Assembly (NCBI RefSeq): GCF_011082085.1
Contig: NZ_CP041063.1
Location: 1,984,001-2,048,000 of the forward strand
Reading direction: 5' to 3'
DNA: 64,000 bases
Source: Bacillus sp. Cs-700
GTDB taxonomy: Bacteria > Bacillota > Bacilli > Bacillales > Guptibacillaceae
The stretch's first letter is position 1; each line of letters opens with the position of its first letter. The notes beneath the pieces were generated by a model. That model worked only from the letters and a program-made list of their open reading frames with translations, did not search any database and had not been told where the DNA came from. Positions 1 through 64,000 of the stretch are shown here, one piece after another. The position numbers and the translations under genes were made by a program.

Positions 1-318
1 GGTGCAGGCGGTTTAATTCGTGCGTATGGCCAATCCGTCTCAGAAGGTCTAAACGCGACGGGAATCGTCGAGCGAAAATTGATGACGAAAATAACAACTC
101 AAATTGATTATACTTTATTAGGTAAAGTCGAAAACGAAATCCGTTCATCGAATTATTTATTAGATGATATTGCTTATTTGGAGAATGTATCGTTCACCGT
201 ATTGGCAAATAGTGGGGATGAGGAATTATTTATCGAATGGATTACAAATTTAACAAATGGAAAATGTGAAGTCACTATTCACGACCAGACTTATATCGAA
301 GTAGATGTCGTTAATTAG
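1..318 (+). CDS. YvyE/YigZ (IMPACT) family protein, C-terminal part
   Basis: The reading frame is open from base 1 to a TAA at 316-318, so the start lies outside the window and about 105 residues remain. The first residues read GAGGLIRAYGQSVSEGL, the conserved end of the YigZ/IMPACT N-terminal domain. A C-terminal ferredoxin-like domain of about 70 residues follows, as in full YvyE/YigZ proteins of about 210 residues. The TTG at 79 is internal, because the conserved domain continues upstream of it. Family members are small cytosolic proteins linked to translation stress, but the biochemical role in Bacillus is not settled. In Bacillus subtilis a yvyE gene also lies near tagO, which agrees with the next gene here. 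Confidence 0.88.
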   Translation, partial: GAGGLIRAYGQSVSEGLNATGIVERKLMTKITTQIDYTLLGKVENEIRSSNYLLDDIAYLENVSFTVLANSGDEELFIEWITNLTNGKCEVTIHDQTYIEVDVVN

Positions 319-368
319 AAATAAATACAGTTAAAATTCATAAATAATTTACAAACTTTTTCCCTCAT

Positions 369-395
369 TTGACATTATTTTTGATATCATAATGA
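369..395 (+). promoter_or_regulatory. weak candidate promoter for tagO
   Basis: A perfect TTGACA lies at 369-374 and a weak -10-like TAATGA at 390-395, with a 15-nt spacer that is shorter than ideal. It is the only sigma-A-like -35 box seen in the 193-bp gap before tagO. The -10 assignment is doubtful. Confidence 0.25.
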
Positions 396-511
396 AGTAT
401 GTGATCTTTGTCGAAGCATATAACTAAGATAATACGAAATAGCATAGTACGCGTTTTCAATTCTGCTATAAAGGGAAATGTGTCATAAATGCTGATAAAG
501 TAGGTGAAAAA

Positions 512-1579
512 ATGCCAACCTGGCTTGACCTAAGCATCGCATTCTTAATTGCACTCGTAACAACCATTGCGATTACTCCATTAGTCATTAAATTCGCTAT
601 AAAAATCGGGGTAGTTGATCAGCCAAATAACCGAAAAGTTCATAAGAAGTTAATGCCAAGATTAGGTGGACTAGCGATCATTATTGGTTTTTTCTTCGGT
701 TATCTTTACTTATCACAATTTTTTGATACACCATTACGCCTCATTCTAGGTGCCGTTATCATCATCATTGTTGGTGTTCTTGATGATAAATATACCCTAT
801 CAGCCAAGGTTAAATTTATTGCTCAGATATTGGCCGCCATTCTTGTGGTTAGTTCTGGTCTTACAATTGAGTTCGTTTCACTTCCATTTATAGGTAAAAT
901 CGAACTCGGTATGGCTAGCTATGTTGTTACAATTCTTTGGATTGTCGGCGTAACTAACGCCATAAACCTTATTGATGGACTGGACGGATTGGCTGCTGGA
1001 GTTTCAACCATTGCCCTTTCTTCAATTTTTGCCGTAGCGATTTTAAACAACAGTCTATACGTTGCAGCGATTTCCCTTGTATTAATTGGCGGTTCTATCG
1101 GATTCCTGGTCTTTAATTTCCATCCTGCTAAAATATTTATGGGAGATACCGGGGCATTGTTTCTTGGGTACATGATTTCCATTTTATCTGTTATCGGCTT
1201 TTTCAAGAGTGTCGCTATTTTTAGTTTTTTATTGCCCGTCTTAATTCTTGCCATTCCTATTTTCGATACATTTTTCGCCATCTTTAGACGTATTAAAAAC
1301 AAACAAAATATATCTGCTCCAGACAAGGCACACCTTCATCATAATTTGTTAGCTCTAGGATTTGGACATAGAGGAACCGTATTAATGATTTATGTAATGG
1401 GGATTTCTTGTGGGGTTGCTGCTGTAGTCTTTACATCATCAACGTTATGGGGATCTTTCTTCATCATCATCTTGCTGTTATTTATGATTCAATTTACTTC
1501 TGAATTAGTTGGTCAGTTAAATAATAAGCGTACTCCCCTCATTACCACGATTAAGAAATTGCTTACCCTAATCAATTGA
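512..1579 (+). CDS. tagO: undecaprenyl-phosphate GlcNAc-1-phosphate transferase (TagO/WecA family)
   Basis: A polytopic membrane enzyme of 355 residues in the MraY/WecA family. It transfers GlcNAc-1-phosphate from UDP-GlcNAc to undecaprenyl phosphate, the first step of teichoic and teichuronic acid linkage units and of many wall polysaccharides. The sequence shows the DD pair at residues 91-92, NLIDGLDGL at 152-160 (Mg and catalytic Asp region), FMGDTG near 209-214 and the cytosolic HLHH motif near residue 275. About ten hydrophobic segments are visible. The start follows a GTAGGTGAAAAA ribosome site. It converges on the polysaccharide cluster and shares a bidirectional terminator with it. 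That cluster has no initiating sugar-phosphate transferase of its own, so TagO probably primes its lipid-linked unit (inference). Confidence 0.95.
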   Translation: MPTWLDLSIAFLIALVTTIAITPLVIKFAIKIGVVDQPNNRKVHKKLMPRLGGLAIIIGFFFGYLYLSQFFDTPLRLILGAVIIIIVGVLDDKYTLSAKVKFIAQILAAILVVSSGLTIEFVSLPFIGKIELGMASYVVTILWIVGVTNAINLIDGLDGLAAGVSTIALSSIFAVAILNNSLYVAAISLVLIGGSIGFLVFNFHPAKIFMGDTGALFLGYMISILSVIGFFKSVAIFSFLLPVLILAIPIFDTFFAIFRRIKNKQNISAPDKAHLHHNLLALGFGHRGTVLMIYVMGISCGVAAVVFTSSTLWGSFFIIILLLFMIQFTSELVGQLNNKRTPLITTIKKLLTLIN

Positions 1580-1580
1580 A

Positions 1581-1617
1581 AAAACAGGCTTTGAATAAAT
1601 TCAAAGCCTGTTTTTTC
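1581..1617. terminator. bidirectional rho-independent terminator
   Basis: A perfect 13-bp stem (1583-1595 with 1600-1612) and a 4-nt loop, with a run of T on the + side and a run of A on the other. It sits between the convergent ends of tagO and the polymerase gene and can serve both. Confidence 0.9.
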
Positions 1618-1619
1618 TT

Positions 1620-3782
1620 TTATTCTTTTCTCAAGAATTCTGGAATAAGTAAAAGTGTAACACTAAGCGCAATACCAATTAACAATCCGAAGATTGTCCT
1701 TTGTAACGGATCACCAGCCGTTGTTGAAACGGTAACAGGTTTATTAATCAAAGTGTCTCGCATGTTCAATAAATTCAATTCCAGCTCATAGATGAACTGT
1801 TCCTTATCAACCATTGATTCCCCGTTGTCAGGAAGCTCTTGAAGTCTTTTGATCTTCTCATTAAAGAAAGCCGTACGCTCTTCTTTCACTTTATCGCTTT
1901 CAGAAATAAATGCTTGTGTAATCTCCATTAATGTATCTGAGACTAACTTTTCATCATTACCATCCAAGCGTAGAGTTAACAATTTACCAGGCTCTTCACC
2001 GACTACAAAATTATCCGCAATATCTTCCACTGGCATTGAAAAACCATACTCTTCATCTAGCTGTCTAAGATAAGCCGCATTTGTTAAATAGTCCTTCACA
2101 GTACCTGCCTCAGTAATTCTGTCATATTCAAAATTCCCAAGTGCGATTTCCGATTTAGCTGAATAACCCACTGGAGATGAGTATTCCATGATATAGGATA
2201 TACCAGCAGTGAGTATAGGCAATAGTAAAAATAACCAGAAATACTTTTTAAACCTTTCACTAATCGTTTTTGAATATTTTTTTAACATTTCTTTGTTACC
2301 TCCTGCACCCCTAGGTGGCTCATTAATTGTTTGTTGGGTAACTTTCGTATTCCTGAAATAATAAGTAATAAACCCAATACTAAAAGCGAAAAGCATCCAG
2401 TGGTAATTTAAAGCAAGTACGGAACTTGGACTAATACTCGCCATAGCAAACACGAATAGACTAATGGTCAACGTTTGAGCAATCATTTTTTCATTTTCAT
2501 CCATCGTTCTCTTAGAAATTCGATAGAGTAAAATGAGTAAGGAAAGGTACATCGCAAGATATCCACCAAATACAATGGCCCCGTAGTTGACTAGAATTTC
2601 ACCCCACCAATTATGTACATTGGAAAAGACTCCAATCGGAAAGATCGGCTCATTCTTCAAGAAATAATCAGCATTACCAGCTCCTACGCCAAAACCCATA
2701 CTTTCTGCAAAATAATATTGAACGTTTTTCAGGATGTTCGCTCGTATATCAAGAGAACCTCCTTCACTTCGCTGGAAATTAGTTGAAATGAAGTTTGTCA
2801 CTAACGTCATAACTTTATTATAGAATAAGAATGATACAGCTATGACAGATAGCACACCACTGAATACAAAAATCCTTCTTGTTGTTTTTTCACTGTAAAG
2901 AATAAACCATCCTCCAAAACCGATGAGTATTGAAATATAATTGGCTCTGGAATTCGTGAGGTAAATGAGATAAATTGTTATAGCAATTAAAGTAAAGCCA
3001 ATTAGTTTTATCAGAAGAGGACGACGATGTTTCATGAAAAACCAGACAAAGAACATACTTATAACTAGATAGCTTGCGTAGTCATTTTCATTTCCAAAAA
3101 CAGCTGTTGGTACTCCCTGCATATAGTACGGCAAGTCATTGATGCGTGATAAGCTAAGATGTTGCTCTGTAAAGTGGTTCCACAGTCCAAGACCTATAAG
3201 TCCAATGTAGACAACAATCCATATATAGAAAAAAGCTAAATAATTCTTCATCTTTTTAAAATAGAAAGTAACTAGCACAATGAGTGACAATCCCGTAAAA
3301 AGATAAAAGAGGTTTCTGATGCCGTATGTTATGGACGGCGCCCATGTAAGAGAGAGACATGCATACAAAAACCAGAAAATAAGGAAAACAAATATTGGCT
3401 TCGTTCTAATTAATCCCCAATCGAAGAAAGATTTATTTCGTATGTAGATAATTGTACTTATTCCAATGATCAATAGATAAAATACTCTAAAAGGAAAAAG
3501 ACCTATTGGACCTATATTTAGGACAATAGCGGGCCCAATAAAAGAACTAGCAATTAGAAAATACATAACAGAATCTTTAAACGTTAGAGATGAGAAGACT
3601 CCTTGTCTGATCAGCTTCGTAAGTGTAAGAACAAATACAATACCGACTGCTGTAATGGCTGCTAATTTCTTATTTTGAACTAATAATTCAGGCACTAATA
3701 GAAAACTCACTAGAGCAGAAAGAAATACTGCAATAACGACCTGACTAAACGTCTTTCGAAACAAATAAAGCATCCCATTCAT
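1620..3782 (-). CDS. O-antigen polymerase/ligase (Wzy-like) read in one frame with a Wzz-like chain-length domain
   Basis: One uninterrupted frame of 720 residues. I start it at ATG 3782 because an AAGGAGGAGGTG site precedes it; the frame is open further upstream. Residues 1 to about 490 have a dozen or so hydrophobic segments and a large loop with the RANYIS-type segment of O-antigen ligase/polymerase (Wzy_C) proteins, which join repeat units on the outer face of the membrane. The last 222 residues have a membrane helix, an extracytoplasmic alpha/beta region and a second helix, as in Wzz/YveK-type co-polymerases that set chain length. The join contains a perfect ribosome site followed by ATG at 2288, so the Wzz-like part may also be made alone. 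A single-base frame change near the join would give two ordinary genes. This is the last gene of the cluster. Confidence 0.85.
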   Translation of the reverse strand: MNGMLYLFRKTFSQVVIAVFLSALVSFLLVPELLVQNKKLAAITAVGIVFVLTLTKLIRQGVFSSLTFKDSVMYFLIASSFIGPAIVLNIGPIGLFPFRVFYLLIIGISTIIYIRNKSFFDWGLIRTKPIFVFLIFWFLYACLSLTWAPSITYGIRNLFYLFTGLSLIVLVTFYFKKMKNYLAFFYIWIVVYIGLIGLGLWNHFTEQHLSLSRINDLPYYMQGVPTAVFGNENDYASYLVISMFFVWFFMKHRRPLLIKLIGFTLIAITIYLIYLTNSRANYISILIGFGGWFILYSEKTTRRIFVFSGVLSVIAVSFLFYNKVMTLVTNFISTNFQRSEGGSLDIRANILKNVQYYFAESMGFGVGAGNADYFLKNEPIFPIGVFSNVHNWWGEILVNYGAIVFGGYLAMYLSLLILLYRISKRTMDENEKMIAQTLTISLFVFAMASISPSSVLALNYHWMLFAFSIGFITYYFRNTKVTQQTINEPPRGAGGNKEMLKKYSKTISERFKKYFWLFLLLPILTAGISYIMEYSSPVGYSAKSEIALGNFEYDRITEAGTVKDYLTNAAYLRQLDEEYGFSMPVEDIADNFVVGEEPGKLLTLRLDGNDEKLVSDTLMEITQAFISESDKVKEERTAFFNEKIKRLQELPDNGESMVDKEQFIYELELNLLNMRDTLINKPVTVSTTAGDPLQRTIFGLLIGIALSVTLLLIPEFLRKE
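2286..2304 (-). promoter_or_regulatory. internal ribosome binding site for the Wzz-like domain
   Basis: AGGAGGT (complement of 2298-2304) lies 9 nt before an in-frame ATG (complement of 2286-2288) that begins MLKKYSK, just ahead of the first membrane helix of the Wzz-like region. The shifted frame just upstream contains TAA TGA. This is what two adjacent genes look like after loss of a stop or a one-base frame change. Confidence 0.75.
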
Positions 3783-4042
3783 TTGATTCACCTCCTCCTT
3801 ATGTCTATATCGATTCGGCAAATGCGTGAATCTTTTGACAGGAATTTGTCGAACAATCAAATTAAATTATTCCACTTCATATAACATTTTTCAACATCGT
3901 TTGTAATTATCATCGGTCAACAAATCAACTAAACCCAATCCCATTTTTGAGACAGTCACTTCAAAATCTGCACCTTCCACTTCTACTCGTTATCATCGTG
4001 CCCAAAGCTGTATCTCTTTTATCTTCAACTGAAAGTTTCTAG

Positions 4043-4969
4043 CTAGATTAATTCCCGAAGAACTTTCTTTGATTCAAGGATATTTTTGTATGTTGGAATC
4101 GTATTACGATGATCGCGATGCCCAATTAACTGAGGTTTCAATTGAAAGTAATACTCGTTATCTTCAAAGTGTTTTTCGACAAAATTAAGGTAGTCCTGAA
4201 TATTAGTTTCAATATATACTTCAGCTTTTTTGCCCTCACCAAAAACCAACCCATTCAAATGATTCATAATTGGTAGGAAATAAAAACGGGTTTGCTGAGA
4301 CTTGTAGTAGTGCAACAAGCTAACTTTCTCATTATACACTTCTGTAATATCAAGAATCCGATTAGAATAAACGGGAGAAATAGGATTTTGTACTTCATAC
4401 ATCATTAAATGAACATGATCTAATACTCCATTTTGTTCCTTCGCTAACTCATAAAGCTTTTTACTAACAGCATAATGATCAGTATGAGTATCAATAATTG
4501 AAGGGAAGAATACAACATCTGGATTCAATCGACTCATAATAGAACCTAATTCTACAGCCAAATCTGTTGTTAATAATTCTGAATCACAGGCGCTTAAAAA
4601 GTGTAATTGATTTAGTGGGAGTCCAATTTTCTTAGCAACGGTCTCTGCTTCTTTCTTCCGCTCTATAATAATCTCTTCGCCTTGCAAACCTATCGAACCA
4701 CGCTTGTTGCTCTGAGTTAAGTAAGCAATATGAACTTCTTTTCCTTCTTTTAAATACTTTAAAATCGCCCCGCCACACCCGATCATATCATCATCTACAT
4801 GTGGAGCTAACACAAGAATTTTTTCGCCCGGAAGACTTGTTACAAGTTGATTTCTTTCTACTATTCTTTCTCTATTGGAATTAATAAAATCCTTAGAGAA
4901 TTTGTTATTCCTGCTGTTATATGTTTTTAACAGTAACGGTTTAAGGCTTCGTTTTAACGTTGAAAGCAT
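4043..4969 (-). CDS. PIG-L/LmbE family deacetylase
   Basis: A predicted zinc-dependent N-acetyl-sugar deacetylase of 308 residues. The metal motif appears as APHVDDD at residues 55-61 (family AHPDDE), followed by a Rossmann-like alpha/beta domain. The second metal site HTDH lies at 162-165. The ATG at 4969 is preferred because GAGGGAGGAAAGAG precedes it; the longer frame runs into the upstream gene. It lies in the polysaccharide cluster directly after the GNAT gene, so a role in removing acetyl groups from an amino-sugar precursor or lipid-linked intermediate is likely. No signal peptide is visible, which suggests cytosolic action. The exact substrate cannot be read from the sequence. Confidence 0.85.
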   Translation of the reverse strand: MLSTLKRSLKPLLLKTYNSRNNKFSKDFINSNRERIVERNQLVTSLPGEKILVLAPHVDDDMIGCGGAILKYLKEGKEVHIAYLTQSNKRGSIGLQGEEIIIERKKEAETVAKKIGLPLNQLHFLSACDSELLTTDLAVELGSIMSRLNPDVVFFPSIIDTHTDHYAVSKKLYELAKEQNGVLDHVHLMMYEVQNPISPVYSNRILDITEVYNEKVSLLHYYKSQQTRFYFLPIMNHLNGLVFGEGKKAEVYIETNIQDYLNFVEKHFEDNEYYFQLKPQLIGHRDHRNTIPTYKNILESKKVLRELI

Positions 4970-4985
4970 GCTCTTTCCTCCCTCT

Positions 4986-6008
4986 CTATGCTGTATCCGC
5001 ATCTCCAGCGCTTATATACCAGTCTCCGAATTCATTCTGATCATCGTTAAGTTGATTAACAGCGAATTTGATTGCGGTTTTTCGCTTTAAAAAACCTAAA
5101 CTTAAAAACGAAAAATTCACTTCAGTTTTCTCATATGACCATATTTTTACGATATCAAGATTCTTAGAGCGCAAATAAGCTGAAAGAACTCGCATGATTT
5201 TCTTCTGATTTACCTCTTCTCTCATAACACATTCCAATATTGTCCCTACGGTTCTCTGACCATGCTTGTTTTTTCGTATTATGAAAAATCCAACGATCGC
5301 ACCGTCTACTTCTACTACTAATTTTTCATATTTAGATTCTGGTTTCTCGCTGTATTTCCATTCTAAAAATTCTTTACTTCGCCTTTGATGGGTTCGAGTT
5401 TTTAATGAAGTCTCAATAAAATCCACAATTCTATCATCAAACTGCCTTACTTCTGAAATGGTCATGTTCGGTGGCAGTCGATTGTTTTTATACATGTTAT
5501 CTTTTACAATTAACAACTGTCTAAGAACAGGGATTGATGGAAAGAGGTGTTTGTAATTCAATATTTTCATTCGATTTGAAATTGAATAGATTTCTTCCCA
5601 CCCTAATTTATTCAATGGAGGAAATGAATTTTGATTGGGAAACGTCATTATTTTTTTTACGCCCATCTTTTTTAAATGCTCAATGGCCATTTGATTTAAC
5701 TTCTTGTAAATCCCCATTCCTCTATAAGTTTCATCTACCATAGAATCGACGGATTGTGCCCCTTTAATCGTTTGCTCGTCTCGACAAAGGTCGGTTAGTA
5801 AAACGACGCGAGAACCTACCATCTCATTTTCCGAATTAAATGCACAAAAGATAACGGCTGGGTTATGAACGTTATTAAATTTCCATTGGAAATAGCTTAA
5901 GGAGATTTCCTTATTAAAAACTCGTTTATATAGGTTCACATATTTGTGGTAATCCTCTTCTTCATATAAACGATAGGAGATGTTATTTTGGGTCAACGAT
6001 CCGTTCAA
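4986..6008 (-). CDS. GNAT-family N-acetyltransferase of the polysaccharide cluster
   Basis: 340 residues. The N-terminal half is a GNAT fold with the acetyl-CoA loop seen as YRGMGIYKKL. The second half begins with an RTHQRRSKEFLEWKYSE-like segment and resembles another GNAT-like domain, so this may be a double-GNAT protein of the kind found in capsule and exopolysaccharide clusters. The start is TTG at 6008, which overlaps the flippase stop in TTGA and has an AAGGAAAGG ribosome site. The four-base overlap indicates translational coupling. It probably acetylates or aminoacylates a sugar amino group together with the adjacent PIG-L deacetylase (inference). Substrate unknown. Confidence 0.75.
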   Translation of the reverse strand: MNGSLTQNNISYRLYEEEDYHKYVNLYKRVFNKEISLSYFQWKFNNVHNPAVIFCAFNSENEMVGSRVVLLTDLCRDEQTIKGAQSVDSMVDETYRGMGIYKKLNQMAIEHLKKMGVKKIMTFPNQNSFPPLNKLGWEEIYSISNRMKILNYKHLFPSIPVLRQLLIVKDNMYKNNRLPPNMTISEVRQFDDRIVDFIETSLKTRTHQRRSKEFLEWKYSEKPESKYEKLVVEVDGAIVGFFIIRKNKHGQRTVGTILECVMREEVNQKKIMRVLSAYLRSKNLDIVKIWSYEKTEVNFSFLSLGFLKRKTAIKFAVNQLNDDQNEFGDWYISAGDADTA

Positions 6009-7483
6009 CTGCCTTTCCTTTTCAATCTTCCTATTAGCTTGTTCTTTTCCTCTGTAATCACACCCATCATCAACAACGAAATAAGGTACAAGAATACTCC
6101 TATACTTATTTGTATCGCCAATAGAAATGGAACGTTTTCGATTGGAAGGTAATTCCCAGAGAATACGCCTACTCCCATGATGGAAGATGAAAGTATAATC
6201 TTAATATGATCACCAGAGAACTTAATTCTTAAATCAGTTAGATGATTTGTTTTATAATATGATAGTGCGAAATAGACAAAATAAGCGATTAATGTTGCAC
6301 AAGCAGCCCCCATATAACCATACAGCGGTATAAAGATAAGGTTTAACACAATGTTCGTTCCTGCTGCTACAAGTGAGATATTTGCTATTTCCTTACTTTT
6401 CTTAACAAGCTCAAGGCTTTTATTTAAATATTGTCTTATTCCAAGAAACAAGAAACCAAATGACACAATCGGAATAATCACAAAGCCTTCTTGGAAATCA
6501 TTTTTAATAAAAAGCGAAGTGATGTGATTTGATACGACGGATAGACCGATAACTGCTGGAAGAATGAGCATAAAAAAGTACTTAAAAATGTTATTTAAAA
6601 CCTGATTCACTTCAGAAGTCGTACCCGTACGGTGTTTTCTAAATAAAATCGGTTCAGCGGTCGACATGAAGATCGTAATAAGTGGCATCATGATTTGCTG
6701 TGCAAATGAATAATTAATAGAGTAAATCCCTACTTCACTACTGTCTCTTAAAAACTCAAGCATATAGCGATCGGACAAAGTTAACAGCCAGTGTACGCCA
6801 AGAATTAAAATAAAAGGTAATCCATAAAGAAAATATTCCTTCACATACGCCAGGTCTACAGAAGTTATTTTTATGATTCGCATGTGCTTCTTTTCTTTTA
6901 GTAGTACGATAACTGTATAAATGACATCTGATATGATCGTCGCTAAAAGAATCGCACCGATGCTTAAATTGAAATAATTCAATAAGAATAGAAACGTACC
7001 AAAACGAATGAGAATGGTTATTGTGGTTAAGATTGTCGCAAATCTCGCTTTTCGATTCGCTCTAAGGTACGAAAAGAAGAAAGAGTGCAAATTGGCAGAG
7101 AACAAAAGCACAATGGTTAACCAAAGATATTCGCTTGGAATAATGCGATTAACTACTCCTAACGCACTCATGATATAAAGGAGAATCGCTATGATTGAGA
7201 TAATTGCCGTTAATGCTACAATTGAAACGGTTATTAACTGCTTTTCTTTTGGGTCATTTTCATCATTTGTATAGTAACGAATAAAAGCAACATTTATCCA
7301 GTTAACCGATATGATTCCTAATAATCCAACTGAGGCATTAATTAAGCTATACTGTCCATACTCAGCTGTAGTGAAATTGCTGGTAAAAATCGGTACGAGC
7401 ATAAAACCAACGATCATTGGTACAATGTATGTAATTGCGTAGTACACTAAATCATGCAAAAAGGATTGTTCTTTATTGCTCAT
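6005..7483 (-). CDS. Wzx-type polysaccharide flippase (MOP superfamily)
   Basis: About 14 transmembrane segments over 492 residues, with the polysaccharide biosynthesis C-terminal pattern in the second half (WLLTLSDRYMLEFL, then the NKSLELVKKSKE loop). Family members flip undecaprenyl-linked repeat units across the membrane for Wzy polymerisation. I choose ATG 7483 (MSNKEQS) because CGAGGAGC precedes it. The longer frame to 7555 would run into the LCP terminator. It is the first gene after that terminator, so it depends on readthrough or on a promoter inside 7484-7556. It overlaps the GNAT gene by four bases. Confidence 0.9.
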   Translation of the reverse strand: MSNKEQSFLHDLVYYAITYIVPMIVGFMLVPIFTSNFTTAEYGQYSLINASVGLLGIISVNWINVAFIRYYTNDENDPKEKQLITVSIVALTAIISIIAILLYIMSALGVVNRIIPSEYLWLTIVLLFSANLHSFFFSYLRANRKARFATILTTITILIRFGTFLFLLNYFNLSIGAILLATIISDVIYTVIVLLKEKKHMRIIKITSVDLAYVKEYFLYGLPFILILGVHWLLTLSDRYMLEFLRDSSEVGIYSINYSFAQQIMMPLITIFMSTAEPILFRKHRTGTTSEVNQVLNNIFKYFFMLILPAVIGLSVVSNHITSLFIKNDFQEGFVIIPIVSFGFLFLGIRQYLNKSLELVKKSKEIANISLVAAGTNIVLNLIFIPLYGYMGAACATLIAYFVYFALSYYKTNHLTDLRIKFSGDHIKIILSSSIMGVGVFSGNYLPIENVPFLLAIQISIGVFLYLISLLMMGVITEEKNKLIGRLKRKGS

Positions 7484-7555
7484 GTTTGTTGCTCCTCGGT
7501 AAAAATTAATCATTGCCGTTTCATTTCTCAACAGCAATAAATGAACATGTTCCAC

Positions 7556-7593
7556 AAAAACACATCTAGGGAATTATTCCATAGATGTGTTTT
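7556..7593 (-). terminator. rho-independent terminator after the LCP gene
   Basis: A perfect 12-bp stem (7557-7568 with 7582-7593) overlaps the LCP stop codon at 7574-7576 and is followed on the minus strand by TTTTTG. It splits the cluster into an upstream sugar/GT/LCP part and a downstream Wzx-GNAT-PIG-L-Wzy part. Confidence 0.85.
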
Positions 7594-8554
7594 CATGATT
7601 CAAGTGCGTTTTTAAAACTTGCTTTATTTCAGCAACATTCTCTTCATTTGGTTCAAAGTAATAAACACCGTCTATTCGAGCATCTTGCCCGGTAAATTTG
7701 AGGTTTTCAATATCAGAAGAATTTAGCTTTGTAAACTTTTTCTGAAGCGAGAATAGCTCTGTTGCGGTTAAGTTTGTTTCAATATTTCCACTTAAGTGAT
7801 CAGCGATTTCATCAAGTTTGAATAAATTCTTAACAGATAAAGTTTTATCAAGGGCGGCGTTAATTACCTGACGCTGACGATCACTTCTTCCAAAGTCACT
7901 ATCAAATCTTCTCATACGAACATATGCCAGTGCTTCTTCACCATCAAGTTCCATTGGGCCCTCGGTAAACTGTATCTTCTTTCGATTTACTTCATCACTA
8001 TACTCCCAAAAATCAAACGGGACATCCACTTTTACTCCACCGATTTCATTAATAACACCTTTAAATCCTTCAAAATTCACCTTTGCATAATAATCAATGG
8101 GAATGTCTAAAAAGTTTTCAACCGTATTAATTGTCATATCTGGGCCACCAAAGGCATGCGCATGATTTATTTTATCCATAGAATCTCTACCGATAATTTC
8201 TACTCTTGTATCCCGGGGGATACTCACCATTTTGGCTGTTTCCTTCTGAGGATCAATTGTTAGAAGGATTAATGTGTCAGTACGGCCATGCTCGCCTCCA
8301 GTTGAATAATCTTCAACCCCCATTAAAAGGATGGAGAAAGGATCTTTGCTAATTTCCACTGCTTTATCTCGAAGCGCTGACTGTTTTCCTCTCTCTAGTT
8401 CATTATAAGTCTTTTTTGAGGCCTGATACCCTTCAACTGCTACGTATGCACCATAACCAACGACGATCATGACAACGAACAAAATAAGAAAAAAAAGATT
8501 CCGAAACAATGAACGCTTTCGACGTCTTCTGATCCTTGATTTATTTTTTGACAA
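7574..8554 (-). CDS. LCP (LytR-CpsA-Psr) family wall-polymer transferase
   Basis: 326 residues: a basic N-terminus (residues 6-18), one membrane helix at about 19-40, then the extracellular LCP domain. Conserved acidic and Arg positions are visible in HGRTDTLILLTID (R91, D93), SIPRDTRV (R114, D115, R117) and YVRMRRFDSDFGR. These residues hold the pyrophosphate of the lipid donor and Mg. LCP enzymes transfer undecaprenyl-linked anionic polymers to peptidoglycan MurNAc. The start is TTG 8554 with GAGG 8 nt upstream, and no other in-frame start is nearby. Inside this cluster it most likely anchors the ManNAc3NAcA-type polysaccharide to the wall. A strong terminator follows. Confidence 0.92.
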   Translation of the reverse strand: MSKNKSRIRRRRKRSLFRNLFFLILFVVMIVVGYGAYVAVEGYQASKKTYNELERGKQSALRDKAVEISKDPFSILLMGVEDYSTGGEHGRTDTLILLTIDPQKETAKMVSIPRDTRVEIIGRDSMDKINHAHAFGGPDMTINTVENFLDIPIDYYAKVNFEGFKGVINEIGGVKVDVPFDFWEYSDEVNRKKIQFTEGPMELDGEEALAYVRMRRFDSDFGRSDRQRQVINAALDKTLSVKNLFKLDEIADHLSGNIETNLTATELFSLQKKFTKLNSSDIENLKFTGQDARIDGVYYFEPNEENVAEIKQVLKTHLNHENTSME

Positions 8555-8682
8555 AACAAACGCCTCTTTTCATCTGTTAGATCTGCTCTATACTTCTCAT
8601 GATAAAGGTTTTCTCAAAAAATGTAACCTTTTCCTGGTAGAATGTAAGCGATGTATAGAGCAAAAGCTAACACACCTTGTGC

Positions 8683-9393
8683 TTATTGATTGCGCAATAA
8701 TTGACTTTCTGGGACCTGGCGCAATGGTTTGGCCGGTGAGCCAACTACAAGCATTTCTGGTTCCACGTCTTTGGTCACGACACTTCCCGCCGCCACCGTT
8801 CCATCCTTACCAATTGTTTTGCCTGGGAGGATCGTTGCATTGGCGCCAACTCTTCCACCATCATGGATTGTTACACCTTTGAAATGGTCGTATCGTTCAG
8901 ATGACCTTGCCAAATAATTATCATTTGTTGTAACTACATAAGGAGCAACAAAAACGTAATCGCCAAGTTCTGAGTACGCAGTAATGTAGGCATTTGTTTC
9001 TAACTTGCATTTCACGCCAACCTTACAGTCATTCTCAACAGCTACTCCACGCCCCACAATTGTTTTCTCTCCAATTGTTACACGCTCACGTATCGTTGCC
9101 AGATCAGCTACAAAGACATCATCTGCAAGTATCGCATTAGCATAAATAATAGAAGAAGTTCCAATTGTACATCCAGAGCCGATGATAGCTGCGGGCAATT
9201 GTTTTACCTCTGGAAGAATTGAATTTTTTGCACGTGCTGGTTGCTTTCCAATGATTGCGTTATCCTGAATCATAACACCGCTGCCGATTTGTACTCCGTC
9301 ATAAATAATCACATTATGGCCAATCACGACATTTTCACCGAAAGTGACATTCTCGCCAATTACCACATGCTGTCCTACTTTAAGTGGTTCCAT
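8683..9393 (-). CDS. hexapeptide-repeat N-acetyltransferase (WbpD/WlbB-like)
   Basis: 236 residues built almost wholly of [LIV]-G-x-x-x-x repeats (VIGENVTFGENVVIG at the start), the left-handed beta-helix of acetyl-CoA transferases. The repeats are interrupted by a loop near 55-75, and the C-terminal PGKTIG and VVGSPAKPLR segments are typical of the family. In the WbpABEDI pathway this step acetylates the 3-amino group of UDP-2-acetamido-3-amino-2,3-dideoxy-glucuronic acid. It directly follows the matching aminotransferase gene (23-bp gap), which supports the role. It is somewhat longer than WbpD (about 190 residues). The start has an AGAAGGGGG ribosome site. Confidence 0.83.
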   Translation of the reverse strand: MEPLKVGQHVVIGENVTFGENVVIGHNVIIYDGVQIGSGVMIQDNAIIGKQPARAKNSILPEVKQLPAAIIGSGCTIGTSSIIYANAILADDVFVADLATIRERVTIGEKTIVGRGVAVENDCKVGVKCKLETNAYITAYSELGDYVFVAPYVVTTNDNYLARSSERYDHFKGVTIHDGGRVGANATILPGKTIGKDGTVAAGSVVTKDVEPEMLVVGSPAKPLRQVPESQLLRNQ

Positions 9394-9416
9394 TTTTGTT
9401 CCCCCTTCTCTTTTAT

Positions 9417-10526
9417 TTAGTTGAAGAACTTGTTAATCATATCCACGACATATTCCTGTTGCTCTGCTTTAAGTTCAGGGAACATTGGAAGAGAAATGGC
9501 TTCCTGACAAGCCTTCTCCGTAACTGGTAGATCGCCTTCCTTATAACCAAGATTTGAAAATACTGGTTGCAGGTGTAGCGGTTTTGGATAATAAATCATT
9601 GTAGCCACACCTTGCTCTTTCAAGTACGCCTGAAGTTCATCGCGCTTAGGGACTCGAATGGTGTATTGGTGGAAGATATGATAGTTATGTTCCTCTACGT
9701 ACGGTGTCGTAACGGTTTCCCCAAGACGCTCATTTAATAATGATGTATAACGTTCAGCTTTCTCAATCCGTTGTTTATTCCAGTCCGTTAAATGTGGAAA
9801 CTTCACATTCAAAATAGCAGCTTGAAGTTCATCAAGACGACTGTTATAACCCAAAATATGATGATAATATTTTGGTTTGCTACCATGAACACGAATAACG
9901 CGCATTTTTTCTGCAACTTCATCATTATTCGTGATGATCATCCCAGCATCCCCATATGCCCCAAGGTTTTTTGTAGGGAAAAAGCTATATGTAGCCGTTG
10001 TACCAAGCTCCCCTACTTTTTTACCTTTATACTCAGAACCAATTGACTGGGCTGCATCTTCAATAATAGCCAAATTGTGCTTATCAGCAATAGCCTTCAA
10101 AGCATCCATATCAGCCATCTGACCATATAAATGAACGGGAATAATGGCTTTCGTTTTATTCGTTACAGCCTCTTCAACCTTTTTCGGATCAATATTAAAA
10201 GTTTTCGGATCAATATCAACAAATACCGGTGTCGCTCCAGCACGTGCAATGGCACCCGCAGTTGCAAAAAAAGTAAAAGCAGGACAAATCACTTCATCAC
10301 CTTCACCGACATCACAACCTAATAAAGAAATATGTAGGGCGTCACTTCCGTTTGCAACGCCAACGCTGTGAGCAGCATGACTAAATTCTGCTACGTCACT
10401 TTCAAGTTTTTTTACATTATCTCCGAGAATGAAACGCGCACTCGACATCACTTCTTCTAAAGCAACACCGATTTCACCTTTAAGTGTTTGATATTGTTCG
10501 GTTAAATCAAGCATTGGTACTTTCAT
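9417..10526 (-). CDS. DegT/DnrJ/EryC1 sugar aminotransferase (WbpE/WlbC-like)
   Basis: A PLP-dependent sugar-nucleotide aminotransferase of 369 residues. The Schiff-base lysine is K186 in SFFPTKNLG. The cofactor Asp is in IIEDAAQS (D157), and GVANGSDAL near 56-64 binds phosphate. The overall pattern closely follows WbpE/WlbC, which transaminates the 3-keto sugar made by the WbpA/WbpB pair. It begins at ATG 10526 after GAAAGAGG and is followed by the cognate acetyltransferase. Other sugar aminotransferases of this fold have different substrates. The assignment therefore rests on the presence of all five pathway enzymes in the same cluster. Confidence 0.87.
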   Translation of the reverse strand: MKVPMLDLTEQYQTLKGEIGVALEEVMSSARFILGDNVKKLESDVAEFSHAAHSVGVANGSDALHISLLGCDVGEGDEVICPAFTFFATAGAIARAGATPVFVDIDPKTFNIDPKKVEEAVTNKTKAIIPVHLYGQMADMDALKAIADKHNLAIIEDAAQSIGSEYKGKKVGELGTTATYSFFPTKNLGAYGDAGMIITNNDEVAEKMRVIRVHGSKPKYYHHILGYNSRLDELQAAILNVKFPHLTDWNKQRIEKAERYTSLLNERLGETVTTPYVEEHNYHIFHQYTIRVPKRDELQAYLKEQGVATMIYYPKPLHLQPVFSNLGYKEGDLPVTEKACQEAISLPMFPELKAEQQEYVVDMINKFFN

Positions 10527-10548
10527 TTTTAAAAACCTCTTTCATGTT

Positions 10549-11676
10549 TTATTTATGCTTAAGTGAGCTATATAAATCAATAAGTCTTTCGCTTTCTTTC
10601 TCCCAATTGTAAGAATTCTCAATTGCTCTCCGACCACTTTCACCCATTTGTTTTGCTCGTTCTGGGTTTTCTTTCAACCATATCATTGCATTCGAAACTT
10701 CTTCAATATTCAGTGGATCCACACATATACCACACTCATTTGTTTCTACAATCTCTTTCCAAAGCGGAAAGTTCGATGCTATTACTGGAATCCCCGCTGA
10801 CATATATTCAAACATCTTAATAGGATATGAAACGATAAAACGAGGTTCAGGATGTAGAAGAACAAGCCCTGCGCTAGCCTCTTCTAGTGAAACCTTTACT
10901 TCATCTCGATTTAAATACCCTCGAAAATCAACGTATTTCCATCCTGGTATGAGCTTTACCTCGTCTAAAAGGGAAGGAGGAGCAAAGGAGCCACCTAGAA
11001 TAAAAGTAAGGTCCGTTTTTTTATTCACTTTTTCAACAGCATGAATCATTTCTTTAATACCTCGCAATAAATAAATGCCACCTAAATAAACCACTTTGAA
11101 AGTTGTTTCACTTTCAAATGTTACTGGTTTATTATCTTGCCCCATTAATTCACCAAGTAATGGATAGTTATGAATGGTGGTACTCATGCTGTTGTATTTT
11201 TTAAAACGTTTATTAATGTGAGGTGTTGCTGTTACGATCGCATCAAATTTTTTTGAAGAATAACGTTCCATTTTTTCCGATGCGAATGATATCCCTTTAC
11301 GAAGAACTTTTGGGATCCACTGCTTGGATAAAATTTGTTGAGGGAGATCCTCATGAACATCATATACAACTAATTTGCCTCGTTTCTTCAACTTCAGTCC
11401 GACAGGTATAAGTTCTGGATCATGAAAATGATACAAATCAGCATCAAGTTCGATCGCCTTTTTTAAAACCTTAGATGTTGTTATCCTCATACGCTTTAAA
11501 GGTTTTTCTTCTTTTGAAGTAATACCAATAATCTGAACGCCAAGCTCAGTTCTTGATTCTGCATTTGGCACAATATAACTAACGGAGTGACCTGCTTCCG
11601 CCAGGGATTGACATTCTTTAATTAATATCCTTGTGTCCATCGATTGATGAACAGAAGTCAGGTGACAAATTTTCAT
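10549..11676 (-). CDS. glycosyltransferase family 4
   Basis: A GT-B fold glycosyltransferase of 375 residues. The N-terminal half carries HLTSVHQSMDTRI and YHFHDPELIPVG, and the C-terminal half carries the GT4 donor motif region PIKMFEYMSAGIPVIASNFPLW with the EX7E-type glutamates. No membrane helix is evident, so it should act at the cytosolic face on a lipid-linked intermediate. The donor and acceptor cannot be read from the sequence. It starts 4 bp after the stop of the previous GT4 gene, so translation is probably coupled. Confidence 0.88.
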   Translation of the reverse strand: MKICHLTSVHQSMDTRILIKECQSLAEAGHSVSYIVPNAESRTELGVQIIGITSKEEKPLKRMRITTSKVLKKAIELDADLYHFHDPELIPVGLKLKKRGKLVVYDVHEDLPQQILSKQWIPKVLRKGISFASEKMERYSSKKFDAIVTATPHINKRFKKYNSMSTTIHNYPLLGELMGQDNKPVTFESETTFKVVYLGGIYLLRGIKEMIHAVEKVNKKTDLTFILGGSFAPPSLLDEVKLIPGWKYVDFRGYLNRDEVKVSLEEASAGLVLLHPEPRFIVSYPIKMFEYMSAGIPVIASNFPLWKEIVETNECGICVDPLNIEEVSNAMIWLKENPERAKQMGESGRRAIENSYNWEKESERLIDLYSSLKHK

Positions 11677-11680
11677 TTCA

Positions 11681-12856
11681 TCACATCACAATCTTTTTTG
11701 CGTCATATTTCGTTACCTTATTATAAATTTCTTCTATTTGATTATTCACAGACTCTTCACTAAACCTCTGTTTACAATCTGCTATTATTGCATCAACACG
11801 ATAATCACTGTACGTATCTTTAAGTAGAACCATTGCCTTAGAAAGCGCCTGATGATCATCTACTGGAACAAGCTTTCCATTAATATCAGAAACAATCATC
11901 TCAGGTCCACCACATTTTGTTGAGATAATTGGTTTACCAGCAGCTAGAGCTTCTACGAGAACAACCCCGAAAGTTTCATATCTGCTTGGCAGAACAAACA
12001 CATGTGACTTTCCAATCTCATATTTCACTTGTTCTTTATCAAGGGCTCCTAAAAAGTGAACTTGCTCAGACAGTTCTTTGGATACCGTAAGATCTTCAAG
12101 TTCTTGGCGGTTTGGCCCATCTCCTCCTATGTACAATTCCACATTAGTCCCTTTAAAACGCTCCTCAAATGCATAAATCAATAAATCAATGCCTTTATTC
12201 CGATTTAAGTTAGCTATCGTTAAAAAACGAAAAGGCTCTTCAGGGGGGTGTATATCAACTTGAAAGAACGAATGATCAACAGCATTCGGGATAACATGTA
12301 TTGTTTTATTTGTGTACTCTGATAATTCTCTTTGAAGTCTAGGACCTACCGCTATAACTTCACTTGTCTGATTAAGTGCATCTTCTACCAACCGTTTTTG
12401 ATAGGGTTTTAGTAGACCTCGTCCAAATACAGAAGAATGCTCCGTAATAACAAGGGGGATTTTTTCTTCTTTACTCAATTTTGCTGCTGCGTAACCCGCC
12501 CATAAACAACTATGGGCATGGATAATATCAGGTCTTCCTTGTTCTTCAACTAGCTTATGATAGATTTTTTTTAGCCTGTTATAGAAGATGCTTTCAGTAG
12601 TGTATGGTAGATTTGCAAAATAATTAAATCCTTTCCACCGATATGTGGGAATCCTATCTTCTTCACGATAACTTATTCCTGATTGATCTCTTTGTTTCCC
12701 GAACGTTTTTATACTCCAAATTTCTGGGTAGGCTACAGTTATTCGCAGTTGCTCAGACTTATTAAGCGATTCTGCTTGCCTTTTATAGAAAATACCGCGA
12801 TAGGGAATGAGGTTTTCAGGGTACCCGGACGGTACAACCAATATATGTGTCAACAT
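11681..12856 (-). CDS. glycosyltransferase family 4
   Basis: A second GT4 enzyme of 391 residues from ATG 12856 (MLTHILVVPSGYP) with an AAGGGG site. The frame runs further upstream, but that would enter the preceding gene. Visible elements are the HAHSCLWAGYAA loop, VIPNAVD at the domain boundary, LTIANLNRNKGIDLL and the donor-binding FVLPSRYETFGVVLVEALAAGKPII with its two Glu residues. Together with its neighbours it probably adds one sugar of the repeat unit. Specificity is unknown. Confidence 0.88.
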   Translation of the reverse strand: MLTHILVVPSGYPENLIPYRGIFYKRQAESLNKSEQLRITVAYPEIWSIKTFGKQRDQSGISYREEDRIPTYRWKGFNYFANLPYTTESIFYNRLKKIYHKLVEEQGRPDIIHAHSCLWAGYAAAKLSKEEKIPLVITEHSSVFGRGLLKPYQKRLVEDALNQTSEVIAVGPRLQRELSEYTNKTIHVIPNAVDHSFFQVDIHPPEEPFRFLTIANLNRNKGIDLLIYAFEERFKGTNVELYIGGDGPNRQELEDLTVSKELSEQVHFLGALDKEQVKYEIGKSHVFVLPSRYETFGVVLVEALAAGKPIISTKCGGPEMIVSDINGKLVPVDDHQALSKAMVLLKDTYSDYRVDAIIADCKQRFSEESVNNQIEEIYNKVTKYDAKKIVM

Positions 12857-12867
12857 CAGACAGCCCC

Positions 12868-14082
12868 TTAGTTGGAAAGTTCCTTTAATAAATCTTCTAC
12901 AATTTTTTCCCATGAATATTCCTTAACTACAAATTCACGGCCATTCAGAGACAGATTCTCGTAATCCTCTGTACTTAAATCCGCACAATCTCTAATTTTT
13001 CGTGCAATATCTTCAATATTTTCAGGTTCTGCTACAACGCCACATTTATTACTTTCTAGCAAAGTAACACTTTCTCCAGCCCCACAATAAAGAATGGGAA
13101 CTCCTGAGGCCAATGCAGGGAAAATCTTTGAGGGACGAGCTCCTTTAAACAATTCAAGGTTTTTCAGTGAAACGAGACTATAATCTGTAATTGAATAAAT
13201 ATCCGGCATTTCAGTAACAGGAACTGAATCATGGAAAACGACATTCGTTAACTGAAGTTCTTCCTTCATTTGAATAAGAGTATCTTTTTCAGGTCCATCC
13301 CCTATAAACAAGAATCTTATATCATCACGATCTTTAACAAGAGAAATGGATTTAAGAACCGCTTCAAGACCCTGGGCATATCCCATCCTTCCTGCAAAGG
13401 TAAAAACGGTTTTCCCTTCAAAATCGAGCTTATCGACCCATTTTTTATTCCTAGATTTTCGTGTAAATGTTTTAATGTTAACACCATTTGGAAGTAAGAA
13501 AACATCATTTTCTTTCTTTCCTTTATTAACGACATACTTTTCAATACCTTCAGTTGCTGCCGCAACCTTCCACGCTTTACGATATAGCCAGTACTCTAAT
13601 CTAGTTGCCAAACGAATAAATGTCTTATTTTTCAATATGCCTAGCTCCACTGCAGATTCTGGCCAAATATCTGCTACGTTAAAGACAAACTTTGCTCTTT
13701 TTATTTTTGAGGAAAAGTAACCTGTTAACCCTAAAAAAAGAGGTGGAGAGTTACATATAATAACATCTGTTGACTTTGCTTTTAAGACTGAATAAAAAGC
13801 ACTAAACGTAAAAGAAAAATACGATGCTAGGCGTCTCCAAAAGCTTCCTTTAGGACTGGGATAAATCCAACTTCTATGAACAGTCAGTCCATCGTAAGTA
13901 TCTTTTTGATAAAACTTCTTTTTGTATTCATCAGGTATCACCCCATGAGGATGATGCGGGAATGCTGTTACAACTTCTACTTGATGCCCTCTCCTTTGAA
14001 GTTCCTTACCCACTTCATACAATCGAATCTGTGGAGCACCAACCTCCGGAGGGAAATGCTGGCTTAATAACATAACCTTCAT
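12868..14082 (-). CDS. glycosyltransferase family 4 (WbuB/WcaI-like)
   Basis: 404 residues from ATG 14082, which has a GAAGGAG ribosome site. The N-terminus LLSQHFPPEVGAP with YEVGKELQRRGHQV matches the WbuB/WcaI branch of GT4 enzymes. Members of this branch act early in repeat-unit assembly and often add N-acetylated deoxy sugars. LLPNGVN marks the domain boundary, and the donor site lies in KIFPALASGVPILY. It follows the 2-epimerase gene with a 16-bp gap, so it may use that pathway product (inference). Confidence 0.87.
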   Translation of the reverse strand: MKVMLLSQHFPPEVGAPQIRLYEVGKELQRRGHQVEVVTAFPHHPHGVIPDEYKKKFYQKDTYDGLTVHRSWIYPSPKGSFWRRLASYFSFTFSAFYSVLKAKSTDVIICNSPPLFLGLTGYFSSKIKRAKFVFNVADIWPESAVELGILKNKTFIRLATRLEYWLYRKAWKVAAATEGIEKYVVNKGKKENDVFLLPNGVNIKTFTRKSRNKKWVDKLDFEGKTVFTFAGRMGYAQGLEAVLKSISLVKDRDDIRFLFIGDGPEKDTLIQMKEELQLTNVVFHDSVPVTEMPDIYSITDYSLVSLKNLELFKGARPSKIFPALASGVPILYCGAGESVTLLESNKCGVVAEPENIEDIARKIRDCADLSTEDYENLSLNGREFVVKEYSWEKIVEDLLKELSN

Positions 14083-14098
14083 AAAAATAACTCCTTCT

Positions 14099-15151
14099 TT
14101 ACTTAAGAACAGCGACAATTTTCGAAGCTGCATGTCCATCTCCAAAGAGCTTTTTATACTCTGGATATACTTCTCTATAAACCGCCTCAATGATTTTTTC
14201 TTTATTTGAACCTACTAGAATATTCGCATTATCTTCTAAAGTTTCAACCCATTCTGTTTGCTCTCGCATTGTGATACAAGGCACCTTCATAAAATAAGCC
14301 TCTTTCTGCACACCACCAGAATCAGTTAATATTTTCTTAGAATGGTTTTCAAGAGTAAGCATATCAAGGTAGCCCACTGGTTCAATAACTTTTAGATTAG
14401 GAATGGCTTCAAGACTAAAGCCGAACCTCTCAATAACTTGGCGTGTTCGGGGATGAATAGGCCATACTTTTGGCTCAGAAATTCGCTTCAAAGCTTCTAA
14501 AATGTTTTTCATCTTTGCTTTATCATCAGTATTTTCGGCTCGGTGAATAGTGATTAGAAAATATTCTTTTGAAGTAAGCTCATGGGAGTTAAGAACGACA
14601 GATTTCTCTTGTGCCAGATTGCGATTATAATCAACTGCATCATACATCACGTCACCAACATTAAAAACGTTCTCAAGGATATTTTCATTTTCAAGATTTT
14701 TGACGGCTGTTTTAGTAGGACAAAACAGTAAGTCTGACACGTGATCCGTCATAATTCGATTAATTTCTTCAGGCATTTTCTTATTAAAGCTTCTTAAACC
14801 AGCCTCAATATGAATAACGGGAATATGTAGTTTAGAAGCTGCTAGGGATCCTGCAAGGGTTGAATTTGTATCACCATAGACAAGCAAATAGTCAGGCTTT
14901 TCATCAACTAGAATCTCTTCAATTTTTGTAAGCATTTCACCAGTCTGTTTCCCGTGATTGCCTGAACCTACTCCAAGATGAAAATCTGGTTTTGGAATTT
15001 CTAGCTCTTCAAAGAAAATATCAGACATATTAGCATCATAATGCTGGCCTGTATGAATAATGAGTTCCGTATGTACTTTTCTTAGTTCTCGAGAAACAGG
15101 TGCCGCTTTAATAAATTGCGGTCTTGCACCTAAAACCGTAATGATTTTCAT
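14099..15151 (-). CDS. non-hydrolysing UDP-GlcNAc-type 2-epimerase (WecB/WbpI family)
   Basis: 350 residues with the family hallmarks: VLGARPQFIKAAP at the N-terminus, IHTGQHYD, VYGDTNSTLAG, HIEAGLRSF, PEEINR and LTDSGGVQKEAYF near residue 270. These enzymes invert C2 of UDP-GlcNAc or of UDP-GlcNAc3NAcA. With the other four pathway genes present, the WbpI-type reaction (to UDP-ManNAc3NAcA) is the natural reading. A WecB-type role making UDP-ManNAc is the alternative. It starts at ATG 15151 with GAAGGGAG upstream and lies after a terminator that follows the dehydrogenase gene. Confidence 0.9.
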   Translation of the reverse strand: MKIITVLGARPQFIKAAPVSRELRKVHTELIIHTGQHYDANMSDIFFEELEIPKPDFHLGVGSGNHGKQTGEMLTKIEEILVDEKPDYLLVYGDTNSTLAGSLAASKLHIPVIHIEAGLRSFNKKMPEEINRIMTDHVSDLLFCPTKTAVKNLENENILENVFNVGDVMYDAVDYNRNLAQEKSVVLNSHELTSKEYFLITIHRAENTDDKAKMKNILEALKRISEPKVWPIHPRTRQVIERFGFSLEAIPNLKVIEPVGYLDMLTLENHSKKILTDSGGVQKEAYFMKVPCITMREQTEWVETLEDNANILVGSNKEKIIEAVYREVYPEYKKLFGDGHAASKIVAVLK

Positions 15152-15183
15152 ATCAAATTACTCCCTTCAATCTTCTTTCTCTG

Positions 15184-15215
15184 AATAAAAGGCATAGATG
15201 AATTCCATCTACGCC
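15184..15215 (-). terminator. rho-independent terminator after the UDP-sugar dehydrogenase
   Basis: A 10-bp stem with one G-U pair (15191-15200 with 15206-15215) and a 5-nt loop, followed on the minus strand by TTTTATT. It lies between the dehydrogenase and epimerase genes and probably reduces readthrough into the rest of the cluster. Confidence 0.75.
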
Positions 15216-15233
15216 ATTTATAATGAGTCTGTT

Positions 15234-16565
15234 TTATAGTTTGTAATATTTCTCTGGTTTTGTAACGTTTTTAAATGCATTTCTTGTATCAAACAATACT
15301 GGGCTATGAGTGGCGATCATTTCATAGTCAAATGAAGAATGATCAGTTGCAAGTAACACTAGATCAGCATTTTCGAGAAGTTCGACATCAAGTGTCGCGG
15401 TTTCAGAGACTGTTTCAGAAAGTTTAAACGTCTTTACGTGTGGGTCTGCTACAATCCAATCAGCCCCTGCTTCCTCTAGTTGGTTTAAAATTGGAAGGAC
15501 AGGTGATTCTCGAACGTCTTCTATATCTTTTTTGTAAGCTACACCAAGTACAACTACTCTTGCACCATTCAATGCTTTTTTATCTTTATTTAGAATTTGC
15601 ATACAGCGATCAATGACAAAATCAGGCATACTATTATTTATTTCTCCCGCAGTCTCAATTAGTCGAGTGTGGTAATCAAATTCTCTCGCTTTCCAAGTAA
15701 GGTAAAAAGGATCAATTGGTATACAATGTCCGCCAAGACCTGGGCCTGGATAGAACGGCATAAAGCCATAAGGTTTCGTTGCAGCTGCATCAATGACTTC
15801 CCACACGTCGATATCCATCTTATTACAAAGAATTGCCATTTCATTAGCGAGTGCAATATTAATATTACGGAATGTATTTTCAAGGATCTTCTCCATCTCA
15901 GCTACCGATGGACTAGATACTTCATGCACTTCCCCTTCTAAAACATTTCGATACATTGCGGACGCTACAGCTGTACAGGAAGGGGTAATTCCACCGACTA
16001 CTTTCGGTGTATTCTTCGTATTATAAATTTTATTACCCGGATCGACACGTTCTGGAGAGTAAGCAATAAACAGATCTTCCCCACAAACACGCCCCGTTGC
16101 TTCTAAGATTGGTTTTAGTATTTCTAACGTTGTACCTGGGTAAGTTGTACTTTCGAGAACAACAAGCATGCCACTATGAAGGTGTTTTGCGATCTCCTGT
16201 GACGAACTTTCGACGTAAGAAGTGTCTGGTTGACGATAGATATCGAGTGGCGTTGGAACACAGATGGCCACAGCGTCTACATCAGCAATTCTTGAATAAT
16301 CTGTTGTTGCAATTAATTGTTTTTTCTCAACGTACTCTGCAAGCTCCTCGTCTACAACATCACCAATATAATTGATGCCTTCATTCACCTGGCCTACTCG
16401 CTTCTCCTGAACATCAAACCCTATAACGTTATAGCCAGCTTTTGCTTTTTCAACGGCAAGGGGCAATCCAACATACCCTAGTCCAACAACTCCGATCGTT
16501 GCTGTCTTGTTTTCAATTTTAGATAACAGATCCTGCGCCTGAGCATTCAATTGAGCATTAACCAT
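15234..16565 (-). CDS. UDP-N-acetylglucosamine 6-dehydrogenase (WbpA-like)
   Basis: A nucleotide-sugar dehydrogenase of about 443 residues. It oxidises the C6 hydroxyl of a UDP-HexNAc to the uronic acid in two NAD-dependent steps. The NAD-binding motif is VVGLGYVGLPLA, followed by CVPTPLD and ESTTYPGTT. The catalytic Cys is in PGPGLGGHCIPIDPFYL, and the C-terminal UDP-binding region contains YKKDIEDVRESP. The GGHCIP form, instead of YGGSCFPKD, separates it from UDP-glucose dehydrogenases such as the one at 35124-36455. Two ATGs are possible (16571 and 16565). Only the second leaves 7 nt after the GAGG ribosome site. Confidence 0.9.
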   Translation of the reverse strand: MVNAQLNAQAQDLLSKIENKTATIGVVGLGYVGLPLAVEKAKAGYNVIGFDVQEKRVGQVNEGINYIGDVVDEELAEYVEKKQLIATTDYSRIADVDAVAICVPTPLDIYRQPDTSYVESSSQEIAKHLHSGMLVVLESTTYPGTTLEILKPILEATGRVCGEDLFIAYSPERVDPGNKIYNTKNTPKVVGGITPSCTAVASAMYRNVLEGEVHEVSSPSVAEMEKILENTFRNINIALANEMAILCNKMDIDVWEVIDAAATKPYGFMPFYPGPGLGGHCIPIDPFYLTWKAREFDYHTRLIETAGEINNSMPDFVIDRCMQILNKDKKALNGARVVVLGVAYKKDIEDVRESPVLPILNQLEEAGADWIVADPHVKTFKLSETVSETATLDVELLENADLVLLATDHSSFDYEMIATHSPVLFDTRNAFKNVTKPEKYYKL

Positions 16566-16588
16566 GGTCATACCTCATTTCTCTCTAA

Positions 16589-17605
16589 TTAGTCCTGTAC
16601 TTTTATAGGAGTATTTTGATCTGATGATTCATATAGTGCGAGAACAAGTGATAGCGCCTTTTTACCGTCTTCACCAGTTACAACTGGAGACCTATCTTCT
16701 ACAATGGCTTTCACCATATCTTCAATAATCCATTGATGGCCCGGTTTACCGAACGGATCTGCTTTTATTTTTTCAATTAAAGTATTACTTTCTTGATCAT
16801 CTAAATCTTTTATATTGATATGCTCAATAAATGTCGCATTACGTCCACCTATTTTCACTGATCCTGTTTCACCAAAAAGACTAATGGTTTCTTCTAAGTT
16901 CTGTGGATAAATAGTTGTTGCCGCTTCAATCACACCTAAAGAGCCATTTCTAAATCTAACTACACCTGTAGAAACGTCTTCTGCTTCAATGTCGCGAAGT
17001 CGTGTGGCACTCATACTATAAACTTCTTCAACATCACCCATCAGCCAAAGGATTAAATCTAAATTATGTATCGCCTGATTCATCAAGACGCCACCATCTA
17101 ATGATTTAGTACCTCTCCAGGGAGCTTGATTGTAATATTCTTGATTCCGATTCCACCTAACCGTTGCGTTAGCATGGCTTAATTTACCTAACTTCCCTTG
17201 ATTCATTAATTCCTTAATCTCGATCATCACGGGACGAAATCGATTCGGGTGAACGACAGAGAGCTTCACGTTATTTTCTTTACAAACATCAATGATTTTC
17301 TGAGAATCTTGAAGAGTAAGAGCAATGGGCTTTTCTACCACTAAATGTTTCCCCGCGTTTGCTGCTTTAACAGCCAGGTCAGCATGAAAGCCGCTTGGTG
17401 TACAAATATTAATGACATCTACTGAATCATTTGCGATGAGTTCTTCAAAGTGGTGATAACCTTCTATATTATATTCCTTAATGAATGGCTCCATCTTCTC
17501 AGTAACCGTATCACATACGGCGAATAAATTTGCTCCTTCAGCCTGCATAATGGCTTCTGCATGCTTCTTGGCAATGTGACCGCATCCTACAATTGCAAAA
17601 TTCAT
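16589..17605 (-). CDS. Gfo/Idh/MocA sugar-nucleotide 3-oxidoreductase (WbpB/WlbA-like)
   Basis: 338 residues from ATG 17605 (AAAGGAGA upstream). The NAD-binding Rossmann start is AIVGCGHIAKKHAEAI, then INICTPSGFHADLA and the EKP signature in LVVEKPIALT. The family catalytic Lys/His region follows in NQAIHNLDLILWLMG. In the WbpABEDI route this enzyme oxidises C3 of UDP-GlcNAcA before transamination. It lies directly before the WbpA-like gene and heads the cluster, which supports this. Gfo/Idh specificity cannot be proved from sequence alone. Confidence 0.86.
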   Translation of the reverse strand: MNFAIVGCGHIAKKHAEAIMQAEGANLFAVCDTVTEKMEPFIKEYNIEGYHHFEELIANDSVDVINICTPSGFHADLAVKAANAGKHLVVEKPIALTLQDSQKIIDVCKENNVKLSVVHPNRFRPVMIEIKELMNQGKLGKLSHANATVRWNRNQEYYNQAPWRGTKSLDGGVLMNQAIHNLDLILWLMGDVEEVYSMSATRLRDIEAEDVSTGVVRFRNGSLGVIEAATTIYPQNLEETISLFGETGSVKIGGRNATFIEHINIKDLDDQESNTLIEKIKADPFGKPGHQWIIEDMVKAIVEDRSPVVTGEDGKKALSLVLALYESSDQNTPIKVQD

Positions 17606-17714
17606 AAAATAAATGTCTCCTTTAAATAACATGCTAATGATAGTTTTCTACACATTATGACAAATTATGTTTAGAGTCTGAAACCCTTAACATATATAAA
17701 ATTCTTCTATTGTT

Positions 17715-17742
17715 ATTGTATATTAAATTTTCACAATATCAA
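17715..17742 (-). promoter_or_regulatory. candidate sigma-A promoter of the polysaccharide cluster
   Basis: On the minus strand TTGATA (complement of 17737-17742) and TACAAT (complement of 17715-17720) are 16 nt apart. This would give a leader of about 100 nt before the first gene. The 288-bp gap 17606-17893 holds only this and the terminator of the next gene. Confidence 0.4.
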
Positions 17743-17802
17743 TCGTTTTACTGGAACACATTGTTAAAAGAAAGTAAAGATTGCTAATAAATGATTACAG
17801 AA

Positions 17803-17838
17803 CAAAACAAAAAATACCTGCAAATGTGCAGATATTTT
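17803..17838 (-). terminator. terminator after the SGNH-like gene
   Basis: A 12-bp stem with one G-U pair (17811-17822 with 17827-17838) and a 4-nt loop, followed on the minus strand by TTTGTTTTG. It insulates the polysaccharide cluster promoter from the upstream gene. Confidence 0.8.
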
Positions 17839-17893
17839 GTCGATTCGGTACTCGTTAGAAAATGGAGAAATGAATATGAAAGATCAGTTTCTC

Positions 17894-18670
17894 TTATTGA
17901 CCTGTAAAATAATTAACTAGATAATCCGCCCAAACCTGGTGCCCCTTTTTATTAGGTTCACTCTCTTCCGTCAAATATTCCTCCATCTTTTCACTATCCA
18001 GTTCCGGCCATTCCTTCCAATGATTTAGATAAAGATAATCATTGTCTTTAGCATATTTCTTTAATTGATCTACCTGGATAGGATAATATTTGGAGTCATA
18101 TAATGGGTTTGAAGGTTGTAGGATAATAATCATATCCTCATTCACATTTTCATAAGTGGAAATGATACTTGTAATAGCATCTAGTGAATCTTCAATACGA
18201 ATTTCTCCATTGTCCTTAAGGAGAAATGGTTCCAGTAGAAGGACATCAGGAGTCGTTTCTACTCCTTCTTCTCTTATTTTTCTCATAGCCTCTAATGAGT
18301 TTTTATCTCCGAGTGATCTTACATTAATGGAGAAAACTTTTTTCCCATAGCTTTCATCCAATTCGCTTTGCAAAATAGATGGCCAAGAATCATCACCATC
18401 AGAAGTAGCATCTGAACCGACTGCTGCGATAGTGATAGACTTATTTTCCGACACTTTTTTTTGTACCAATTCTTTTAATTCCTTTGAGAAATTGGACATA
18501 GCATCATCTAAGCTATTTCCTGCCTTCTCATTTGCTACCGTTGCCTTCTGAGTTTCCTTCGCATCAGCTTTAATACTCATCGTTTCTATCTTGTTCTCCC
18601 AGTGCATTTTGCCTAGTAAAATCCCACTTACACAAATAATAAATAAAAAGAGTAATAAAAACTTTTTCAT
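17894..18670 (-). CDS. membrane-anchored SGNH/GDSL hydrolase-like protein
   Basis: 258 residues with an uncleaved signal anchor or signal peptide at 1-21 and a linker to about residue 75, then an SGNH-like domain. The nucleophile block reads AAVGSDATSDGDDSWP with S86 in the usual place. The last block reads EESEPNKKGHQVWADYL, where the family normally has DxxHPNxxGH. The catalytic Asp and His positions of that block are therefore both Glu here. The protein may be inactive, use other residues, or bind polysaccharide without cutting it. It sits between the polysaccharide cluster and the wall-bound proteases, with its own terminator and an AGGGGGAAGG ribosome site. Confidence 0.7.
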   Translation of the reverse strand: MKKFLLLFLFIICVSGILLGKMHWENKIETMSIKADAKETQKATVANEKAGNSLDDAMSNFSKELKELVQKKVSENKSITIAAVGSDATSDGDDSWPSILQSELDESYGKKVFSINVRSLGDKNSLEAMRKIREEGVETTPDVLLLEPFLLKDNGEIRIEDSLDAITSIISTYENVNEDMIIILQPSNPLYDSKYYPIQVDQLKKYAKDNDYLYLNHWKEWPELDSEKMEEYLTEESEPNKKGHQVWADYLVNYFTGQ

Positions 18671-18815
18671 ACCTTCCCCCTAAAACCCCTTGATTAGCCA
18701 TTTTTTCTAATGGTTTCCTATTTATAAATTATATAGAAACCACTCATTAAAATAAACAGCATTCGACATGATTAAGACAAATTCATTTTATTTCTTTCAC
18801 AGTCTCTATTTAGCC

Positions 18816-18851
18816 AAAAAAAAGTAGCTTTGATCCGAAGATCAAAGCTAC
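18816..18851 (-). terminator. terminator of the large S8 protease gene
   Basis: An 11-bp perfect stem (18824-18834 with 18841-18851), a 6-nt loop and a T8 tail on the minus strand, 13 nt after the protease stop codon. Confidence 0.9.
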
Positions 18852-18863
18852 ACGTTCTTCCAA

Positions 18864-21800
18864 TTACTTGACTAACTTTTGCAACTCATCTTTCGCTACT
18901 TCACTTACTGCTCCATTTCCACCTAATACTTTCACAGATTTAATATCATTCGTATACAGATATTTTGTTAGGAAAGACTCAACTTCTGTTGGAACATCAT
19001 CTTTTTGAACAAGAACTAGCGTTCCTTTGTTCATAGATACGAGTGGTGCTGAAGAAAGTGCGTCAGGGAAAGTCTGACCACTTGCTACATATAAGGTATC
19101 CGTAGCGTCAGCAAACTCCTCTTGAATCGCTGCTAAAGTACCGTAACGATTTTTCCCTTTCAATCTCATCGTATCAAAAGCAATGCTTTCTACTTCATTA
19201 TAAACAGTGTCAGAAATTGCTCCTGTACCTCCAAGAACATACACAGCTTCACCTGTAAGAATTTCTTTTGCTTCTTTAGATAGTTTCTTTCCATCTGTAA
19301 GCACAATTGGCATTTGCATCTCGCCAGCAATACCAGCAGCGCTAAGTGCGTCTGCATAGTTCATACCAGTCGCAAGAAACACACCTTTTCCTACATAACC
19401 ATTCTTTTCTTGTAGGTGGTTTACAATGGCTAAGTTCGTATCGAAACGACTTTTACCAGATAATCGTTCAACATTTTTTGTGCTGATTCCAAGCTCAGCA
19501 AGTTGAAGAAGGACATCGTCGGATACAACACCTGTACCACCAACAATTACGGCATTTTCAGCACCTAGACGTGAGATTTCTAATCTAACCTTTTCTGACA
19601 GTTTCCCCTTAGGTCCTGCGAGAAGAACTGGTGCTTCATATGCACTTGCCAGTGGACCAGCTGATAAAGCATCTGGGAAGTCGTATCCAGTCGTGATGAC
19701 CACAGTTTTACTATCTTCCTCAGTGAAACCATCAGGATACATCTCTTTTGATACTTCAATAGCAGTCGCTTCTCGGTCTGAACCTTTGATGACATCCACT
19801 ACGCCGCCATCAACAGATACAGGTAGAATTGAAAGGACTTCGTCAGTAGCAGCATCCTTTAAGAATACGCCCGCTGTATAATCACCAGATGCATCTGGTG
19901 TTGTAATCTTCACATCGGTTTTAAGAGATTTCCCAATACCTAGATCGAAAGTTTTATTAGTAGCGGATAGTTCACCCAGACCTTCTTCACCAGGATTTAG
20001 AACTCGTTCTTCCGTTATTGTAAGATCAACTTCTGTTGCTTTTCCGTCACTAGACGAATAACCATAAACAGCTACCAAGTAAGTACCATCTTCTAGCGCT
20101 TTCACATTTACTTTTTCATCAGAAGAAGCATCACCTGAAGACGCTACTGGTACATACCCTTCTTTTGTTTTCTTATAAAATTCCAGATCAACGTCATCAA
20201 TTGGATTTTTCGGATTCGAAGTTGCTACCTCTAAAGAAATATTATTTTCGATTTCCAACTCTTCCAAATAATAATCGTTATATGGAACTTCAATGCGACT
20301 TTTATTTGATTCGGCTTTACTAAAATCGCCAGTTTCGATTTTTACTTTTTTAGCACCTGAAAGATAATTTTCGAATTTAACTTCTTTTGTTGTTTTTGTA
20401 CCTGGAGCGACAGAACCAAGGTCAACTTCGCCTGGAGTAGCTACAACCCCTTGTACAAAAGCTTCGAAATTAAATTTGTTTACTTCTTTACCTTCTTCAG
20501 GAGCAATCGTACCGTAGACCGCTACTTCCCATACACCCGCTTTAGGACTTTCAAAAACATTTTCTTCTACTTTAAGGGAAGAGGCTTCTGGTCCATAACC
20601 CGCATATCCTTGATACTCACTTACTTGCTTACCATCCGGATCATGTACGAACATTCTAACTCGACCTTGATATTCGCCATTTTCCTGAAGAGCAGAAAGG
20701 GCAAAACGGATTTCTTCCATTCCTGGTTTTACATCAAAGTAATAGTGTTCTGTTTTGGAAGATTGAACTTCTCCCTGATCACTAAAACGATATTTGTTTT
20801 CTGAAGTGAACTCTTCTCCAATAATAATCGTTTGATAAGAGCGCGCTTCAACATAAGCCGTCGCCTTATCATCAATTACTAGAGTTCCTTCGTTTCTACC
20901 AACCTGAAGCTGGTCCTTATCATAAGTAACAGTAATTTTCTCACTTTGACCTGCTTTTAGTGTGATCGACTTCTTAGATGGCGTAAACCAACTTTCACTC
21001 GGCTTAATTGTTAATTCTTTTGTTTCATTAGTAGGGTTTTCAATGAGAACTTCTACTTTATCAGGTACTTCTTGATTTCTTACGTAAAGCCCTGGACCAC
21101 CCGAAACTTTTTCACCGTGGTAAACTTGGACATTTACTTCTTTTACGTTATTAATAAAATTGTTTTTCAAATATTCATAGGCAGCAGGAATATCAATTAA
21201 ACCTGCACCTTGCTGTGAACGCTCATACCCTTCAAGTGGTTGAGCTGTTTGAATTAATGCCTCACGCGCTGATTCATAGTCAAAAGGAACCCTATCTTTT
21301 TCAGTAGCTTGTTTCAAAAGAGCAAGTGCGCCTGCTACGTAAGGTGCTGACATACTTGTACCTTGAAGTACTGCATAATTACCTAATTGTGCTGGATAAG
21401 AAGCATACGATGCTCCTGGCGCAACAATATCAGGTTTTTGCATACCATCTTCCCTCGGACCATTAGAAGAGAAGTACCAAAGCCCATCTCCTTCTTTTGG
21501 CGTACCATCAGCGTTCTTTCCAAACGGATAGGCATCATATTCGGTTGCCCACATTTCTTCATCCATGTGTGCACCTACAGAGATCGAAGCTGTACTCGTT
21601 CCTGGTGAACCTACTGAATCAGCCCCAGGTCCTTCGTTACCTGCTGACATAGCAAACATCGTACCGAATTCTTCAGATAATAGATCTGCTAACTCGTCAT
21701 CTGCATCTGTGCCGTCATTTAAGTCTGGTAAAGAACCTAGACTCATATTAACAACATCTGCGTCATACCCGCCTAGAGATTCTGGAAGGGCAGCATCTAC

Positions 21801-23030
21801 CATCGCTGACATGATGCTATAACTAGCTGCACCGCCTTCAGCTTTAAACACTTTAAGACCTACTAACTCAGCTCCTGGTGCAACGCCATCTTTGGCAATG
21901 GCTCCTGTTTCGTTCGATCTTGCTGGCCCATTAGCTGCTGTTATACCCGATACGTGAGTACCATGTCCATTGACATCAAAGAAAACATTCACAAATGGAT
22001 CCTCTGAATCTAGTGAATTGATGCGGAAGTTAGCTCCAACCAACTCATCCTCTACATTGACATCAAATGTACCAGCTTCATTGTTCGCATAAGGAATTTC
22101 ATCAGTGAAGTCCATGTCATTATCTTTATCAATGTAAACTTTATCATCAACCATTAAGACACCAAATTTATCAGCATCGTTACCTTCTACATCTTCATCA
22201 TGGTCTTCCGTCATTTCACCATCGGCATTTAGATCACCTGAATTCAGGTCAGGCGCCAGAAAGCCAAAATGATACTCGTCATCCGAGGCATCAATCCCGT
22301 TTGTCTTATATGTATCTTCTCCAACAGTAAAGGAATCCCCCTCATCAACTGTGTTGTCGAAAATCACATCGCCTTCAGCAAGTGGAACCTCTGAATCTCT
22401 TTCATTCGTTTGGTCTCCAATCGTGTAATCATGCACGCCGACAATTTTCGATTTACCAAAGTATCCCTCAGCTAGCTTTTCAGTGAAGGCTTCATGACCT
22501 GGGTCTGGACCAGAGTCAATAATAGCGACTCTCGTTCCTGAGCCATCATATTTATTATGAAATTCATCCACACCTGTTGCATCGTGTGTTTCTTCTGTTT
22601 TGGGGCCAACTACTTCCTCTGCAGCTTCATTAATAGGTGCTATTTCAGGGTCATCGAATGTCTTTTCCAATTCAACTGTTCCATTTTTACCAAGTGACGC
22701 TACGTCATCAAGCCCATAAACATCCATTACTTTATTTGTTGGAATTTCTGTTAAGTAGACATAGTTCTTATGGTTATCAATTACTTTAACACCCATTTTT
22801 TCAAGTTGCGAAGAAAGGTCTTTCTTTCCTTTTGTTACAACAATCAACTCTTGTACCGCCGCATCACTAAAAGCAAGAGCTGAAATCTCCTGTGAAATTG
22901 CTGGTTTAAACTTCTTTGTTTCTTGTAAGGCCGCTTCCGCTACATCAGGGTTGTATCCAACGTTAGAGAACGATGATGCCAACAAAGTCGCACCAGCAAA
23001 GACCGTAATAAACTTTTTCTTAAATGTCAT
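18864..23030 (-). CDS. wall-bound subtilisin-like serine protease with three CWB2 repeats and a large acidic insert
   Basis: 1388 residues. Signal peptide about 1-33, an inhibitor-I9-like propeptide (ELIVVTKGKKDL to about residue 120), then an S8 catalytic domain with D172 (IIDSGPDPGH), H356 (NGHGTHVSG), oxyanion N465 (SAGNEG) and S559 (GTSMSAPYVAG). The Asp-His gap is 184 residues against about 32 in subtilisin. It holds an Asp-rich insert with calcium-loop-like runs near 262-283 and 301-310. Beta-sandwich and PPC-like domains follow, and three cell-wall-binding type 2 repeats occupy about 1083-1388. It should be secreted and held at the wall. GGGGG precedes the start. Confidence 0.93.
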   Translation of the reverse strand: MTFKKKFITVFAGATLLASSFSNVGYNPDVAEAALQETKKFKPAISQEISALAFSDAAVQELIVVTKGKKDLSSQLEKMGVKVIDNHKNYVYLTEIPTNKVMDVYGLDDVASLGKNGTVELEKTFDDPEIAPINEAAEEVVGPKTEETHDATGVDEFHNKYDGSGTRVAIIDSGPDPGHEAFTEKLAEGYFGKSKIVGVHDYTIGDQTNERDSEVPLAEGDVIFDNTVDEGDSFTVGEDTYKTNGIDASDDEYHFGFLAPDLNSGDLNADGEMTEDHDEDVEGNDADKFGVLMVDDKVYIDKDNDMDFTDEIPYANNEAGTFDVNVEDELVGANFRINSLDSEDPFVNVFFDVNGHGTHVSGITAANGPARSNETGAIAKDGVAPGAELVGLKVFKAEGGAASYSIMSAMVDAALPESLGGYDADVVNMSLGSLPDLNDGTDADDELADLLSEEFGTMFAMSAGNEGPGADSVGSPGTSTASISVGAHMDEEMWATEYDAYPFGKNADGTPKEGDGLWYFSSNGPREDGMQKPDIVAPGASYASYPAQLGNYAVLQGTSMSAPYVAGALALLKQATEKDRVPFDYESAREALIQTAQPLEGYERSQQGAGLIDIPAAYEYLKNNFINNVKEVNVQVYHGEKVSGGPGLYVRNQEVPDKVEVLIENPTNETKELTIKPSESWFTPSKKSITLKAGQSEKITVTYDKDQLQVGRNEGTLVIDDKATAYVEARSYQTIIIGEEFTSENKYRFSDQGEVQSSKTEHYYFDVKPGMEEIRFALSALQENGEYQGRVRMFVHDPDGKQVSEYQGYAGYGPEASSLKVEENVFESPKAGVWEVAVYGTIAPEEGKEVNKFNFEAFVQGVVATPGEVDLGSVAPGTKTTKEVKFENYLSGAKKVKIETGDFSKAESNKSRIEVPYNDYYLEELEIENNISLEVATSNPKNPIDDVDLEFYKKTKEGYVPVASSGDASSDEKVNVKALEDGTYLVAVYGYSSSDGKATEVDLTITEERVLNPGEEGLGELSATNKTFDLGIGKSLKTDVKITTPDASGDYTAGVFLKDAATDEVLSILPVSVDGGVVDVIKGSDREATAIEVSKEMYPDGFTEEDSKTVVITTGYDFPDALSAGPLASAYEAPVLLAGPKGKLSEKVRLEISRLGAENAVIVGGTGVVSDDVLLQLAELGISTKNVERLSGKSRFDTNLAIVNHLQEKNGYVGKGVFLATGMNYADALSAAGIAGEMQMPIVLTDGKKLSKEAKEILTGEAVYVLGGTGAISDTVYNEVESIAFDTMRLKGKNRYGTLAAIQEEFADATDTLYVASGQTFPDALSSAPLVSMNKGTLVLVQKDDVPTEVESFLTKYLYTNDIKSVKVLGGNGAVSEVAKDELQKLVK

Positions 23031-23115
23031 CCGTATAATTCCCCCTATTAATATTATAACAGCGCTTCTAAAATATCCCTCCCCTGATTTATTTTAGAAA
23101 ATTTTCTGCATTTTC

Positions 23116-23144
23116 AGTTTAATCTTGTTTTTTATGTCCGTCAA
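23116..23144 (-). promoter_or_regulatory. candidate sigma-A promoter of the large protease gene
   Basis: TTGACG (complement of 23139-23144) and TAAACT (complement of 23116-23121) are separated by exactly 17 nt. The implied leader is about 80 nt. Confidence 0.5.
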
Positions 23145-23224
23145 CAAATAAATGTGTAATTTTTTACAAAATATATTAAACTATGACAATAGTTCTTATT
23201 GTTTTGTGAAAAAATACGGTAATA

Positions 23225-23256
23225 AAATAAAAAAGCTTCGAAGTTCATCGAAGCTA
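23225..23256 (-). terminator. terminator of the 682-residue S8 protease gene
   Basis: An 8-bp stem (23234-23241 with 23248-23255) overlapping the stop codon, followed on the minus strand by TTTTTTAT. Confidence 0.75.
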
Positions 23257-25302
23257 GTACAGTAGTTTTTCATCAATTTCCCATGCAATTCGGGGAGAAA
23301 CAGCACCATATCCTCCAAGGAAATGATAATCTTTGAATCCTTTATTACCTAAATAAGTCAATTCTTCATTCACAGTAGTTAGCATTTTTTGGGGATGAGT
23401 TAACATGACTGAGCTTTCTACTTTTGAAGCTAAGGCTCCTCCAACTAACGCATCGGGAAAGTTCGTACCAGTGGCAATATATAGCGCTTCTTCCTCTAAG
23501 CCAAACTGTTTCATAACCTTGTAGTTCGTTGCATAGCGATCTTCACCACTAATTCTATTATAAGGCGTTTTGAGAGAGTCCATCATTTCGTTAGAGATCA
23601 CCCCTGTACCACCGATCGCATAAGCATGACGTATTCCTTTAGAAGAGAGATAGGACTTCACAACCTCCGGTGCCTTGCTTTTTTGAACAAACAATACTGG
23701 GTAATCATATCTTCCAGCGTAAGGGGCAATAGAAAGGGCATCAGGAAAATCTTCTCCCGAAACGATCATTGCCTCATCTGTTCCAAAGGGAATAGCGTTA
23801 TTAATAGCAACTGCAGTAGCATATCGATCTTTTCCGGATAATCGAATTGTGTCAATACCTAATTGCTTTAATTCATTCTCTGCTATCTGGGATACAGCAC
23901 CAGATCCTCCTACAATAACAACGTGAGTAGCCTTTAGTCTCTTTAGTTCTTCTATATTAGCTTCTGCTAAAGCATTCGTTTGCTGAAGCAATATCGGCGC
24001 ATCAAGATAGGACGATAAAGGAGCCGCTGCTAAACTATCTGGAAAGGTTAAGCCACTTGCTAAAATCACGAACTTTCCATCTATGCTTTCACCATTTAAA
24101 GTAACCTGTTTTTGATTTAATCCTCCCCAACCGTGCTTAGAAACCGCAACAGCTGTGTGAACGGCCGTTTTGCCATAAATTCTATTTTTTGTTTCAACGT
24201 ATTCTAAAGCGGAAAAGACATTCAAGCGTCCACTTCCCATTCCTTCTAACTTGTTAGTTGGATCAGTACTAGAAGTAAGCACATCTTTTACCTGAGCACT
24301 CGTTAAAAATGGACTTTTTTGTAAAATCATGCTGGCTGCTGAGCTTACAAGCGCAGTGGACATACTCGTCCCACTATCCGTTTCGTATGAGTTAAGCCAC
24401 GTGCTATAAATATCCGTACCAGGCGTGTGAAGATCGATCTCTGCTCCCCAATTAGAGAATGAGGCTTTTTCATTCGTACCCGTTTGGGTTGATGCTACTG
24501 CGATCGTCGACTTATATGCGGCAGGATAAATAACCCGATTTTGATTATCATTTCCACCTGCTGCCACAACGGTTACCCCATTCTCAGCCGCCAGTTGAAT
24601 CACATCACTCATTGCTTTCATATTGCTGTATGTACCAAGACTTAAATTAATCACATCTGCTCCATGAGAAACGGCATATTCAATGCCTTGAATGACCGTG
24701 GACATTTGTCCTGTCGTACCTTCCATTACTTTAATCGGCATGATCTTGACCCCGCGTGATATAGAAGATATCCCCACTCCATTATTCGTTTCTGCGCCGA
24801 TCAAACCCGCAACGTGAGTACCGTGGCCATTTTCATCGTCTGGTGTTTTAGAAGGATTTACGAGATTAACTCCATTAGCAAGATTATTAGCTAAATCAGG
24901 ATGATCGAGATCGACACCTGTATCTAAAACGGCAACAGTGATTTCATCAGATCGTACATATTTCATCCATGCCTGCTCAACGGAAATTTCCGTAAAAGCG
25001 GACATTTGCTTTGTATAATAGGGATCATTTACAGGCGTTGAATCCATTAAATAAACAGGCACGTCTTCTTCAGCGTATTGCACATACGGTAGACTTTCCA
25101 ATTCTCTTATAAGCTTTTTACTTTCTGACTTCGGTACTTCAATCGTATCAAACTGACTGGAAATCGACTGAGTCTTCACTAGATCACTAGATTCTGAGTA
25201 TTTTACAATAACGTTAATCGTTTCTTCTGCTTCAACGTGTGGTGTAAAAAACGAAATCACGCACAATGTAAAAATAACAAGAAAAATGTTGCTCTTCTTC
25301 AA
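23254..25302 (-). CDS. wall-bound subtilisin-like serine protease with three CWB2 repeats
   Basis: 682 residues: signal peptide 1-25 (VEAEE cleavage region), an I9-type propeptide to about residue 85, and a compact S8 domain with D127 (AVLDTGVDLDHPD), H160 (NGHGTHVAG), oxyanion N251 and S313 (DSGTSMSTALVSSA). The Asp-His spacing of 33 is normal, unlike the next protease. Three CWB2 repeats from about residue 372 to the end carry FPDALS-, VGGTGAVS- and RYATA-type motifs. It should be extracellular and wall-attached. It begins at ATG 25302 after AGGGGGAAAAG. The neighbouring NprR-type regulator could control it, because NprR controls extracellular proteases in the Bacillus cereus group (inference). 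Confidence 0.93.
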   Translation of the reverse strand: MKKSNIFLVIFTLCVISFFTPHVEAEETINVIVKYSESSDLVKTQSISSQFDTIEVPKSESKKLIRELESLPYVQYAEEDVPVYLMDSTPVNDPYYTKQMSAFTEISVEQAWMKYVRSDEITVAVLDTGVDLDHPDLANNLANGVNLVNPSKTPDDENGHGTHVAGLIGAETNNGVGISSISRGVKIMPIKVMEGTTGQMSTVIQGIEYAVSHGADVINLSLGTYSNMKAMSDVIQLAAENGVTVVAAGGNDNQNRVIYPAAYKSTIAVASTQTGTNEKASFSNWGAEIDLHTPGTDIYSTWLNSYETDSGTSMSTALVSSAASMILQKSPFLTSAQVKDVLTSSTDPTNKLEGMGSGRLNVFSALEYVETKNRIYGKTAVHTAVAVSKHGWGGLNQKQVTLNGESIDGKFVILASGLTFPDSLAAAPLSSYLDAPILLQQTNALAEANIEELKRLKATHVVIVGGSGAVSQIAENELKQLGIDTIRLSGKDRYATAVAINNAIPFGTDEAMIVSGEDFPDALSIAPYAGRYDYPVLFVQKSKAPEVVKSYLSSKGIRHAYAIGGTGVISNEMMDSLKTPYNRISGEDRYATNYKVMKQFGLEEEALYIATGTNFPDALVGGALASKVESSVMLTHPQKMLTTVNEELTYLGNKGFKDYHFLGGYGAVSPRIAWEIDEKLLY

Positions 25303-25412
25303 TTCTTTTCCCCCTAAAGTTCCATGCTAGTTTTAGGATAATGAAAAGGCAGAAGAATTGAAAGGTATTAATGAGAAATTTTTGGAAGTTGCGCTGAGAG
25401 GTTAAAGAGGTT

Positions 25413-25586
25413 TTAACTTAGAGAGGATTGTGTTTCTTTCCTTACGTGGTCGTTTACCAATTGTTCATACGATGATTGAAGTAAAGCGTAGCGTTCTTCT
25501 AATAACGACTGTTCTTTTCTTAACGTGCCAACAATTTGAATCAAATTTGCAATTAAAATTTCTAAGTTTTTAAAACGATCTTCCAT
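25413..25586 (-). CDS. 57-residue coiled-coil protein, function unknown
   Basis: A short open frame with a strong GGAGGAGAAAA ribosome site and ATG 25586. The product begins MEDRFKNLEILIANLI and is helical throughout. It has heptad-like hydrophobic spacing at about residues 5-45 and a polar tail ending SSLS. No membrane helix or signal peptide is seen. It lies divergently from the NprR-type gene with a 204-bp shared control region that contains the TTGGGAAA inverted repeat, so it may share that regulation. I do not recognise the family. Confidence 0.6.
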   Translation of the reverse strand: MEDRFKNLEILIANLIQIVGTLRKEQSLLEERYALLQSSYEQLVNDHVRKETQSSLS

Positions 25587-25655
25587 TTTTCTCCTCCATC
25601 CTGTATGTTATAGTTAATATATACCATAAAGTATAGATCATTGCATTATTAAATA

Positions 25656-25715
25656 TTGGGAAACATTGTTCGGATTTAGCGTAATAACCATGCAAATTCT
25701 TTTTATATTTCCCAA
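25656..25715. promoter_or_regulatory. spaced inverted repeat TTGGGAAA-N44-TTTCCCAA, copy 1
   Basis: TTGGGAAA at 25656-25663 and its exact reverse complement at 25708-25715, with 44 nt between. It sits in the divergent control region of the 57-residue gene and the NprR-type gene. A -10-like TAAACT at 25750-25755 lacks a good -35, which suits an activator-dependent promoter. The same arrangement recurs at 33766-33825. Confidence 0.6.
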
Positions 25716-25790
25716 CCTCAAAACTATTCTCTTTTCTGAGAATTTTTAGTAAACTGTAATCAAATAGTTCTAGGAGAAAGGAAGCAAAGA

Positions 25791-27053
25791 ATGATTGGAG
25801 CAAAAATCCGATACTTCAGGCAGATGAAAGGCATCACGCAAGAACAACTCGCTTCCGGAATCTGTTCTATTCCGTATTTAAGTAAAATCGAACACGGTCT
25901 TGCCCAGCCAAGTGAAGAACTTGTTGGACATCTTTGTAAAGAGTTAGGCGTTTCTCTTGATCAGGTTGATGATGAGGATAAAATGAATAAACTTCACAAT
26001 GATCTAGACTCCTGGTACAAAGAAATGCGTCTAAGAAACTTTGATGAAGTTGTTAGTTACAAAAAGCTGATAGATGAAGAAATTGATGGCGTGGAAGATC
26101 CAGATATGCTCACGAAATATCTTCTTTTATCGTTTAGGTATCATATTTTATTTAGAGAAACTGATAAAGCAAATGATATTCTAGAGAGATTGTATCATGT
26201 ACAAGAAAGGCTATCTGAGCAACTTGAATTCTATTATTTTTACTTTTTAGGATTATATTACTACCAAAACAGTAAATTTAAAGAAGCTGGTGAACAGTAC
26301 AAAAAAGCTCATTTCCTTCTGACTTCGATGAAATCAAATTCTGCAGAATGGGCAGAATTTTATTATCAGCAAGCGCTTGTACACAATCGTCTTAGTCAAA
26401 TTACTTTATCTAATAACCTTGCAATAAAATGCCTCGAAATGTTTAATAAAGAATACAATTTCAAAAGAGCATCAGACACTGAAATTCTTTTAGGAGTAAA
26501 CAATAGAGTTATCTTAAATTATGGAGAAGCCGAACATCACTTTCAAAACGCACAAAAATATGCGGAATCTTTTAATGATAAACGACTTAAGAGTATTATT
26601 TATCATGACCTTGGTTATGTATACTCTTGCCAAAACGAATCGGATTTGGCTTTAAAATACTATCAATTAGCTTTGCAAAATAGTGAAGTGCACGAAATTG
26701 AAGATCGAGCCAAGACATTATATTTAATTGCTTCAGAGTATATTAAAAGTGGTAACTTTGATCTCGCTCGTAAATCAATTGATGATGGTATGGAGCTAGT
26801 TACCAAGACAGAGTACCTAGAATATATCCACCATTTTAAAATCTTGATTTTAAAACTTAGTAGCAAGCAGAGTGAAAATCAAGAGGTAATCCTTAAAGAT
26901 GCAGTTGAATACTTTGAGGAAAAAACACGTTGGTACTATGTTTCAGAGTACGGTGAAATGCTGGCAGACCATTATTTCAATAATGGCCAATATAAAAATT
27001 CAAGTTTTTATTTTAGGTTAGCGAACGATGCCAGGAAAAAAATCATGAATTAG
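25791..27053 (+). CDS. NprR-type (RNPP) HTH-TPR transcriptional regulator, putative peptide pheromone receptor
   Basis: 420 residues. Residues 5-60 form an XRE-type helix-turn-helix (ITQEQLASG ICSIPYLSKIEHG). Residues about 75-415 are all-helical tetratricopeptide-like repeats, as in FYYFYFLGLYYYQNSKFKEAGEQY and the DLGYVYSCQNESDLALKYYQLAL pair. The length matches NprR (about 420) and exceeds PlcR (about 285). The HTH excludes Rap phosphatases. RNPP proteins are cytosolic receptors that bind re-imported secreted peptides and then change DNA binding. The propeptide gene starts 14 bp downstream, as papR and nprX follow their receptors. The start has a strong AGGAGAAAGGAAG site. Confidence 0.9.
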   Translation: MIGAKIRYFRQMKGITQEQLASGICSIPYLSKIEHGLAQPSEELVGHLCKELGVSLDQVDDEDKMNKLHNDLDSWYKEMRLRNFDEVVSYKKLIDEEIDGVEDPDMLTKYLLLSFRYHILFRETDKANDILERLYHVQERLSEQLEFYYFYFLGLYYYQNSKFKEAGEQYKKAHFLLTSMKSNSAEWAEFYYQQALVHNRLSQITLSNNLAIKCLEMFNKEYNFKRASDTEILLGVNNRVILNYGEAEHHFQNAQKYAESFNDKRLKSIIYHDLGYVYSCQNESDLALKYYQLALQNSEVHEIEDRAKTLYLIASEYIKSGNFDLARKSIDDGMELVTKTEYLEYIHHFKILILKLSSKQSENQEVILKDAVEYFEEKTRWYYVSEYGEMLADHYFNNGQYKNSSFYFRLANDARKKIMN

Positions 27054-27067
27054 AAAGGGAGAAAAAC

Positions 27068-27205
27068 ATGAAAAAGTTAATTGTAAATGCACTACTTATT
27101 ACTAGCTTAGTAGGAGTTGTTACTCTAGGTAACCACGACAGAGTACCTGATTCTCACGACAGAGTACCTGACTCAAGCCCATCAAAAACTGAAATTCATA
27201 TCTAA
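27068..27205 (+). CDS. 45-residue secreted signalling propeptide with duplicated heptapeptide
   Basis: An ATG at 27068 with AAAGGGAG upstream opens a 45-codon frame, 14 bp after the receptor stop. Residues 1-20 form a lysine-started hydrophobic export signal (MKKLIVNALLITSLVGVV). The rest is polar. It holds two exact copies of HDRVPDS (residues 23-29 and 30-36) and ends SPSKTEIHI. The position, size and layout match Phr/NprX/PapR propeptides. The mature signal is probably a 5-8-residue piece of the DRVPDS unit after extracellular processing and oligopeptide-permease import (inference). A terminator follows at once, so receptor and peptide form a two-gene operon. Confidence 0.8.
   Translation: MKKLIVNALLITSLVGVVTLGNHDRVPDSHDRVPDSSPSKTEIHI
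27134..27175 (+). repeat. 21-nt tandem repeat inside the propeptide gene
   Basis: Two adjacent 21-nt units (27134-27154 and 27155-27175), both beginning CACGACAGAGTACCTGA. They encode the same heptapeptide and differ only at synonymous positions near the end, which suggests recent duplication with the peptide under selection. Confidence 0.85.
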
Positions 27206-27210
27206 TGCTC

Positions 27211-27239
27211 TAAACCCGGCTAAATTGAGCCGGGTTTTT
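27211..27239 (+). terminator. terminator of the receptor-peptide operon
   Basis: A 9-bp GC-rich stem (27213-27221 with 27228-27236) and a T tail, 7 nt after the propeptide stop. Confidence 0.85.
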
Positions 27240-27305
27240 ATTTGCCCCACCTCTATCCACAACGCTATACTAATCATAGTTTAACTAGAATAGGAGTGTG
27301 CTAAG

Positions 27306-28082
27306 ATGGCTTTTTATATGTTTGATGTTGACGGCGTTTTAACAGATGAAAACGCTAGACCTGATGAAGATGTTGTAAAATCGATTGAACAATTAGCAAA
27401 AGATGAGCACATCCTATCTTTTGTGACAGGTCGTTCGAGAGAATGGCTTTCTGATTATCTATTTCCACTTTTTGATGATGACATGGACTGGTCTTCCCTT
27501 TATTGCGTATGCGAACACGGTGCGATTAAAGGACGTGGAACAGATATTTCTTCATGGGATATAGATGAAGAATATGTGATCTCTGATGAGGTGAAAGATA
27601 AGTTATACAAAGTGAGTCAAAAAGAGAAGTATGAAGGTCTGATTCAATGGGACCAAACGAAAGAATCCATGGGTACGGTTGAAGCCGTTCACGGTGATCC
27701 TGGAGATAAGGAACATTTAAAGAAAACTCGCGAATCGCTTCAGGAATACGCAGATGACGTTGAAGAGATTTCTACTGAATCTGGTAATAAAACCGTTGTC
27801 TCTACTTATGGAGTTGATGTGATTCACCCAGAGTTATCCAAGAAAATTGGCGCTACTTGGATACTTGATGAAATTCAATCAGCTGAGGAAGTATTTGTTT
27901 TTGGAGATAGTAGTGGTGATATGGTGATGGCTGTGACCGCAAGAGAACATGAATTAGAGAACATTACGTTTTACTGGGTTGGTGAGGGCGAAACGCCAGA
28001 AGAAGATAAAATCACTTCTATTTCAAGTGAAGCTTCCTATTCAGAGGGAACCAAGGAAATATTAGAAAAGCACATTGGCTAA
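27306..28082 (+). CDS. HAD-superfamily (Cof-like, IIB) hydrolase
   Basis: 258 residues. Motif I is MFDVDGVLTD (residues 5-14) with the nucleophile and acid/base Asp pair. Motif II is FVTGRS near residue 41. Motif IV is VFVFGDSSGDMVM near residue 200. A cap domain lies between motifs II and III, as in type IIB phosphatases that act on sugar phosphates. The product should be cytosolic. A TAGAATAGGAG-type site precedes the start. It is monocistronic, with a shared terminator downstream. The substrate is unknown. Confidence 0.85.
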   Translation: MAFYMFDVDGVLTDENARPDEDVVKSIEQLAKDEHILSFVTGRSREWLSDYLFPLFDDDMDWSSLYCVCEHGAIKGRGTDISSWDIDEEYVISDEVKDKLYKVSQKEKYEGLIQWDQTKESMGTVEAVHGDPGDKEHLKKTRESLQEYADDVEEISTESGNKTVVSTYGVDVIHPELSKKIGATWILDEIQSAEEVFVFGDSSGDMVMAVTAREHELENITFYWVGEGETPEEDKITSISSEASYSEGTKEILEKHIG

Positions 28083-28099
28083 TCCAATGTGCTTTCTTT
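28068..28099. terminator. bidirectional terminator between convergent genes
   Basis: An 11-bp stem (28068-28078 with 28084-28094) overlapping the end of the HAD gene. T-rich sequence lies on the + side, and it faces the convergent oxidoreductase gene. Confidence 0.8.
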
Positions 28100-28104
28100 C
28101 TGTA

Positions 28105-29097
28105 TTAAACTAGTTCTACTGGTCGATTTTGTTTAATCGACTCATAGCAAGCTTCAATGGCTTTTAAGTTATTTACTGTCGCCTCACCTGTGTAAGACGG
28201 CGTTTGATTGTTTTGAACGCAGTGTGCGAAGTGTTCCACCATGAGGGTATACTGCTCGCCTTCAACCGTTTCTTCTCTCACCTTTCCTTCGCTATTTTTA
28301 ATTTGAATCGTACCACTCACTCCTGGAGCGTCAGGGCGGTAAGCGAACGGTAGGCGGATGCTACCTTTTGTACCAAGAATCTCATAAGAATTGCTCATTT
28401 GACGTTCGAAACTACAATCAAACGAAGCGGTAACGCCGTTCGCAAATGTAAAGATGCCTGTTGCGGAGAGGTCAACTCCTCCACCTTCCGGAATAGCTGC
28501 TTCAGCATACACCTTAAGTGGTTCATTGCCAATAATGAACCGAGACGAATGAATGCAATAACAACCCACATCCCAAATGCTTCCCCCACCTAGTTCATTG
28601 CTGAGGCGAATGTTATTTGGTTTATCTCCAAGGTAGAATGAAAAATTCGCACGCATATGCTTTACATCACCAATTTCACCTGACGCGATCACATCCCTTA
28701 CAACTTCGTGCTGAGGATGGAATTGATACATAAAGGCTTCCATGAATACAACGCCATTTTCTTCACAAGCTTCCACCATCTCCATCGCGTCACGAGCCGT
28801 AATCGCCGCTGGTTTTTCACAAAGAACGTGTTTCCCTTTCTTGGCAGCTGCAATGGTCCATTTTTTGTGAAGCGTGTTTGGAAGCGGAATATAAACGGCG
28901 TCAATTGAATCGTCCTCCAACATCGCTTCATAACTGTCATGATAATGTGGTATGCTCATTTCCTCTGCAAATTCTTTGGCTTTGCCACTGCCACTAGCTA
29001 CGCTCACAACTTTAGCACCACTAGCACTTTGGATCGCAGGTATAACCGCTTTCCTTGCAATATTCGCCGTCCCCACTATTCCAAATCTCAGTCCCAT
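28105..29097 (-). CDS. Gfo/Idh/MocA family oxidoreductase
   Basis: 330 residues with an N-terminal Rossmann fold (FGIVGTANIARKAVIPAI), YIPLPNTLH and the CEKP motif in HVLCEKPAAITA. The C-terminal sugar-binding domain contains GGGSIWDVGCYCIH. The family catalyses NAD(P)-dependent oxidation of sugars, inositols and similar polyols, and this branch resembles the dimeric dihydrodiol/xylose dehydrogenase group. I choose ATG 29097 because AAGGGA is 10 nt upstream. The GTG at 29106 would be only 1 nt from it. No pathway neighbours are seen, so the substrate is open. Confidence 0.85.
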   Translation of the reverse strand: MGLRFGIVGTANIARKAVIPAIQSASGAKVVSVASGSGKAKEFAEEMSIPHYHDSYEAMLEDDSIDAVYIPLPNTLHKKWTIAAAKKGKHVLCEKPAAITARDAMEMVEACEENGVVFMEAFMYQFHPQHEVVRDVIASGEIGDVKHMRANFSFYLGDKPNNIRLSNELGGGSIWDVGCYCIHSSRFIIGNEPLKVYAEAAIPEGGGVDLSATGIFTFANGVTASFDCSFERQMSNSYEILGTKGSIRLPFAYRPDAPGVSGTIQIKNSEGKVREETVEGEQYTLMVEHFAHCVQNNQTPSYTGEATVNNLKAIEACYESIKQNRPVELV

Positions 29098-29258
29098 TTC
29101 ATGCACTTCCCTTCTATGTAGTCATTATCTATTTTACCATTCTGTCGAGTTAACTTCCGTGATGATGTTTCCATATTTACCTTTCATCTACCCCCAATGT
29201 AATATGCTATAAACCGAAACATTAAGTAATCCCTTTAATCCCCCCTTTTGATTATAAG

Positions 29259-29300
29259 GAAAACAAGAGCCGGCCTCGTATAACGAGGCCGGCTCTTTTC
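29259..29300 (-). terminator. strong terminator after the 95-residue gene
   Basis: A 14-bp perfect GC-rich stem (29266-29279 with 29283-29296) with TTGTTTT on the minus side, just after the stop at 29302. The other side also has a short T run. Confidence 0.85.
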
Positions 29301-29301
29301 A

Positions 29302-29589
29302 TTAATCAACAAAACGTCGAATCACTTCAATGAGTTCCGGACGAATGTGTTTTTCTAAATCCTTAATTTGTGATTGGTTGCGATATTTCTTCTCAATAAT
29401 ATCGCGCTGTTTACTATTTTCAAGCATCCAATGCAACCACTTACTGTCAGCCGTTTCGATGAATGCTTCATTATGTTCATACTTATCATGAAGGTCTTTC
29501 AATAAATGCCCAAGACTTTTTTCTGGATGTTCATTCCAATAGGTTCTCAAGGCATCGCAAAGGATTTCAATTTCTTTCTTTTCGTGCAA
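29302..29589 (-). CDS. conserved hypothetical protein, 95 residues
   Basis: A small helical, charged protein starting with TTG at 29589 after a strong AGAGGAGGGG site. It contains LRTYWNEHPEKSLGHLLKDLHDKYEHNEAFIETADSK-like segments, rich in His, Glu and Trp, and no membrane helix or signal peptide. It is monocistronic, with a strong terminator. I do not recognise a named family, and the gene call rests on the ribosome site, the terminator and the well-formed protein. Confidence 0.7.
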   Translation of the reverse strand: MHEKKEIEILCDALRTYWNEHPEKSLGHLLKDLHDKYEHNEAFIETADSKWLHWMLENSKQRDIIEKKYRNQSQIKDLEKHIRPELIEVIRRFVD

Positions 29590-29702
29590 AAAATCCCCTC
29601 CTCTTAATTGACTATTTTACCACCAAAATTGATTTATTCGAGAATACACTACTCTTCATCAATTATTTAAATCATACCATATCTTCACTAAAAATATTTT
29701 CT

Positions 29703-29742
29703 CGTTAAGAAAAGGTCACCTTCCCAATATTAGAAGGTGACC
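29703..29742 (-). terminator. terminator of the SpoIID-CWB2 gene
   Basis: A 9-bp stem (29714-29722 with 29734-29742) and TTTTCTTAA on the minus strand, 7 nt after the stop at 29749. Confidence 0.8.
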
Positions 29743-29748
29743 AGAAAC

Positions 29749-31986
29749 TTAGTTTATCTTCTGAAATATGTCATTCATAACTCCTTCAGATATTGCTCCC
29801 GTTCCACCAAGCAAATACATACTTTGGGCAGCTTTGTTTTCTTCAAGATAACCACTTACACTTTCTGGTAATTTCTCTTTTTGAGTTAAAATCACTGGAG
29901 CACTCATGGCTGCTGCCAGAGAAGAGCCTGGCAGTGCATCAATAAATACATCACCATTAGCAAAGAATAAGTTCGAGTTTTCAAATTCTAATGTTTTTGC
30001 AACCTCAATACTTGTTAAATAGCGATCTTTTCCTGAAATTCGAAGTGTATTGACTCCTGAATTCTCAAGACCACTTTTTATAGAATCAGAAATAGCACCT
30101 GTCCCACCTATTAAGGTTGCCTGTGTAATGTTGGTGGTTTCTACATAGTTCTTTGTATAATCACTCAACGACTTTTGACCGGTTAGCAAGATTGGAATTT
30201 GCTTTGCAGCTGCATAAGAAGCAATTGATAGAGCATCTGGTGAAGAGTCATTTCCTGAAGCAAGGATGGCCTGGTTAAACCCGCCCACTTCTTCAGCAAT
30301 TTCTACGGCAGTCGCGTAGCGGTCCTTTCCACTTACACGCTCCACTTCTTGTACATAAAGCTTTTTTTCTAAAGTCGATTTGATATTTTCAGAAACAGCA
30401 CCTGTACCGCCTAGAATATAAATCTTCTTCGGCTGAAGGCGATCTATTTCCTGTTCCACACTTTCTTGTAAAGCGTTAGAAGGTGTTAATAACAGTGGCG
30501 CATTGTACTTTTTGGCAAGTACACTCCCCGTTAAAGCATCAATGGCGACATCTCCACGACCAATTACAACAACTTCAGAATGGTTTTCCCATCCGTATTT
30601 CGAAATGGCCACACTCGTATCATAACGACTTTTTCCATACAATCTTTCCGATGTAATCGTCGTTTCTTCTTGGACTAAATTTGTATTCGGATAATAGAAA
30701 GATAAGATTTCATCAAATGTCCGATCTTCTTTTGACTGCTGATAAGCACCATATTGACTCATGCCAATCCCATGTCCAAAGCCACTTCCATTAACTACGT
30801 AAGAATCGGATTTTGCATCAATTTGTTGGATATAAGGACTTTTCATAATTGAAGTGCCAATCATAAAGCGAAGATTATAGGATGTATCTTCAATCTTCAT
30901 CGTATGCTCTTTTAACAAACCTTTTTCATTTTTATCAAAACCACTATCTTTTTTGATGAAGTACTTGAATGTCATGCTTCCTTTTAAAATATCATTGGAA
31001 GTAAATGGTGGAAGAGTAAAGGTAAGATTCGTTATTTCTGTAATTTTAATTTCATCCGTCGAGTTGATTTTACCTTCTTTTTTGAGCCAAGATTTCATAT
31101 TCGTAATTTCTGTCGCATCAGAGCTCAGTTCATTCGTCTTAGCCCACCAGGATTCAGGATTTTTCAAATCCAATTGGCTAGTGTCGATTTGTTTTTTCCC
31201 TAATGTATAGTTCCAACTATCGTACGGCGATAGTTTAGCGTCATACGGATCCGCTTTTGTTTGAAGGTAAGGAATTAACTTGCTCCCCCACGAATTTGTA
31301 TTCGACATCACCATGCCACCATTTGTAGAGGAATAAAAAGCACCTATGTACGTGTCACCACTTTTTAGTGTTTTTCCTGCAGTTTCATTAATGGCAATAT
31401 TTGTAGTTGAATACCAATCATAGCCCTTATAAACTTGACTAGACTGGCTATCCGTCAAGTTATCTTTTCGAGGAAATGCAAATGTCCTCGCTGCAACTGC
31501 TTGTGCTTTTAAGGCTTCCATCCCGCCGTTCGTTCCCCAATAGGCTGGCATTTCACTGGGTACTACGCCTTTTAAATACTCTTCCATCGGAAGTGTATTT
31601 ACGGGGCGAATGTATTTCCCATCAACCGTAAATTTCATTTCTCCTAGGTACTTTTTATCACCGATTGCGACGAAGCTATCCATCGCATTTGTGATCGTTG
31701 GTACAAGCGTCATGGCACTCCCAAAGTTAGTTAACTTTGTGTTTCCTCGGTAGAGCACCACATCGCCTGATTGTGCTTTAACGCTGTACTCCCCCACGTT
31801 TGAACTTTCAATTTCAATCTTACTACCTTGAATCTGATAACTTCCTGTTACATTGAACTTTAAAGCCGTCGTATCTTTCACATAGTTTACTAGTTTAACG
31901 GTAACTGTTTCTCCCGCTGCCTGCACACCATGCATCGACAAAGAAAATGCTAAAATGCCAACCAAAAGTGACGTCAAAAGTTTCAA
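29749..31986 (-). CDS. SpoIID/LytB-domain protein with three CWB2 repeats
   Basis: 745 residues with a signal peptide at 1-23 (VQAAG cleavage). The SpoIID domain spans about 115-435: the glutamate of VVPSEMPAYW (E145) corresponds to the catalytic Glu of SpoIID lytic transglycosylases. ALKAQAVAARTFA and GSGFGHGIGMSQYGA are the other family signatures. Three cell-wall-binding type 2 repeats lie at about 445-745. The layout matches Bacillus LytB, the modifier of the LytC amidase, though no lytC lies next to it. It should act outside the cell on peptidoglycan. A 208-bp leader region (31987-32194) shows no clear promoter. Confidence 0.9.
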   Translation of the reverse strand: MKLLTSLLVGILAFSLSMHGVQAAGETVTVKLVNYVKDTTALKFNVTGSYQIQGSKIEIESSNVGEYSVKAQSGDVVLYRGNTKLTNFGSAMTLVPTITNAMDSFVAIGDKKYLGEMKFTVDGKYIRPVNTLPMEEYLKGVVPSEMPAYWGTNGGMEALKAQAVAARTFAFPRKDNLTDSQSSQVYKGYDWYSTTNIAINETAGKTLKSGDTYIGAFYSSTNGGMVMSNTNSWGSKLIPYLQTKADPYDAKLSPYDSWNYTLGKKQIDTSQLDLKNPESWWAKTNELSSDATEITNMKSWLKKEGKINSTDEIKITEITNLTFTLPPFTSNDILKGSMTFKYFIKKDSGFDKNEKGLLKEHTMKIEDTSYNLRFMIGTSIMKSPYIQQIDAKSDSYVVNGSGFGHGIGMSQYGAYQQSKEDRTFDEILSFYYPNTNLVQEETTITSERLYGKSRYDTSVAISKYGWENHSEVVVIGRGDVAIDALTGSVLAKKYNAPLLLTPSNALQESVEQEIDRLQPKKIYILGGTGAVSENIKSTLEKKLYVQEVERVSGKDRYATAVEIAEEVGGFNQAILASGNDSSPDALSIASYAAAKQIPILLTGQKSLSDYTKNYVETTNITQATLIGGTGAISDSIKSGLENSGVNTLRISGKDRYLTSIEVAKTLEFENSNLFFANGDVFIDALPGSSLAAAMSAPVILTQKEKLPESVSGYLEENKAAQSMYLLGGTGAISEGVMNDIFQKIN

Positions 31987-32179
31987 ATCTTTTCCCCCTA
32001 AGATTTTTTAAGAAAATATTAGTTCTATTCTCCCTTTTTAACACTTTAGCATAATTTTTACATTAAAATAGTCACTATATGACGAATCTTACAAAAATAA
32101 CATAGAATACCCATAATCCATGTCGAAAAACTAGGTATTTTATCCTATGAAAATGACTAAAGATTTTACATTTGCTCAT

Positions 32180-32211
32180 AACAAAAAGCTCCTGCTATGC
32201 AAGAGCTTTTC
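32180..32211 (-). terminator. terminator of the first VanZ-like gene
   Basis: An 8-bp stem (32184-32191 with 32203-32210) overlapping the VanZ stop codon, with a short T run on the minus strand. Confidence 0.6.
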
Positions 32212-32680
32212 GTAATCGGCATAAATACCACAATTTCATAAGGAAGATGCTATGTAGGCATCCCGTTATATCAACGAATACGTCTGTTAGGAGCGCTGTA
32301 CGATTTGGTAAAAACGCTTGTATAAATTCATCTGTCACCGCAATAAAAGTAACAATTAAAAGGACGAGGATTATTCTAAACATAGAGTCTCTCGCTTTAA
32401 ATAAGTGGAGCAAGTAAATTGCTAAAAAACTGTAAACAAAAAAATGACCGGCTTTTCGTATTATAAAATGAGCAAGTCCACTTTCACCATTGTTTAATAA
32501 ACTCACTGTTAACGGACCATACTGAAGTTCTCTTGTTTGAATAACTTGTGCAAGTCCCTTAACAATAATTGGCGCAGGCTCATGTCCGAGCAATGTAAAC
32601 GAGGCTACACAGGAAAGAACAAATCCGATACCGAGCCAGCACTGAATACTGATAATCACAATTGTACGAGATAAAGTCAT
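32195..32680 (-). CDS. VanZ-like family membrane protein
   Basis: 161 residues with four hydrophobic segments. The VanZ signature appears as IRKAGHFFVYSFLAIYLL and TDEFIQAFLPNRTALLTDVFVD. I start at ATG 32680 because AGGAGGCGAAGG precedes it; the frame extends to 32704. VanZ-family proteins are linked to glycopeptide tolerance in some bacteria, but most have no known role. A second VanZ protein is encoded at 36632-37123. Confidence 0.85.
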   Translation of the reverse strand: MTLSRTIVIISIQCWLGIGFVLSCVASFTLLGHEPAPIIVKGLAQVIQTRELQYGPLTVSLLNNGESGLAHFIIRKAGHFFVYSFLAIYLLHLFKARDSMFRIILVLLIVTFIAVTDEFIQAFLPNRTALLTDVFVDITGCLHSIFLMKLWYLCRLRKALA

Positions 32681-32732
32681 ATCCTTCGCCTCCTTTTCAA
32701 GCACGTTACAGTCTTACCTGAATAGAAGACGG

Positions 32733-33188
32733 TTATACAGCCGCTTCCGCCATTTTCTTTAACTCCATGGCTCTTTTCTCTAGTAAATTTTTCATATATT
32801 TTTTAAGAAAGAGTACGTTAGCGATGTTACCCAAAATACCGAGAGGCGCTTTATATACAAATTGATCAACCATTAATGTAACACCATTGAGATCTTCAAA
32901 TCGATGGGTATGAACAAATGATTTAAATGCACCTTTTGTCATTTCGTCAATAAACCAGTGGGGTTCATTCATCCCTGTAATTTTAGCTGTTAACCGTTGC
33001 CTTATTCCAAAATGAGTGGCTTCCCATGTAACGGTATCCCCAGCCCGCATCAAGCCTTCAGTTACTCCGTCAATCGCTTTTTCCTTGGTTTGTTCTGTAC
33101 TTTTCATATGCGCATCAACATTTCGGGCATAATCAAAACACGTTTGAATAGGGGCATCGATAAGCGTTTCTAAATAGATTATAGGCAT
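32733..33188 (-). CDS. SRPBCC (START-like) ligand-binding protein
   Basis: 151 residues. The N-terminus IIYLETLIDAPIQTCFDYARNV is typical of SRPBCC helix-grip proteins. An antiparallel sheet follows, with a long C-terminal helix (IANVLFLKKYMKNLLEKRAMELKK region). These proteins hold hydrophobic ligands in the cavity, and this subgroup is often annotated as a cell-division-inhibitor-like or polyketide cyclase-like protein. It starts at ATG 33188 after GGAGGGAGAAG and lies 52 bp upstream of the VanZ gene on the same strand, so they may be cotranscribed. Function unknown. Confidence 0.8.
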   Translation of the reverse strand: MPIIYLETLIDAPIQTCFDYARNVDAHMKSTEQTKEKAIDGVTEGLMRAGDTVTWEATHFGIRQRLTAKITGMNEPHWFIDEMTKGAFKSFVHTHRFEDLNGVTLMVDQFVYKAPLGILGNIANVLFLKKYMKNLLEKRAMELKKMAEAAV

Positions 33189-33389
33189 CGCGAGCTTCTC
33201 CCTCCAACTTTCAACCTAAGTAACAACCTAAATTATTGAAAAAAAGTAGGTCATAACGATTATTTCTTATAAATCGACAAATTATCCTAAAATCGTTACA
33301 CCTTTGAACCGATAACTTAATTAAACAGTTCTATGACATAGTCTACTTTATTTACCTAATACTTTGTAGAGATAATAGATGAGGCTCGT

Positions 33390-33521
33390 ATGAATCAGAA
33401 ATGGTAAGCACTTGAAGAAATTCTCTATCAAAAAAAGCGCAAGGAAAAGATGATTTTCCTTGCCCTTCCTCTGTTTACGATTTTATTAGGGGTAAGCATT
33501 GCTGTTCTAACAAATGGATGA
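33390..33521 (+). pseudogene. broken paralogue of the c-di-GMP-riboswitch microprotein
   Basis: A 43-codon frame from ATG 33390 (GATGAGG upstream) with an in-frame TAA as codon 6 (33405-33407). Past the stop it aligns without gaps to the intact 45-residue protein at 34072: the EEI, Y and RKEKMI blocks, then a membrane helix ending VLTNG. The TAA is one substitution from a Leu codon. The intact copy has Leu here. No c-di-GMP aptamer is visible upstream of this copy. A 23-residue product from the internal ATG cannot be excluded. Confidence 0.65.
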
Positions 33522-33527
33522 TGTTAT

Positions 33528-33638
33528 TCAGCTTTCCTTTTTTCTTGATCGTTTTGGAGCTTCAGGGTTTGGGATACTCTCTTTAGGAGTTTGATTATTC
33601 GTTAACGCAGCGTTCTTTTGTGCTTTGCGCTTTTTCAT
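33528..33638 (-). CDS. 36-residue basic small protein
   Basis: A short frame from ATG 33638 with a strong GGGAGGGTGG ribosome site. The product (MKKRKAQKNAALTNNQ at the start, PKRSRKKES at the end) is very basic, rich in Asn and Pro, and without a hydrophobic segment. It resembles small DNA- or spore-associated proteins in composition only. It is convergent with the broken microprotein gene. Family not recognised. Confidence 0.55.
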   Translation of the reverse strand: MKKRKAQKNAALTNNQTPKESIPNPEAPKRSRKKES

Positions 33639-33765
33639 TAAGACCACCCTCCCTTCCACCTCTAGTCTTGTCTATCTTGATTTTTTCATGCGTAAATGAG
33701 TGAAAAAGCAGATCGTATTTAGTGTAAAACGATTATTATTTTAACCTAGATGAATCCTTCCGACA

Positions 33766-33825
33766 TTGGGAAACCTGCTTTACAAAATCTTAATAAAGGA
33801 AAGCAGTTTATCAGTATTTTCCCAA
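33766..33825. promoter_or_regulatory. spaced inverted repeat TTGGGAAA-N44-TTTCCCAA, copy 2
   Basis: TTGGGAAA at 33766-33773 and TTTCCCAA at 33818-33825, again with exactly 44 nt between, as at 25656-25715. A -10-like TATACT at 33849-33854 lies 23 nt downstream without a good -35. In copy 1 the matching distance is 34 nt, about one helical turn more. The region leads into the c-di-GMP riboswitch. Confidence 0.6.
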
Positions 33826-33941
33826 TATACACGTTACACAGAATAGGTTATACTTAGAATTGAAGTCATTTTTCGACAATTTTTACTTTTTCATGACACC
33901 GTTTACTTTATTACTACTTATAAATGTTCGAATCGTACGAG

Positions 33942-34026
33942 AATGGCAAAATCATTGAAAAGTGATGACGCAAAGCTATAGGGACTTCACGGACTGTTTA
34001 TCCGACAGTCAGCCAGCTGCCGAATA
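33942..34026 (+). ncRNA. cyclic-di-GMP-I (GEMM-I) riboswitch aptamer
   Basis: The conserved core is present in order. GGCAAAA forms the 5-prime arm. A helix with a GAAA tetraloop (33951-33966, AUCAUU-GAAA-AGUGAU) follows, then GACGCAAAGC (33967-33976) and UAUAGGG. A variable hairpin near 33983-34010 comes next, then AGCCAGCUGCCGAA with the tetraloop receptor and the closing arm. This is the ligand pocket of class I c-di-GMP riboswitches. Between the aptamer and the gene, CCUCC (34030-34034) could pair with the GGGGG ribosome site near 34057-34062 around a small inner hairpin. That would suggest translational control (inference). Whether c-di-GMP turns the gene on or off cannot be read. Confidence 0.88.
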
Positions 34027-34071
34027 CGGCCTCCGCTGCGATTTCAGCAAGAACCAGGGGGAGATTTAATT

Positions 34072-34209
34072 ATGAAAGAATCATGGCTAACGCCTGAAGA
34101 AATTCAATATCGTAGACAGCGTAAGGAAAAGATGATTTATCTTTTGCTACCTGTATCTGCTATCGTCATTGGAGCGGCTATTGCCTTTCTCACGCAAATG
34201 ACTTACTAA
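34072..34209 (+). CDS. 45-residue single-span membrane microprotein under a c-di-GMP riboswitch
   Basis: ATG 34072 follows AGGGGGAGA. The product has a charged, amphipathic N-terminus (residues 1-20, ending RRQRKEKM), one membrane helix at about 21-42 (IYLLLPVSAIVIGAAIAFL) and almost nothing beyond. The positive-inside rule places the N-terminus in the cytosol. No family is recognised. It is the only gene between the riboswitch and a terminator, so it is the sole direct output of that c-di-GMP sensor. A paralogue broken by a stop lies at 33390-33521. A role in motility, biofilm or envelope regulation is possible but only inferred from the riboswitch. Confidence 0.8.
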   Translation: MKESWLTPEEIQYRRQRKEKMIYLLLPVSAIVIGAAIAFLTQMTY

Positions 34210-34213
34210 TCCC

Positions 34214-34246
34214 GAAAGAAGAGAGCGATCGTTCTCTTCTTTTTAT
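34214..34246 (+). terminator. terminator of the microprotein gene
   Basis: A 9-10-bp stem (about 34215-34224 with 34233-34242) and a TTTTTATT tail, 5 nt after the stop codon. Confidence 0.85.
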
Positions 34247-34250
34247 TATG

Positions 34251-34277
34251 AAAAAAAGATAACCCCTTCAGGTTATC
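34251..34277 (-). terminator. terminator of the 141-residue membrane protein gene
   Basis: A 7-bp stem (34258-34264 with 34271-34277) overlapping the stop codon at 34273-34275 and followed by T7 on the minus strand. Confidence 0.75.
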
Positions 34278-34698
34278 TACTTCGTGTTTTTCGTGTGTTC
34301 TTATTTGTGTTTAATTTATGTAACCTTTTTACACCCATAACCAGAAGGCGAATGGCTAAATAGACGAGGAACAAAACGACAAATCCCTGCAATCCTACCG
34401 CTGCATCGGCAAATTCCATATTTCCTCTTCCAGTGATTTTCTGCTGAATCTCAATGGCAAAGACGATCACGAGCACTACCGTTAGTGTATAAATGAAGGA
34501 AATGGCTGTGATGCTCCATTTTGAAAGCAATCGAAATAAAAATTGGACAACGACAAATCCTCCCATTCCCATTAAACCGATGACCCAGAAATGGAGATCC
34601 TTATCAGTGACCGAAAAACCCATCCCGTTCATTATACCAATGACAATGTCATGTAGCTCATTAACAATCGCCACAATCAACTTAATAAATTCTCCCAT
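34273..34698 (-). CDS. conserved membrane protein of unknown function, 141 residues
   Basis: Four hydrophobic segments (about 1-25, 40-58, 65-85, 103-122) and a basic tail rich in Lys, Arg and Asn. I choose ATG 34698 (MGEFIKLIVAIV), 9 nt after AAGGA. TTG 34707 is possible. No signal peptide or enzymatic motif is seen. It converges on the riboswitch-controlled gene, with back-to-back terminators between them. Family not recognised. Confidence 0.75.
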   Translation of the reverse strand: MGEFIKLIVAIVNELHDIVIGIMNGMGFSVTDKDLHFWVIGLMGMGGFVVVQFLFRLLSKWSITAISFIYTLTVVLVIVFAIEIQQKITGRGNMEFADAAVGLQGFVVLFLVYLAIRLLVMGVKRLHKLNTNKNTRKTRSR

Positions 34699-34790
34699 AT
34701 CACACAATCCTTTTCGAGCAACTTTAATCTAGTCATATCAAGGACCAGTGATTCGCCTCTGTTTAATTAAATACCATTTTAAAATAAAAA

Positions 34791-34943
34791 TTATTTCTTT
34801 ATTGTTTCTGAACTATAAAGATAATCCTCATTATTCGCAAGGATTTTTGTAAGATCTTTTCCGCAATAAGGACAAATCCACTCTCCTTGATAATTACTAC
34901 TATACGAAGGCTTTTGACATTTGTCACACGTTTTCTCTACCAT
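34791..34943 (-). CDS. 50-residue zinc-ribbon protein
   Basis: A short frame from ATG 34943. The product has CDKC at residues 6-9 and CPYC at 24-27, a four-cysteine zinc ribbon, followed by a polar helix ending ETIKK. No membrane helix is present. The ribosome site is weak (GAGTGATAAG). The gene call rests on the paired CxxC motifs. It may be an RNA-, DNA- or protein-binding adaptor; the function is unknown. Confidence 0.65.
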   Translation of the reverse strand: MVEKTCDKCQKPSYSSNYQGEWICPYCGKDLTKILANNEDYLYSSETIKK

Positions 34944-35082
34944 CTTATCACTCCATTCATTCGCATTTTAAAAAATGCTAGTTGTTATCCTACTAAGCAT
35001 ACCAACAAACATATTTTACCAAAGTGAATGATTTTTTCAAGTATTAATATTCTGAACTCGAGACATTTAACTGTGGACATAC

Positions 35083-35130
35083 AAAAAAAATAATGAGATA
35101 AGCAGCATAAGCTGTTAACCTCATTATTTA
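35083..35130 (-). terminator. terminator of the UDP-glucose dehydrogenase gene
   Basis: A long imperfect stem centred near 35108, with outer AATAATGAG/CTCATTATT arms and T8 on the minus strand. It overlaps the stop codon at 35124. Confidence 0.75.
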
Positions 35131-36455
35131 ATAGAAAAAGACATTTTTCGTTGATTCATTGTAGGACGACCGATTGACACATAGTGAATGGGATATTTCT
35201 CTACTTCATCTAATGAATAACAATTTCGACCATCAACAATAATGGGTGAAGCCATCCACTTCACATAGTTACTTAAATCGAGTGTCTTGATTTCATTCCA
35301 TTCGGTTAAAATCAGCGCCACGTCTGCTTCTTCTAACGCTTCGATTAACGAAGTTTTATAGTGGACATCTTCTGGTAAATGTTTTTTTGCATTCGCCATG
35401 GCAATTGGATCATAAGCAACGATTTCAGCGCCGTGCTTCTTTAAAGCATGCGCAATCGGAATAGACGCTGCTTCCCGCATGTCGTCAGTGTTAGGTTTAA
35501 ACGCTAGACCTAGTAGGGCTACTCTTTTCCCTTGTAGTTCTCCAGCTGCTTGAAGGGTTTTTTCAATTAATTTCTTTTGCTGAGTATGGTTCACCTCAAT
35601 CACTGACTTAAGCAATTTAAAGTTATGCTGATTGTTGCCAGCTAATTGCACGAGCGCATTCGTATCTTTTGGAAAACAGGAGCCACCATAGCCAATTCCC
35701 GCTTTAAGAAACTGCTCACCAATTCGCCGATCTTTTCCCATGCCAAGCGCAACATCTTCAACGTTTGCCCCCACCTTTTCACAAATTGCAGAGATTTCAT
35801 TAATAAAGCTAATCTTTGTAGCCAGAAACGCATTGGACGCATACTTAATCATCTCCGCACTATTGAGATCAGTGTGATAAATTGGAAGTTTAAATGGTTC
35901 ATTGATTTGTTCTAGCACATTAGCTGCTTCCTGATTATCTGCTCCAATGACAATGCGATCCCCATGAAACGTATCGGAAACAGCTGAACCTTCCCGAAGA
36001 AATTCAGGATTTGAGACGATGTCTACTCTTCTTTCGGTCATTGACATCTCGTCAATTAATGCTTTAATTCGGGCATTTGTTCCAACAGGGACCGTACTTT
36101 TTGTGACGACAATAATATCATTTTGGAATGAAGTTGCAATATCGTAAGCAGCCTGTTCAATATATTGTAAATCAGCTGTTCCATCAGGAAGCTGGGGAGT
36201 CCCTACAGCAATATAGATCACTTCCACTCCGTCAAAGCCCTCCTGATGAGAAGTCGTGAATTGGAGCCGACCGTTCCGCAAATTTCTTCTCATCATCTCT
36301 TCTAAGTATGGTTCGTAGATTGGTGAGTGGCCACCTATCATCATCGCTACTTTCTTATGATCCATATCAATGCACGTTACACGATGACCTATTTCAGCAA
36401 GACTAACGCCTGTGACTAAACCGACATAGCCAGCACCAATTACAGCGATTTTCAT
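35124..36455 (-). CDS. ugd: UDP-glucose 6-dehydrogenase
   Basis: 443 residues from ATG 36455 (AAAAGGAGAA upstream). The NAD-binding motif is AVIGAGYVGLVTG. VGTPQLPDG and STVPVGT follow, then NPEFLREGSA, and the catalytic Cys lies in GIGYGGSCFPKDT. FKPNTDDMREA is in the UDP-binding domain. It makes UDP-glucuronate from UDP-glucose for teichuronic acid-type or capsule polymers and belongs to the TuaD/Ugd branch. It differs from the UDP-HexNAc dehydrogenase at 15234-16565 in the active-site context. It is monocistronic and divergent from the second VanZ gene. It could supply a second acidic sugar to the polysaccharide locus (inference). Confidence 0.93.
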   Translation of the reverse strand: MKIAVIGAGYVGLVTGVSLAEIGHRVTCIDMDHKKVAMMIGGHSPIYEPYLEEMMRRNLRNGRLQFTTSHQEGFDGVEVIYIAVGTPQLPDGTADLQYIEQAAYDIATSFQNDIIVVTKSTVPVGTNARIKALIDEMSMTERRVDIVSNPEFLREGSAVSDTFHGDRIVIGADNQEAANVLEQINEPFKLPIYHTDLNSAEMIKYASNAFLATKISFINEISAICEKVGANVEDVALGMGKDRRIGEQFLKAGIGYGGSCFPKDTNALVQLAGNNQHNFKLLKSVIEVNHTQQKKLIEKTLQAAGELQGKRVALLGLAFKPNTDDMREAASIPIAHALKKHGAEIVAYDPIAMANAKKHLPEDVHYKTSLIEALEEADVALILTEWNEIKTLDLSNYVKWMASPIIVDGRNCYSLDEVEKYPIHYVSIGRPTMNQRKMSFSIK

Positions 36456-36631
36456 CACAATTCTCCTTTTCATTATGATTTCCTTTTAGTATAAGTGCGC
36501 TTGAATCGTTTCAGGCCACATTCACTTGATCAACACAAAAAGTTAACATTTTTTCAATAAACCACTCCCTATTATGCATGATTTTCGGTATGATAGGGAT
36601 TAAATTGCTTAAGAAAGAAAGTGGAAAATAG

Positions 36632-37123
36632 ATGAAATTCATAACAAAGAGGAAGTTTTCTTTTTTGGCCATTGCGATGATGATTATTCTTTTCATATCG
36701 TCCCATACGCCTTATCAAAAGCAAGATATGAAACCCTTTTTCAAAGGAATGCTCACGATTCAAGAGGAGGACTTGCCTCCGATTGCATTCACTTATGATG
36801 GGACGCTTGTTACACCGGCAGCGCCATATGAATACGTCGAGTTTTTTCTTAGAAAAGGTGCCCATGTTGTCTCGTTCGGTCTGCTCGCATTTTTATGTAT
36901 CATGGCATTAAAAGAGCAGAATAAAAGGGCACCGATTTTCCTTGGCTCAATCCTAGCGTTTCTTTATGCGCTGTTTGATGAATTTCATCAAAGTCTCGTT
37001 GAAGGAAGAACGGGTCATTTAATTGATGTTTTTGTGCCAGACTTGCTCGGTATCCTGCTTACCCTCATGCTTTTTCTGATTTTCTCACAAAAGAAAAAAC
37101 GCGTTCAAAAGCCCCGCCAATGA
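36632..37123 (+). CDS. VanZ-like family membrane protein
   Basis: 163 residues: an N-terminal membrane helix (about 9-25) after a basic start, then an extracytoplasmic loop. Three more helices carry the VanZ signature LRKGAHVVSFGLLAFLCI and FDEFHQSLVEGRTGHLIDVFVPDLLG. The ribosome site AGAAAGTGGA is modest. The stop codon lies inside a strong bidirectional terminator shared with the convergent formate dehydrogenase operon. Role unknown, as for the other VanZ protein at 32195-32680. Confidence 0.85.
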   Translation: MKFITKRKFSFLAIAMMIILFISSHTPYQKQDMKPFFKGMLTIQEEDLPPIAFTYDGTLVTPAAPYEYVEFFLRKGAHVVSFGLLAFLCIMALKEQNKRAPIFLGSILAFLYALFDEFHQSLVEGRTGHLIDVFVPDLLGILLTLMLFLIFSQKKKRVQKPRQ

Positions 37124-37139
37124 TAGCGGGGCTTTTGAA
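37104..37139. terminator. bidirectional terminator between vanZ-like and DUF1641 genes
   Basis: A 14-bp perfect stem (37104-37117 with 37126-37139) containing GCCCCGC/GCGGGGC, with AAAA and TTTT on its two sides. Confidence 0.85.
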
Positions 37140-37147
37140 GCAATAGG

Positions 37148-37678
37148 CTAAATATCTTGTCTCATTTCGGATGTGCGTGACTTATCATTGACCTTCTCTT
37201 CGTTCTCCGTATCTTTCCCCATTCCTTTTAAAAAGGTCATCAGAATGGTAAGAGATCGGTTAATTTCAGGATCCTTTAGGGCACGAAGTAGATCAAAGTA
37301 CCCTGTTTTCTCCATTCCCTCTGAATGCTCTGCAACATTCTCAATCCCCGCGTTCACCTTTAATAATAAGGGTTCCAGATCCTGCACGTTAATTTTACCA
37401 GCTGCCCCAAAGAGAAGCATAAGGTTTTTTAATGCAGTTGTATTCTCAGGAACATTTAATAAATCAACAATAACTTTTAAAACGCGATCTCCTTCACCAA
37501 ACATACCATTTAAGAGAGTGAGTATACCACGTTCCTTCATTCCACCTACAACATTTAATGTTTCAAGAAGGGCATCTTTGTTTTCAATCAACGCATCCTC
37601 AATTTCCTTAAGATCATTCGCTCGCTTCTCTTCTTCTGAAACTTGGATACGCTTGATTTGCTTAATGGCTTTTGCCAT
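37148..37678 (-). CDS. DUF1641 protein, partner of formate dehydrogenase (YjgD-like)
   Basis: 176 residues, mostly helical. The central DUF1641 region (LLNGMFGEGDRVLKVIVDLLN, then LKNLMLLFGAAGKI) is followed by an acidic tail. It starts at ATG 37678 inside the end of the formate dehydrogenase frame (17-bp overlap) with its own AAAAGGAGGG site, so the two are cotranscribed and probably coupled. The pair matches yjgC-yjgD of Bacillus subtilis. DUF1641 proteins are thought to be small subunits or assembly partners of FdhF-type enzymes, but this is not proved. Confidence 0.87.
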   Translation of the reverse strand: MAKAIKQIKRIQVSEEEKRANDLKEIEDALIENKDALLETLNVVGGMKERGILTLLNGMFGEGDRVLKVIVDLLNVPENTTALKNLMLLFGAAGKINVQDLEPLLLKVNAGIENVAEHSEGMEKTGYFDLLRALKDPEINRSLTILMTFLKGMGKDTENEEKVNDKSRTSEMRQDI

Positions 37679-40628
37679 AATTAATGCCCTCCTTTTTCAC
37701 CATTTCTCCAGGGAAAAGATAATCTTTCCTTGCCCATTTTCGCTCAACCATGACACCTTTTTGTGGCTGTGGATTTCCAAAGCGATGATTCACCTTAGGA
37801 AGAGGCGAAGTGCCTTTATCTTTCAAAATTTCCATTTTTGCTTTTACTTCTTTGTATACAGGAGTATCCGTATCTTTATCGGCATAACTACTCGTTAATA
37901 AATTAATTGCCGCATCATCCTGATCATTTAGTGGAATGTAAACTTCTTTCCCCTGCACTCGATCAGTCACAAGGCACTTTATTTTCACGGCGCCATACGG
38001 TGAAGACAATCTCACCAACGTTCCGTCAGTTAGCCCTCTTTCTTCGGCCAATTCAGGAGAAACTTCGACGAACGTACTCGGTGTTTTCGCTTTAATGCCT
38101 TCGTTTTGGTACGTCATATTTCCTTCATGGAAATGTTCCAACAGACGACCGTTATTCACATGAAGATCGTACTGCTCATCGTATTCAATTGGCTTCGTCC
38201 ACTCAACAGGAAATAGTCTTGCTTTTCCATCTGGAAACGGAAAATCCTCTGTAAATAGAAGCGGTGAATCTGTGCCATCTGCTGCAACTGGCCACTGCTG
38301 ACTCTTATAACCTTCGAGTCGCTCATAAGAAACGCCTGCAAACATATCTGCGAGTTGAACAGCTTCCGTCATAATGTCACTCGGGCTGTCATAATCCCAG
38401 CCTGCTCCCATTTCATTAGCAATCTCCATAATAATTTGCCAATCCGGCTTCGAATCTCCAAGTGGCTCTAGCGCCTGATAGAGACGTTGGAAGCGACGTT
38501 CCGTGTTCGTGAAGGTTCCTTCCTTCTCGAGACTAGGACTTGCCGGTAACACAACATCTGCGAATTGAGCCGTTTTTGTAAGGAACAGATCCTGGACAAC
38601 GAAGAATTCAAGCTTCTCAAAAGCAGCATGGACATGGTTGATGTTTGAATCAACGATTCCCATGTCTTCTCCTTTTAAGTACATTGCTTTTAGTTTCCCT
38701 TCATGAATGTGTTCAACCATTTCATGATTATTTAAGCCGATTTCTTCAGGAAGTGGCGTACCCCATGCTTTTTCATATTTATCACGAACTTTTTCATCTG
38801 TCACATTCTCATAACCAGGCATTTTATCTGGCATGCTTCCAAAATCACTTGCCCCCTGAACGTTATTATGTCCGCGTAGTGGATAAGCACCTGTACCAGG
38901 TTTTCCATAGTTACCAGTAACAAGAAGTAGGTTTGAGATTGCCGTACTCGTATCAGAGCCACCGCCATGCTGTGTTACACCCATCGCCCAAAGCGCAACC
39001 GTTGTCTTGGCTTCGTGAATCATTTCGGCGATTTGAATTAATTCCGCCTCATCAATCCCAGTTACTTCAGATGCATAGCTCATTGTGTATTTCTCGAGAC
39101 TAGCAATGTAGTCATCAAGACCGTTAACGCGGTCTTTTAAGAAAGCTTCATCCGCCCAGCCTTGATCAATAATATATTTCGTTACAGCAGAGAGCCAGAC
39201 AAGATCGGAGCCTGAAGATGGACGAATGAAGAGATCAGATCGCTCGGCCATTTCATGTTTTCTAAGATCGGAAACAATAAGCTTCTGACCGTACAATTTG
39301 TTCGCACGCTTCACGCGCGTTGAAAGGACTGGATGGGATTCCGACGTATTGGATCCGATGACAATAACAAGCTCAGACATCTCGATATCTTTAATCGACC
39401 CAGCATCACCACCGTGTCCAACAGTACGGAATAACCCAACTGTTGCCGGCGTTTGGCAATAGCGCGAGCAGTTATCGATGTTGTTCGTACCAATCACACT
39501 TCTTCCAAACTTCTGCATTAAGTAGGATTCCTCATTTGTACACTTAGAAGAACTTATAAAAGAAAGAGCATTAGCCCCATGATTTTCCTTTACATCAGAA
39601 AACTTTTGACTAATCAATTTCAGTGCTTCTTCCCATTCCGCTTCTCTAAATGAATCCCCTTCACGAATCAATGGCTTTGTTAAACGTTCTTCACTGTTCA
39701 CATAATCCCAGCCAAATTTCCCTTTGATACACGTGGAGATTCCATTAGCAGGGGCTTCTACCTGTGGCTCAACTTTTAAAATGTCTCGCCCTTTTGTCCA
39801 AACATCAAAGCTACAGCCGACACCACAATACGTACAAACGGTTTTCGTTTTCTTGATCTCATTTTCTCGCATTGCGGATTCCATGTCAGAGATGGCAAGG
39901 ATTGAATTATAGCCTGTTTCAACATTTTTCGTTAGCTCAATCATCGGGCGAAGCGTATCCTGTTGAATGCTTGTTAATAATCCCGCTTCTCCTTCCATTC
40001 CCTTTTCCATCATCGCATTACATGGACAAACGGTTGAGCAATGACCACAAGAAACACAAGAAGATTCGTTAATGGGAACATCATTGTCCCAAATGACCCG
40101 CGGGCGTTCTCTTTCCCAGTCAATCGTTAACGTTTCTGTCACCTGAACATCCTGACAGGCTTCAACACAACGTCCGCAAAGAATACATTGATCAGGATCA
40201 TACCGGTAGAAAGAATTTGAGTTATCGACTGGGTCTGGTTTCTGTTCAAACGGGATCGCCTGGTGATTCATTTTCATTTGTTTCACAGTATTATGTACTT
40301 CACATGTGCCGTTATTGTAATCACAAACGGTGCAATAGAGCTCGTGATTGTGAAGGATGCGATCCATGGCGATCGTTTGCGCTTCTTTCACGTGCGTGGC
40401 TGTTGTATTGATGCTATCGCCATTTGAAATAGCCGTTGAACAACCTCTAACAATTTCACCGTTCACTTCCACCATACAAGTATCACATGTTTCAATTGCC
40501 CCTAGACTCGGATGGTAGCATACGCTAGGCAAATCCAGGCTATTTTCATTAAGTGCTTCAAGCACGCTTTTTTCACTTGATACGGCCACACTCTCTCCGT
40601 TAATCGTTACGTGGATGGAATCCGACAA
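37662..40628 (-). CDS. formate dehydrogenase alpha subunit, molybdenum/tungsten-bis-PGD type (YjgC/FdhF-like)
   Basis: 988 residues. An N-terminal [2Fe-2S] domain carries C37, C48, C51 and C63. A HELYCTVCDYNNGTC site has C99, C102 and C109. Two [4Fe-4S] ferredoxin motifs lie at C148-C158 and C191-C201. The molybdopterin domain has its own cluster (C265, C268, C272, C300). The active-site region NNIDNCSRYCQTPAT places Cys391 where FdhF of Escherichia coli has selenocysteine. Gln392 sits where that enzyme has a catalytic His. A C-terminal MopB domain with cofactor-binding residues ends the protein. No twin-Arg signal is seen, so it is cytosolic. It starts with TTG 40628 after AAAAAGGGTGATG. Confidence 0.92.
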   Translation of the reverse strand: MSDSIHVTINGESVAVSSEKSVLEALNENSLDLPSVCYHPSLGAIETCDTCMVEVNGEIVRGCSTAISNGDSINTTATHVKEAQTIAMDRILHNHELYCTVCDYNNGTCEVHNTVKQMKMNHQAIPFEQKPDPVDNSNSFYRYDPDQCILCGRCVEACQDVQVTETLTIDWERERPRVIWDNDVPINESSCVSCGHCSTVCPCNAMMEKGMEGEAGLLTSIQQDTLRPMIELTKNVETGYNSILAISDMESAMRENEIKKTKTVCTYCGVGCSFDVWTKGRDILKVEPQVEAPANGISTCIKGKFGWDYVNSEERLTKPLIREGDSFREAEWEEALKLISQKFSDVKENHGANALSFISSSKCTNEESYLMQKFGRSVIGTNNIDNCSRYCQTPATVGLFRTVGHGGDAGSIKDIEMSELVIVIGSNTSESHPVLSTRVKRANKLYGQKLIVSDLRKHEMAERSDLFIRPSSGSDLVWLSAVTKYIIDQGWADEAFLKDRVNGLDDYIASLEKYTMSYASEVTGIDEAELIQIAEMIHEAKTTVALWAMGVTQHGGGSDTSTAISNLLLVTGNYGKPGTGAYPLRGHNNVQGASDFGSMPDKMPGYENVTDEKVRDKYEKAWGTPLPEEIGLNNHEMVEHIHEGKLKAMYLKGEDMGIVDSNINHVHAAFEKLEFFVVQDLFLTKTAQFADVVLPASPSLEKEGTFTNTERRFQRLYQALEPLGDSKPDWQIIMEIANEMGAGWDYDSPSDIMTEAVQLADMFAGVSYERLEGYKSQQWPVAADGTDSPLLFTEDFPFPDGKARLFPVEWTKPIEYDEQYDLHVNNGRLLEHFHEGNMTYQNEGIKAKTPSTFVEVSPELAEERGLTDGTLVRLSSPYGAVKIKCLVTDRVQGKEVYIPLNDQDDAAINLLTSSYADKDTDTPVYKEVKAKMEILKDKGTSPLPKVNHRFGNPQPQKGVMVERKWARKDYLFPGEMVKKEGINYGKSH

Positions 40629-40767
40629 ATGACATCACCCTTTTTATTATTTTTCAAATGATCTACTAGTTCCAATACCCTAATTCCAATTAGCTTAGAC
40701 ACTATTCTGAAAAAAATTAACACTTCAAAAAAGATATTTTCTTTACATCTTTTCTCCATTTTCATAT

Positions 40768-40797
40768 AAAAAAAACGGGCAGCTCCTTACCCGCTGA
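40768..40797 (-). terminator. probable terminator after the transglutaminase-like gene
   Basis: A short GC stem (CGGG 40776-40779 with CCCG 40790-40793) followed by T8 on the minus strand, overlapping the stop region of the gene at 40787. The stem is short. Confidence 0.55.
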
Positions 40798-41653
40798 CCC
40801 GCTCTTCTAAATTTTTCACTCCGACGCTAACGTTAAGCGTTTGAGCACCGCCGATATAGACCCCTTTTAACGGAGAAATATCGCGATAGTCTCGTCCTAC
40901 TGCTATACGAATATGCTGCTCTCTAGCAATCGCATTATTCGTTGGATCGAGTCCAATCCAGGCTAATCCCGGAACTTTCACCTCAAGCCACGCGTGCGTT
41001 GCTGCATCGCCACGATAAGCGGAGTTCTCTCCGATGTAAATGTACCCACTCACGTACCGTGCAGGAATCCCTCGATGCCGACAAAGAGCAATCATTAAAT
41101 GGGTGTAATCCTGACAAACGCCCGTACGATGAGTTAAGATTTTCTCAGCTGTTGTCTCCACGTTCGTTGCTCCAGACACATACTCCATTGTGTTATAAAT
41201 ATGTTCGTTTAACTTCACTGCAAAATCAAGCTCATCTTGCGCATTTGCCCAGAGTTCTCGCGTTTCTTCTTCCATTACATGCTTTGAAATCGTCGTATAA
41301 TCCGTCTCAATCATATATTCGGTATAAGCCTGTTTAAACGATTCTGAATGAAGTTCCGTTCGTTGCTGATCCGTCAATGGTAACGTAACATCTAAGCTTA
41401 GCGGGTGAATTTCAACTGTTGAAACGGTTTCAATTTCAAGATCCTGATGCTCGCCCCAAAGATAGAACGTCTCGACATAGTTGCCCCAATAATCCGTATG
41501 TCCATAAGTTTTGCTATTAGGTTGGATGCGGACGCGATAATCATGAAGCGTTTGTTGAACATCATGCAGCGGACGCAATCTGAACTGATTGATACTCTGT
41601 CTTACTGGCAACTCATATTCATAAGTGTTCGTTTGGGTAACTTCGTATTTCAT
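40787..41653 (-). CDS. transglutaminase-like cysteine protease/transferase of the ATP-grasp/alpha-E cluster
   Basis: 288 residues. An N-terminal beta domain (bacterial transglutaminase N-terminal type, about 1-130) precedes a transglutaminase core with the catalytic triad C180 (RTGVCQDYTH), H220 (DAATHAWLEV) and D236 (WIGLDPTNN). No signal peptide is present. The stop of the upstream alpha-E gene overlaps this start by four bases (ATGA). The three-gene set transglutaminase, alpha-E and circularly permuted ATP-grasp is widely conserved and has been proposed to make and process a peptide or amide-linked product. The real substrate is unknown. Confidence 0.88.
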   Translation of the reverse strand: MKYEVTQTNTYEYELPVRQSINQFRLRPLHDVQQTLHDYRVRIQPNSKTYGHTDYWGNYVETFYLWGEHQDLEIETVSTVEIHPLSLDVTLPLTDQQRTELHSESFKQAYTEYMIETDYTTISKHVMEEETRELWANAQDELDFAVKLNEHIYNTMEYVSGATNVETTAEKILTHRTGVCQDYTHLMIALCRHRGIPARYVSGYIYIGENSAYRGDAATHAWLEVKVPGLAWIGLDPTNNAIAREQHIRIAVGRDYRDISPLKGVYIGGAQTLNVSVGVKNLEERVSG

Positions 41654-42615
41654 GGTATCACAACTTCCCCCAGATAATAGGTTTTCGTAATGTGCATGCC
41701 AATTGTCATACAGCGGTGTTGAAAACTTTGAAGAAACGCATGGGCACCTTGATTAAGAATTTCTTCAATCGAGAAATCGTAAAGATCATTGGAAAGATGT
41801 TCGAGCTCCTGTGCAAGTGACTCTGAATAATGTTCAACATGGCCATCTTCGAGTGCAACAAAAGCGTTTCGTACTTTTTGGATACAGTACATCATTGACC
41901 TTGGAAACTCAGCATTTAGAATGAAGAACTCAGCCACATTCCGACTTTTAATTAACGGGCGATAGGTTTTAATATAAGCTTCATGTCCACTGACTGACTG
42001 AAGAACAGACCACCAATGATGATACTCCACAATTTCTTTGTTCTGGTAAGATGCTAAATTTTTGTGATAATACACATCGAGGATGCGAGCTGCTTTTTCA
42101 GCCCTTTCCAAGTGTTTACCCATTTCCATGAAAAGGTAAGCATCCCCTCGTGGCATTGTTGCTTCAACAATGCCTTGAAAAAGAAGAGAATCCTTTTTCA
42201 CAAAATCACAAATGTCACTAATTTCTTCCATTGTCCATGGGGTATGACTCTGCTTCTTTAACTTTAAATAGAATGAATTGATGCTTTCCCATAATTCATT
42301 CGGAATAATTTCTCGAACGGCTCGAGCATTTTCTCTTGCGATTGTAATGGTATTTAGAATAGAGTTCGGATTTTTTAATGAGAACAATAAAAAATCCATT
42401 ACATTTCGATCGATTGGATGTTGATATTCTTCATCAAATACCTCTTGAAAACCGCTAATTTCAATGAGCTCGTACCAGTTTTGATTCGTTTCATCAATCG
42501 GATTGGCATTTTCAAGACGGCTCGTTAACTTTACCGCTATTAATCGTGAATTATTTTCTGCTCTCTCCACATTCCTGGCTAACCAATACAATGAATCAGC
42601 TACTCTGCTTAGCAT
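41650..42615 (-). CDS. alpha-E domain protein (DUF403)
   Basis: 321 residues, almost all helical, starting MLSRVADSLYWLARNVERAEN, the diagnostic N-terminus of the alpha-E family. Repeated acidic-helix motifs such as RENARAVREIIPNELWESIN and FLEMGKHLERAEKAARILD follow. The function is not known. It always accompanies the circularly permuted ATP-grasp and transglutaminase-like proteins, and here it lies between them, overlapping the latter by four bases. The ribosome site AGAGGAGGGAG is strong. Confidence 0.88.
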   Translation of the reverse strand: MLSRVADSLYWLARNVERAENNSRLIAVKLTSRLENANPIDETNQNWYELIEISGFQEVFDEEYQHPIDRNVMDFLLFSLKNPNSILNTITIARENARAVREIIPNELWESINSFYLKLKKQSHTPWTMEEISDICDFVKKDSLLFQGIVEATMPRGDAYLFMEMGKHLERAEKAARILDVYYHKNLASYQNKEIVEYHHWWSVLQSVSGHEAYIKTYRPLIKSRNVAEFFILNAEFPRSMMYCIQKVRNAFVALEDGHVEHYSESLAQELEHLSNDLYDFSIEEILNQGAHAFLQSFQHRCMTIGMHITKTYYLGEVVIP

Positions 42616-42635
42616 CGAAAATGCTCCCTCCTCTT

Positions 42636-44081
42636 TTAACTATGAACTGGACTTTCTTCAAGCACCCACGTATCTTTCGCGCCACCACCTTGTGAAGAAT
42701 TGACGACTAGGGAACCTTCTTTTAGCGCGACACGTGTTAAACCTCCAGGGAATACATGCGTCTTTTCTCCTCCAAAAATAAAAACGCGAAGATCAACGTG
42801 ACAAGCGGCGAAGCGGTCTTCTTTAAAAGCCGGCAAGCGAGATAGCTTGATTGTTGGCTGAGCGATAAATTCAGATGGGTTTTTTAGAATTTGTTGTCGA
42901 TATGCTTCAATCTCTTCCTTAGAAGCATGAGGACCAATTAGCATATTGTAGCCACCTGAAGCGTTCGTATGTTTTACGACTAGCTCTGACAGATGATCCA
43001 AGACATATTCTAGCTGATCGTCATATCGTAAAAGATATGTATCAACATTTTTGACTAGTGGCTCTTCCTTTAAGTAATAACGAATCATGTCAGGAACAAA
43101 ATGATAGATCGCTTTATCATCAGCAACCCCGTTGCCAATTCCATTTAAAATCGATACATTTCCTGCACGGTAGACGTCGATCAAGCCCGGCACGCCAAGT
43201 AAGGAATCTTCACGAAATTCAAGTGGATCCAAAAACTCATCATCGATCCGGCGATAAATAACATCAACTTTTTTCAACCCTCGAGCGGTTTTCATATAGA
43301 CTTGTCGTTCCCTTACAACAAGATCTCTTCCCTCAACAAGTTCAATACCCGTTCGCTGAGCGATAAAAGAATGATCATAGTAAGCTGAATTATGAACGCC
43401 CGGTGTTAAGAGGACAATTGTCGGTGAAGAACTGCCTTCTGGAGCAAGCGAAGCCATCGCGGAATGAAGATAGGAAAACTGCTGTTCAAGAGACTGAACA
43501 GAATATTGATTAAAAAATTCAGGATACACTTTTCTCATGACATAACGATTTTGAAAAACATAGGAGAGACCCGAGGGGTTCCGAAGGTTATCTTCTAAAA
43601 CGCGATACTCGCCATTATCGTCTCGGATTAAATCAATGCCAGCCATAAAAATGTGCTGCCTTCTTGGAAGATCGATCCCTGCTACCTGCTGAAAGAAATG
43701 CTGACAATTGACGACGAGATCACGTGGAATAATGCCGTCTTTTAGGATGTGTTGTTCGTGATAGACATCATCTAAAAATGCATTTAAAGCATCGAAGCGC
43801 TGCATGAGGCCACGCTCAAGCTCCTGCCATTCATCTGGAGGAATAATTTTTGGAACAAAATCAAACGGCATCGTTCGTTCCGTTCCTTCGTTATCACTAT
43901 AAACCGTAAATGTAATGCCCTGCCTAAGAAAATCACTTTGCGCCAGCTCATAGCGCGATTGCAATTCTTCAGGCGCTACTTCGTTTAATTTTTCATGGAA
44001 CGGTTTGCAATGTCCTCTCGGCTCCTTGCCTTTTTTAAGCATTTCATCAAAGTAACCATCTACATGATAAGAATGAAACAT
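42636..44081 (-). CDS. circularly permuted type 2 ATP-grasp protein (DUF404/DUF407)
   Basis: 481 residues from ATG 44081 (GGAGGGGG 7 nt upstream). Typical segments are YDEMLKKGKEPRGHC near the N-terminus, FFQQVAGIDLPRRQHIFMAGIDLIRDDNGEYRVLEDNLRNPSG-like nucleotide and metal-binding region, and the ASGGYNMLIGP and SSQGGGAKDTWV loops at the C-terminus. ATP-grasp enzymes form amide or similar bonds through acyl-phosphates. It is the first gene of the ATP-grasp/alpha-E/transglutaminase operon. A 21-bp gap leads to the alpha-E gene. The product made is unknown. Confidence 0.9.
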   Translation of the reverse strand: MFHSYHVDGYFDEMLKKGKEPRGHCKPFHEKLNEVAPEELQSRYELAQSDFLRQGITFTVYSDNEGTERTMPFDFVPKIIPPDEWQELERGLMQRFDALNAFLDDVYHEQHILKDGIIPRDLVVNCQHFFQQVAGIDLPRRQHIFMAGIDLIRDDNGEYRVLEDNLRNPSGLSYVFQNRYVMRKVYPEFFNQYSVQSLEQQFSYLHSAMASLAPEGSSSPTIVLLTPGVHNSAYYDHSFIAQRTGIELVEGRDLVVRERQVYMKTARGLKKVDVIYRRIDDEFLDPLEFREDSLLGVPGLIDVYRAGNVSILNGIGNGVADDKAIYHFVPDMIRYYLKEEPLVKNVDTYLLRYDDQLEYVLDHLSELVVKHTNASGGYNMLIGPHASKEEIEAYRQQILKNPSEFIAQPTIKLSRLPAFKEDRFAACHVDLRVFIFGGEKTHVFPGGLTRVALKEGSLVVNSSQGGGAKDTWVLEESPVHS

Positions 44082-44201
44082 CGGCACTCCCCCTCCATTT
44101 AAGTACGTTCACATATTAATTTTAGCATTTTTCTAACTATTCTAACAAATTTCAAGATAAAAAGGCGAAATTCCTCTATTTGTAGAACCTCTATTTTTAT
44201 T

Positions 44202-44234
44202 AAACAAAAAAAGAACAGCATAAGCTGCTCTTTC
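44202..44234 (-). terminator. terminator of the sugar ABC importer operon
   Basis: A 10-bp stem with one mismatch (44210-44219 with 44224-44233), a 4-nt loop and T7 on the minus strand. Confidence 0.8.
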
Positions 44235-44239
44235 AGTCG

Positions 44240-45061
44240 CTATCCTTTTACTGACCCTGCAAGTAATCCTTTCACAAAAAACTTTCCGAGAAAAATGTAC
44301 ACGAGAAGCGTAGGAAGTGCAGCTAAAAGCGCCCCAGCCATTTGGACGTTCCATTGCACAATTTGACTTCCGGATAAATTCTGTAGCGCAACCATGACGG
44401 GCTGCTGATCCGATGTCGTAATCGTGACGGCAAATAAGAATTCATTCCATATGTTCGTAAACTGCCAGATCGCAACAACCACAAACCCCGTAATTGATAG
44501 GGGAATCATAATAAAACGGTAGACACCTAGAAATCCAGCGCCATCGATTTTCGCAGATTCAATCATTGAATCAGGAATGCTTGCATAGAAGTTTCGAAAC
44601 ATGAGTGTTGTAATTGGAATGCCATACACAACGTGAACAAACACAAGTCCTGCGATCGAGTTATACAATCCGATTTCTCTTAGAAACTGAATTAGGGGGA
44701 TAAGGATACTTTGATAAGGGATGAACATCCCAAATAAAATGACAGTAAACAGCGTATTAGCGCCTTTGAATTTCCATTTAGAAAGAACATATCCGTTCAG
44801 TGAACCTAAGAGAGCCGAAAGAAGAGTAGCCGGTATGACGAGATAAAAACTATTTAATAAATTCGGTGCTAGCTTCGTAAATGCTTCGGAATAGCTACTA
44901 AAATCGAATGATGTTGGCAGCTGCCACATTTGACTTAATGTCACTTCTTCAAGTGGCTTCAGACTCGTAATCATCATCACATAAACTGGCATAAGGTAAA
45001 AGCAAGAAAGGGCAATAAGTAGAACGTAAAGAATGGGACGTGTGAACGATCGTATAGCCAC
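44240..45061 (-). CDS. carbohydrate ABC transporter permease, MalG-like (CUT1)
   Basis: 273 residues with six membrane segments and the EAA loop ESAKIDGAGFLGVYRFIMIPL that contacts the ATPase. I choose GTG 45061, which overlaps the stop of the upstream permease in TAGTG and has GAAGGGGG upstream. It is the second permease of the importer and the last gene of the operon. No ATPase gene lies here, so a shared MsmX-type ATPase probably energises it, as for many Bacillus CUT1 systems (inference). Confidence 0.9.
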   Translation of the reverse strand: MAIRSFTRPILYVLLIALSCFYLMPVYVMMITSLKPLEEVTLSQMWQLPTSFDFSSYSEAFTKLAPNLLNSFYLVIPATLLSALLGSLNGYVLSKWKFKGANTLFTVILFGMFIPYQSILIPLIQFLREIGLYNSIAGLVFVHVVYGIPITTLMFRNFYASIPDSMIESAKIDGAGFLGVYRFIMIPLSITGFVVVAIWQFTNIWNEFLFAVTITTSDQQPVMVALQNLSGSQIVQWNVQMAGALLAALPTLLVYIFLGKFFVKGLLAGSVKG

Positions 45062-46020
45062 TAGGCTTCCCCCTTCCGACTCGACCAAAGGTACGGAACG
45101 ATAAAGATTGCAACCGCTAAAAGCATGACGACAGCAATCGCTGCGCCGTTTGCGTAATAATTTCCTCTAAACGTCGTTTCATACATATACACACCAGGTA
45201 CGTCTGTGACAAAGTTTGCACCCGGCCCCGTCATCGCATAAATTAAATCGAAAATTTTAAGCGAAATGTGCGCCATAATAATAATCACGCTAACGGTAAT
45301 TGGACGAAGGATCGGCATAATGATTTTCCAATACACCTGAAATTCATTTGCACCATCCATCCGAGCCGCTTCCCTTACTTCTTCTGGAACACCTCTTAGT
45401 CCAGCAAGATACATGGCTACTGAAAAACCGGTCATTTGCCAAACGGCTGCAATAACAACCGCAATCATTGCAATCGGGATACCAAATTCGATTTTCCCCC
45501 ATCCAATCGCAGGGAAAATCGTTGTATCCGTATACCATTTTGAATCAAGACCAAGTTTACTAAGGAACAAATTAACCCCTGTGGAAGGATTCAATAGCCA
45601 TTGCCAGACCACCCCAGTGACGACAAAAGAAAGCGCCATTGGAAAGAAAAAAATATTGCGAAACAGCGACTCTTGCTGGATCTTTTGGTCTAAAAGAACA
45701 GCCAGAAACTGACCCACCACGATCACCGCTAAAATAAACATAATTGTAAAAAAGAGGGTATTTCGCAAGTCAGCTTGAAAGCGAAAATCACTAAACAGAT
45801 AAAGATAATTTTTCAATCCGACAAAAGAAAAATCTGGGACAAGCGAATTCCAATTGCTTAATGATACGTAGCCGGTCCATCCGATAAAGCCATAAACGAA
45901 AACACCAACTAAAAGAATCGATGGAATAAGAAAGCCAATCGCAAGCATGTGATCCTTTGTAAGCGACCGTTTTTTTCGCGTTGATACAGTGAACGATCTC
46001 GTCGCTGTTTCTGTCTTCAT
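45061..46020 (-). CDS. carbohydrate ABC transporter permease, MalF-like (CUT1)
   Basis: 319 residues, six membrane segments, EAA loop EAARMDGANEFQVYWKIIMPIL. The N-terminal tail is basic (TRKKRSLTKDH). Three adjacent ATGs are possible. ATG 46020 lies 6 nt after AAGGGGG and is preferred. It follows the binding-protein gene by 56 bp and overlaps the second permease by one base. Confidence 0.9.
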   Translation of the reverse strand: MKTETATRSFTVSTRKKRSLTKDHMLAIGFLIPSILLVGVFVYGFIGWTGYVSLSNWNSLVPDFSFVGLKNYLYLFSDFRFQADLRNTLFFTIMFILAVIVVGQFLAVLLDQKIQQESLFRNIFFFPMALSFVVTGVVWQWLLNPSTGVNLFLSKLGLDSKWYTDTTIFPAIGWGKIEFGIPIAMIAVVIAAVWQMTGFSVAMYLAGLRGVPEEVREAARMDGANEFQVYWKIIMPILRPITVSVIIIMAHISLKIFDLIYAMTGPGANFVTDVPGVYMYETTFRGNYYANGAAIAVVMLLAVAIFIVPYLWSSRKGEA

Positions 46021-46076
46021 CATCATCCCCCTTACCATTCAAAAAGGGAGAAGAGCCATTCTTCTCCCTGCTCAAT

Positions 46077-47369
46077 TTACTTAAGATCACCCGAAGCATT
46101 TTCAAGGGAATCAATTAATTGATCAACATCTTGCTGCGTTACAAAAATATTAATCGCCTGGTTTACTTTCGTAACAAAACCTTCAGGTGCAGCCGATCCG
46201 TGCGCAAGACTCGGTGCGAGACTTGCACTCTTGAAATCTTCAATCGTTTCTTTTCCATATTCATCATAGTTTGATAGATCAGCATCTACACGAGCTGGAA
46301 TGGAACCTTTTAAAGGATTAAATGCATCCTGTCCTTCAACAGAGCCAAGAACAGATAAGAATTTCTTAACGTCTTCAGGGTTTGCTACACCCTTTGGCAA
46401 ACCAAACGTATCGGTAATCACCATAAACATCCCTTCAGTACCTGGCGTTGCCACCCAACCAAAGTCCTCTTTTACCTTCAAATTAAGATCGTTCACAAAG
46501 TAACCCTTCGCCCAATCTCCCATGACGTTCATCGCGGCTTCTCCATCTGCGACGAGCTGAGATGCATCTTGCCAGTTACGAGAGCTATGGTCTTCGTTTA
46601 CGTAGCTTAGCATCTTTTTATAATTCTCAGCCGCTTCTGTTACTTTAGGATCGTTAAACGCCAGTTCGCCTGTGAAAAGCTTTTTGTAATCATCAGCCCC
46701 AAGCGTCCCTAATAGCGCTGTTTCAAATAGGTGTGTCGCTGTCCAGGGCTCTTTATCACCAAGTGCAAGTGGTGTAACGCCTGCTTCCTGTAGCTGGTCC
46801 GCTGCAGTAAAAAACTCATCGAACGTAGTCGGCGGCTCAACACCATTTTCTTCAAAAACGCTCGTGTTATACCAGAGAACGTTTCCACGGTGAATATTAA
46901 CTGGAACGGAGTAAATGTCGCCATCTTTACTAACAAGATCAATTAAATCTTCCGGAAACTTATCTTCCCAACCTTCCGACTCATAAAGATCGTTAAGCGT
47001 TTCCATTTTTCCCGCTGCAACCCAACCATCATTTAACTCAGAACCACCATGAACTTGAAACGTTGCAGGAGGATCATCACCCTGCATGCGACTTGCAAGT
47101 ACTGCCTTTGCATTCGTTCCTGCACCGCCAGCAACGGCTGCGTTTTCTACTTCAATATCAGGGTATTCTTCTTTAAATAAATCAATAAGCGCATTCAATC
47201 CATCTTCTTCTCCAGCACCTGTCCACCAGCTGAAAATATCAAGCGTTTCTTCCTTACTCGATCCGCTACTACCGTCTGTTTCCCCAGAACTTGAACAAGC
47301 AGAAAGTGGTACCAGAGCTAACACTAGAATTAAAAACCAACCGGTAAATGATTTAAGCCTTCCCTTCAT
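46077..47369 (-). CDS. extracellular sugar-binding lipoprotein of an ABC importer
   Basis: 430 residues with a lipoprotein signal: a basic start, a hydrophobic stretch and the lipobox LSAC with Cys25. A Ser/Gly-rich linker precedes the solute-binding protein family 1 fold (LDIFSWWTGAGEEDGLNALIDLF, YSVPVNIHRGNVLWYN, MGDWAKGYFV). It should be tethered outside the membrane and feed the two permeases encoded after it. The closest well-known type is glucose/oligosaccharide binding, but the ligand cannot be fixed. The promoter region holds direct repeats and a cre-like site. The start follows GGGGGG. Confidence 0.92.
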   Translation of the reverse strand: MKGRLKSFTGWFLILVLALVPLSACSSSGETDGSSGSSKEETLDIFSWWTGAGEEDGLNALIDLFKEEYPDIEVENAAVAGGAGTNAKAVLASRMQGDDPPATFQVHGGSELNDGWVAAGKMETLNDLYESEGWEDKFPEDLIDLVSKDGDIYSVPVNIHRGNVLWYNTSVFEENGVEPPTTFDEFFTAADQLQEAGVTPLALGDKEPWTATHLFETALLGTLGADDYKKLFTGELAFNDPKVTEAAENYKKMLSYVNEDHSSRNWQDASQLVADGEAAMNVMGDWAKGYFVNDLNLKVKEDFGWVATPGTEGMFMVITDTFGLPKGVANPEDVKKFLSVLGSVEGQDAFNPLKGSIPARVDADLSNYDEYGKETIEDFKSASLAPSLAHGSAAPEGFVTKVNQAINIFVTQQDVDQLIDSLENASGDLK

Positions 47370-47431
47370 ACGATCGATCCCCCCATATCTTTTGTTACTC
47401 TCACTCTATCAAAATAAATCCTCACAAAATA

Positions 47432-47447
47432 ATGTAAGCGCCTTCAT
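47432..47447 (-). promoter_or_regulatory. cre-like CcpA site of the sugar importer promoter
   Basis: ATGAAGGCGCTTACAT on the minus strand fits the cre consensus WTGNAANCGNWWNCAW with one mismatch. It covers the likely -10 region (TACATT), as expected for catabolite repression. Confidence 0.6.
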
Positions 47448-47451
47448 AATA

Positions 47452-47486
47452 TTGTGGTTACCTTCACTTTTTTGTGGTTGTTTTCA
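47452..47486 (-). promoter_or_regulatory. paired direct repeats upstream of the sugar importer, probable AraC/YesN-type site
   Basis: Two copies of TGAANNNAACCACAA (complements of 47452-47466 and 47472-47486) start exactly 20 bp apart, about two helical turns. Twelve of the 15 positions are identical. The downstream copy reaches the expected -35 region. This is how AraC-family activators commonly bind. Confidence 0.6.
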
Positions 47487-47582
47487 TAAGCTAGTACAAG
47501 ATAAATGAAAGAAGGGTCTTCTCATGCAAAGAGAGAATGATAAGATATGCAGATATTTCTGTTCGATCGAGGTGAAAATGAA

Positions 47583-48185
47583 GTGAAGTTATCCGAATTA
47601 AATCCGGACACTCTCTCAAGAGAAGAAATTACAACGTTAATGTTTCATGACACCATAGATGATCAGCAAACCGGGGAATGTATTCTCGTGTTTGGTGCCA
47701 AAACAATTCACCGCGTCATTAAAGCAGCAAACCTCTATCATGATAAGCGCGCCCCTAAAATTCTCGTATCTGGTTCAGCAGCAAGATGGGGAGAAAATGA
47801 AGAACCTGAAGCCATATGGATGAGAGATCGATTAGTCGAGCTTGGTGTACCATCGGAAGATATCCTTCTGGAGCTCGAAGCTGCAAATACAACAGAGAAC
47901 GTACTCGCCTCGCTTATGGTGCTACAACGCTCCATCGGTCTTAACCACATTCATCGACTCCTGATCGTCAGCTCTCCCTATCATATGAAAAGGTGCCACC
48001 TCACACTTACAACGTATATGCCAGACTGGATCTCTTATAGCTTTTGTAGTGACGACCGAGAATCAGGACAGCGAAACAACTGGTGGAAAGATGAGCGAGA
48101 GAAGGCGCGAGTGATGAAGGAGCTCCATTCGATTCAAAGGTATGTTAAGAACGGTATATTGAAAGATGAGGTTGTGCGTAGATAA
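47583..48185 (+). CDS. YdcF-family (DUF218) protein
   Basis: About 200 residues with the DUF218 Rossmann-like core: CILVFGAKTIHRVIKAANLYHD, PKILVSGSAARWGENEEPEAI, LEAANTTENVLAS and LLIVSSPYHMKRC. The family includes SanA/ElyC-type proteins linked to envelope maintenance and is of uncertain activity. No membrane helix is present here, so this is a cytosolic short form. GTG 47583 is preferred because GAGGTG lies 8 nt upstream. ATG 47547 in the same frame has a weaker site. It is monocistronic and has its own terminator. Confidence 0.83.
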   Translation: MKLSELNPDTLSREEITTLMFHDTIDDQQTGECILVFGAKTIHRVIKAANLYHDKRAPKILVSGSAARWGENEEPEAIWMRDRLVELGVPSEDILLELEAANTTENVLASLMVLQRSIGLNHIHRLLIVSSPYHMKRCHLTLTTYMPDWISYSFCSDDRESGQRNNWWKDEREKARVMKELHSIQRYVKNGILKDEVVRR

Positions 48186-48221
48186 ACAAAGATAAGATTC
48201 TATTATTTCAATGAATAGCTA

Positions 48222-48256
48222 AACGCCCAGCCACATATTGGCTAGGCGTTTTTTAT
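48222..48256 (+). terminator. terminator of the YdcF-family gene
   Basis: An 11-bp stem with one mismatch (48222-48232 with 48240-48250) and TTTTTTATT. Confidence 0.8.
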
Positions 48257-48293
48257 TGAAGAATCACCTTCGCATTAAGTCATTTTTTTATAT

Positions 48294-49100
48294 TTATAAA
48301 GCAGGAGAAATGCTTGTCTGTGCACGATTTCTCTTAAAAAACGCCATGGAAGCAACATTAAATTCTCTAGGTTTTTCTACATTACAAACGTGACCACATT
48401 GCTCTAGAATGAAATGGTTTGCCTGTTCATCACTTCTAGTATCTTCTAGCAAAGGCTTCAGGAAAAGGTGATCCTGTTCACCTGAAATGTATAGTTTCGG
48501 GATGTTTCCACTATTTTCTTGGACATCCATGTAAGTTTCTTTTACGTGGGGAGCCAGTTTATACCATGCAAGAAAATCGCTTCGATTCATTTTCAGGGCT
48601 TCTCTAATAAAGAGCTTTCGTGAACGTGCGTGATTCGATTTTGGCATCATCACATAAGCAAACAATTTGTATAACCACATATATGGAATAAAAGATTTCA
48701 CTGCATTTCCAGCCATCAGCAAGAAAGAAGCTAAGGGATTGAATCGCGTAATCGCTCCACCAAGCACAGCACTTTGAACACGTTCAGGTGCCTGTTGTAG
48801 CAAGTGATGTACTGCAACTGAACCTAGTGAAATGCCCACTAAATGAGCTTTCGCAATCTTCAGTTGATCGAGAAGAGCGAGAATTTCATTAGCAATTAAT
48901 TCACTAGTGAAAGGTTTTCCATAGCTAGACGTACTTGGTGATTGGCCATGACCTGGTAAGTTTATCGCTAACACATGGTACTTCTTTTTGTATGTTCCTA
49001 TTTGGTGACAGAAGATCCCATAGTTTCCTCCAAGACCATGTAGCAAGACGATCGTTTCACTGCCACTGGCCTTGTTTTTGTAAAGCTTATAATCAAGCAT
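48294..49100 (-). CDS. alpha/beta hydrolase
   Basis: 268 residues. The oxyanion region is VLLHGLGGNYGIF and the nucleophile elbow is LVGISLGSVAVH (Ser in GISLG). The acid is probably in ISGEQDHLF, and the catalytic His is in LEQCGHVCNVEKP. A lid of helices rich in aromatic residues lies between. No signal peptide is present. The start at ATG 49100 follows GAGAGGAATT. The substrate is unknown. It is separate from the sensor genes upstream (176-bp gap without a clear terminator). Confidence 0.87.
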   Translation of the reverse strand: MLDYKLYKNKASGSETIVLLHGLGGNYGIFCHQIGTYKKKYHVLAINLPGHGQSPSTSSYGKPFTSELIANEILALLDQLKIAKAHLVGISLGSVAVHHLLQQAPERVQSAVLGGAITRFNPLASFLLMAGNAVKSFIPYMWLYKLFAYVMMPKSNHARSRKLFIREALKMNRSDFLAWYKLAPHVKETYMDVQENSGNIPKLYISGEQDHLFLKPLLEDTRSDEQANHFILEQCGHVCNVEKPREFNVASMAFFKRNRAQTSISPAL

Positions 49101-49276
49101 GATGATAATTCCTCTCTGTTTAAGGGATGTTGCGTCCCATAGTTGCGTCTCAAGACAGTATAACTTTAGAAGGGTGGAGAAGGAAATAGGTAAATGGGTA
49201 ATGACAAGAAACCGTCAATAGCTTGCTACCAATGAACGTGAAGACGCTAAGCACCCATTTCCTTTCTATACTAGTT

Positions 49277-50830
49277 TCATACCAACAACTTCTCACGATA
49301 TTGAGAAGGCGACAAGCCAGCTTTTCGTTTAAATACTCGACTGAAATAATTCGGATCTTTATATCCGACGTTGAAACAAATCTCTTTTAAACTTTTAGAA
49401 GCATCCAGCATTTCTCGTTTTGCTTCGTCAATCCGAACTTCTGTAACGTAATCAATGAATGTCATGCCGCTCTTATCTTTAAATAATTTACTTACGTAAT
49501 AGGGGCTAAGCTCTACGTGCTCCGCTGCTTCTTCAAGGGTGAGCTGTTTATGAAAATGAGCTCGAATGTATTGCTTTACCTGTTCAAGACGATCCCCACC
49601 ATGGAGCGCACGCCATTCAAGTACATGCTCACTTAACTTCCGTAGCTTTTCTCGCGCTAGATTGGTAGCTTCATACTCATCTTCCGCACAGATGTATGTA
49701 TAAGAAGATAAGACGATTCCATTGTTTTGAAGAATACGTTCAGCGACAAGAAAGAGTTCATTCAGTTTTTGAACATAAGTGGAAGTTGGTTCAACTGAAA
49801 TCATTTCGACATACACATCAAGTTCTTTCATCGCTCTTGTGAAGTCACCATTGTTAATCGCATTGATCACAATCGACTCCTGCTCCTGTGTGCGATCATG
49901 CCGAGGTACGTTAGCACTTCTCCCTTCATGATAAAAGGCATAAGTGACATCTTGTTCAACATCCAGATCACGAACAGTATGAAGAGCTTCCCGATAAGAT
50001 GCGACAAAATGCTCGGCTTCCTTATATGGTCTCCCTATCCCAATACAAACCGCTACGCCAAAACGCTGATTGAATTCATGAAGAAGGTTTCGTAACATAG
50101 GCTGTAATTTCGCCTTTAGCTGCTTGTCTTTTTCCTGAAGGCTGTCACTAAAAAGAAAGCAGGGTAAATAGCATTCATCTCTTACTCCAATTAAAGCTTC
50201 CCCAGGGAGGGTGCTTTTCACTTTCTGTTTGATCCACTGAACCATTTCATTGAAGCGATCCAGTTGATTGGGAAATTTAAAAACAATGGCATAACCTGTT
50301 GTCGTTTGAAAGCCAAGCAGTTCGCTCCATTCAGCAGGACTGAACTCTGTTACTTGATTCATTAAGATCGCATTCATCCACTCGCCTTCGAGTAAGTGAA
50401 CGGCTTTTGCAAGCTTCGCCTGAACGTGATCTTTTTTTGCAGCTTCTTCTCGCTCTATTTCAAGTTCTGTTGAGACGCGTGTAAGAGCAGCTAAAATTTC
50501 CTTCTTACGCCCTGGCTTCAGCAAATATTCTTTCACCCCTTGCTGCATCACGTCTCTTGCATAGTTAAATGTGTCAAAAGCAGAAAGCATAATAAATCGA
50601 ATGTTCGGATGGTAGCTCTTAATCGTTCTAACTGCCTCTACTCCATCGATCCCAGGCATTTTAATGTCCATAAAAACAATATGCGGTTGAAATTCGCCTA
50701 CAAATGAAATCGCTTCTCTCCCATTTTTCGCTTTTACTAGTTTTACCTTATCGCCATATTCTCGTTTTATCATCATTTCGATTGCATCCCGCTCTAGCTG
50801 CTCGTCATCGACAATCATGATTTTAAGCAA
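49277..50830 (-). CDS. AraC-type response regulator (YesN-like)
   Basis: 517 residues: an N-terminal receiver with the acidic pair in IVDDE (8-10), phosphoacceptor D55 in VFMDIKMPG and the conserved Lys in YLLKPGRKKE. A long middle region of unknown fold follows, then a C-terminal AraC double HTH (LTLEEAAEHVELSPYYVSKLFK and LKEICFNVGYKDPNYFSRVFKRK). I prefer TTG 50830 (reads MLKIMIVDDE), 9 nt after AAGGAG. The ATG at 50839 abuts that site with no spacing. It overlaps the kinase gene by 8 bp. It probably activates the importer at 44240-47369 through the direct repeats there. Confidence 0.9.
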   Translation of the reverse strand: MLKIMIVDDEQLERDAIEMMIKREYGDKVKLVKAKNGREAISFVGEFQPHIVFMDIKMPGIDGVEAVRTIKSYHPNIRFIMLSAFDTFNYARDVMQQGVKEYLLKPGRKKEILAALTRVSTELEIEREEAAKKDHVQAKLAKAVHLLEGEWMNAILMNQVTEFSPAEWSELLGFQTTTGYAIVFKFPNQLDRFNEMVQWIKQKVKSTLPGEALIGVRDECYLPCFLFSDSLQEKDKQLKAKLQPMLRNLLHEFNQRFGVAVCIGIGRPYKEAEHFVASYREALHTVRDLDVEQDVTYAFYHEGRSANVPRHDRTQEQESIVINAINNGDFTRAMKELDVYVEMISVEPTSTYVQKLNELFLVAERILQNNGIVLSSYTYICAEDEYEATNLAREKLRKLSEHVLEWRALHGGDRLEQVKQYIRAHFHKQLTLEEAAEHVELSPYYVSKLFKDKSGMTFIDYVTEVRIDEAKREMLDASKSLKEICFNVGYKDPNYFSRVFKRKAGLSPSQYREKLLV

Positions 50831-52271
50831 ATTGTTCATCTCCTTTTCGCTTTCTATAAGGTAAATTCAGTCTAACCGTTGTTCCAAATTCTTTAGAAGA
50901 ATGAACGGTCATGGAACCAGCCTGCTGTGAGAACAATTCGATTCGTTTCTTCACATTTTGCATGCCAAGACCGGTTGAATGTCCCTGTCTATTATGTATA
51001 AGCGAATGTTCATCATTGGAAAATAATTGTGACAGCCTTGTCGTTTCCATTCCTACTCCGTTGTCGGTCACCTCAATAATGACATCGTCTTGTTCCGCAT
51101 AAATTCGAATGATAATTTCGCCGCCCTCTTCATACGTTTCCACACCGTGTATAAAAGCATTTTCAACAATCGGCTGAAGCGTTAGCACGGGGATTTTGCA
51201 GTCCAGAACGTTCTCGTCTGCAATCACATCAAATTTCACTCGTTCCCCAAACCGTGACTTCTGAATAAAAAAATATTCCCTCACAATCGTTAATTCATCT
51301 TTTAAGGTCACGTCTTTTGCTAAATTCCCAAGATTGTAGCGTAGAAGAGCCGCTACCGATTCAATGAGCTCACTCGTTTGTTCAGCCCCTTCAATATAAG
51401 CACGCCTTGAAATCGTATTAAGGGTATTAAAAAGAAAGTGAGGATTCATCTGACTTTGAAGACTTTTTAACTCCATTTCTTTCAAAAGCTGATCGAGCTC
51501 TGATTTTTGCTTTATTTCGATAATTAACCCTTGTATATTTTCCTGCATGCGATAAAAGGTTTCTGCTAGCAACCGCAGTTCACTTCTCGATTTTACGACA
51601 ACTTTATTTGCCGTAAAATCTCCCTTTGCTAGTTTTTTAGCTGCAGCCGCAAGTTCATGAATCGGTTTTGTAATACCGCGCGAAAACCAAAAGGCCATCA
51701 AGAGGCTAAATAAAATCATGGAAACAAATAACGAAATCCCCATCCACTGAAGGTATGAACTTTTTTGATCCATTTTGTTGTAGAAGGTGCGGTAATCCGT
51801 TAATTCGGAATTAATAAGCGTTAAGGTAGTTTCCTGAATAAATGCGGAAATCTGCGCTGCTTCGTTTAAGTGACCTGAATATTGATTAATTTCCTGCCTC
51901 TGAAAAGCTTGCACGGTAATGTCACATTCAAGTAAAAAGCTTTCAATCATGTTTTCATAGTTTGTGACGATTTGATCGTTTCCTTCATTTTTCACCGTAT
52001 CGAGAAGCTCTACCTTCTCTTGCGAAAGAATTTTTCGCTCAGTTGCATAAGCAGTTAATTCTTCTTGCGTTCGTGCCGTTAAATACGTATTCATTGCTTC
52101 ATAGACCGTATTCGTTTGTTGCGAGATTTCATTTAAGACGATAAATCGCTCAAAACTCGTGTGATAATCATCAATCGTACGCTGACTGCTATGAAACAAA
52201 TAAAACGCGACACCGTTCATCAAAATAACAAGCAATGTAAAAAAGAGAATAAATCTCGCTTGAATTTTCAT
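50823..52271 (-). CDS. sensor histidine kinase (YesM/LytS-like)
   Basis: 482 residues with two membrane helices (about 7-28 and 178-202) around an extracellular all-helical domain of about 150 residues. HAMP follows (WFSRGITKPIHELAAAAKKL), then the His_kinase domain with the phosphorylated His in SQMNPHFLFNTLNTIS and the ATPase domain with N box IVENAFIHGVE and G boxes VTDNGVGM and GTGLGMQN-type residues. The four-base ATGA overlap with the upstream sensor gene shows tight coupling. It should pass a sugar signal from the binding-protein partner to the AraC-type regulator. Confidence 0.92.
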   Translation of the reverse strand: MKIQARFILFFTLLVILMNGVAFYLFHSSQRTIDDYHTSFERFIVLNEISQQTNTVYEAMNTYLTARTQEELTAYATERKILSQEKVELLDTVKNEGNDQIVTNYENMIESFLLECDITVQAFQRQEINQYSGHLNEAAQISAFIQETTLTLINSELTDYRTFYNKMDQKSSYLQWMGISLFVSMILFSLLMAFWFSRGITKPIHELAAAAKKLAKGDFTANKVVVKSRSELRLLAETFYRMQENIQGLIIEIKQKSELDQLLKEMELKSLQSQMNPHFLFNTLNTISRRAYIEGAEQTSELIESVAALLRYNLGNLAKDVTLKDELTIVREYFFIQKSRFGERVKFDVIADENVLDCKIPVLTLQPIVENAFIHGVETYEEGGEIIIRIYAEQDDVIIEVTDNGVGMETTRLSQLFSNDEHSLIHNRQGHSTGLGMQNVKKRIELFSQQAGSMTVHSSKEFGTTVRLNLPYRKRKGDEQFA

Positions 52272-53266
52272 TGTTGTTTCATCCCTCCCGGCGTCATTGT
52301 TTCTGTTTGAGTCAAGTCTTTCTGCCGCACTACATCTGTCATCGTGTGGTGATAGGTGGAAACCTTTTCACCTTCAAGCAATTGAAGCATCAATTCTACC
52401 GCGTCGTATCCCATCTCATATGGTTTTTGTTCAACAGTCGCTTCAAGCTTCCCCTCTTTAAGAAGTTGAAGTGTTTCTGGGAGAACATCAAACCCAATCA
52501 CATAGACGCGATCCGTCATCCCAATGCTTTCAAGAACTTGAACAATACCGATCGCATCAAGGGCACTCGTTCCGTAAAAGGCATTAACGTCAGGGTAATC
52601 TTTTATCATCTCATACGTTTTTTCAGCTGCTTGTATTCGTGTAATTTGGGATTCATCGATAGCAACGACGTTCACGCGATCGCTACCTTTGATCGCATCT
52701 TTAAATCCCTCGACCCGAAGCTTTTGATTCGCTGAATCAAACCGCCCCGTAATGATGCCAACCTTCACTTCACCTTCTGTATCTTTTAGCAACGCTTGTC
52801 CTGCTAGAAACCCAGCATAGTAATTATCCGTTCCAACGTACGCCACTCGCTTACTTTCAGGAGCATCCGTATCTATAGTTAGAAAAGGAATCCCTTTTTC
52901 TGATACGCGATTAATAATCGTAGGTGACACTTCTTGATTCAATCCCTGCGCGATGATGCCATCCACTTTTGATGCAGCCGCCATTTCAATCATCTTCATA
53001 TGTTCATCAAGGTTAGCTTGTTTGGGGCCGGTATACTGTAACGAAACATTGTACGTCTTAGCTGCAGCACGTGCTCCTTTTTCTACAAGTCGCCAGTAAT
53101 CATTATCAACTTCTTCCGTAACGAGCACGAAGCGATAATCCGGAGCTTTATAAGAGGCAGAAGGGCGGTCTGGCGTCAAATTGAAAGCCCTTACAGAATA
53201 GAATAGAAAAAAAGAAAATGTCACCGTTACTAGCAAACCACCAATCACGTATATCCAGCGCGCCAT
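52268..53266 (-). CDS. membrane-anchored periplasmic-binding-protein-like sugar sensor
   Basis: 332 residues: one N-terminal membrane helix (about 5-26), then a type 1 periplasmic-binding fold of the ribose/xylose/autoinducer class (RFVLVTEEVDNDYWRLVEKGARAAAK, DGIIAQGLNQEV, AYVGTDNYYAGFLAGQAL, YVIGFDVLPETLQLLKEGKLEATVEQ). It lacks a lipobox and transporter partners and is coupled to the kinase. It therefore resembles the XylFII-type sensor of XylFII-LytS-YesN systems. The ligand is probably a sugar. A strong AAAGGAGG site precedes it, and a 48-bp palindrome abuts that site. Confidence 0.88.
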   Translation of the reverse strand: MARWIYVIGGLLVTVTFSFFLFYSVRAFNLTPDRPSASYKAPDYRFVLVTEEVDNDYWRLVEKGARAAAKTYNVSLQYTGPKQANLDEHMKMIEMAAASKVDGIIAQGLNQEVSPTIINRVSEKGIPFLTIDTDAPESKRVAYVGTDNYYAGFLAGQALLKDTEGEVKVGIITGRFDSANQKLRVEGFKDAIKGSDRVNVVAIDESQITRIQAAEKTYEMIKDYPDVNAFYGTSALDAIGIVQVLESIGMTDRVYVIGFDVLPETLQLLKEGKLEATVEQKPYEMGYDAVELMLQLLEGEKVSTYHHTMTDVVRQKDLTQTETMTPGGMKQQ

Positions 53267-53283
53267 TGATTTACCTCCTTTTT

Positions 53284-53342
53284 GGGGTCAGGTTCGCTAC
53301 CGGTGACGTCACCGGTAGCGAACCTGACCCCCTCCAAAGACA
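53284..53342 (-). repeat. REP-like palindrome, copy 1 (48-bp perfect inverted repeat)
   Basis: Bases 53284-53331 form a perfect 24+24 palindrome from GGGGTCAGG to CCTGACCCC with a central GACGTC. Including its flank, 23 bases (53320-53342) match copy 2 (57025-57047) exactly in inverted orientation. On the transcribed strand the hairpin ends just before the ribosome site of the sensor gene. Confidence 0.8.
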
Positions 53343-53374
53343 CTTGTCCTCCCTCAGAGGACTTCTCTTATGTC

Positions 53375-53405
53375 ATTATATATCGAACGCTCCACACGGA
53401 ATCAA
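53375..53405 (-). promoter_or_regulatory. weak candidate promoter of the sensor-kinase-regulator operon
   Basis: A perfect TATAAT (complement of 53375-53380) and TTGATT (complement of 53400-53405) are 19 nt apart, longer than ideal. A transcript from here would carry the REP-like hairpin in its leader. Confidence 0.35.
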
Positions 53406-53424
53406 CTTGTTTTTTGGATATGCT

Positions 53425-53480
53425 AAAAAAGACTGTCCGCCGAACGATGATCAACCCCCCGTTCAGCGAGACAGCTTTTT
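53425..53480 (-). terminator. terminator of the 1128-residue membrane protein gene
   Basis: A long imperfect stem (about 53429-53445 with 53461-53478) and a T6 tail on the minus strand, just after the stop at 53484. Confidence 0.7.
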
Positions 53481-53483
53481 CCT

Positions 53484-56400
53484 TTAACGCCACTGCTTCC
53501 ATTTCGCTAGAAGCTGCTGTTTCTTCACTTGTAACAGCGTATCTCCTTCTTCGTTTTTATTCTGCTTTTGCCACTCATAGAAACTGGCTACAGAAATTAA
53601 AGTCGCGCCTGCGATTAAGAGGTAAGCCCACCACGGCATGTTGCCCCAGTAAGGCCTCGTTTGCAATAGAAGATTTAAAAGCAACACGCTACAACCCATT
53701 AGGAAGTAAGATTTGATTCGATAAAAAAAGCCTGCAAGGACTGAAACAAGGGAAAGCCCTCCAGCAATGAGCGCATCATAAATGGTATTACTACTAAGCG
53801 CATCGAATACAAGAATTGCCGCTACGACCAAAAGTATGCCCCATTCAATAATACTCATGATTTGTTTGTTTTGATCCCACGTCCGCTTTGATAAATAAAT
53901 ACTGACCGCAAGCCACGGTAATACATAGACTTCCGTTACAATGTATTCGTTGATTTCAAGGTGATGAAGAAGCGTATAATACGGGACAAACATTGAGAGC
54001 GCCGCAGCGGTTTTCATTACTTTTGCAGGAATTCCAGCTGGAACCCTTTTTATTTGTAAAAAGAAAAATGCCACGATAAAGAGAGCTCTAAGTTCATCCG
54101 CCCAAAGAGAAGCAAGCGTCAGGTCTTGATAAAGGTTCAGCACGAATAGAAAGGCAATAACAGCATACCAATCGATATGCTTTTCATTCATTCGCTTTCC
54201 ACGAAGGGAATAGAGCGTTCGATGAATCAAGAGTCCAGCCGTTAGGAGAACGATAGCTGCGCCAACGTATACAATCGTTTGGATCTCAATTGTTTCGATT
54301 GGCAAAAGAAAGATCATCGATTGCACAAAAAGAAGCGGAACAATCGAGAACAGCTGCCAACGGGATTGATGCATGACGTAAAGGAGCAAAGCGGCATAAA
54401 AGAGACCAACAGCTAAAGGTATCAACTGAAATTCCTCGTACGTGTTGATAAAAGGAAAAAGTCCAAACACGGCAAACGGCACCGCGTACCATTTCATTCG
54501 TTCTTTCCATATCTCACCAAGAACGAACCATAAACCAAACATCACTAAACTCGGTACAAACCCTGTATACGTATACGCCTCGTTTTGCATTTCTAACGAA
54601 TCAATGATCGCTATATAAAGAAAAGGAAGAACCGTAAACGCCGCATATAAAAAGGTGCGAATTTCCCATTCGATTTCCCTCGTCAGCATGGAATAAACAT
54701 AGACGAAAAGCGCGATGATGTATAAAATCGGCTCGTTTCCATGCTCAGAAACGGAATAAATGAGAGCCGCGGGTAAATAAAGATGACCCAGATAGAAATA
54801 AGCCCGCTGAATCACGATATCTTTTTTTCCAAGCGTATCGGCAATCAGGATCAGGAAGACTGCTCCTGGGAGCCACTGAAACATTCCTTGAATAGGGAAA
54901 GCTTCCGCAATCGAAAGATAAGTTCCTAGTGTAAAAAAGCTTAGTAGTGGCCACAGCGTTTCTTCTTTCGTGCGCTTGATAATAAAACCAAGCATACCAA
55001 CGCCACCGAGCAACAGTCCTGAGCGAACAAACAATTCATTTACCGTTGCTGAAAGTAAGAGAAGTAACGATAATCCATAAAAGCTGACACTCGTCCAAAA
55101 AGCCATCTCTTCCAATACTTGCATGCCTTTTTTTCGCCAATAATAATGAACGCCTAGGATTAAGATTGCTGCGATTGCTGTATGAAACGGTGCACCAAAA
55201 GCAGTTTCATAAAGATCGTTTCTCTCAAATAGGGGATAGAGCGCAAGTAATGCAAGTCCCCACGTAATCGGATTCAGTAGCGCTCCAGTATAGCGAAGCC
55301 ATTTCCACTTCCCCTTTTGATAGATTGATAAATACAGAAAGCCGAGTACGAGTAATAAGCTACTTTCCAGCCACCATCGACCGCTAAACAGTCCAAGTAA
55401 AAGCGCCAATAGGATAGGGCCAAACGAAATAGCAAGTGCCCCCGTCTGCATTCTTTTCGTTACTTCCCAATCATTCCAGTAGTAGCCGCCTGCATATAAG
55501 AGAATCCCTGTTGCAAACATGTGGACCATCACCGTTTCGGTTGAGGGCTCCGTGTACAATAAGCTCATCGAATAAAGTCCAGCTGCAGCAAGAAATAATG
55601 GCGACAAAAACCCAAAGATCCGGTAACGCGTTATATTGGCCAGAGCGATATAATTGATACTAATGAACACATAACCGAGTACAAGAAGCCATGATGGATC
55701 ATCATAACGTAAGAACAATCCCTTATACGTAATAAAGATAAAGGCGCAGATTGATACAACGCCACTCGTTAGCTGAAACGCTTTTTTCATATATGGATTT
55801 TGAAGACGATCGACCGACTGTAGTCCAATAAAAATAAACCCTACAAGCGCATAAAGCATAAGGTCCGCCGACTCAAGGACAGAATGCTCGATTAGCTGAT
55901 AGATTCCATATACGAGCAAAAACGTAAACACAAAATGATAGTCTTTTTGTTTGCCAATATAGATCATGGCAAGATACAGAAATGCCGTTACAATAACATT
56001 GAAACTATAAAAAACTTCGCTTTCGTAAAAGAACAGGAGAAGCAAGGTCGACAGTATGAGATTCCCCTGCGCATAAATCGGAAGTTCTTTCGCGAAAAGA
56101 ACGAGGTGCTCATACTTCTTTGCACGTGCATAAAAGAGCAGTAGAAGCCCATTAAAGATCACAATTCCAAGATAAAACAGATCCACTGTCGGCTGAAAAA
56201 CTTGAATAAAAAATGCCACACCGATGCTCAACGTCACAAATGAAAACCAAACAAATAACCGTGATTGCTGACGCTTCGCTTGGATAAAATAAAGCGGTAA
56301 ACAAATGAAGACACCACCCAAACCAAGTACTTCATTTCCCGCGCCGCTGACGGAAAGCCATTCACCAAAGAGCTGAAAGTATCCTGCTGAAAAAACAACG

Positions 56401-56870
56401 ATTGGGAGAAAAAGACTTCCTAGCACTAAAAATGAAAAAGCCGTTTTTTCGATACGGAGCTTATGTCCACTCAGCCAGCTGATTCCAAAAAACACAGCTG
56501 CAATTCCTCCAATAAGAGCGGTCTTCATAATCGATGTCATCACATCCCACGTACTTGTAGCAAGTACAAGCGCCCCAAGTAGCAGAAACACAACGCCAAT
56601 AATTAAGATCCACGTTAAATTTCGATCCCTAAGCTCTTGCGTAGATTTCACTTTCTTCTCTTTTACTGGCGCCAGGTTAGCTGGGACCTCTTCTGGTGGA
56701 GCAAGTGCTTGCTCGTTCTCTTCCACTGCTTCAATTACTTCAATAGAAGAATGAACCATTTTTTCATAAGCGCTAGACACGCTCTCGTATGTTTGATCAG
56801 TTATGTAATCTTTTAGCCTGAGCCGCTTTAGTTCAGAGCGAAACACCTCTTCCCTTTCTTCCTCATTCAT
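53484..56870 (-). CDS. giant polytopic membrane protein (DUF2157-like N-terminus), 1128 residues
   Basis: ATG 56870 follows AGGGGGTGG. Residues 1-80 are a soluble charged part (MNEEEREEVFRSELKRL, then a Pro/Glu linker). From about residue 85 to 1100 there are some 30 or more hydrophobic helices in tight succession with short loops and few charged residues. The first pair (LTWILIIGVVFLLLGALVL) resembles DUF2157-type membrane proteins. A short basic tail ends the protein. No catalytic or transport motif is recognised. It stands alone between two inverted REP-like elements and has its own terminator. Confidence 0.82.
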   Translation of the reverse strand: MNEEEREEVFRSELKRLRLKDYITDQTYESVSSAYEKMVHSSIEVIEAVEENEQALAPPEEVPANLAPVKEKKVKSTQELRDRNLTWILIIGVVFLLLGALVLATSTWDVMTSIMKTALIGGIAAVFFGISWLSGHKLRIEKTAFSFLVLGSLFLPIVVFSAGYFQLFGEWLSVSGAGNEVLGLGGVFICLPLYFIQAKRQQSRLFVWFSFVTLSIGVAFFIQVFQPTVDLFYLGIVIFNGLLLLFYARAKKYEHLVLFAKELPIYAQGNLILSTLLLLFFYESEVFYSFNVIVTAFLYLAMIYIGKQKDYHFVFTFLLVYGIYQLIEHSVLESADLMLYALVGFIFIGLQSVDRLQNPYMKKAFQLTSGVVSICAFIFITYKGLFLRYDDPSWLLVLGYVFISINYIALANITRYRIFGFLSPLFLAAAGLYSMSLLYTEPSTETVMVHMFATGILLYAGGYYWNDWEVTKRMQTGALAISFGPILLALLLGLFSGRWWLESSLLLVLGFLYLSIYQKGKWKWLRYTGALLNPITWGLALLALYPLFERNDLYETAFGAPFHTAIAAILILGVHYYWRKKGMQVLEEMAFWTSVSFYGLSLLLLLSATVNELFVRSGLLLGGVGMLGFIIKRTKEETLWPLLSFFTLGTYLSIAEAFPIQGMFQWLPGAVFLILIADTLGKKDIVIQRAYFYLGHLYLPAALIYSVSEHGNEPILYIIALFVYVYSMLTREIEWEIRTFLYAAFTVLPFLYIAIIDSLEMQNEAYTYTGFVPSLVMFGLWFVLGEIWKERMKWYAVPFAVFGLFPFINTYEEFQLIPLAVGLFYAALLLYVMHQSRWQLFSIVPLLFVQSMIFLLPIETIEIQTIVYVGAAIVLLTAGLLIHRTLYSLRGKRMNEKHIDWYAVIAFLFVLNLYQDLTLASLWADELRALFIVAFFFLQIKRVPAGIPAKVMKTAAALSMFVPYYTLLHHLEINEYIVTEVYVLPWLAVSIYLSKRTWDQNKQIMSIIEWGILLVVAAILVFDALSSNTIYDALIAGGLSLVSVLAGFFYRIKSYFLMGCSVLLLNLLLQTRPYWGNMPWWAYLLIAGATLISVASFYEWQKQNKNEEGDTLLQVKKQQLLAKWKQWR

Positions 56871-56981
56871 GTTTCCCACCCCCTGTTATTAACAACATTT
56901 TCCTTATTCTCCTCTTGCACTTAGTTTACTCATACTCGTTTCTCCCTTGCAATATGATTTCTGTAATCTCCTGTTTTATCG

Positions 56982-57019
56982 CAAAAAAGCGATTGTCCGC
57001 CTGTGGGGGACAATCGCTT
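56982..57019 (-). terminator. terminator of the ABC exporter operon
   Basis: A 12-bp perfect stem (56987-56998 with 57008-57019) and TTTTTTGC on the minus strand. Confidence 0.85.
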
Positions 57020-57024
57020 AGTTT

Positions 57025-57059
57025 TGTCTTTGGAGGGGGTCAGGTTCCGACCTGACCCC
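57025..57059 (+). repeat. REP-like palindrome, copy 2 (inverted relative to copy 1)
   Basis: GGGGTCAGGT (57036-57045) and its reverse complement (57050-57059) flank a 4-nt loop. The 23 bases at 57025-57047 match copy 1 exactly. It contains the stop codon and last residues (QVGT) of the ABC exporter gene, so the element defines that protein end. Confidence 0.8.
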
Positions 57060-58797
57060 ACAAATAACCTTTTTTCTCTAATAATTCTTCATGCGTGCCT
57101 TTTTCAATAATCTTTCCTTGATCAAGGGCGATAATTTGATCGGCTCGTTGGATCGTATTTAAACGGTGGGCGATAATAAAGCTCGTTCTACCTTCCATTA
57201 ACGACCAGAGCGCTTTTTGGATTTGAATTTCCGTTCGCGTATCAATGCTACTTGTTGCTTCGTCGAGAATCAAAATCGCAGGATCGGCAAGCACAGCTCT
57301 CGCAATGGAAAGAAGCTGTCTTTGACCGTAACTAATCCCTCCACCGTCTTGATTCAGCACTGTATCGTACCCTTCTGATAACCTTGAAATAAACGTGTGC
57401 GCATTGGCTACTCGCGCTGCTTCTTCTACTTCTTCATCCGTTGCATCCAGGCGTCCATAGCGAATGTTTTCACGAACGGTTCCGTTAAACAAAAAGGTAT
57501 CTTGAAGAACAAAACCCATGTTTTGTCTCAGGCTTTCCCGCTTCACTTTCGTAACGTCGTGATCATCCACTTCGATTGTGCCCCCATTTAGTTCGTAGAA
57601 GCGCATGAGCAGATTCACGATCGTTGTTTTCCCTGCTCCGGTTGGGCCAATAATTGCAACCGATTCACCCGCTTTTGCTTCAAAAGAGAGATTCGTAAGC
57701 GTTGCACCATCTTTTTCATAACCAAACGATACGTTCCGAAACGCCACTTTCCCTTTCACGTGTTGGAGTGATACCGCCTCCCCTTCATCCGGCCGCTCTT
57801 CTTTTTCATCCAAAATATGAAAGACGCGCTCCGCACCAGCTACAGCGGATAGTATCGTATTAAATTGATTGGCCAGGTCATTCAGCGGTCTTGTGAAAAG
57901 ACGGGAATACTGAATAAACGCTACAATGACACCGATTGAAACCAAACCTTTCAGTGACAGCAAACCTCCAGCAGCCGCGATCAGCAAGAAACTGACGTTA
58001 TTCAGTACGTTCATCAATTTCGGAATAAATCCTGAATACGTCATCGCCCAGAACCCCGACGATCTTAGCGCTTCATTTTTTTCGTTCAATTGCGTTAAGA
58101 CACGCTTTTCTTGCGAAAAAGATTTAATAATTTGCTGTCCTGATAGTGTCTCTTCAATAACACTATTCATTTCTCCAAGGTTTCGCTGCTGTTCTTTAAA
58201 ATAATGTCCGGTTCGATTCGTAATCCACTTCATCCCAAGAAACATAAGGGGAATGATCGTGAACGTGATTAACGTTAAAAGCGGACTTAACCACAACATC
58301 AGCCCTACTGTACCAATCAAAGTAAGGACACTAGAGAAGATCTGGATGACCGAACTATTTAACGTACGACTAACATTTTCAATATCGTTTGTTAGTCGGC
58401 TCATCAGTTCACCATGCGTTTTCTTATCAAAAAAAGGAATGGGCAGGCGATGAAGATGATGAAACAAATCTTTTCTCATGCGATAAACCGTTTTCTGTGC
58501 AATGCCGATCATCCAGAAGTTCTGAAAAAAGGTGGCTGCTGATTGCAACACATAGACGGCGACAAGCAAACCAAGAATCAACGGCAGACCTTCTAACTCT
58601 CCTGGCACAAGATAGTTATCAATCGCTATGCTTGTTAAATAAGGACCAAGCAAACTAAATCCTGAACTAAACACGACCATCACGATGACAAGAAAAAGCC
58701 AGCCTTTTTGGATGGATAAATAGCGCCAAATTCGTGCAATCGTTCCCTTCAAATCATCCGGTCGTTTTCGTTTAGAGGGTTTTTTGTTTGAGCTCAT
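57040..58797 (-). CDS. ABC exporter half-transporter, canonical ATPase partner (YfiC-like)
   Basis: 585 residues: six membrane helices in a type I exporter fold, then the ATPase with Walker A GPTGAGKTT, Q loop, a signature reading ISYGQRQ, Walker B ILILDEATSS with catalytic Glu, and H loop IIAHRLN. I start at ATG 58797 (MSSNKK) after GAGGAGG, inside the end of the upstream half-transporter gene. The longer frame to 58869 overlaps more. The signature is degenerate (SY for SG), while the Glu is intact. With its partner it should form a heterodimeric drug or lipid exporter such as YfiB/YfiC or BmrC/BmrD. Its last four residues lie in a REP-like element. Confidence 0.9.
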   Translation of the reverse strand: MSSNKKPSKRKRPDDLKGTIARIWRYLSIQKGWLFLVIVMVVFSSGFSLLGPYLTSIAIDNYLVPGELEGLPLILGLLVAVYVLQSAATFFQNFWMIGIAQKTVYRMRKDLFHHLHRLPIPFFDKKTHGELMSRLTNDIENVSRTLNSSVIQIFSSVLTLIGTVGLMLWLSPLLTLITFTIIPLMFLGMKWITNRTGHYFKEQQRNLGEMNSVIEETLSGQQIIKSFSQEKRVLTQLNEKNEALRSSGFWAMTYSGFIPKLMNVLNNVSFLLIAAAGGLLSLKGLVSIGVIVAFIQYSRLFTRPLNDLANQFNTILSAVAGAERVFHILDEKEERPDEGEAVSLQHVKGKVAFRNVSFGYEKDGATLTNLSFEAKAGESVAIIGPTGAGKTTIVNLLMRFYELNGGTIEVDDHDVTKVKRESLRQNMGFVLQDTFLFNGTVRENIRYGRLDATDEEVEEAARVANAHTFISRLSEGYDTVLNQDGGGISYGQRQLLSIARAVLADPAILILDEATSSIDTRTEIQIQKALWSLMEGRTSFIIAHRLNTIQRADQIIALDQGKIIEKGTHEELLEKKGYLWGQVGT

Positions 58798-60508
58798 GGG
58801 CCGCCTCCTCTCCGTACTGAGAAACGTAGATCTCGCGATAAACCGGGCTTTCCTCAAGAAGTTGATCATGGGTTCCTTCTCCTATAATCGCCCCATCCTC
58901 GAGGAGAATGATCTTATCCGCTTCTTTAATCGAACTGATTTTCTGAGCAATTAATAAAATCGTACTTTCCTGATCCTTGAGTGCTTGTTGCAACTGTGCC
59001 TCAGTATTCAGATCAAGAGCACTTGTACTGTCATCGAGAATTAAGATTTCCGGATTTCGAATGAGAGCTCTGGCAATGGATAAACGCTGTTTCTGGCCTC
59101 CAGAAAGGTTGATGCCTTTTTGTCCAAGAACCGTATCGTATTGATTGGGAAGCGTCAGAATAAACGAATGAATTTGAGCAGCTTTAGCCGCTGTTTCCAC
59201 TTCTTCTCTACTTGCATCCTCTTTTCCCCAGCGAATATTATCACCAATGGTGCCACTAAAAAGAACCACTTCCTGCGGCACAACGCCAATTCGACTTCTG
59301 AGTTCATCCAGGTGAATGGCTGTTTCGTTAACACCATTGAACAAAACGTTTCCTTCAGTCGGTTCATACAACCTTGGAATCAGCTGAATCATTGAAGATT
59401 TTCCAGAACCCGTGGCCCCCATGACCCCAATCAGCTGACCTTTTTCTGCAGTGAAACTAAGATCTCTGAGAACATCTTCTTCTGAATTAGGATAGCGGAA
59501 GCTTACATGCTGAAATTCAAGCTTTTCTAATGCAGCTGGCTTAACCCCTGATTCTTTTTCAACATACGTTTCTGTCTGCAACACTTCCTGCATCCGATAA
59601 GCAGAAGCTCTTGCTCGTGAGAGAAGCATAAGAATAAACGAAAACATCGTAAGCGCCACTGTAATCCGCGTCCCATATGTAATGATCGCTGAAATTTCAC
59701 CAACCTGCGCTGTGCCAGCAACAACTTTTACGCCCCCAAACCAGAGCACGGCAACGATCGCAACATTCATAAGAATTAAGAGAACCGGCGTAGCAAGTTC
59801 AATTAAACGAAGTGACGTTACTGTTTGACTCATTAAGTTTTCATTGACCTGCTTAAATCTGTGCTGCTCATGCTTACTTCGAAGGTAGGCTTTAATTAGT
59901 CTCACGCCAACTAAATTTTCTCTCATCACGCCGTTAACTCGGTCTAACTTTTCCTGAACTGAGCTGAAAAGTGGTACGCCTTTTTTCATAACAAAATAAA
60001 GAAAGACAATGACGAGTGGAATCGCAGCGGTTAATAGAAGAGCGAGCTGAACATCTACAACAAAAGCCATCACCACACCACCGACGACAAGTAGTGGAGC
60101 TCGAACCATGATTCGAAGACCCATAAATACGACAAGTTGCACCTGATTGACATCGTTCGTCAACCTCGTTAATAGAGATGAAGTTGGAAAGCGATTAAAG
60201 TCTGCAAAAGCAAACGACTGTACTTTTTCAAAAAGCGCTTTTCGTAAATCAAATCCAAAATGCTGACTGACGTAAGAAGCAAGATACGTGTTAATAATTG
60301 AGGCGACAAAAGAAATAACGGTAAGAACGATCATCCAAATCCCTAATTCAGTAATCACACTAAGGTTTTCTTTTGCAATGCCATTATCAATAATATCTGC
60401 CATGAACAGTGGCAACCAGAGCTCAACGGCCAATTCAACAAGCATTAAAAGTGCCGCTACTATCGCCGCCACTTTGTAAGGTTTAATAAAGGTGACTACT
60501 TTTCGCAT
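58772..60508 (-). CDS. ABC exporter half-transporter, degenerate ATPase partner (YfiB-like)
   Basis: 578 residues with six membrane helices and an ATPase domain: Walker A GATGSGKSS, canonical signature LSGGQKQR, Walker B ILILDDSTSALD with Asp in place of the catalytic Glu, and QKISSIKEAD, where the H-loop His is replaced by Gln. One of the two composite ATP sites of the heterodimer is therefore predicted to be inactive. That is usual for heterodimeric exporters. ATG 60508 follows GGGAGG by 5 nt and is preferred to 60523. It overlaps the partner gene by 26 bp. Confidence 0.9.
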   Translation of the reverse strand: MRKVVTFIKPYKVAAIVAALLMLVELAVELWLPLFMADIIDNGIAKENLSVITELGIWMIVLTVISFVASIINTYLASYVSQHFGFDLRKALFEKVQSFAFADFNRFPTSSLLTRLTNDVNQVQLVVFMGLRIMVRAPLLVVGGVVMAFVVDVQLALLLTAAIPLVIVFLYFVMKKGVPLFSSVQEKLDRVNGVMRENLVGVRLIKAYLRSKHEQHRFKQVNENLMSQTVTSLRLIELATPVLLILMNVAIVAVLWFGGVKVVAGTAQVGEISAIITYGTRITVALTMFSFILMLLSRARASAYRMQEVLQTETYVEKESGVKPAALEKLEFQHVSFRYPNSEEDVLRDLSFTAEKGQLIGVMGATGSGKSSMIQLIPRLYEPTEGNVLFNGVNETAIHLDELRSRIGVVPQEVVLFSGTIGDNIRWGKEDASREEVETAAKAAQIHSFILTLPNQYDTVLGQKGINLSGGQKQRLSIARALIRNPEILILDDSTSALDLNTEAQLQQALKDQESTILLIAQKISSIKEADKIILLEDGAIIGEGTHDQLLEESPVYREIYVSQYGEEAAHELKQKTL

Positions 60509-60606
60509 GGCATCCTCCCTCATGATCTTTCCTTTTCTCTATTTTTACATTATACAGGATATTTAGGGGCTCGAACAAAAATGAGCTTTTTCACAAAAAG
60601 GTTAAA

Positions 60607-60641
60607 AATAACAAAAGCCAGCTCACATTTGAGCTGGCTTC
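60607..60641 (-). terminator. terminator of the manA operon
   Basis: An 11-bp perfect stem (60615-60625 with 60630-60640), a 4-nt loop and TTGTTATTTT on the minus strand, 3 nt after the stop. Confidence 0.85.
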
Positions 60642-60644
60642 AAC

Positions 60645-61607
60645 CTATGCTTTTTCGCTTTTTGAAACGATCATTTCAAGATCGCCTTCTAACTTACATG
60701 CTTTCATCGTTGCCGGGATGATCAGATGATCGCCCTGCTTGACAGAATGTGAAGATTCACTAGATGCAATCACGCCTTCTCCACTTAGCACACTTACAAG
60801 CAAGTAAGCGTGGTCTTCCTGAAGAGAATACTCTCCATCAAGCTCCCACTTGTATACTGTGAAATACTCTGAAGATACTAGCTCAACCTGCTTCAAACCG
60901 TCTTCTTCTGTCACAACGGGAGAAAAAGGCGGATCTTCATGAGGGATCGTCGATACATCAATCGAACGTTCAATATGAAGATCACGTGTATTTCCATTAG
61001 CGTCAGTTCGATCATAATCATACACGCGGTACGTTGTATCTGAACTTTGCTGCGTTTCAAGAATCATCGTTCCTGCACCGATGGCATGAATCGTTCCACT
61101 TGGTACAAAATAAAATTCACCGGGTTCAATTGGAATGCGGCGTAGCAAGTTATCCCAATCCCCAGCCGCAATCATCTGTTTGAACGATTCTTTTGACTGT
61201 GCGTGATGGCCAAAGATTAGTTCAGAGCCAGGGTCACAATCAATAATATACCAGCATTCTGTTTTTCCGTAAGCCTCTCCTTCAACTTCTCTCGCATACG
61301 AATCATCAGGGTGAACTTGAACAGAAAGATCCTGATCAGCATCAAGAATTTTAACTAAAAGTGGAAAGTGTTCGCCCTTTTCATGCCCAAAAAGTTCACG
61401 ATGATTTTCCCAAACCTCATTTAATTTCTTTCCAGCAAGCGGACCATTCCGCACCTCACTTGCGCCATTTTGGTGAGCCGAAATCCCCCAGCATTCACCA
61501 GTCGTTTCAGTTGGAATCGTATACCCAAAAACATCTCGTAGCTTCGTTCCACCCCAAAGACGATCTTTAAATTCGGGTGTTAGAAAAAGTGGTTCGTGTT
61601 GATACAT
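60645..61607 (-). CDS. manA: mannose-6-phosphate isomerase, class I
   Basis: 320 residues, a cupin-fold zinc enzyme interconverting mannose-6-phosphate and fructose-6-phosphate. Metal ligands are visible in SVQVHPDD (Gln and His), in the Glu of KTECWYII and in the His of VPSGTIHAIG. The RLWGG start and ETQQSSDTTYRVYDYDR segment are family signatures. The length fits the short Bacillus ManA/GmuF type. It lies 11 bp after the ROK kinase gene, as gmuE-gmuF do in Bacillus subtilis, so the pair probably handles mannose or fructose. The ribosome site AGGAGGAAG is strong. Confidence 0.93.
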   Translation of the reverse strand: MYQHEPLFLTPEFKDRLWGGTKLRDVFGYTIPTETTGECWGISAHQNGASEVRNGPLAGKKLNEVWENHRELFGHEKGEHFPLLVKILDADQDLSVQVHPDDSYAREVEGEAYGKTECWYIIDCDPGSELIFGHHAQSKESFKQMIAAGDWDNLLRRIPIEPGEFYFVPSGTIHAIGAGTMILETQQSSDTTYRVYDYDRTDANGNTRDLHIERSIDVSTIPHEDPPFSPVVTEEDGLKQVELVSSEYFTVYKWELDGEYSLQEDHAYLLVSVLSGEGVIASSESSHSVKQGDHLIIPATMKACKLEGDLEMIVSKSEKA

Positions 61608-61618
61608 GTATCTTCCTC

Positions 61619-62545
61619 CTACTCTCTTTTTAGCTTCTCATCATCAAATTTTTGCCGTCCATGCATCGCCGCCCCAATAATGCCAGCTTTATCATGGAGC
61701 TGCACGGGTTCGATCGCGATTTTCCCACGAAGTCCTTCATACACATAGGAATCGACTTTTTTTCGTAACATCGGCAAAATCATGTCTTTTGCCTGCATCA
61801 CCCCGCCACCGAGAATAAAGACAGACGGATCAACAGTATGAACAAGATTCGCAATCCCGATTGCCAGTGCATCCACTGCTTCTTCTATAATCGCGAGCGC
61901 TTCCTTATTTTCTTCTTTAGCAAGTTGAAACACATCTTCTGCTCCTAAAGTTTTGCCTAGTCGCGCCTTTCCTTCTCGGGCAATTGACGTACCTGAAGCT
62001 AGCGCTTCAAGGGATCCAGCGTTCATATTCGCATGCTTCTGACCACCAGGCTGGATAATCATATTACCAATCTCCGCGCTATAGCCATGTTCGCCTTGCA
62101 TGAGGCGATTACTTTGCACGTAGCCGCCGCCAACGCCGGTGCTAACTGTTATGTAAAAAGTGCTTTCTCTATCCTTTCCCCCGCCATATAATGCTTCACC
62201 AAGCGCAGCGGCATCAGCATCATTGACGAGATATGCGGGGATGCCGATTGCTTCTTCAACCATTGCGGTAATAGGTACATCTTTCCATCCAGGGAGATTA
62301 GGAGGGGACACCACGATTCCATCAAATGGATTTAAAGGTCCTGGTGAACCAATCCCAATGGAAACCGCTGAATACGCTTTTTTCACTTCTTTTATTAAAT
62401 TGGTCATTCGCTCAATAATCAATTCGTAACCCTGATCGGCTTCTGTCGCTATTTGTTTCACTTGCAGAATCCGTCCGTTCTCATCGACAATCCCAACACG
62501 CAGATTTGTACCGCCAAGGTCTACTCCGATATACACGTTTTCCAT
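61619..62545 (-). CDS. ROK-family sugar kinase lacking the zinc motif
   Basis: 308 residues. The phosphate loop is GVDLGGTNLRVGI (7-19), the catalytic Asp is D109 in VNDADAAALGE, and the ATP-binding glycines lie in TVSTGVGGGYV. The family normally has EIGHM followed by CxCGxxGCxE. Here it reads EIGNM (158-162) and QPGGQKHANMNAGSLE, so the zinc His and all three Cys are gone while the final Glu (E180) stays. Size, fold and operon with manA suggest a fructo-, manno- or glucokinase. The ribosome site GGGAGG is strong. Confidence 0.88.
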   Translation of the reverse strand: MENVYIGVDLGGTNLRVGIVDENGRILQVKQIATEADQGYELIIERMTNLIKEVKKAYSAVSIGIGSPGPLNPFDGIVVSPPNLPGWKDVPITAMVEEAIGIPAYLVNDADAAALGEALYGGGKDRESTFYITVSTGVGGGYVQSNRLMQGEHGYSAEIGNMIIQPGGQKHANMNAGSLEALASGTSIAREGKARLGKTLGAEDVFQLAKEENKEALAIIEEAVDALAIGIANLVHTVDPSVFILGGGVMQAKDMILPMLRKKVDSYVYEGLRGKIAIEPVQLHDKAGIIGAAMHGRQKFDDEKLKRE

Positions 62546-62754
62546 TTTTCTACCTCCCTATCATTCTTTCTTATATCCTACCACGAATCCTTTTGTAAGA
62601 AGGAATTGAACGAGAAATGTGAAAAAATCTCCAAGTTTTCTTATGAAAGGACATATAAACTTTAATGCGATTATTGTCATTTTTAAGAAAATTATCCCTA
62701 ATCACCCAACCCTCTGCAAAACTAAGAATAAAACGACACAAATCGGTGACTTCA

Positions 62755-63345
62755 ATGGTTTTTGACGGCATTTTAGTAGCAATTCTCGTCGGTTATTTAA
62801 GAAAAGGGAGTTTAAAAGGCTTTGCTTATCTCTCATTTCGAGCTGGATGGATCTTTCCATTGCTACTTTTCATTGAGGTTCTTATCTTTTCCTTTCAATC
62901 TACCTACGCATGGATTGGTAAACTAAGCGCACCGCTCTTTATGCTAATTTACATCGTCGGACTAACATTTCTTTGGTTAAATCGAAAAATGAACATTGGG
63001 ATCATGATTCTTTTCATCGGTGTTCTATTAAATTTCATCGTAATGGCTCTAAACGGAGGAAGAATGCCTGCATCTCTTGAATCAGCGAATATTCTAGATC
63101 CTGCTTACGCTGAAGCAATCAAAAATGGACTTTACGGAAAACATGCCGTGTTAACGGATCAAACTGCTCTCTGGTTCCTCGGCGACGTCATTCCGATTAC
63201 GGACCCTTATCCAAAAGATCAGGTAATTAGTATAGGTGACGTGATCATGAATATTGGTATTTTTATTTTCATCCAGCGCGTTATGGTTAAGACCAAACAT
63301 CCAGATACCCTCATCCAAACGCCAGCGCCTCAAAAAGGAACTTGA
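62755..63345 (+). CDS. DUF5317-type membrane protein
   Basis: 196 residues from ATG 62755 (MVFDGILVAILVGYLRKGSL). The frame is open back to 62665, but that part is basic, unlike the family, and overlaps likely promoter sequence. About five hydrophobic segments are visible, plus the conserved ALNGGRMPASLE and LGDVIPI segments. The function is unknown. The ribosome site is weak. It is followed by a 33-residue membrane protein gene (16-bp gap) and another membrane protein gene, so a small operon is likely. Confidence 0.8.
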   Translation: MVFDGILVAILVGYLRKGSLKGFAYLSFRAGWIFPLLLFIEVLIFSFQSTYAWIGKLSAPLFMLIYIVGLTFLWLNRKMNIGIMILFIGVLLNFIVMALNGGRMPASLESANILDPAYAEAIKNGLYGKHAVLTDQTALWFLGDVIPITDPYPKDQVISIGDVIMNIGIFIFIQRVMVKTKHPDTLIQTPAPQKGT

Positions 63346-63361
63346 AAGGAGGTGGACATTA

Positions 63362-63463
63362 ATGGAACGGAAAGAGGGAATTAAGCTAACAGGCATCCTT
63401 ACGAATATTGCAATTATTACTACTGCTGTTATCGCACTAACTTCTGGATTTAAATTGGTTTAA
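63362..63463 (+). CDS. 33-residue membrane microprotein
   Basis: ATG 63362 lies 8-9 nt after a perfect AAAGGAGGTG site. The product is a charged start (MERKEGIKL) and one hydrophobic helix (TGILTNIAIITTAVIALTSG) ending FKLV. The ribosome site is the best in this area, which supports a real gene despite the length. It sits between the DUF5317 gene and the last gene of the window. Function unknown. Confidence 0.65.
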   Translation: MERKEGIKLTGILTNIAIITTAVIALTSGFKLV

Positions 63464-63523
63464 TCACAAAGGAGAGGCCCTGCTTCTCCTAAAAAACTAA
63501 ATTTAAATGAGAGTGATCGAGAC

Positions 63524-64000
63524 ATGAAGGGCATCTTTCAGAAATTCAATAATGTGGTAAGCGTATATCTTGCACTCACAACAATTGCAGGAAGTTCTAT
63601 TTTCCTTACTCAGTACTTACTGACATTTCATCAAATTAACTGGAGTCTGGCCTTCACGTTCGTAGCGGCAATCCTGTTATTGAATCACTATACAATCCTA
63701 TTGCCACCAAGCGGGAACTCGTTATCGATGGATTCAGCGATTTATCTGGCAGTCCTATTTGTATTTGATCTCCATATGACGCTAACTCTTTTGCTTGTAA
63801 CCTCGATCATCTATGCTTTATACAACAAAAAAGTTGTCTGGTGGAAACATTTATTTAACTTTGCCATTTATAGCTTCATGATCATCGGTGCGTATGAAGT
63901 TTTTATGCTCTCCGGTGAATTAAGCGGCATGCTAACATTTTTCAACGTGGCCTCTTATATGTTTTCTCTGGTCGTGTACTTTAGTTTAAATGTGCTCTTA
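63524..64000 (+). CDS. polytopic membrane protein, N-terminal part cut by the window end
   Basis: An open frame from ATG 63524 to the last base, 159 codons without a stop. It shows four to five hydrophobic segments (about 10-30, 37-58, 69-95, 108-122, 140-158) separated by short loops. No catalytic domain is visible within the window. An N-terminal sensory membrane domain of a larger signalling protein (for example a phosphohydrolase or cyclase type) is possible, but this cannot be decided without the missing sequence. The ribosome site (GAGAGTGATCGAGAC) is moderate. Confidence 0.7.
   Translation, partial: MKGIFQKFNNVVSVYLALTTIAGSSIFLTQYLLTFHQINWSLAFTFVAAILLLNHYTILLPPSGNSLSMDSAIYLAVLFVFDLHMTLTLLLVTSIIYALYNKKVVWWKHLFNFAIYSFMIIGAYEVFMLSGELSGMLTFFNVASYMFSLVVYFSLNVLL

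Follow-up and report, generated by a model that had tools for sequence, protein, structure and literature searches.

The 64,000-nucleotide stretch of DNA analysed here (hereafter the window) carries what is probably an NprR-type quorum-sensing operon in which a module of sensor and signal appears to have passed between species, a transfer that would change the pherotype and conserve DNA recognition. The locus consists of a 420-residue receptor with an HTH and a Rap/NprR-type TPR part, followed after a 14-nt gap by a 45-codon frame that contains HDRVPDS twice; its apparent allelic nature, with the TPR domain and the propeptide being exchanged, constitutes the new part. The genome to which the window belongs (G000; 4.30 Mb, single contig) is that of a marine Bacillus relative, and the genus formed by the 14 genomes compared is probably Guptibacillus. 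The same locus was also found in Pseudalkalibacillus hwajinpoensis (two strains), Bacillus sp. NTK071 and Alkalihalobacillus macyae. The arrangement of receptor, gap and small frame with a duplicated HDRVPDS had been described in an earlier note on this DNA, and its coordinates, the 14-nt spacing and both copies were confirmed. The features referred to below are as follows:

25706..25790, plus strand: conserved upstream block (receptor promoter/leader), starting with TATTTCCCAAC
25791..27053, plus strand: receptor gene, NprR-type (HTH and 3-helix/TPR), 420 aa, stop codon TAG at 27051-27053
25791..25955, plus strand: HTH DNA-binding part, approximately codons 1-55
25956..27220, plus strand: proposed exchanged specificity module (TPR domain and propeptide), limits approximate, from sliding identity
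27054-27067: intergenic gap between receptor and propeptide, 14 nt, containing GGGAG
27057..27061, plus strand: GGGAG, putative ribosome-binding site of the propeptide gene as read from the sequence, like the purine-rich site in the five genus loci inspected
27068..27205, plus strand: propeptide gene, 45 aa, ATG at 27068, stop codon TAA at 27203-27205, with an ortholog frame in 14/14 genus genomes
27134..27154, plus strand: signal copy 1, HDRVPDS, aa 23-29
27155..27175, plus strand: signal copy 2, HDRVPDS, aa 30-36, without spacer after copy 1
27212..27237, plus strand: terminator-like hairpin with T-run, 3' of the propeptide gene
27306-28082, plus strand: flanking HAD hydrolase, comparison gene for the receptor
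28105-29106, minus strand: flanking GFO/IDH/MocA oxidoreductase, comparison gene for the receptor

The receptor is present in all 14 genomes of the genus, the window's own included (58-100% amino acid identity), and in each of them a downstream frame begins 16-21 nt past the last codon of the receptor. The earlier note had suggested inspecting orthologous loci for a signal-bearing 3' frame and for repeat number: such a frame accompanies the ortholog in 14/14 genomes, and the copies vary from one to three around a conserved core (one copy in five genomes, two in eight and three in one). The pattern H[DE][RK][VFL]P[DEQ]S, derived from the very propeptides it describes, is found in all 15 of them (14 from the genus and one, that of L022, from a further genus in the family). 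Among the 568 short open reading frames of the window (25-120 aa, both strands), two contain an exact non-overlapping repeat of seven residues, the other being a 34-aa frame (10166-10267, minus strand) with LLILIRK twice, probably by chance; shuffling the 45 residues of the propeptide produced no such repeat in 200,000 trials.

At the DNA level the two HDRVPDS copies of the window are distinguished by two synonymous changes in 21 bases. In 14 copy-to-copy comparisons, which share history, 45 of 47 base differences fall in synonymous codons, and this nearly exclusive restriction to synonymous changes indicates that the heptapeptide is under selection. Similarly, in the eight two-copy loci constraint within the propeptide is strongest in the repeat units (pN/pS of 0.10 and 0.07, compared to 0.37 for the signal region and 0.25 for the tail). 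HDKVPDS occurs in both copies in three genomes, with lysine codons that differ between the copies, indicating that the uniformity of the copies is maintained in protein sequence. A C-terminal tail follows the last repeat in 15/15 propeptides, so that cleavage would be needed at both sides.

The earlier note also proposed an export signal and a terminator. An export signal is in line with the N terminus, judged by composition (KK followed by a hydrophobic start), but by eye no clear A-x-A site precedes the repeat in the window allele. For the terminator, a perfect-stem hairpin with T-run lies 3' of the propeptide in 13/14 genus loci, whereas the window scan alone did no better than shuffles (one hairpin in the scanned stretch versus 1.0 expected).

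The locus resembles NprR-NprX in having a receptor of about 420 aa with an HTH and a Rap-like 3-helix/TPR part, immediately followed on the same strand by an export-type propeptide frame. It differs from it in several respects. The NprX signal is SKPDIVG, from which the genus pattern is distinct, as had been claimed for HDRVPDS; the window allele carries two spacerless copies, and TPR domain and propeptide appear to be exchanged with the HTH kept. While nprR adjoins nprA, the next gene here is the HAD hydrolase. Finally, nprX has a SigH promoter, whereas visual inspection of the 3' end of the receptor gene revealed no SigH-type promoter for the propeptide; a sigma-70-type scan gave 7 sites versus 7.4 in shuffles.

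The evidence for an exchange lies in the discordance between the receptor and its surroundings. DNA identity is 97% for HAD and 81% for the receptor between G008 and G009, 89% and 64% between G010 and G003, and 87% and 65% between G005 and G011. The reverse case is encountered as well: the receptors of G011 and G013 are 98% identical, compared to 84% for HAD and 81% for GFO, and those of G000 and G008 are 98% identical, compared to 94% and 92%. Sliding identity was determined in 150-base windows for six genus pairs picked for discordance (four between and two within signal classes). In windows starting at -75 and 0, around the start codon, all six pairs are 96-99% identical. Thereafter, the between-class pairs G010-G003 and G011-G005 show 49-69% from +150 to +1275, and G008-G009 and G000-G009 fall gradually to 60-87% from +300 to +1275; the four are again 87-91% identical in the +1425 window, just past the propeptide, and stay at 86-99% farther downstream to the window at +3150, except for G011-G005 windows of 83, 73, 80 and 85%. 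By comparison, the within-class pairs (G000-G008 and G011-G013) are 95-100% identical in windows 0 to +1200 and lower downstream, from +1575 to +3150 (87-97% and 77-87%, respectively). Upstream windows starting at -600 to -225 show 84-98% in the four pairs without G000. Where G000 is involved (two pairs), the values are 43-58%, since the upstream S8 region also is allelic. The break thus observed lies near codons 55-65, between the HTH and the first helix of the TPR part as placed by the structural model (H62-81), and is less sharp for closer classes; the extent of the exchanged DNA may vary among cases.

Phylogenetic trees support the same conclusion. The TPR tree, with the caveat of a long branch for G003 (0.41), sorts exactly by signal class, requiring the minimum of three changes, whereas seven changes are required on each of the HAD+GFO, rpoB+gyrB and promoter+HTH trees. 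The HAD+GFO and rpoB+gyrB trees agree on the main forks and conflict on the position of G013, supported (starred) in both; given this conflict, the HAD+GFO flank is not purely vertical. On the promoter+HTH tree, built from a short stretch (-85 to +150), four of ten inner branches are starred, all matching the species tree, and the other six are unsupported. A fourth class (G001 and G012) is separated from the remaining genomes by a single branch in each of the four trees. In AU tests, the remaining three signal classes were rejected as clades on the flank (p 1.1e-4, 5.1e-7 and 1.9e-10) and on rpoB+gyrB (p 7.5e-6, 1.2e-4 and 2.9e-49), and conversely three species clades were rejected on the TPR domain (p 4.2e-70, 1.9e-42 and 4.3e-103); the groups were chosen after identities and trees were known, so that these p values are descriptive. 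The corresponding log-likelihood gaps are very large (134-1005 units). Taken together, promoter, HTH and flanking genes appear to broadly follow the species tree, and TPR domain and propeptide to follow another history, sorted by signal type.

A similar sorting could arise if the signal classes were old alleles that predate the species split and have been maintained by balancing selection, recent transfer being rare. The HEKFPxS class is indeed far from the rest (58-59% amino acid identity to the window receptor) and resides in distant species, and such alleles could be old. Nevertheless, the two reverse cases (G011-G013 and G000-G008), with their receptors closer than their flanking genes, suggest recent transfer, and we regard such a trans-species polymorphism as an unlikely main explanation, although old alleles are compatible with subsequent transfer.

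The receptor itself shows HTH_3, RapH_N and TPR_2/TPR_12/TPR_1 domains above the Pfam cut-off, with HTH_3 matching at 2.2e-10 over residues 6-58. An AlphaFold2 model built with alignment A1 (the window receptor and 62 of 87 relatives) contains 22 helices with a pLDDT of 91.7; a single-sequence model (pLDDT 51.8) was dropped. According to the family profile and the VIA alignment, the nearest solved relative is NprR, which supports the earlier reading of an NprR-type receptor despite a single-sequence search that ranks Rap J/I/H over NprR and a Foldseek E-value order that also places Rap first.

These rankings raise the possibility of a mainly Rap-like Spo0F phosphatase relieved by the peptide, transcriptional control being secondary. 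In available portions of the literature NprR itself is described as bifunctional, with D107, Y118, E188 and Y223 as Spo0F-contact residues (PMC4970707), and conserved equivalents of three of the four RapH residues (F58, E137 and Y175) were found at F115, E186 and Y222, as read by hand from one alignment with an assumed two-residue RapH offset. On the other side, the fourth position (RapH Q47, NprR D107) is ambiguous, with P104 as its equivalent in one alignment and D103 in another. In addition, HTH residues 1-40 are identical across all 91 pairs of the 14 genus genomes, compared to an average identity of 71% for residues 61-420, which argues that DNA binding is kept. Four-fold sites are conserved to 60% in the HTH versus 43-45% in the flanks, suggesting that the HTH conservation is partly selective. 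A predominantly phosphatase function hence appears improbable, and the NprR-type regulator is preferred.

Within the conserved upstream block, most positions are shared by 12-14 of the 14 genus loci, and the DNA farther upstream diverges. With up to three mismatches, TTTCCCAACCTCAAAACTATTCTC has a single occurrence in the genome. Two operator candidates were rejected: the palindrome ATTCTC-N6-GAGAAT (25726-25743), with 19 genome sites at up to one mismatch versus 15 for the reversed-pattern control, and TATTTCCCAAC, with two places versus two control matches. The window's 18-base form of the palindrome is absent from 4/14 genus loci (G001, G002, G003 and G012). The divergent intergenic region further contains an inverted pair, TTGGGAAA (25656-25663) and TTTCCCAA (25708-25715), spanning 25656-25715 of the window. 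Its 52-base offset is the same in 13/14 genus loci, and the surrounding and intervening DNA varies; this pair is a possible operator.

On the far side of this region, a divergent 57-aa frame (25413-25586, minus strand) lies between the S8 gene and the receptor. It has a match in 13/13 other genus loci (30-57 of its 57 residues aligned) and no Pfam match over the cut-off. Directly upstream, two large S8 subtilases with CWB2 repeats (18864-25302, minus strand) are allelic, with amino acid identities of 91-98% to G007, 62-80% to G001/G012 and approximately 43-58% to most other genus members, a divergence that occurs although the genes downstream are close. These adjacent proteases could be targets or maturation proteases of the system; NprR-NprX is characterised by a peptide-induced tetramer and by the transcription of a protease regulon. 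In one of the 13 other genus loci (L081, from G002), about 8 kb of extra DNA separates the receptor from the upstream small frame/S8 gene.

A comparable pattern was observed in a second genus (g47), where trees were built from nine of 11 genomes with a match, leaving out G328 and G366 (short flanks only). Between G289 and G152, identity is 93-100% upstream, 98% in the HTH, 54-58% in the TPR part, 50% in the propeptide region and 83-89% downstream; the corresponding values for G248-G347 are 91-99%, 96%, 57-66%, 57% and 90-92%. Upstream and downstream trees agree on supported forks, and the TPR tree, weakened by long branches, joins G289 and G347 to three members of the other clade. In AU tests, in which species relations rest on the loci's own flanks alone, two flank clades were rejected on the TPR domain (p 0.0015 and 0.0066) and the TPR clade was rejected on both flanks (p 1.1e-46 and 2e-8). 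As a control, a further genus (g12) was analysed in eight of the 14 genomes with a match, comparing HTH with TPR only, as downstream DNA is unalignable (35-43%) in many pairs. Here, KDQHPDPIP[EG]G is common to six of the eight genomes, and HTH and TPR identities are close in most pairs (e.g. 88/87/87), with a moderate drop in pairs involving G294 (e.g. 86/73/79) or G253 (74/65/67), the two with differing signals. The absence of a sharp dip in g12 indicates that the dip is not a general property of these receptors.

These observations also bear on rapid divergence of TPR domain and propeptide under diversifying selection, without recombination. Although fast evolution is expected of specificity parts such as the TPR domain and the signal, rate alone does not regroup species (the three species clades being rejected on the TPR domain at p <=1.9e-42), and identity rises again on either side of the module, with no sharp dip in g12; a rate-only origin is highly improbable. 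Overall, we consider it reasonably likely that in at least two Bacillales genera NprR-type loci evolve by recombinational swaps of TPR domain and propeptide, with the promoter-HTH on one side and the downstream genes on the other staying fixed, such that species would rotate signal languages with the same regulon and a copy number (1 to 9 among the loci read) varying inside the module.

At E 1e-40, receptor matches were found in 120/397 genomes sampled from the order and 19/398 from the class. We read 92 loci (14 from the genus and 78 others picked from the best matches), and in 74 of them an export-type frame lies at a distance of -6 to 35 nt from the receptor; this strict count leaves out seven doubtful frames (L035, L042, L056, L058, L135, L140 and L147), and the survey overlooks the propeptides of L017 and L058 and took wrong ORFs for L039 and L058. 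The frame carries two or more signal copies in 34/74. This recurrent adjacency, together with a propeptide frame whose discordance matches that of the TPR domain, makes it very unlikely that the repeat peptide is an unrelated secreted product, e.g. a bacteriocin, merely adjoining the receptor. An acidic-x(0-2)-Pro motif, tried as a signal motif of the wider family, was too weak (73/74 versus 62.3 expected in shuffles). In G001, a second, distant receptor (L017; 32% identity) precedes a propeptide that contains three copies of DELYPDP. Among phage and plasmid collections, only distant receptor matches below 60% identity were found (5 phage and 46 plasmid records), with no close copy.

The duplication of the heptapeptide itself is ordinary; it may, as the earlier note proposed, raise output. 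Tandem signals in NprR/Rap/PlcR/AimR propeptides were published earlier (PMC11343458, PMC9765709 and PMC5199041), and the relatives analysed here carry one to nine copies, the nine tandem copies being those of L029 (DNSPGIK) and L034 (FDHTPGPK). In the available portions of these sources, repeats are present in some propeptides (PMC5199041) and in 17/17 atypically large NprR propeptides, with up to six copies across subfamilies (PMC9765709), a number exceeded by L029 and L034. Phr105 and Phr3T are described there as carrying tandem identical or near-identical signals, both matured and active (PMC11343458); the present locus shares with such Rap-Phr systems the TPR fold and tandem signals and, unlike Rap, which has no HTH, its receptor carries HTH_3.

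By analogy with the RRNPP family, the propeptide would be exported and cleaved at both sides of each repeat, yielding a peptide of about six to seven residues (HDRVPDS or DRVPDS). This would be re-imported by an oligopeptide permease, for which five SBP_bac_5 proteins show only that import is possible, and would bind in the TPR superhelix to alter HTH activity; mature signals of NprR-NprX systems comprise 5-8 residues and bind the TPR domain. TPR domain and propeptide would move together, homologous recombination being the simplest route, and the exchanged piece would end near the HTH/TPR linker on one side and shortly after the stop codon of the propeptide on the other. A recipient of another module would, judging from sequence, change its pherotype, i.e. 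whom the cell hears and addresses, and its target genes would stay the same.

For the Bacillus cereus group, the available text of one study describes NprR-NprX as a receptor with an HTH and a Rap-like TPR part and a downstream, co-transcribed propeptide gene, seven residues as the minimal active signal of NprX, and seven NprR-NprX pherotypes (PMC4147580). An RDP3 analysis is stated, in the portion available, to have found no recombination among Rap homologs, and the model given there for specificity change is signal duplication followed by divergence (PMC5199041). Conversion of signal and receptor alleles switches pherotype in comRS of S. suis, according to portions of two reports (PMC4072589 and PMC5398294); ComR belongs to another RRNPP branch, and these portions do not describe an HTH-sparing break or an NprR-type locus. 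As in streptococcal ComRS/ComCDE, exchange of signal and receptor alleles would change the pherotype here. For the ComCDE/pherotype context, interspecies exchange in streptococci was reportedly described in a 1997 paper. Among the matches listed for the open-licence literature, by titles and abstract starts, there was no report of an exchange of TPR domain and propeptide with the HTH kept in NprR-type systems, and HDRVPDS, DRVPDS, HDKVPDS, HEKFPES and HERFPDS do not occur in the full text of that literature.

How a receptor and its signal can jointly acquire a new specificity, with no deaf intermediate on the way, is an open question in this field. The loci described here apparently contain ready-made natural chimeric receptors, in which the same HTH is combined with various sensor domains and every sensor domain has a signal of its own. 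With them, it can be tested directly which domain determines the senders that are perceived and which determines the genes that are regulated. Likewise, one-, two- and three-copy loci within one genus allow the role of the tandem copies to be tested, and the matched receptor-peptide pairs could serve as orthogonal parts. If the proposed exchange is true, bacteria may switch to another chemical language and still control the same functions with it.
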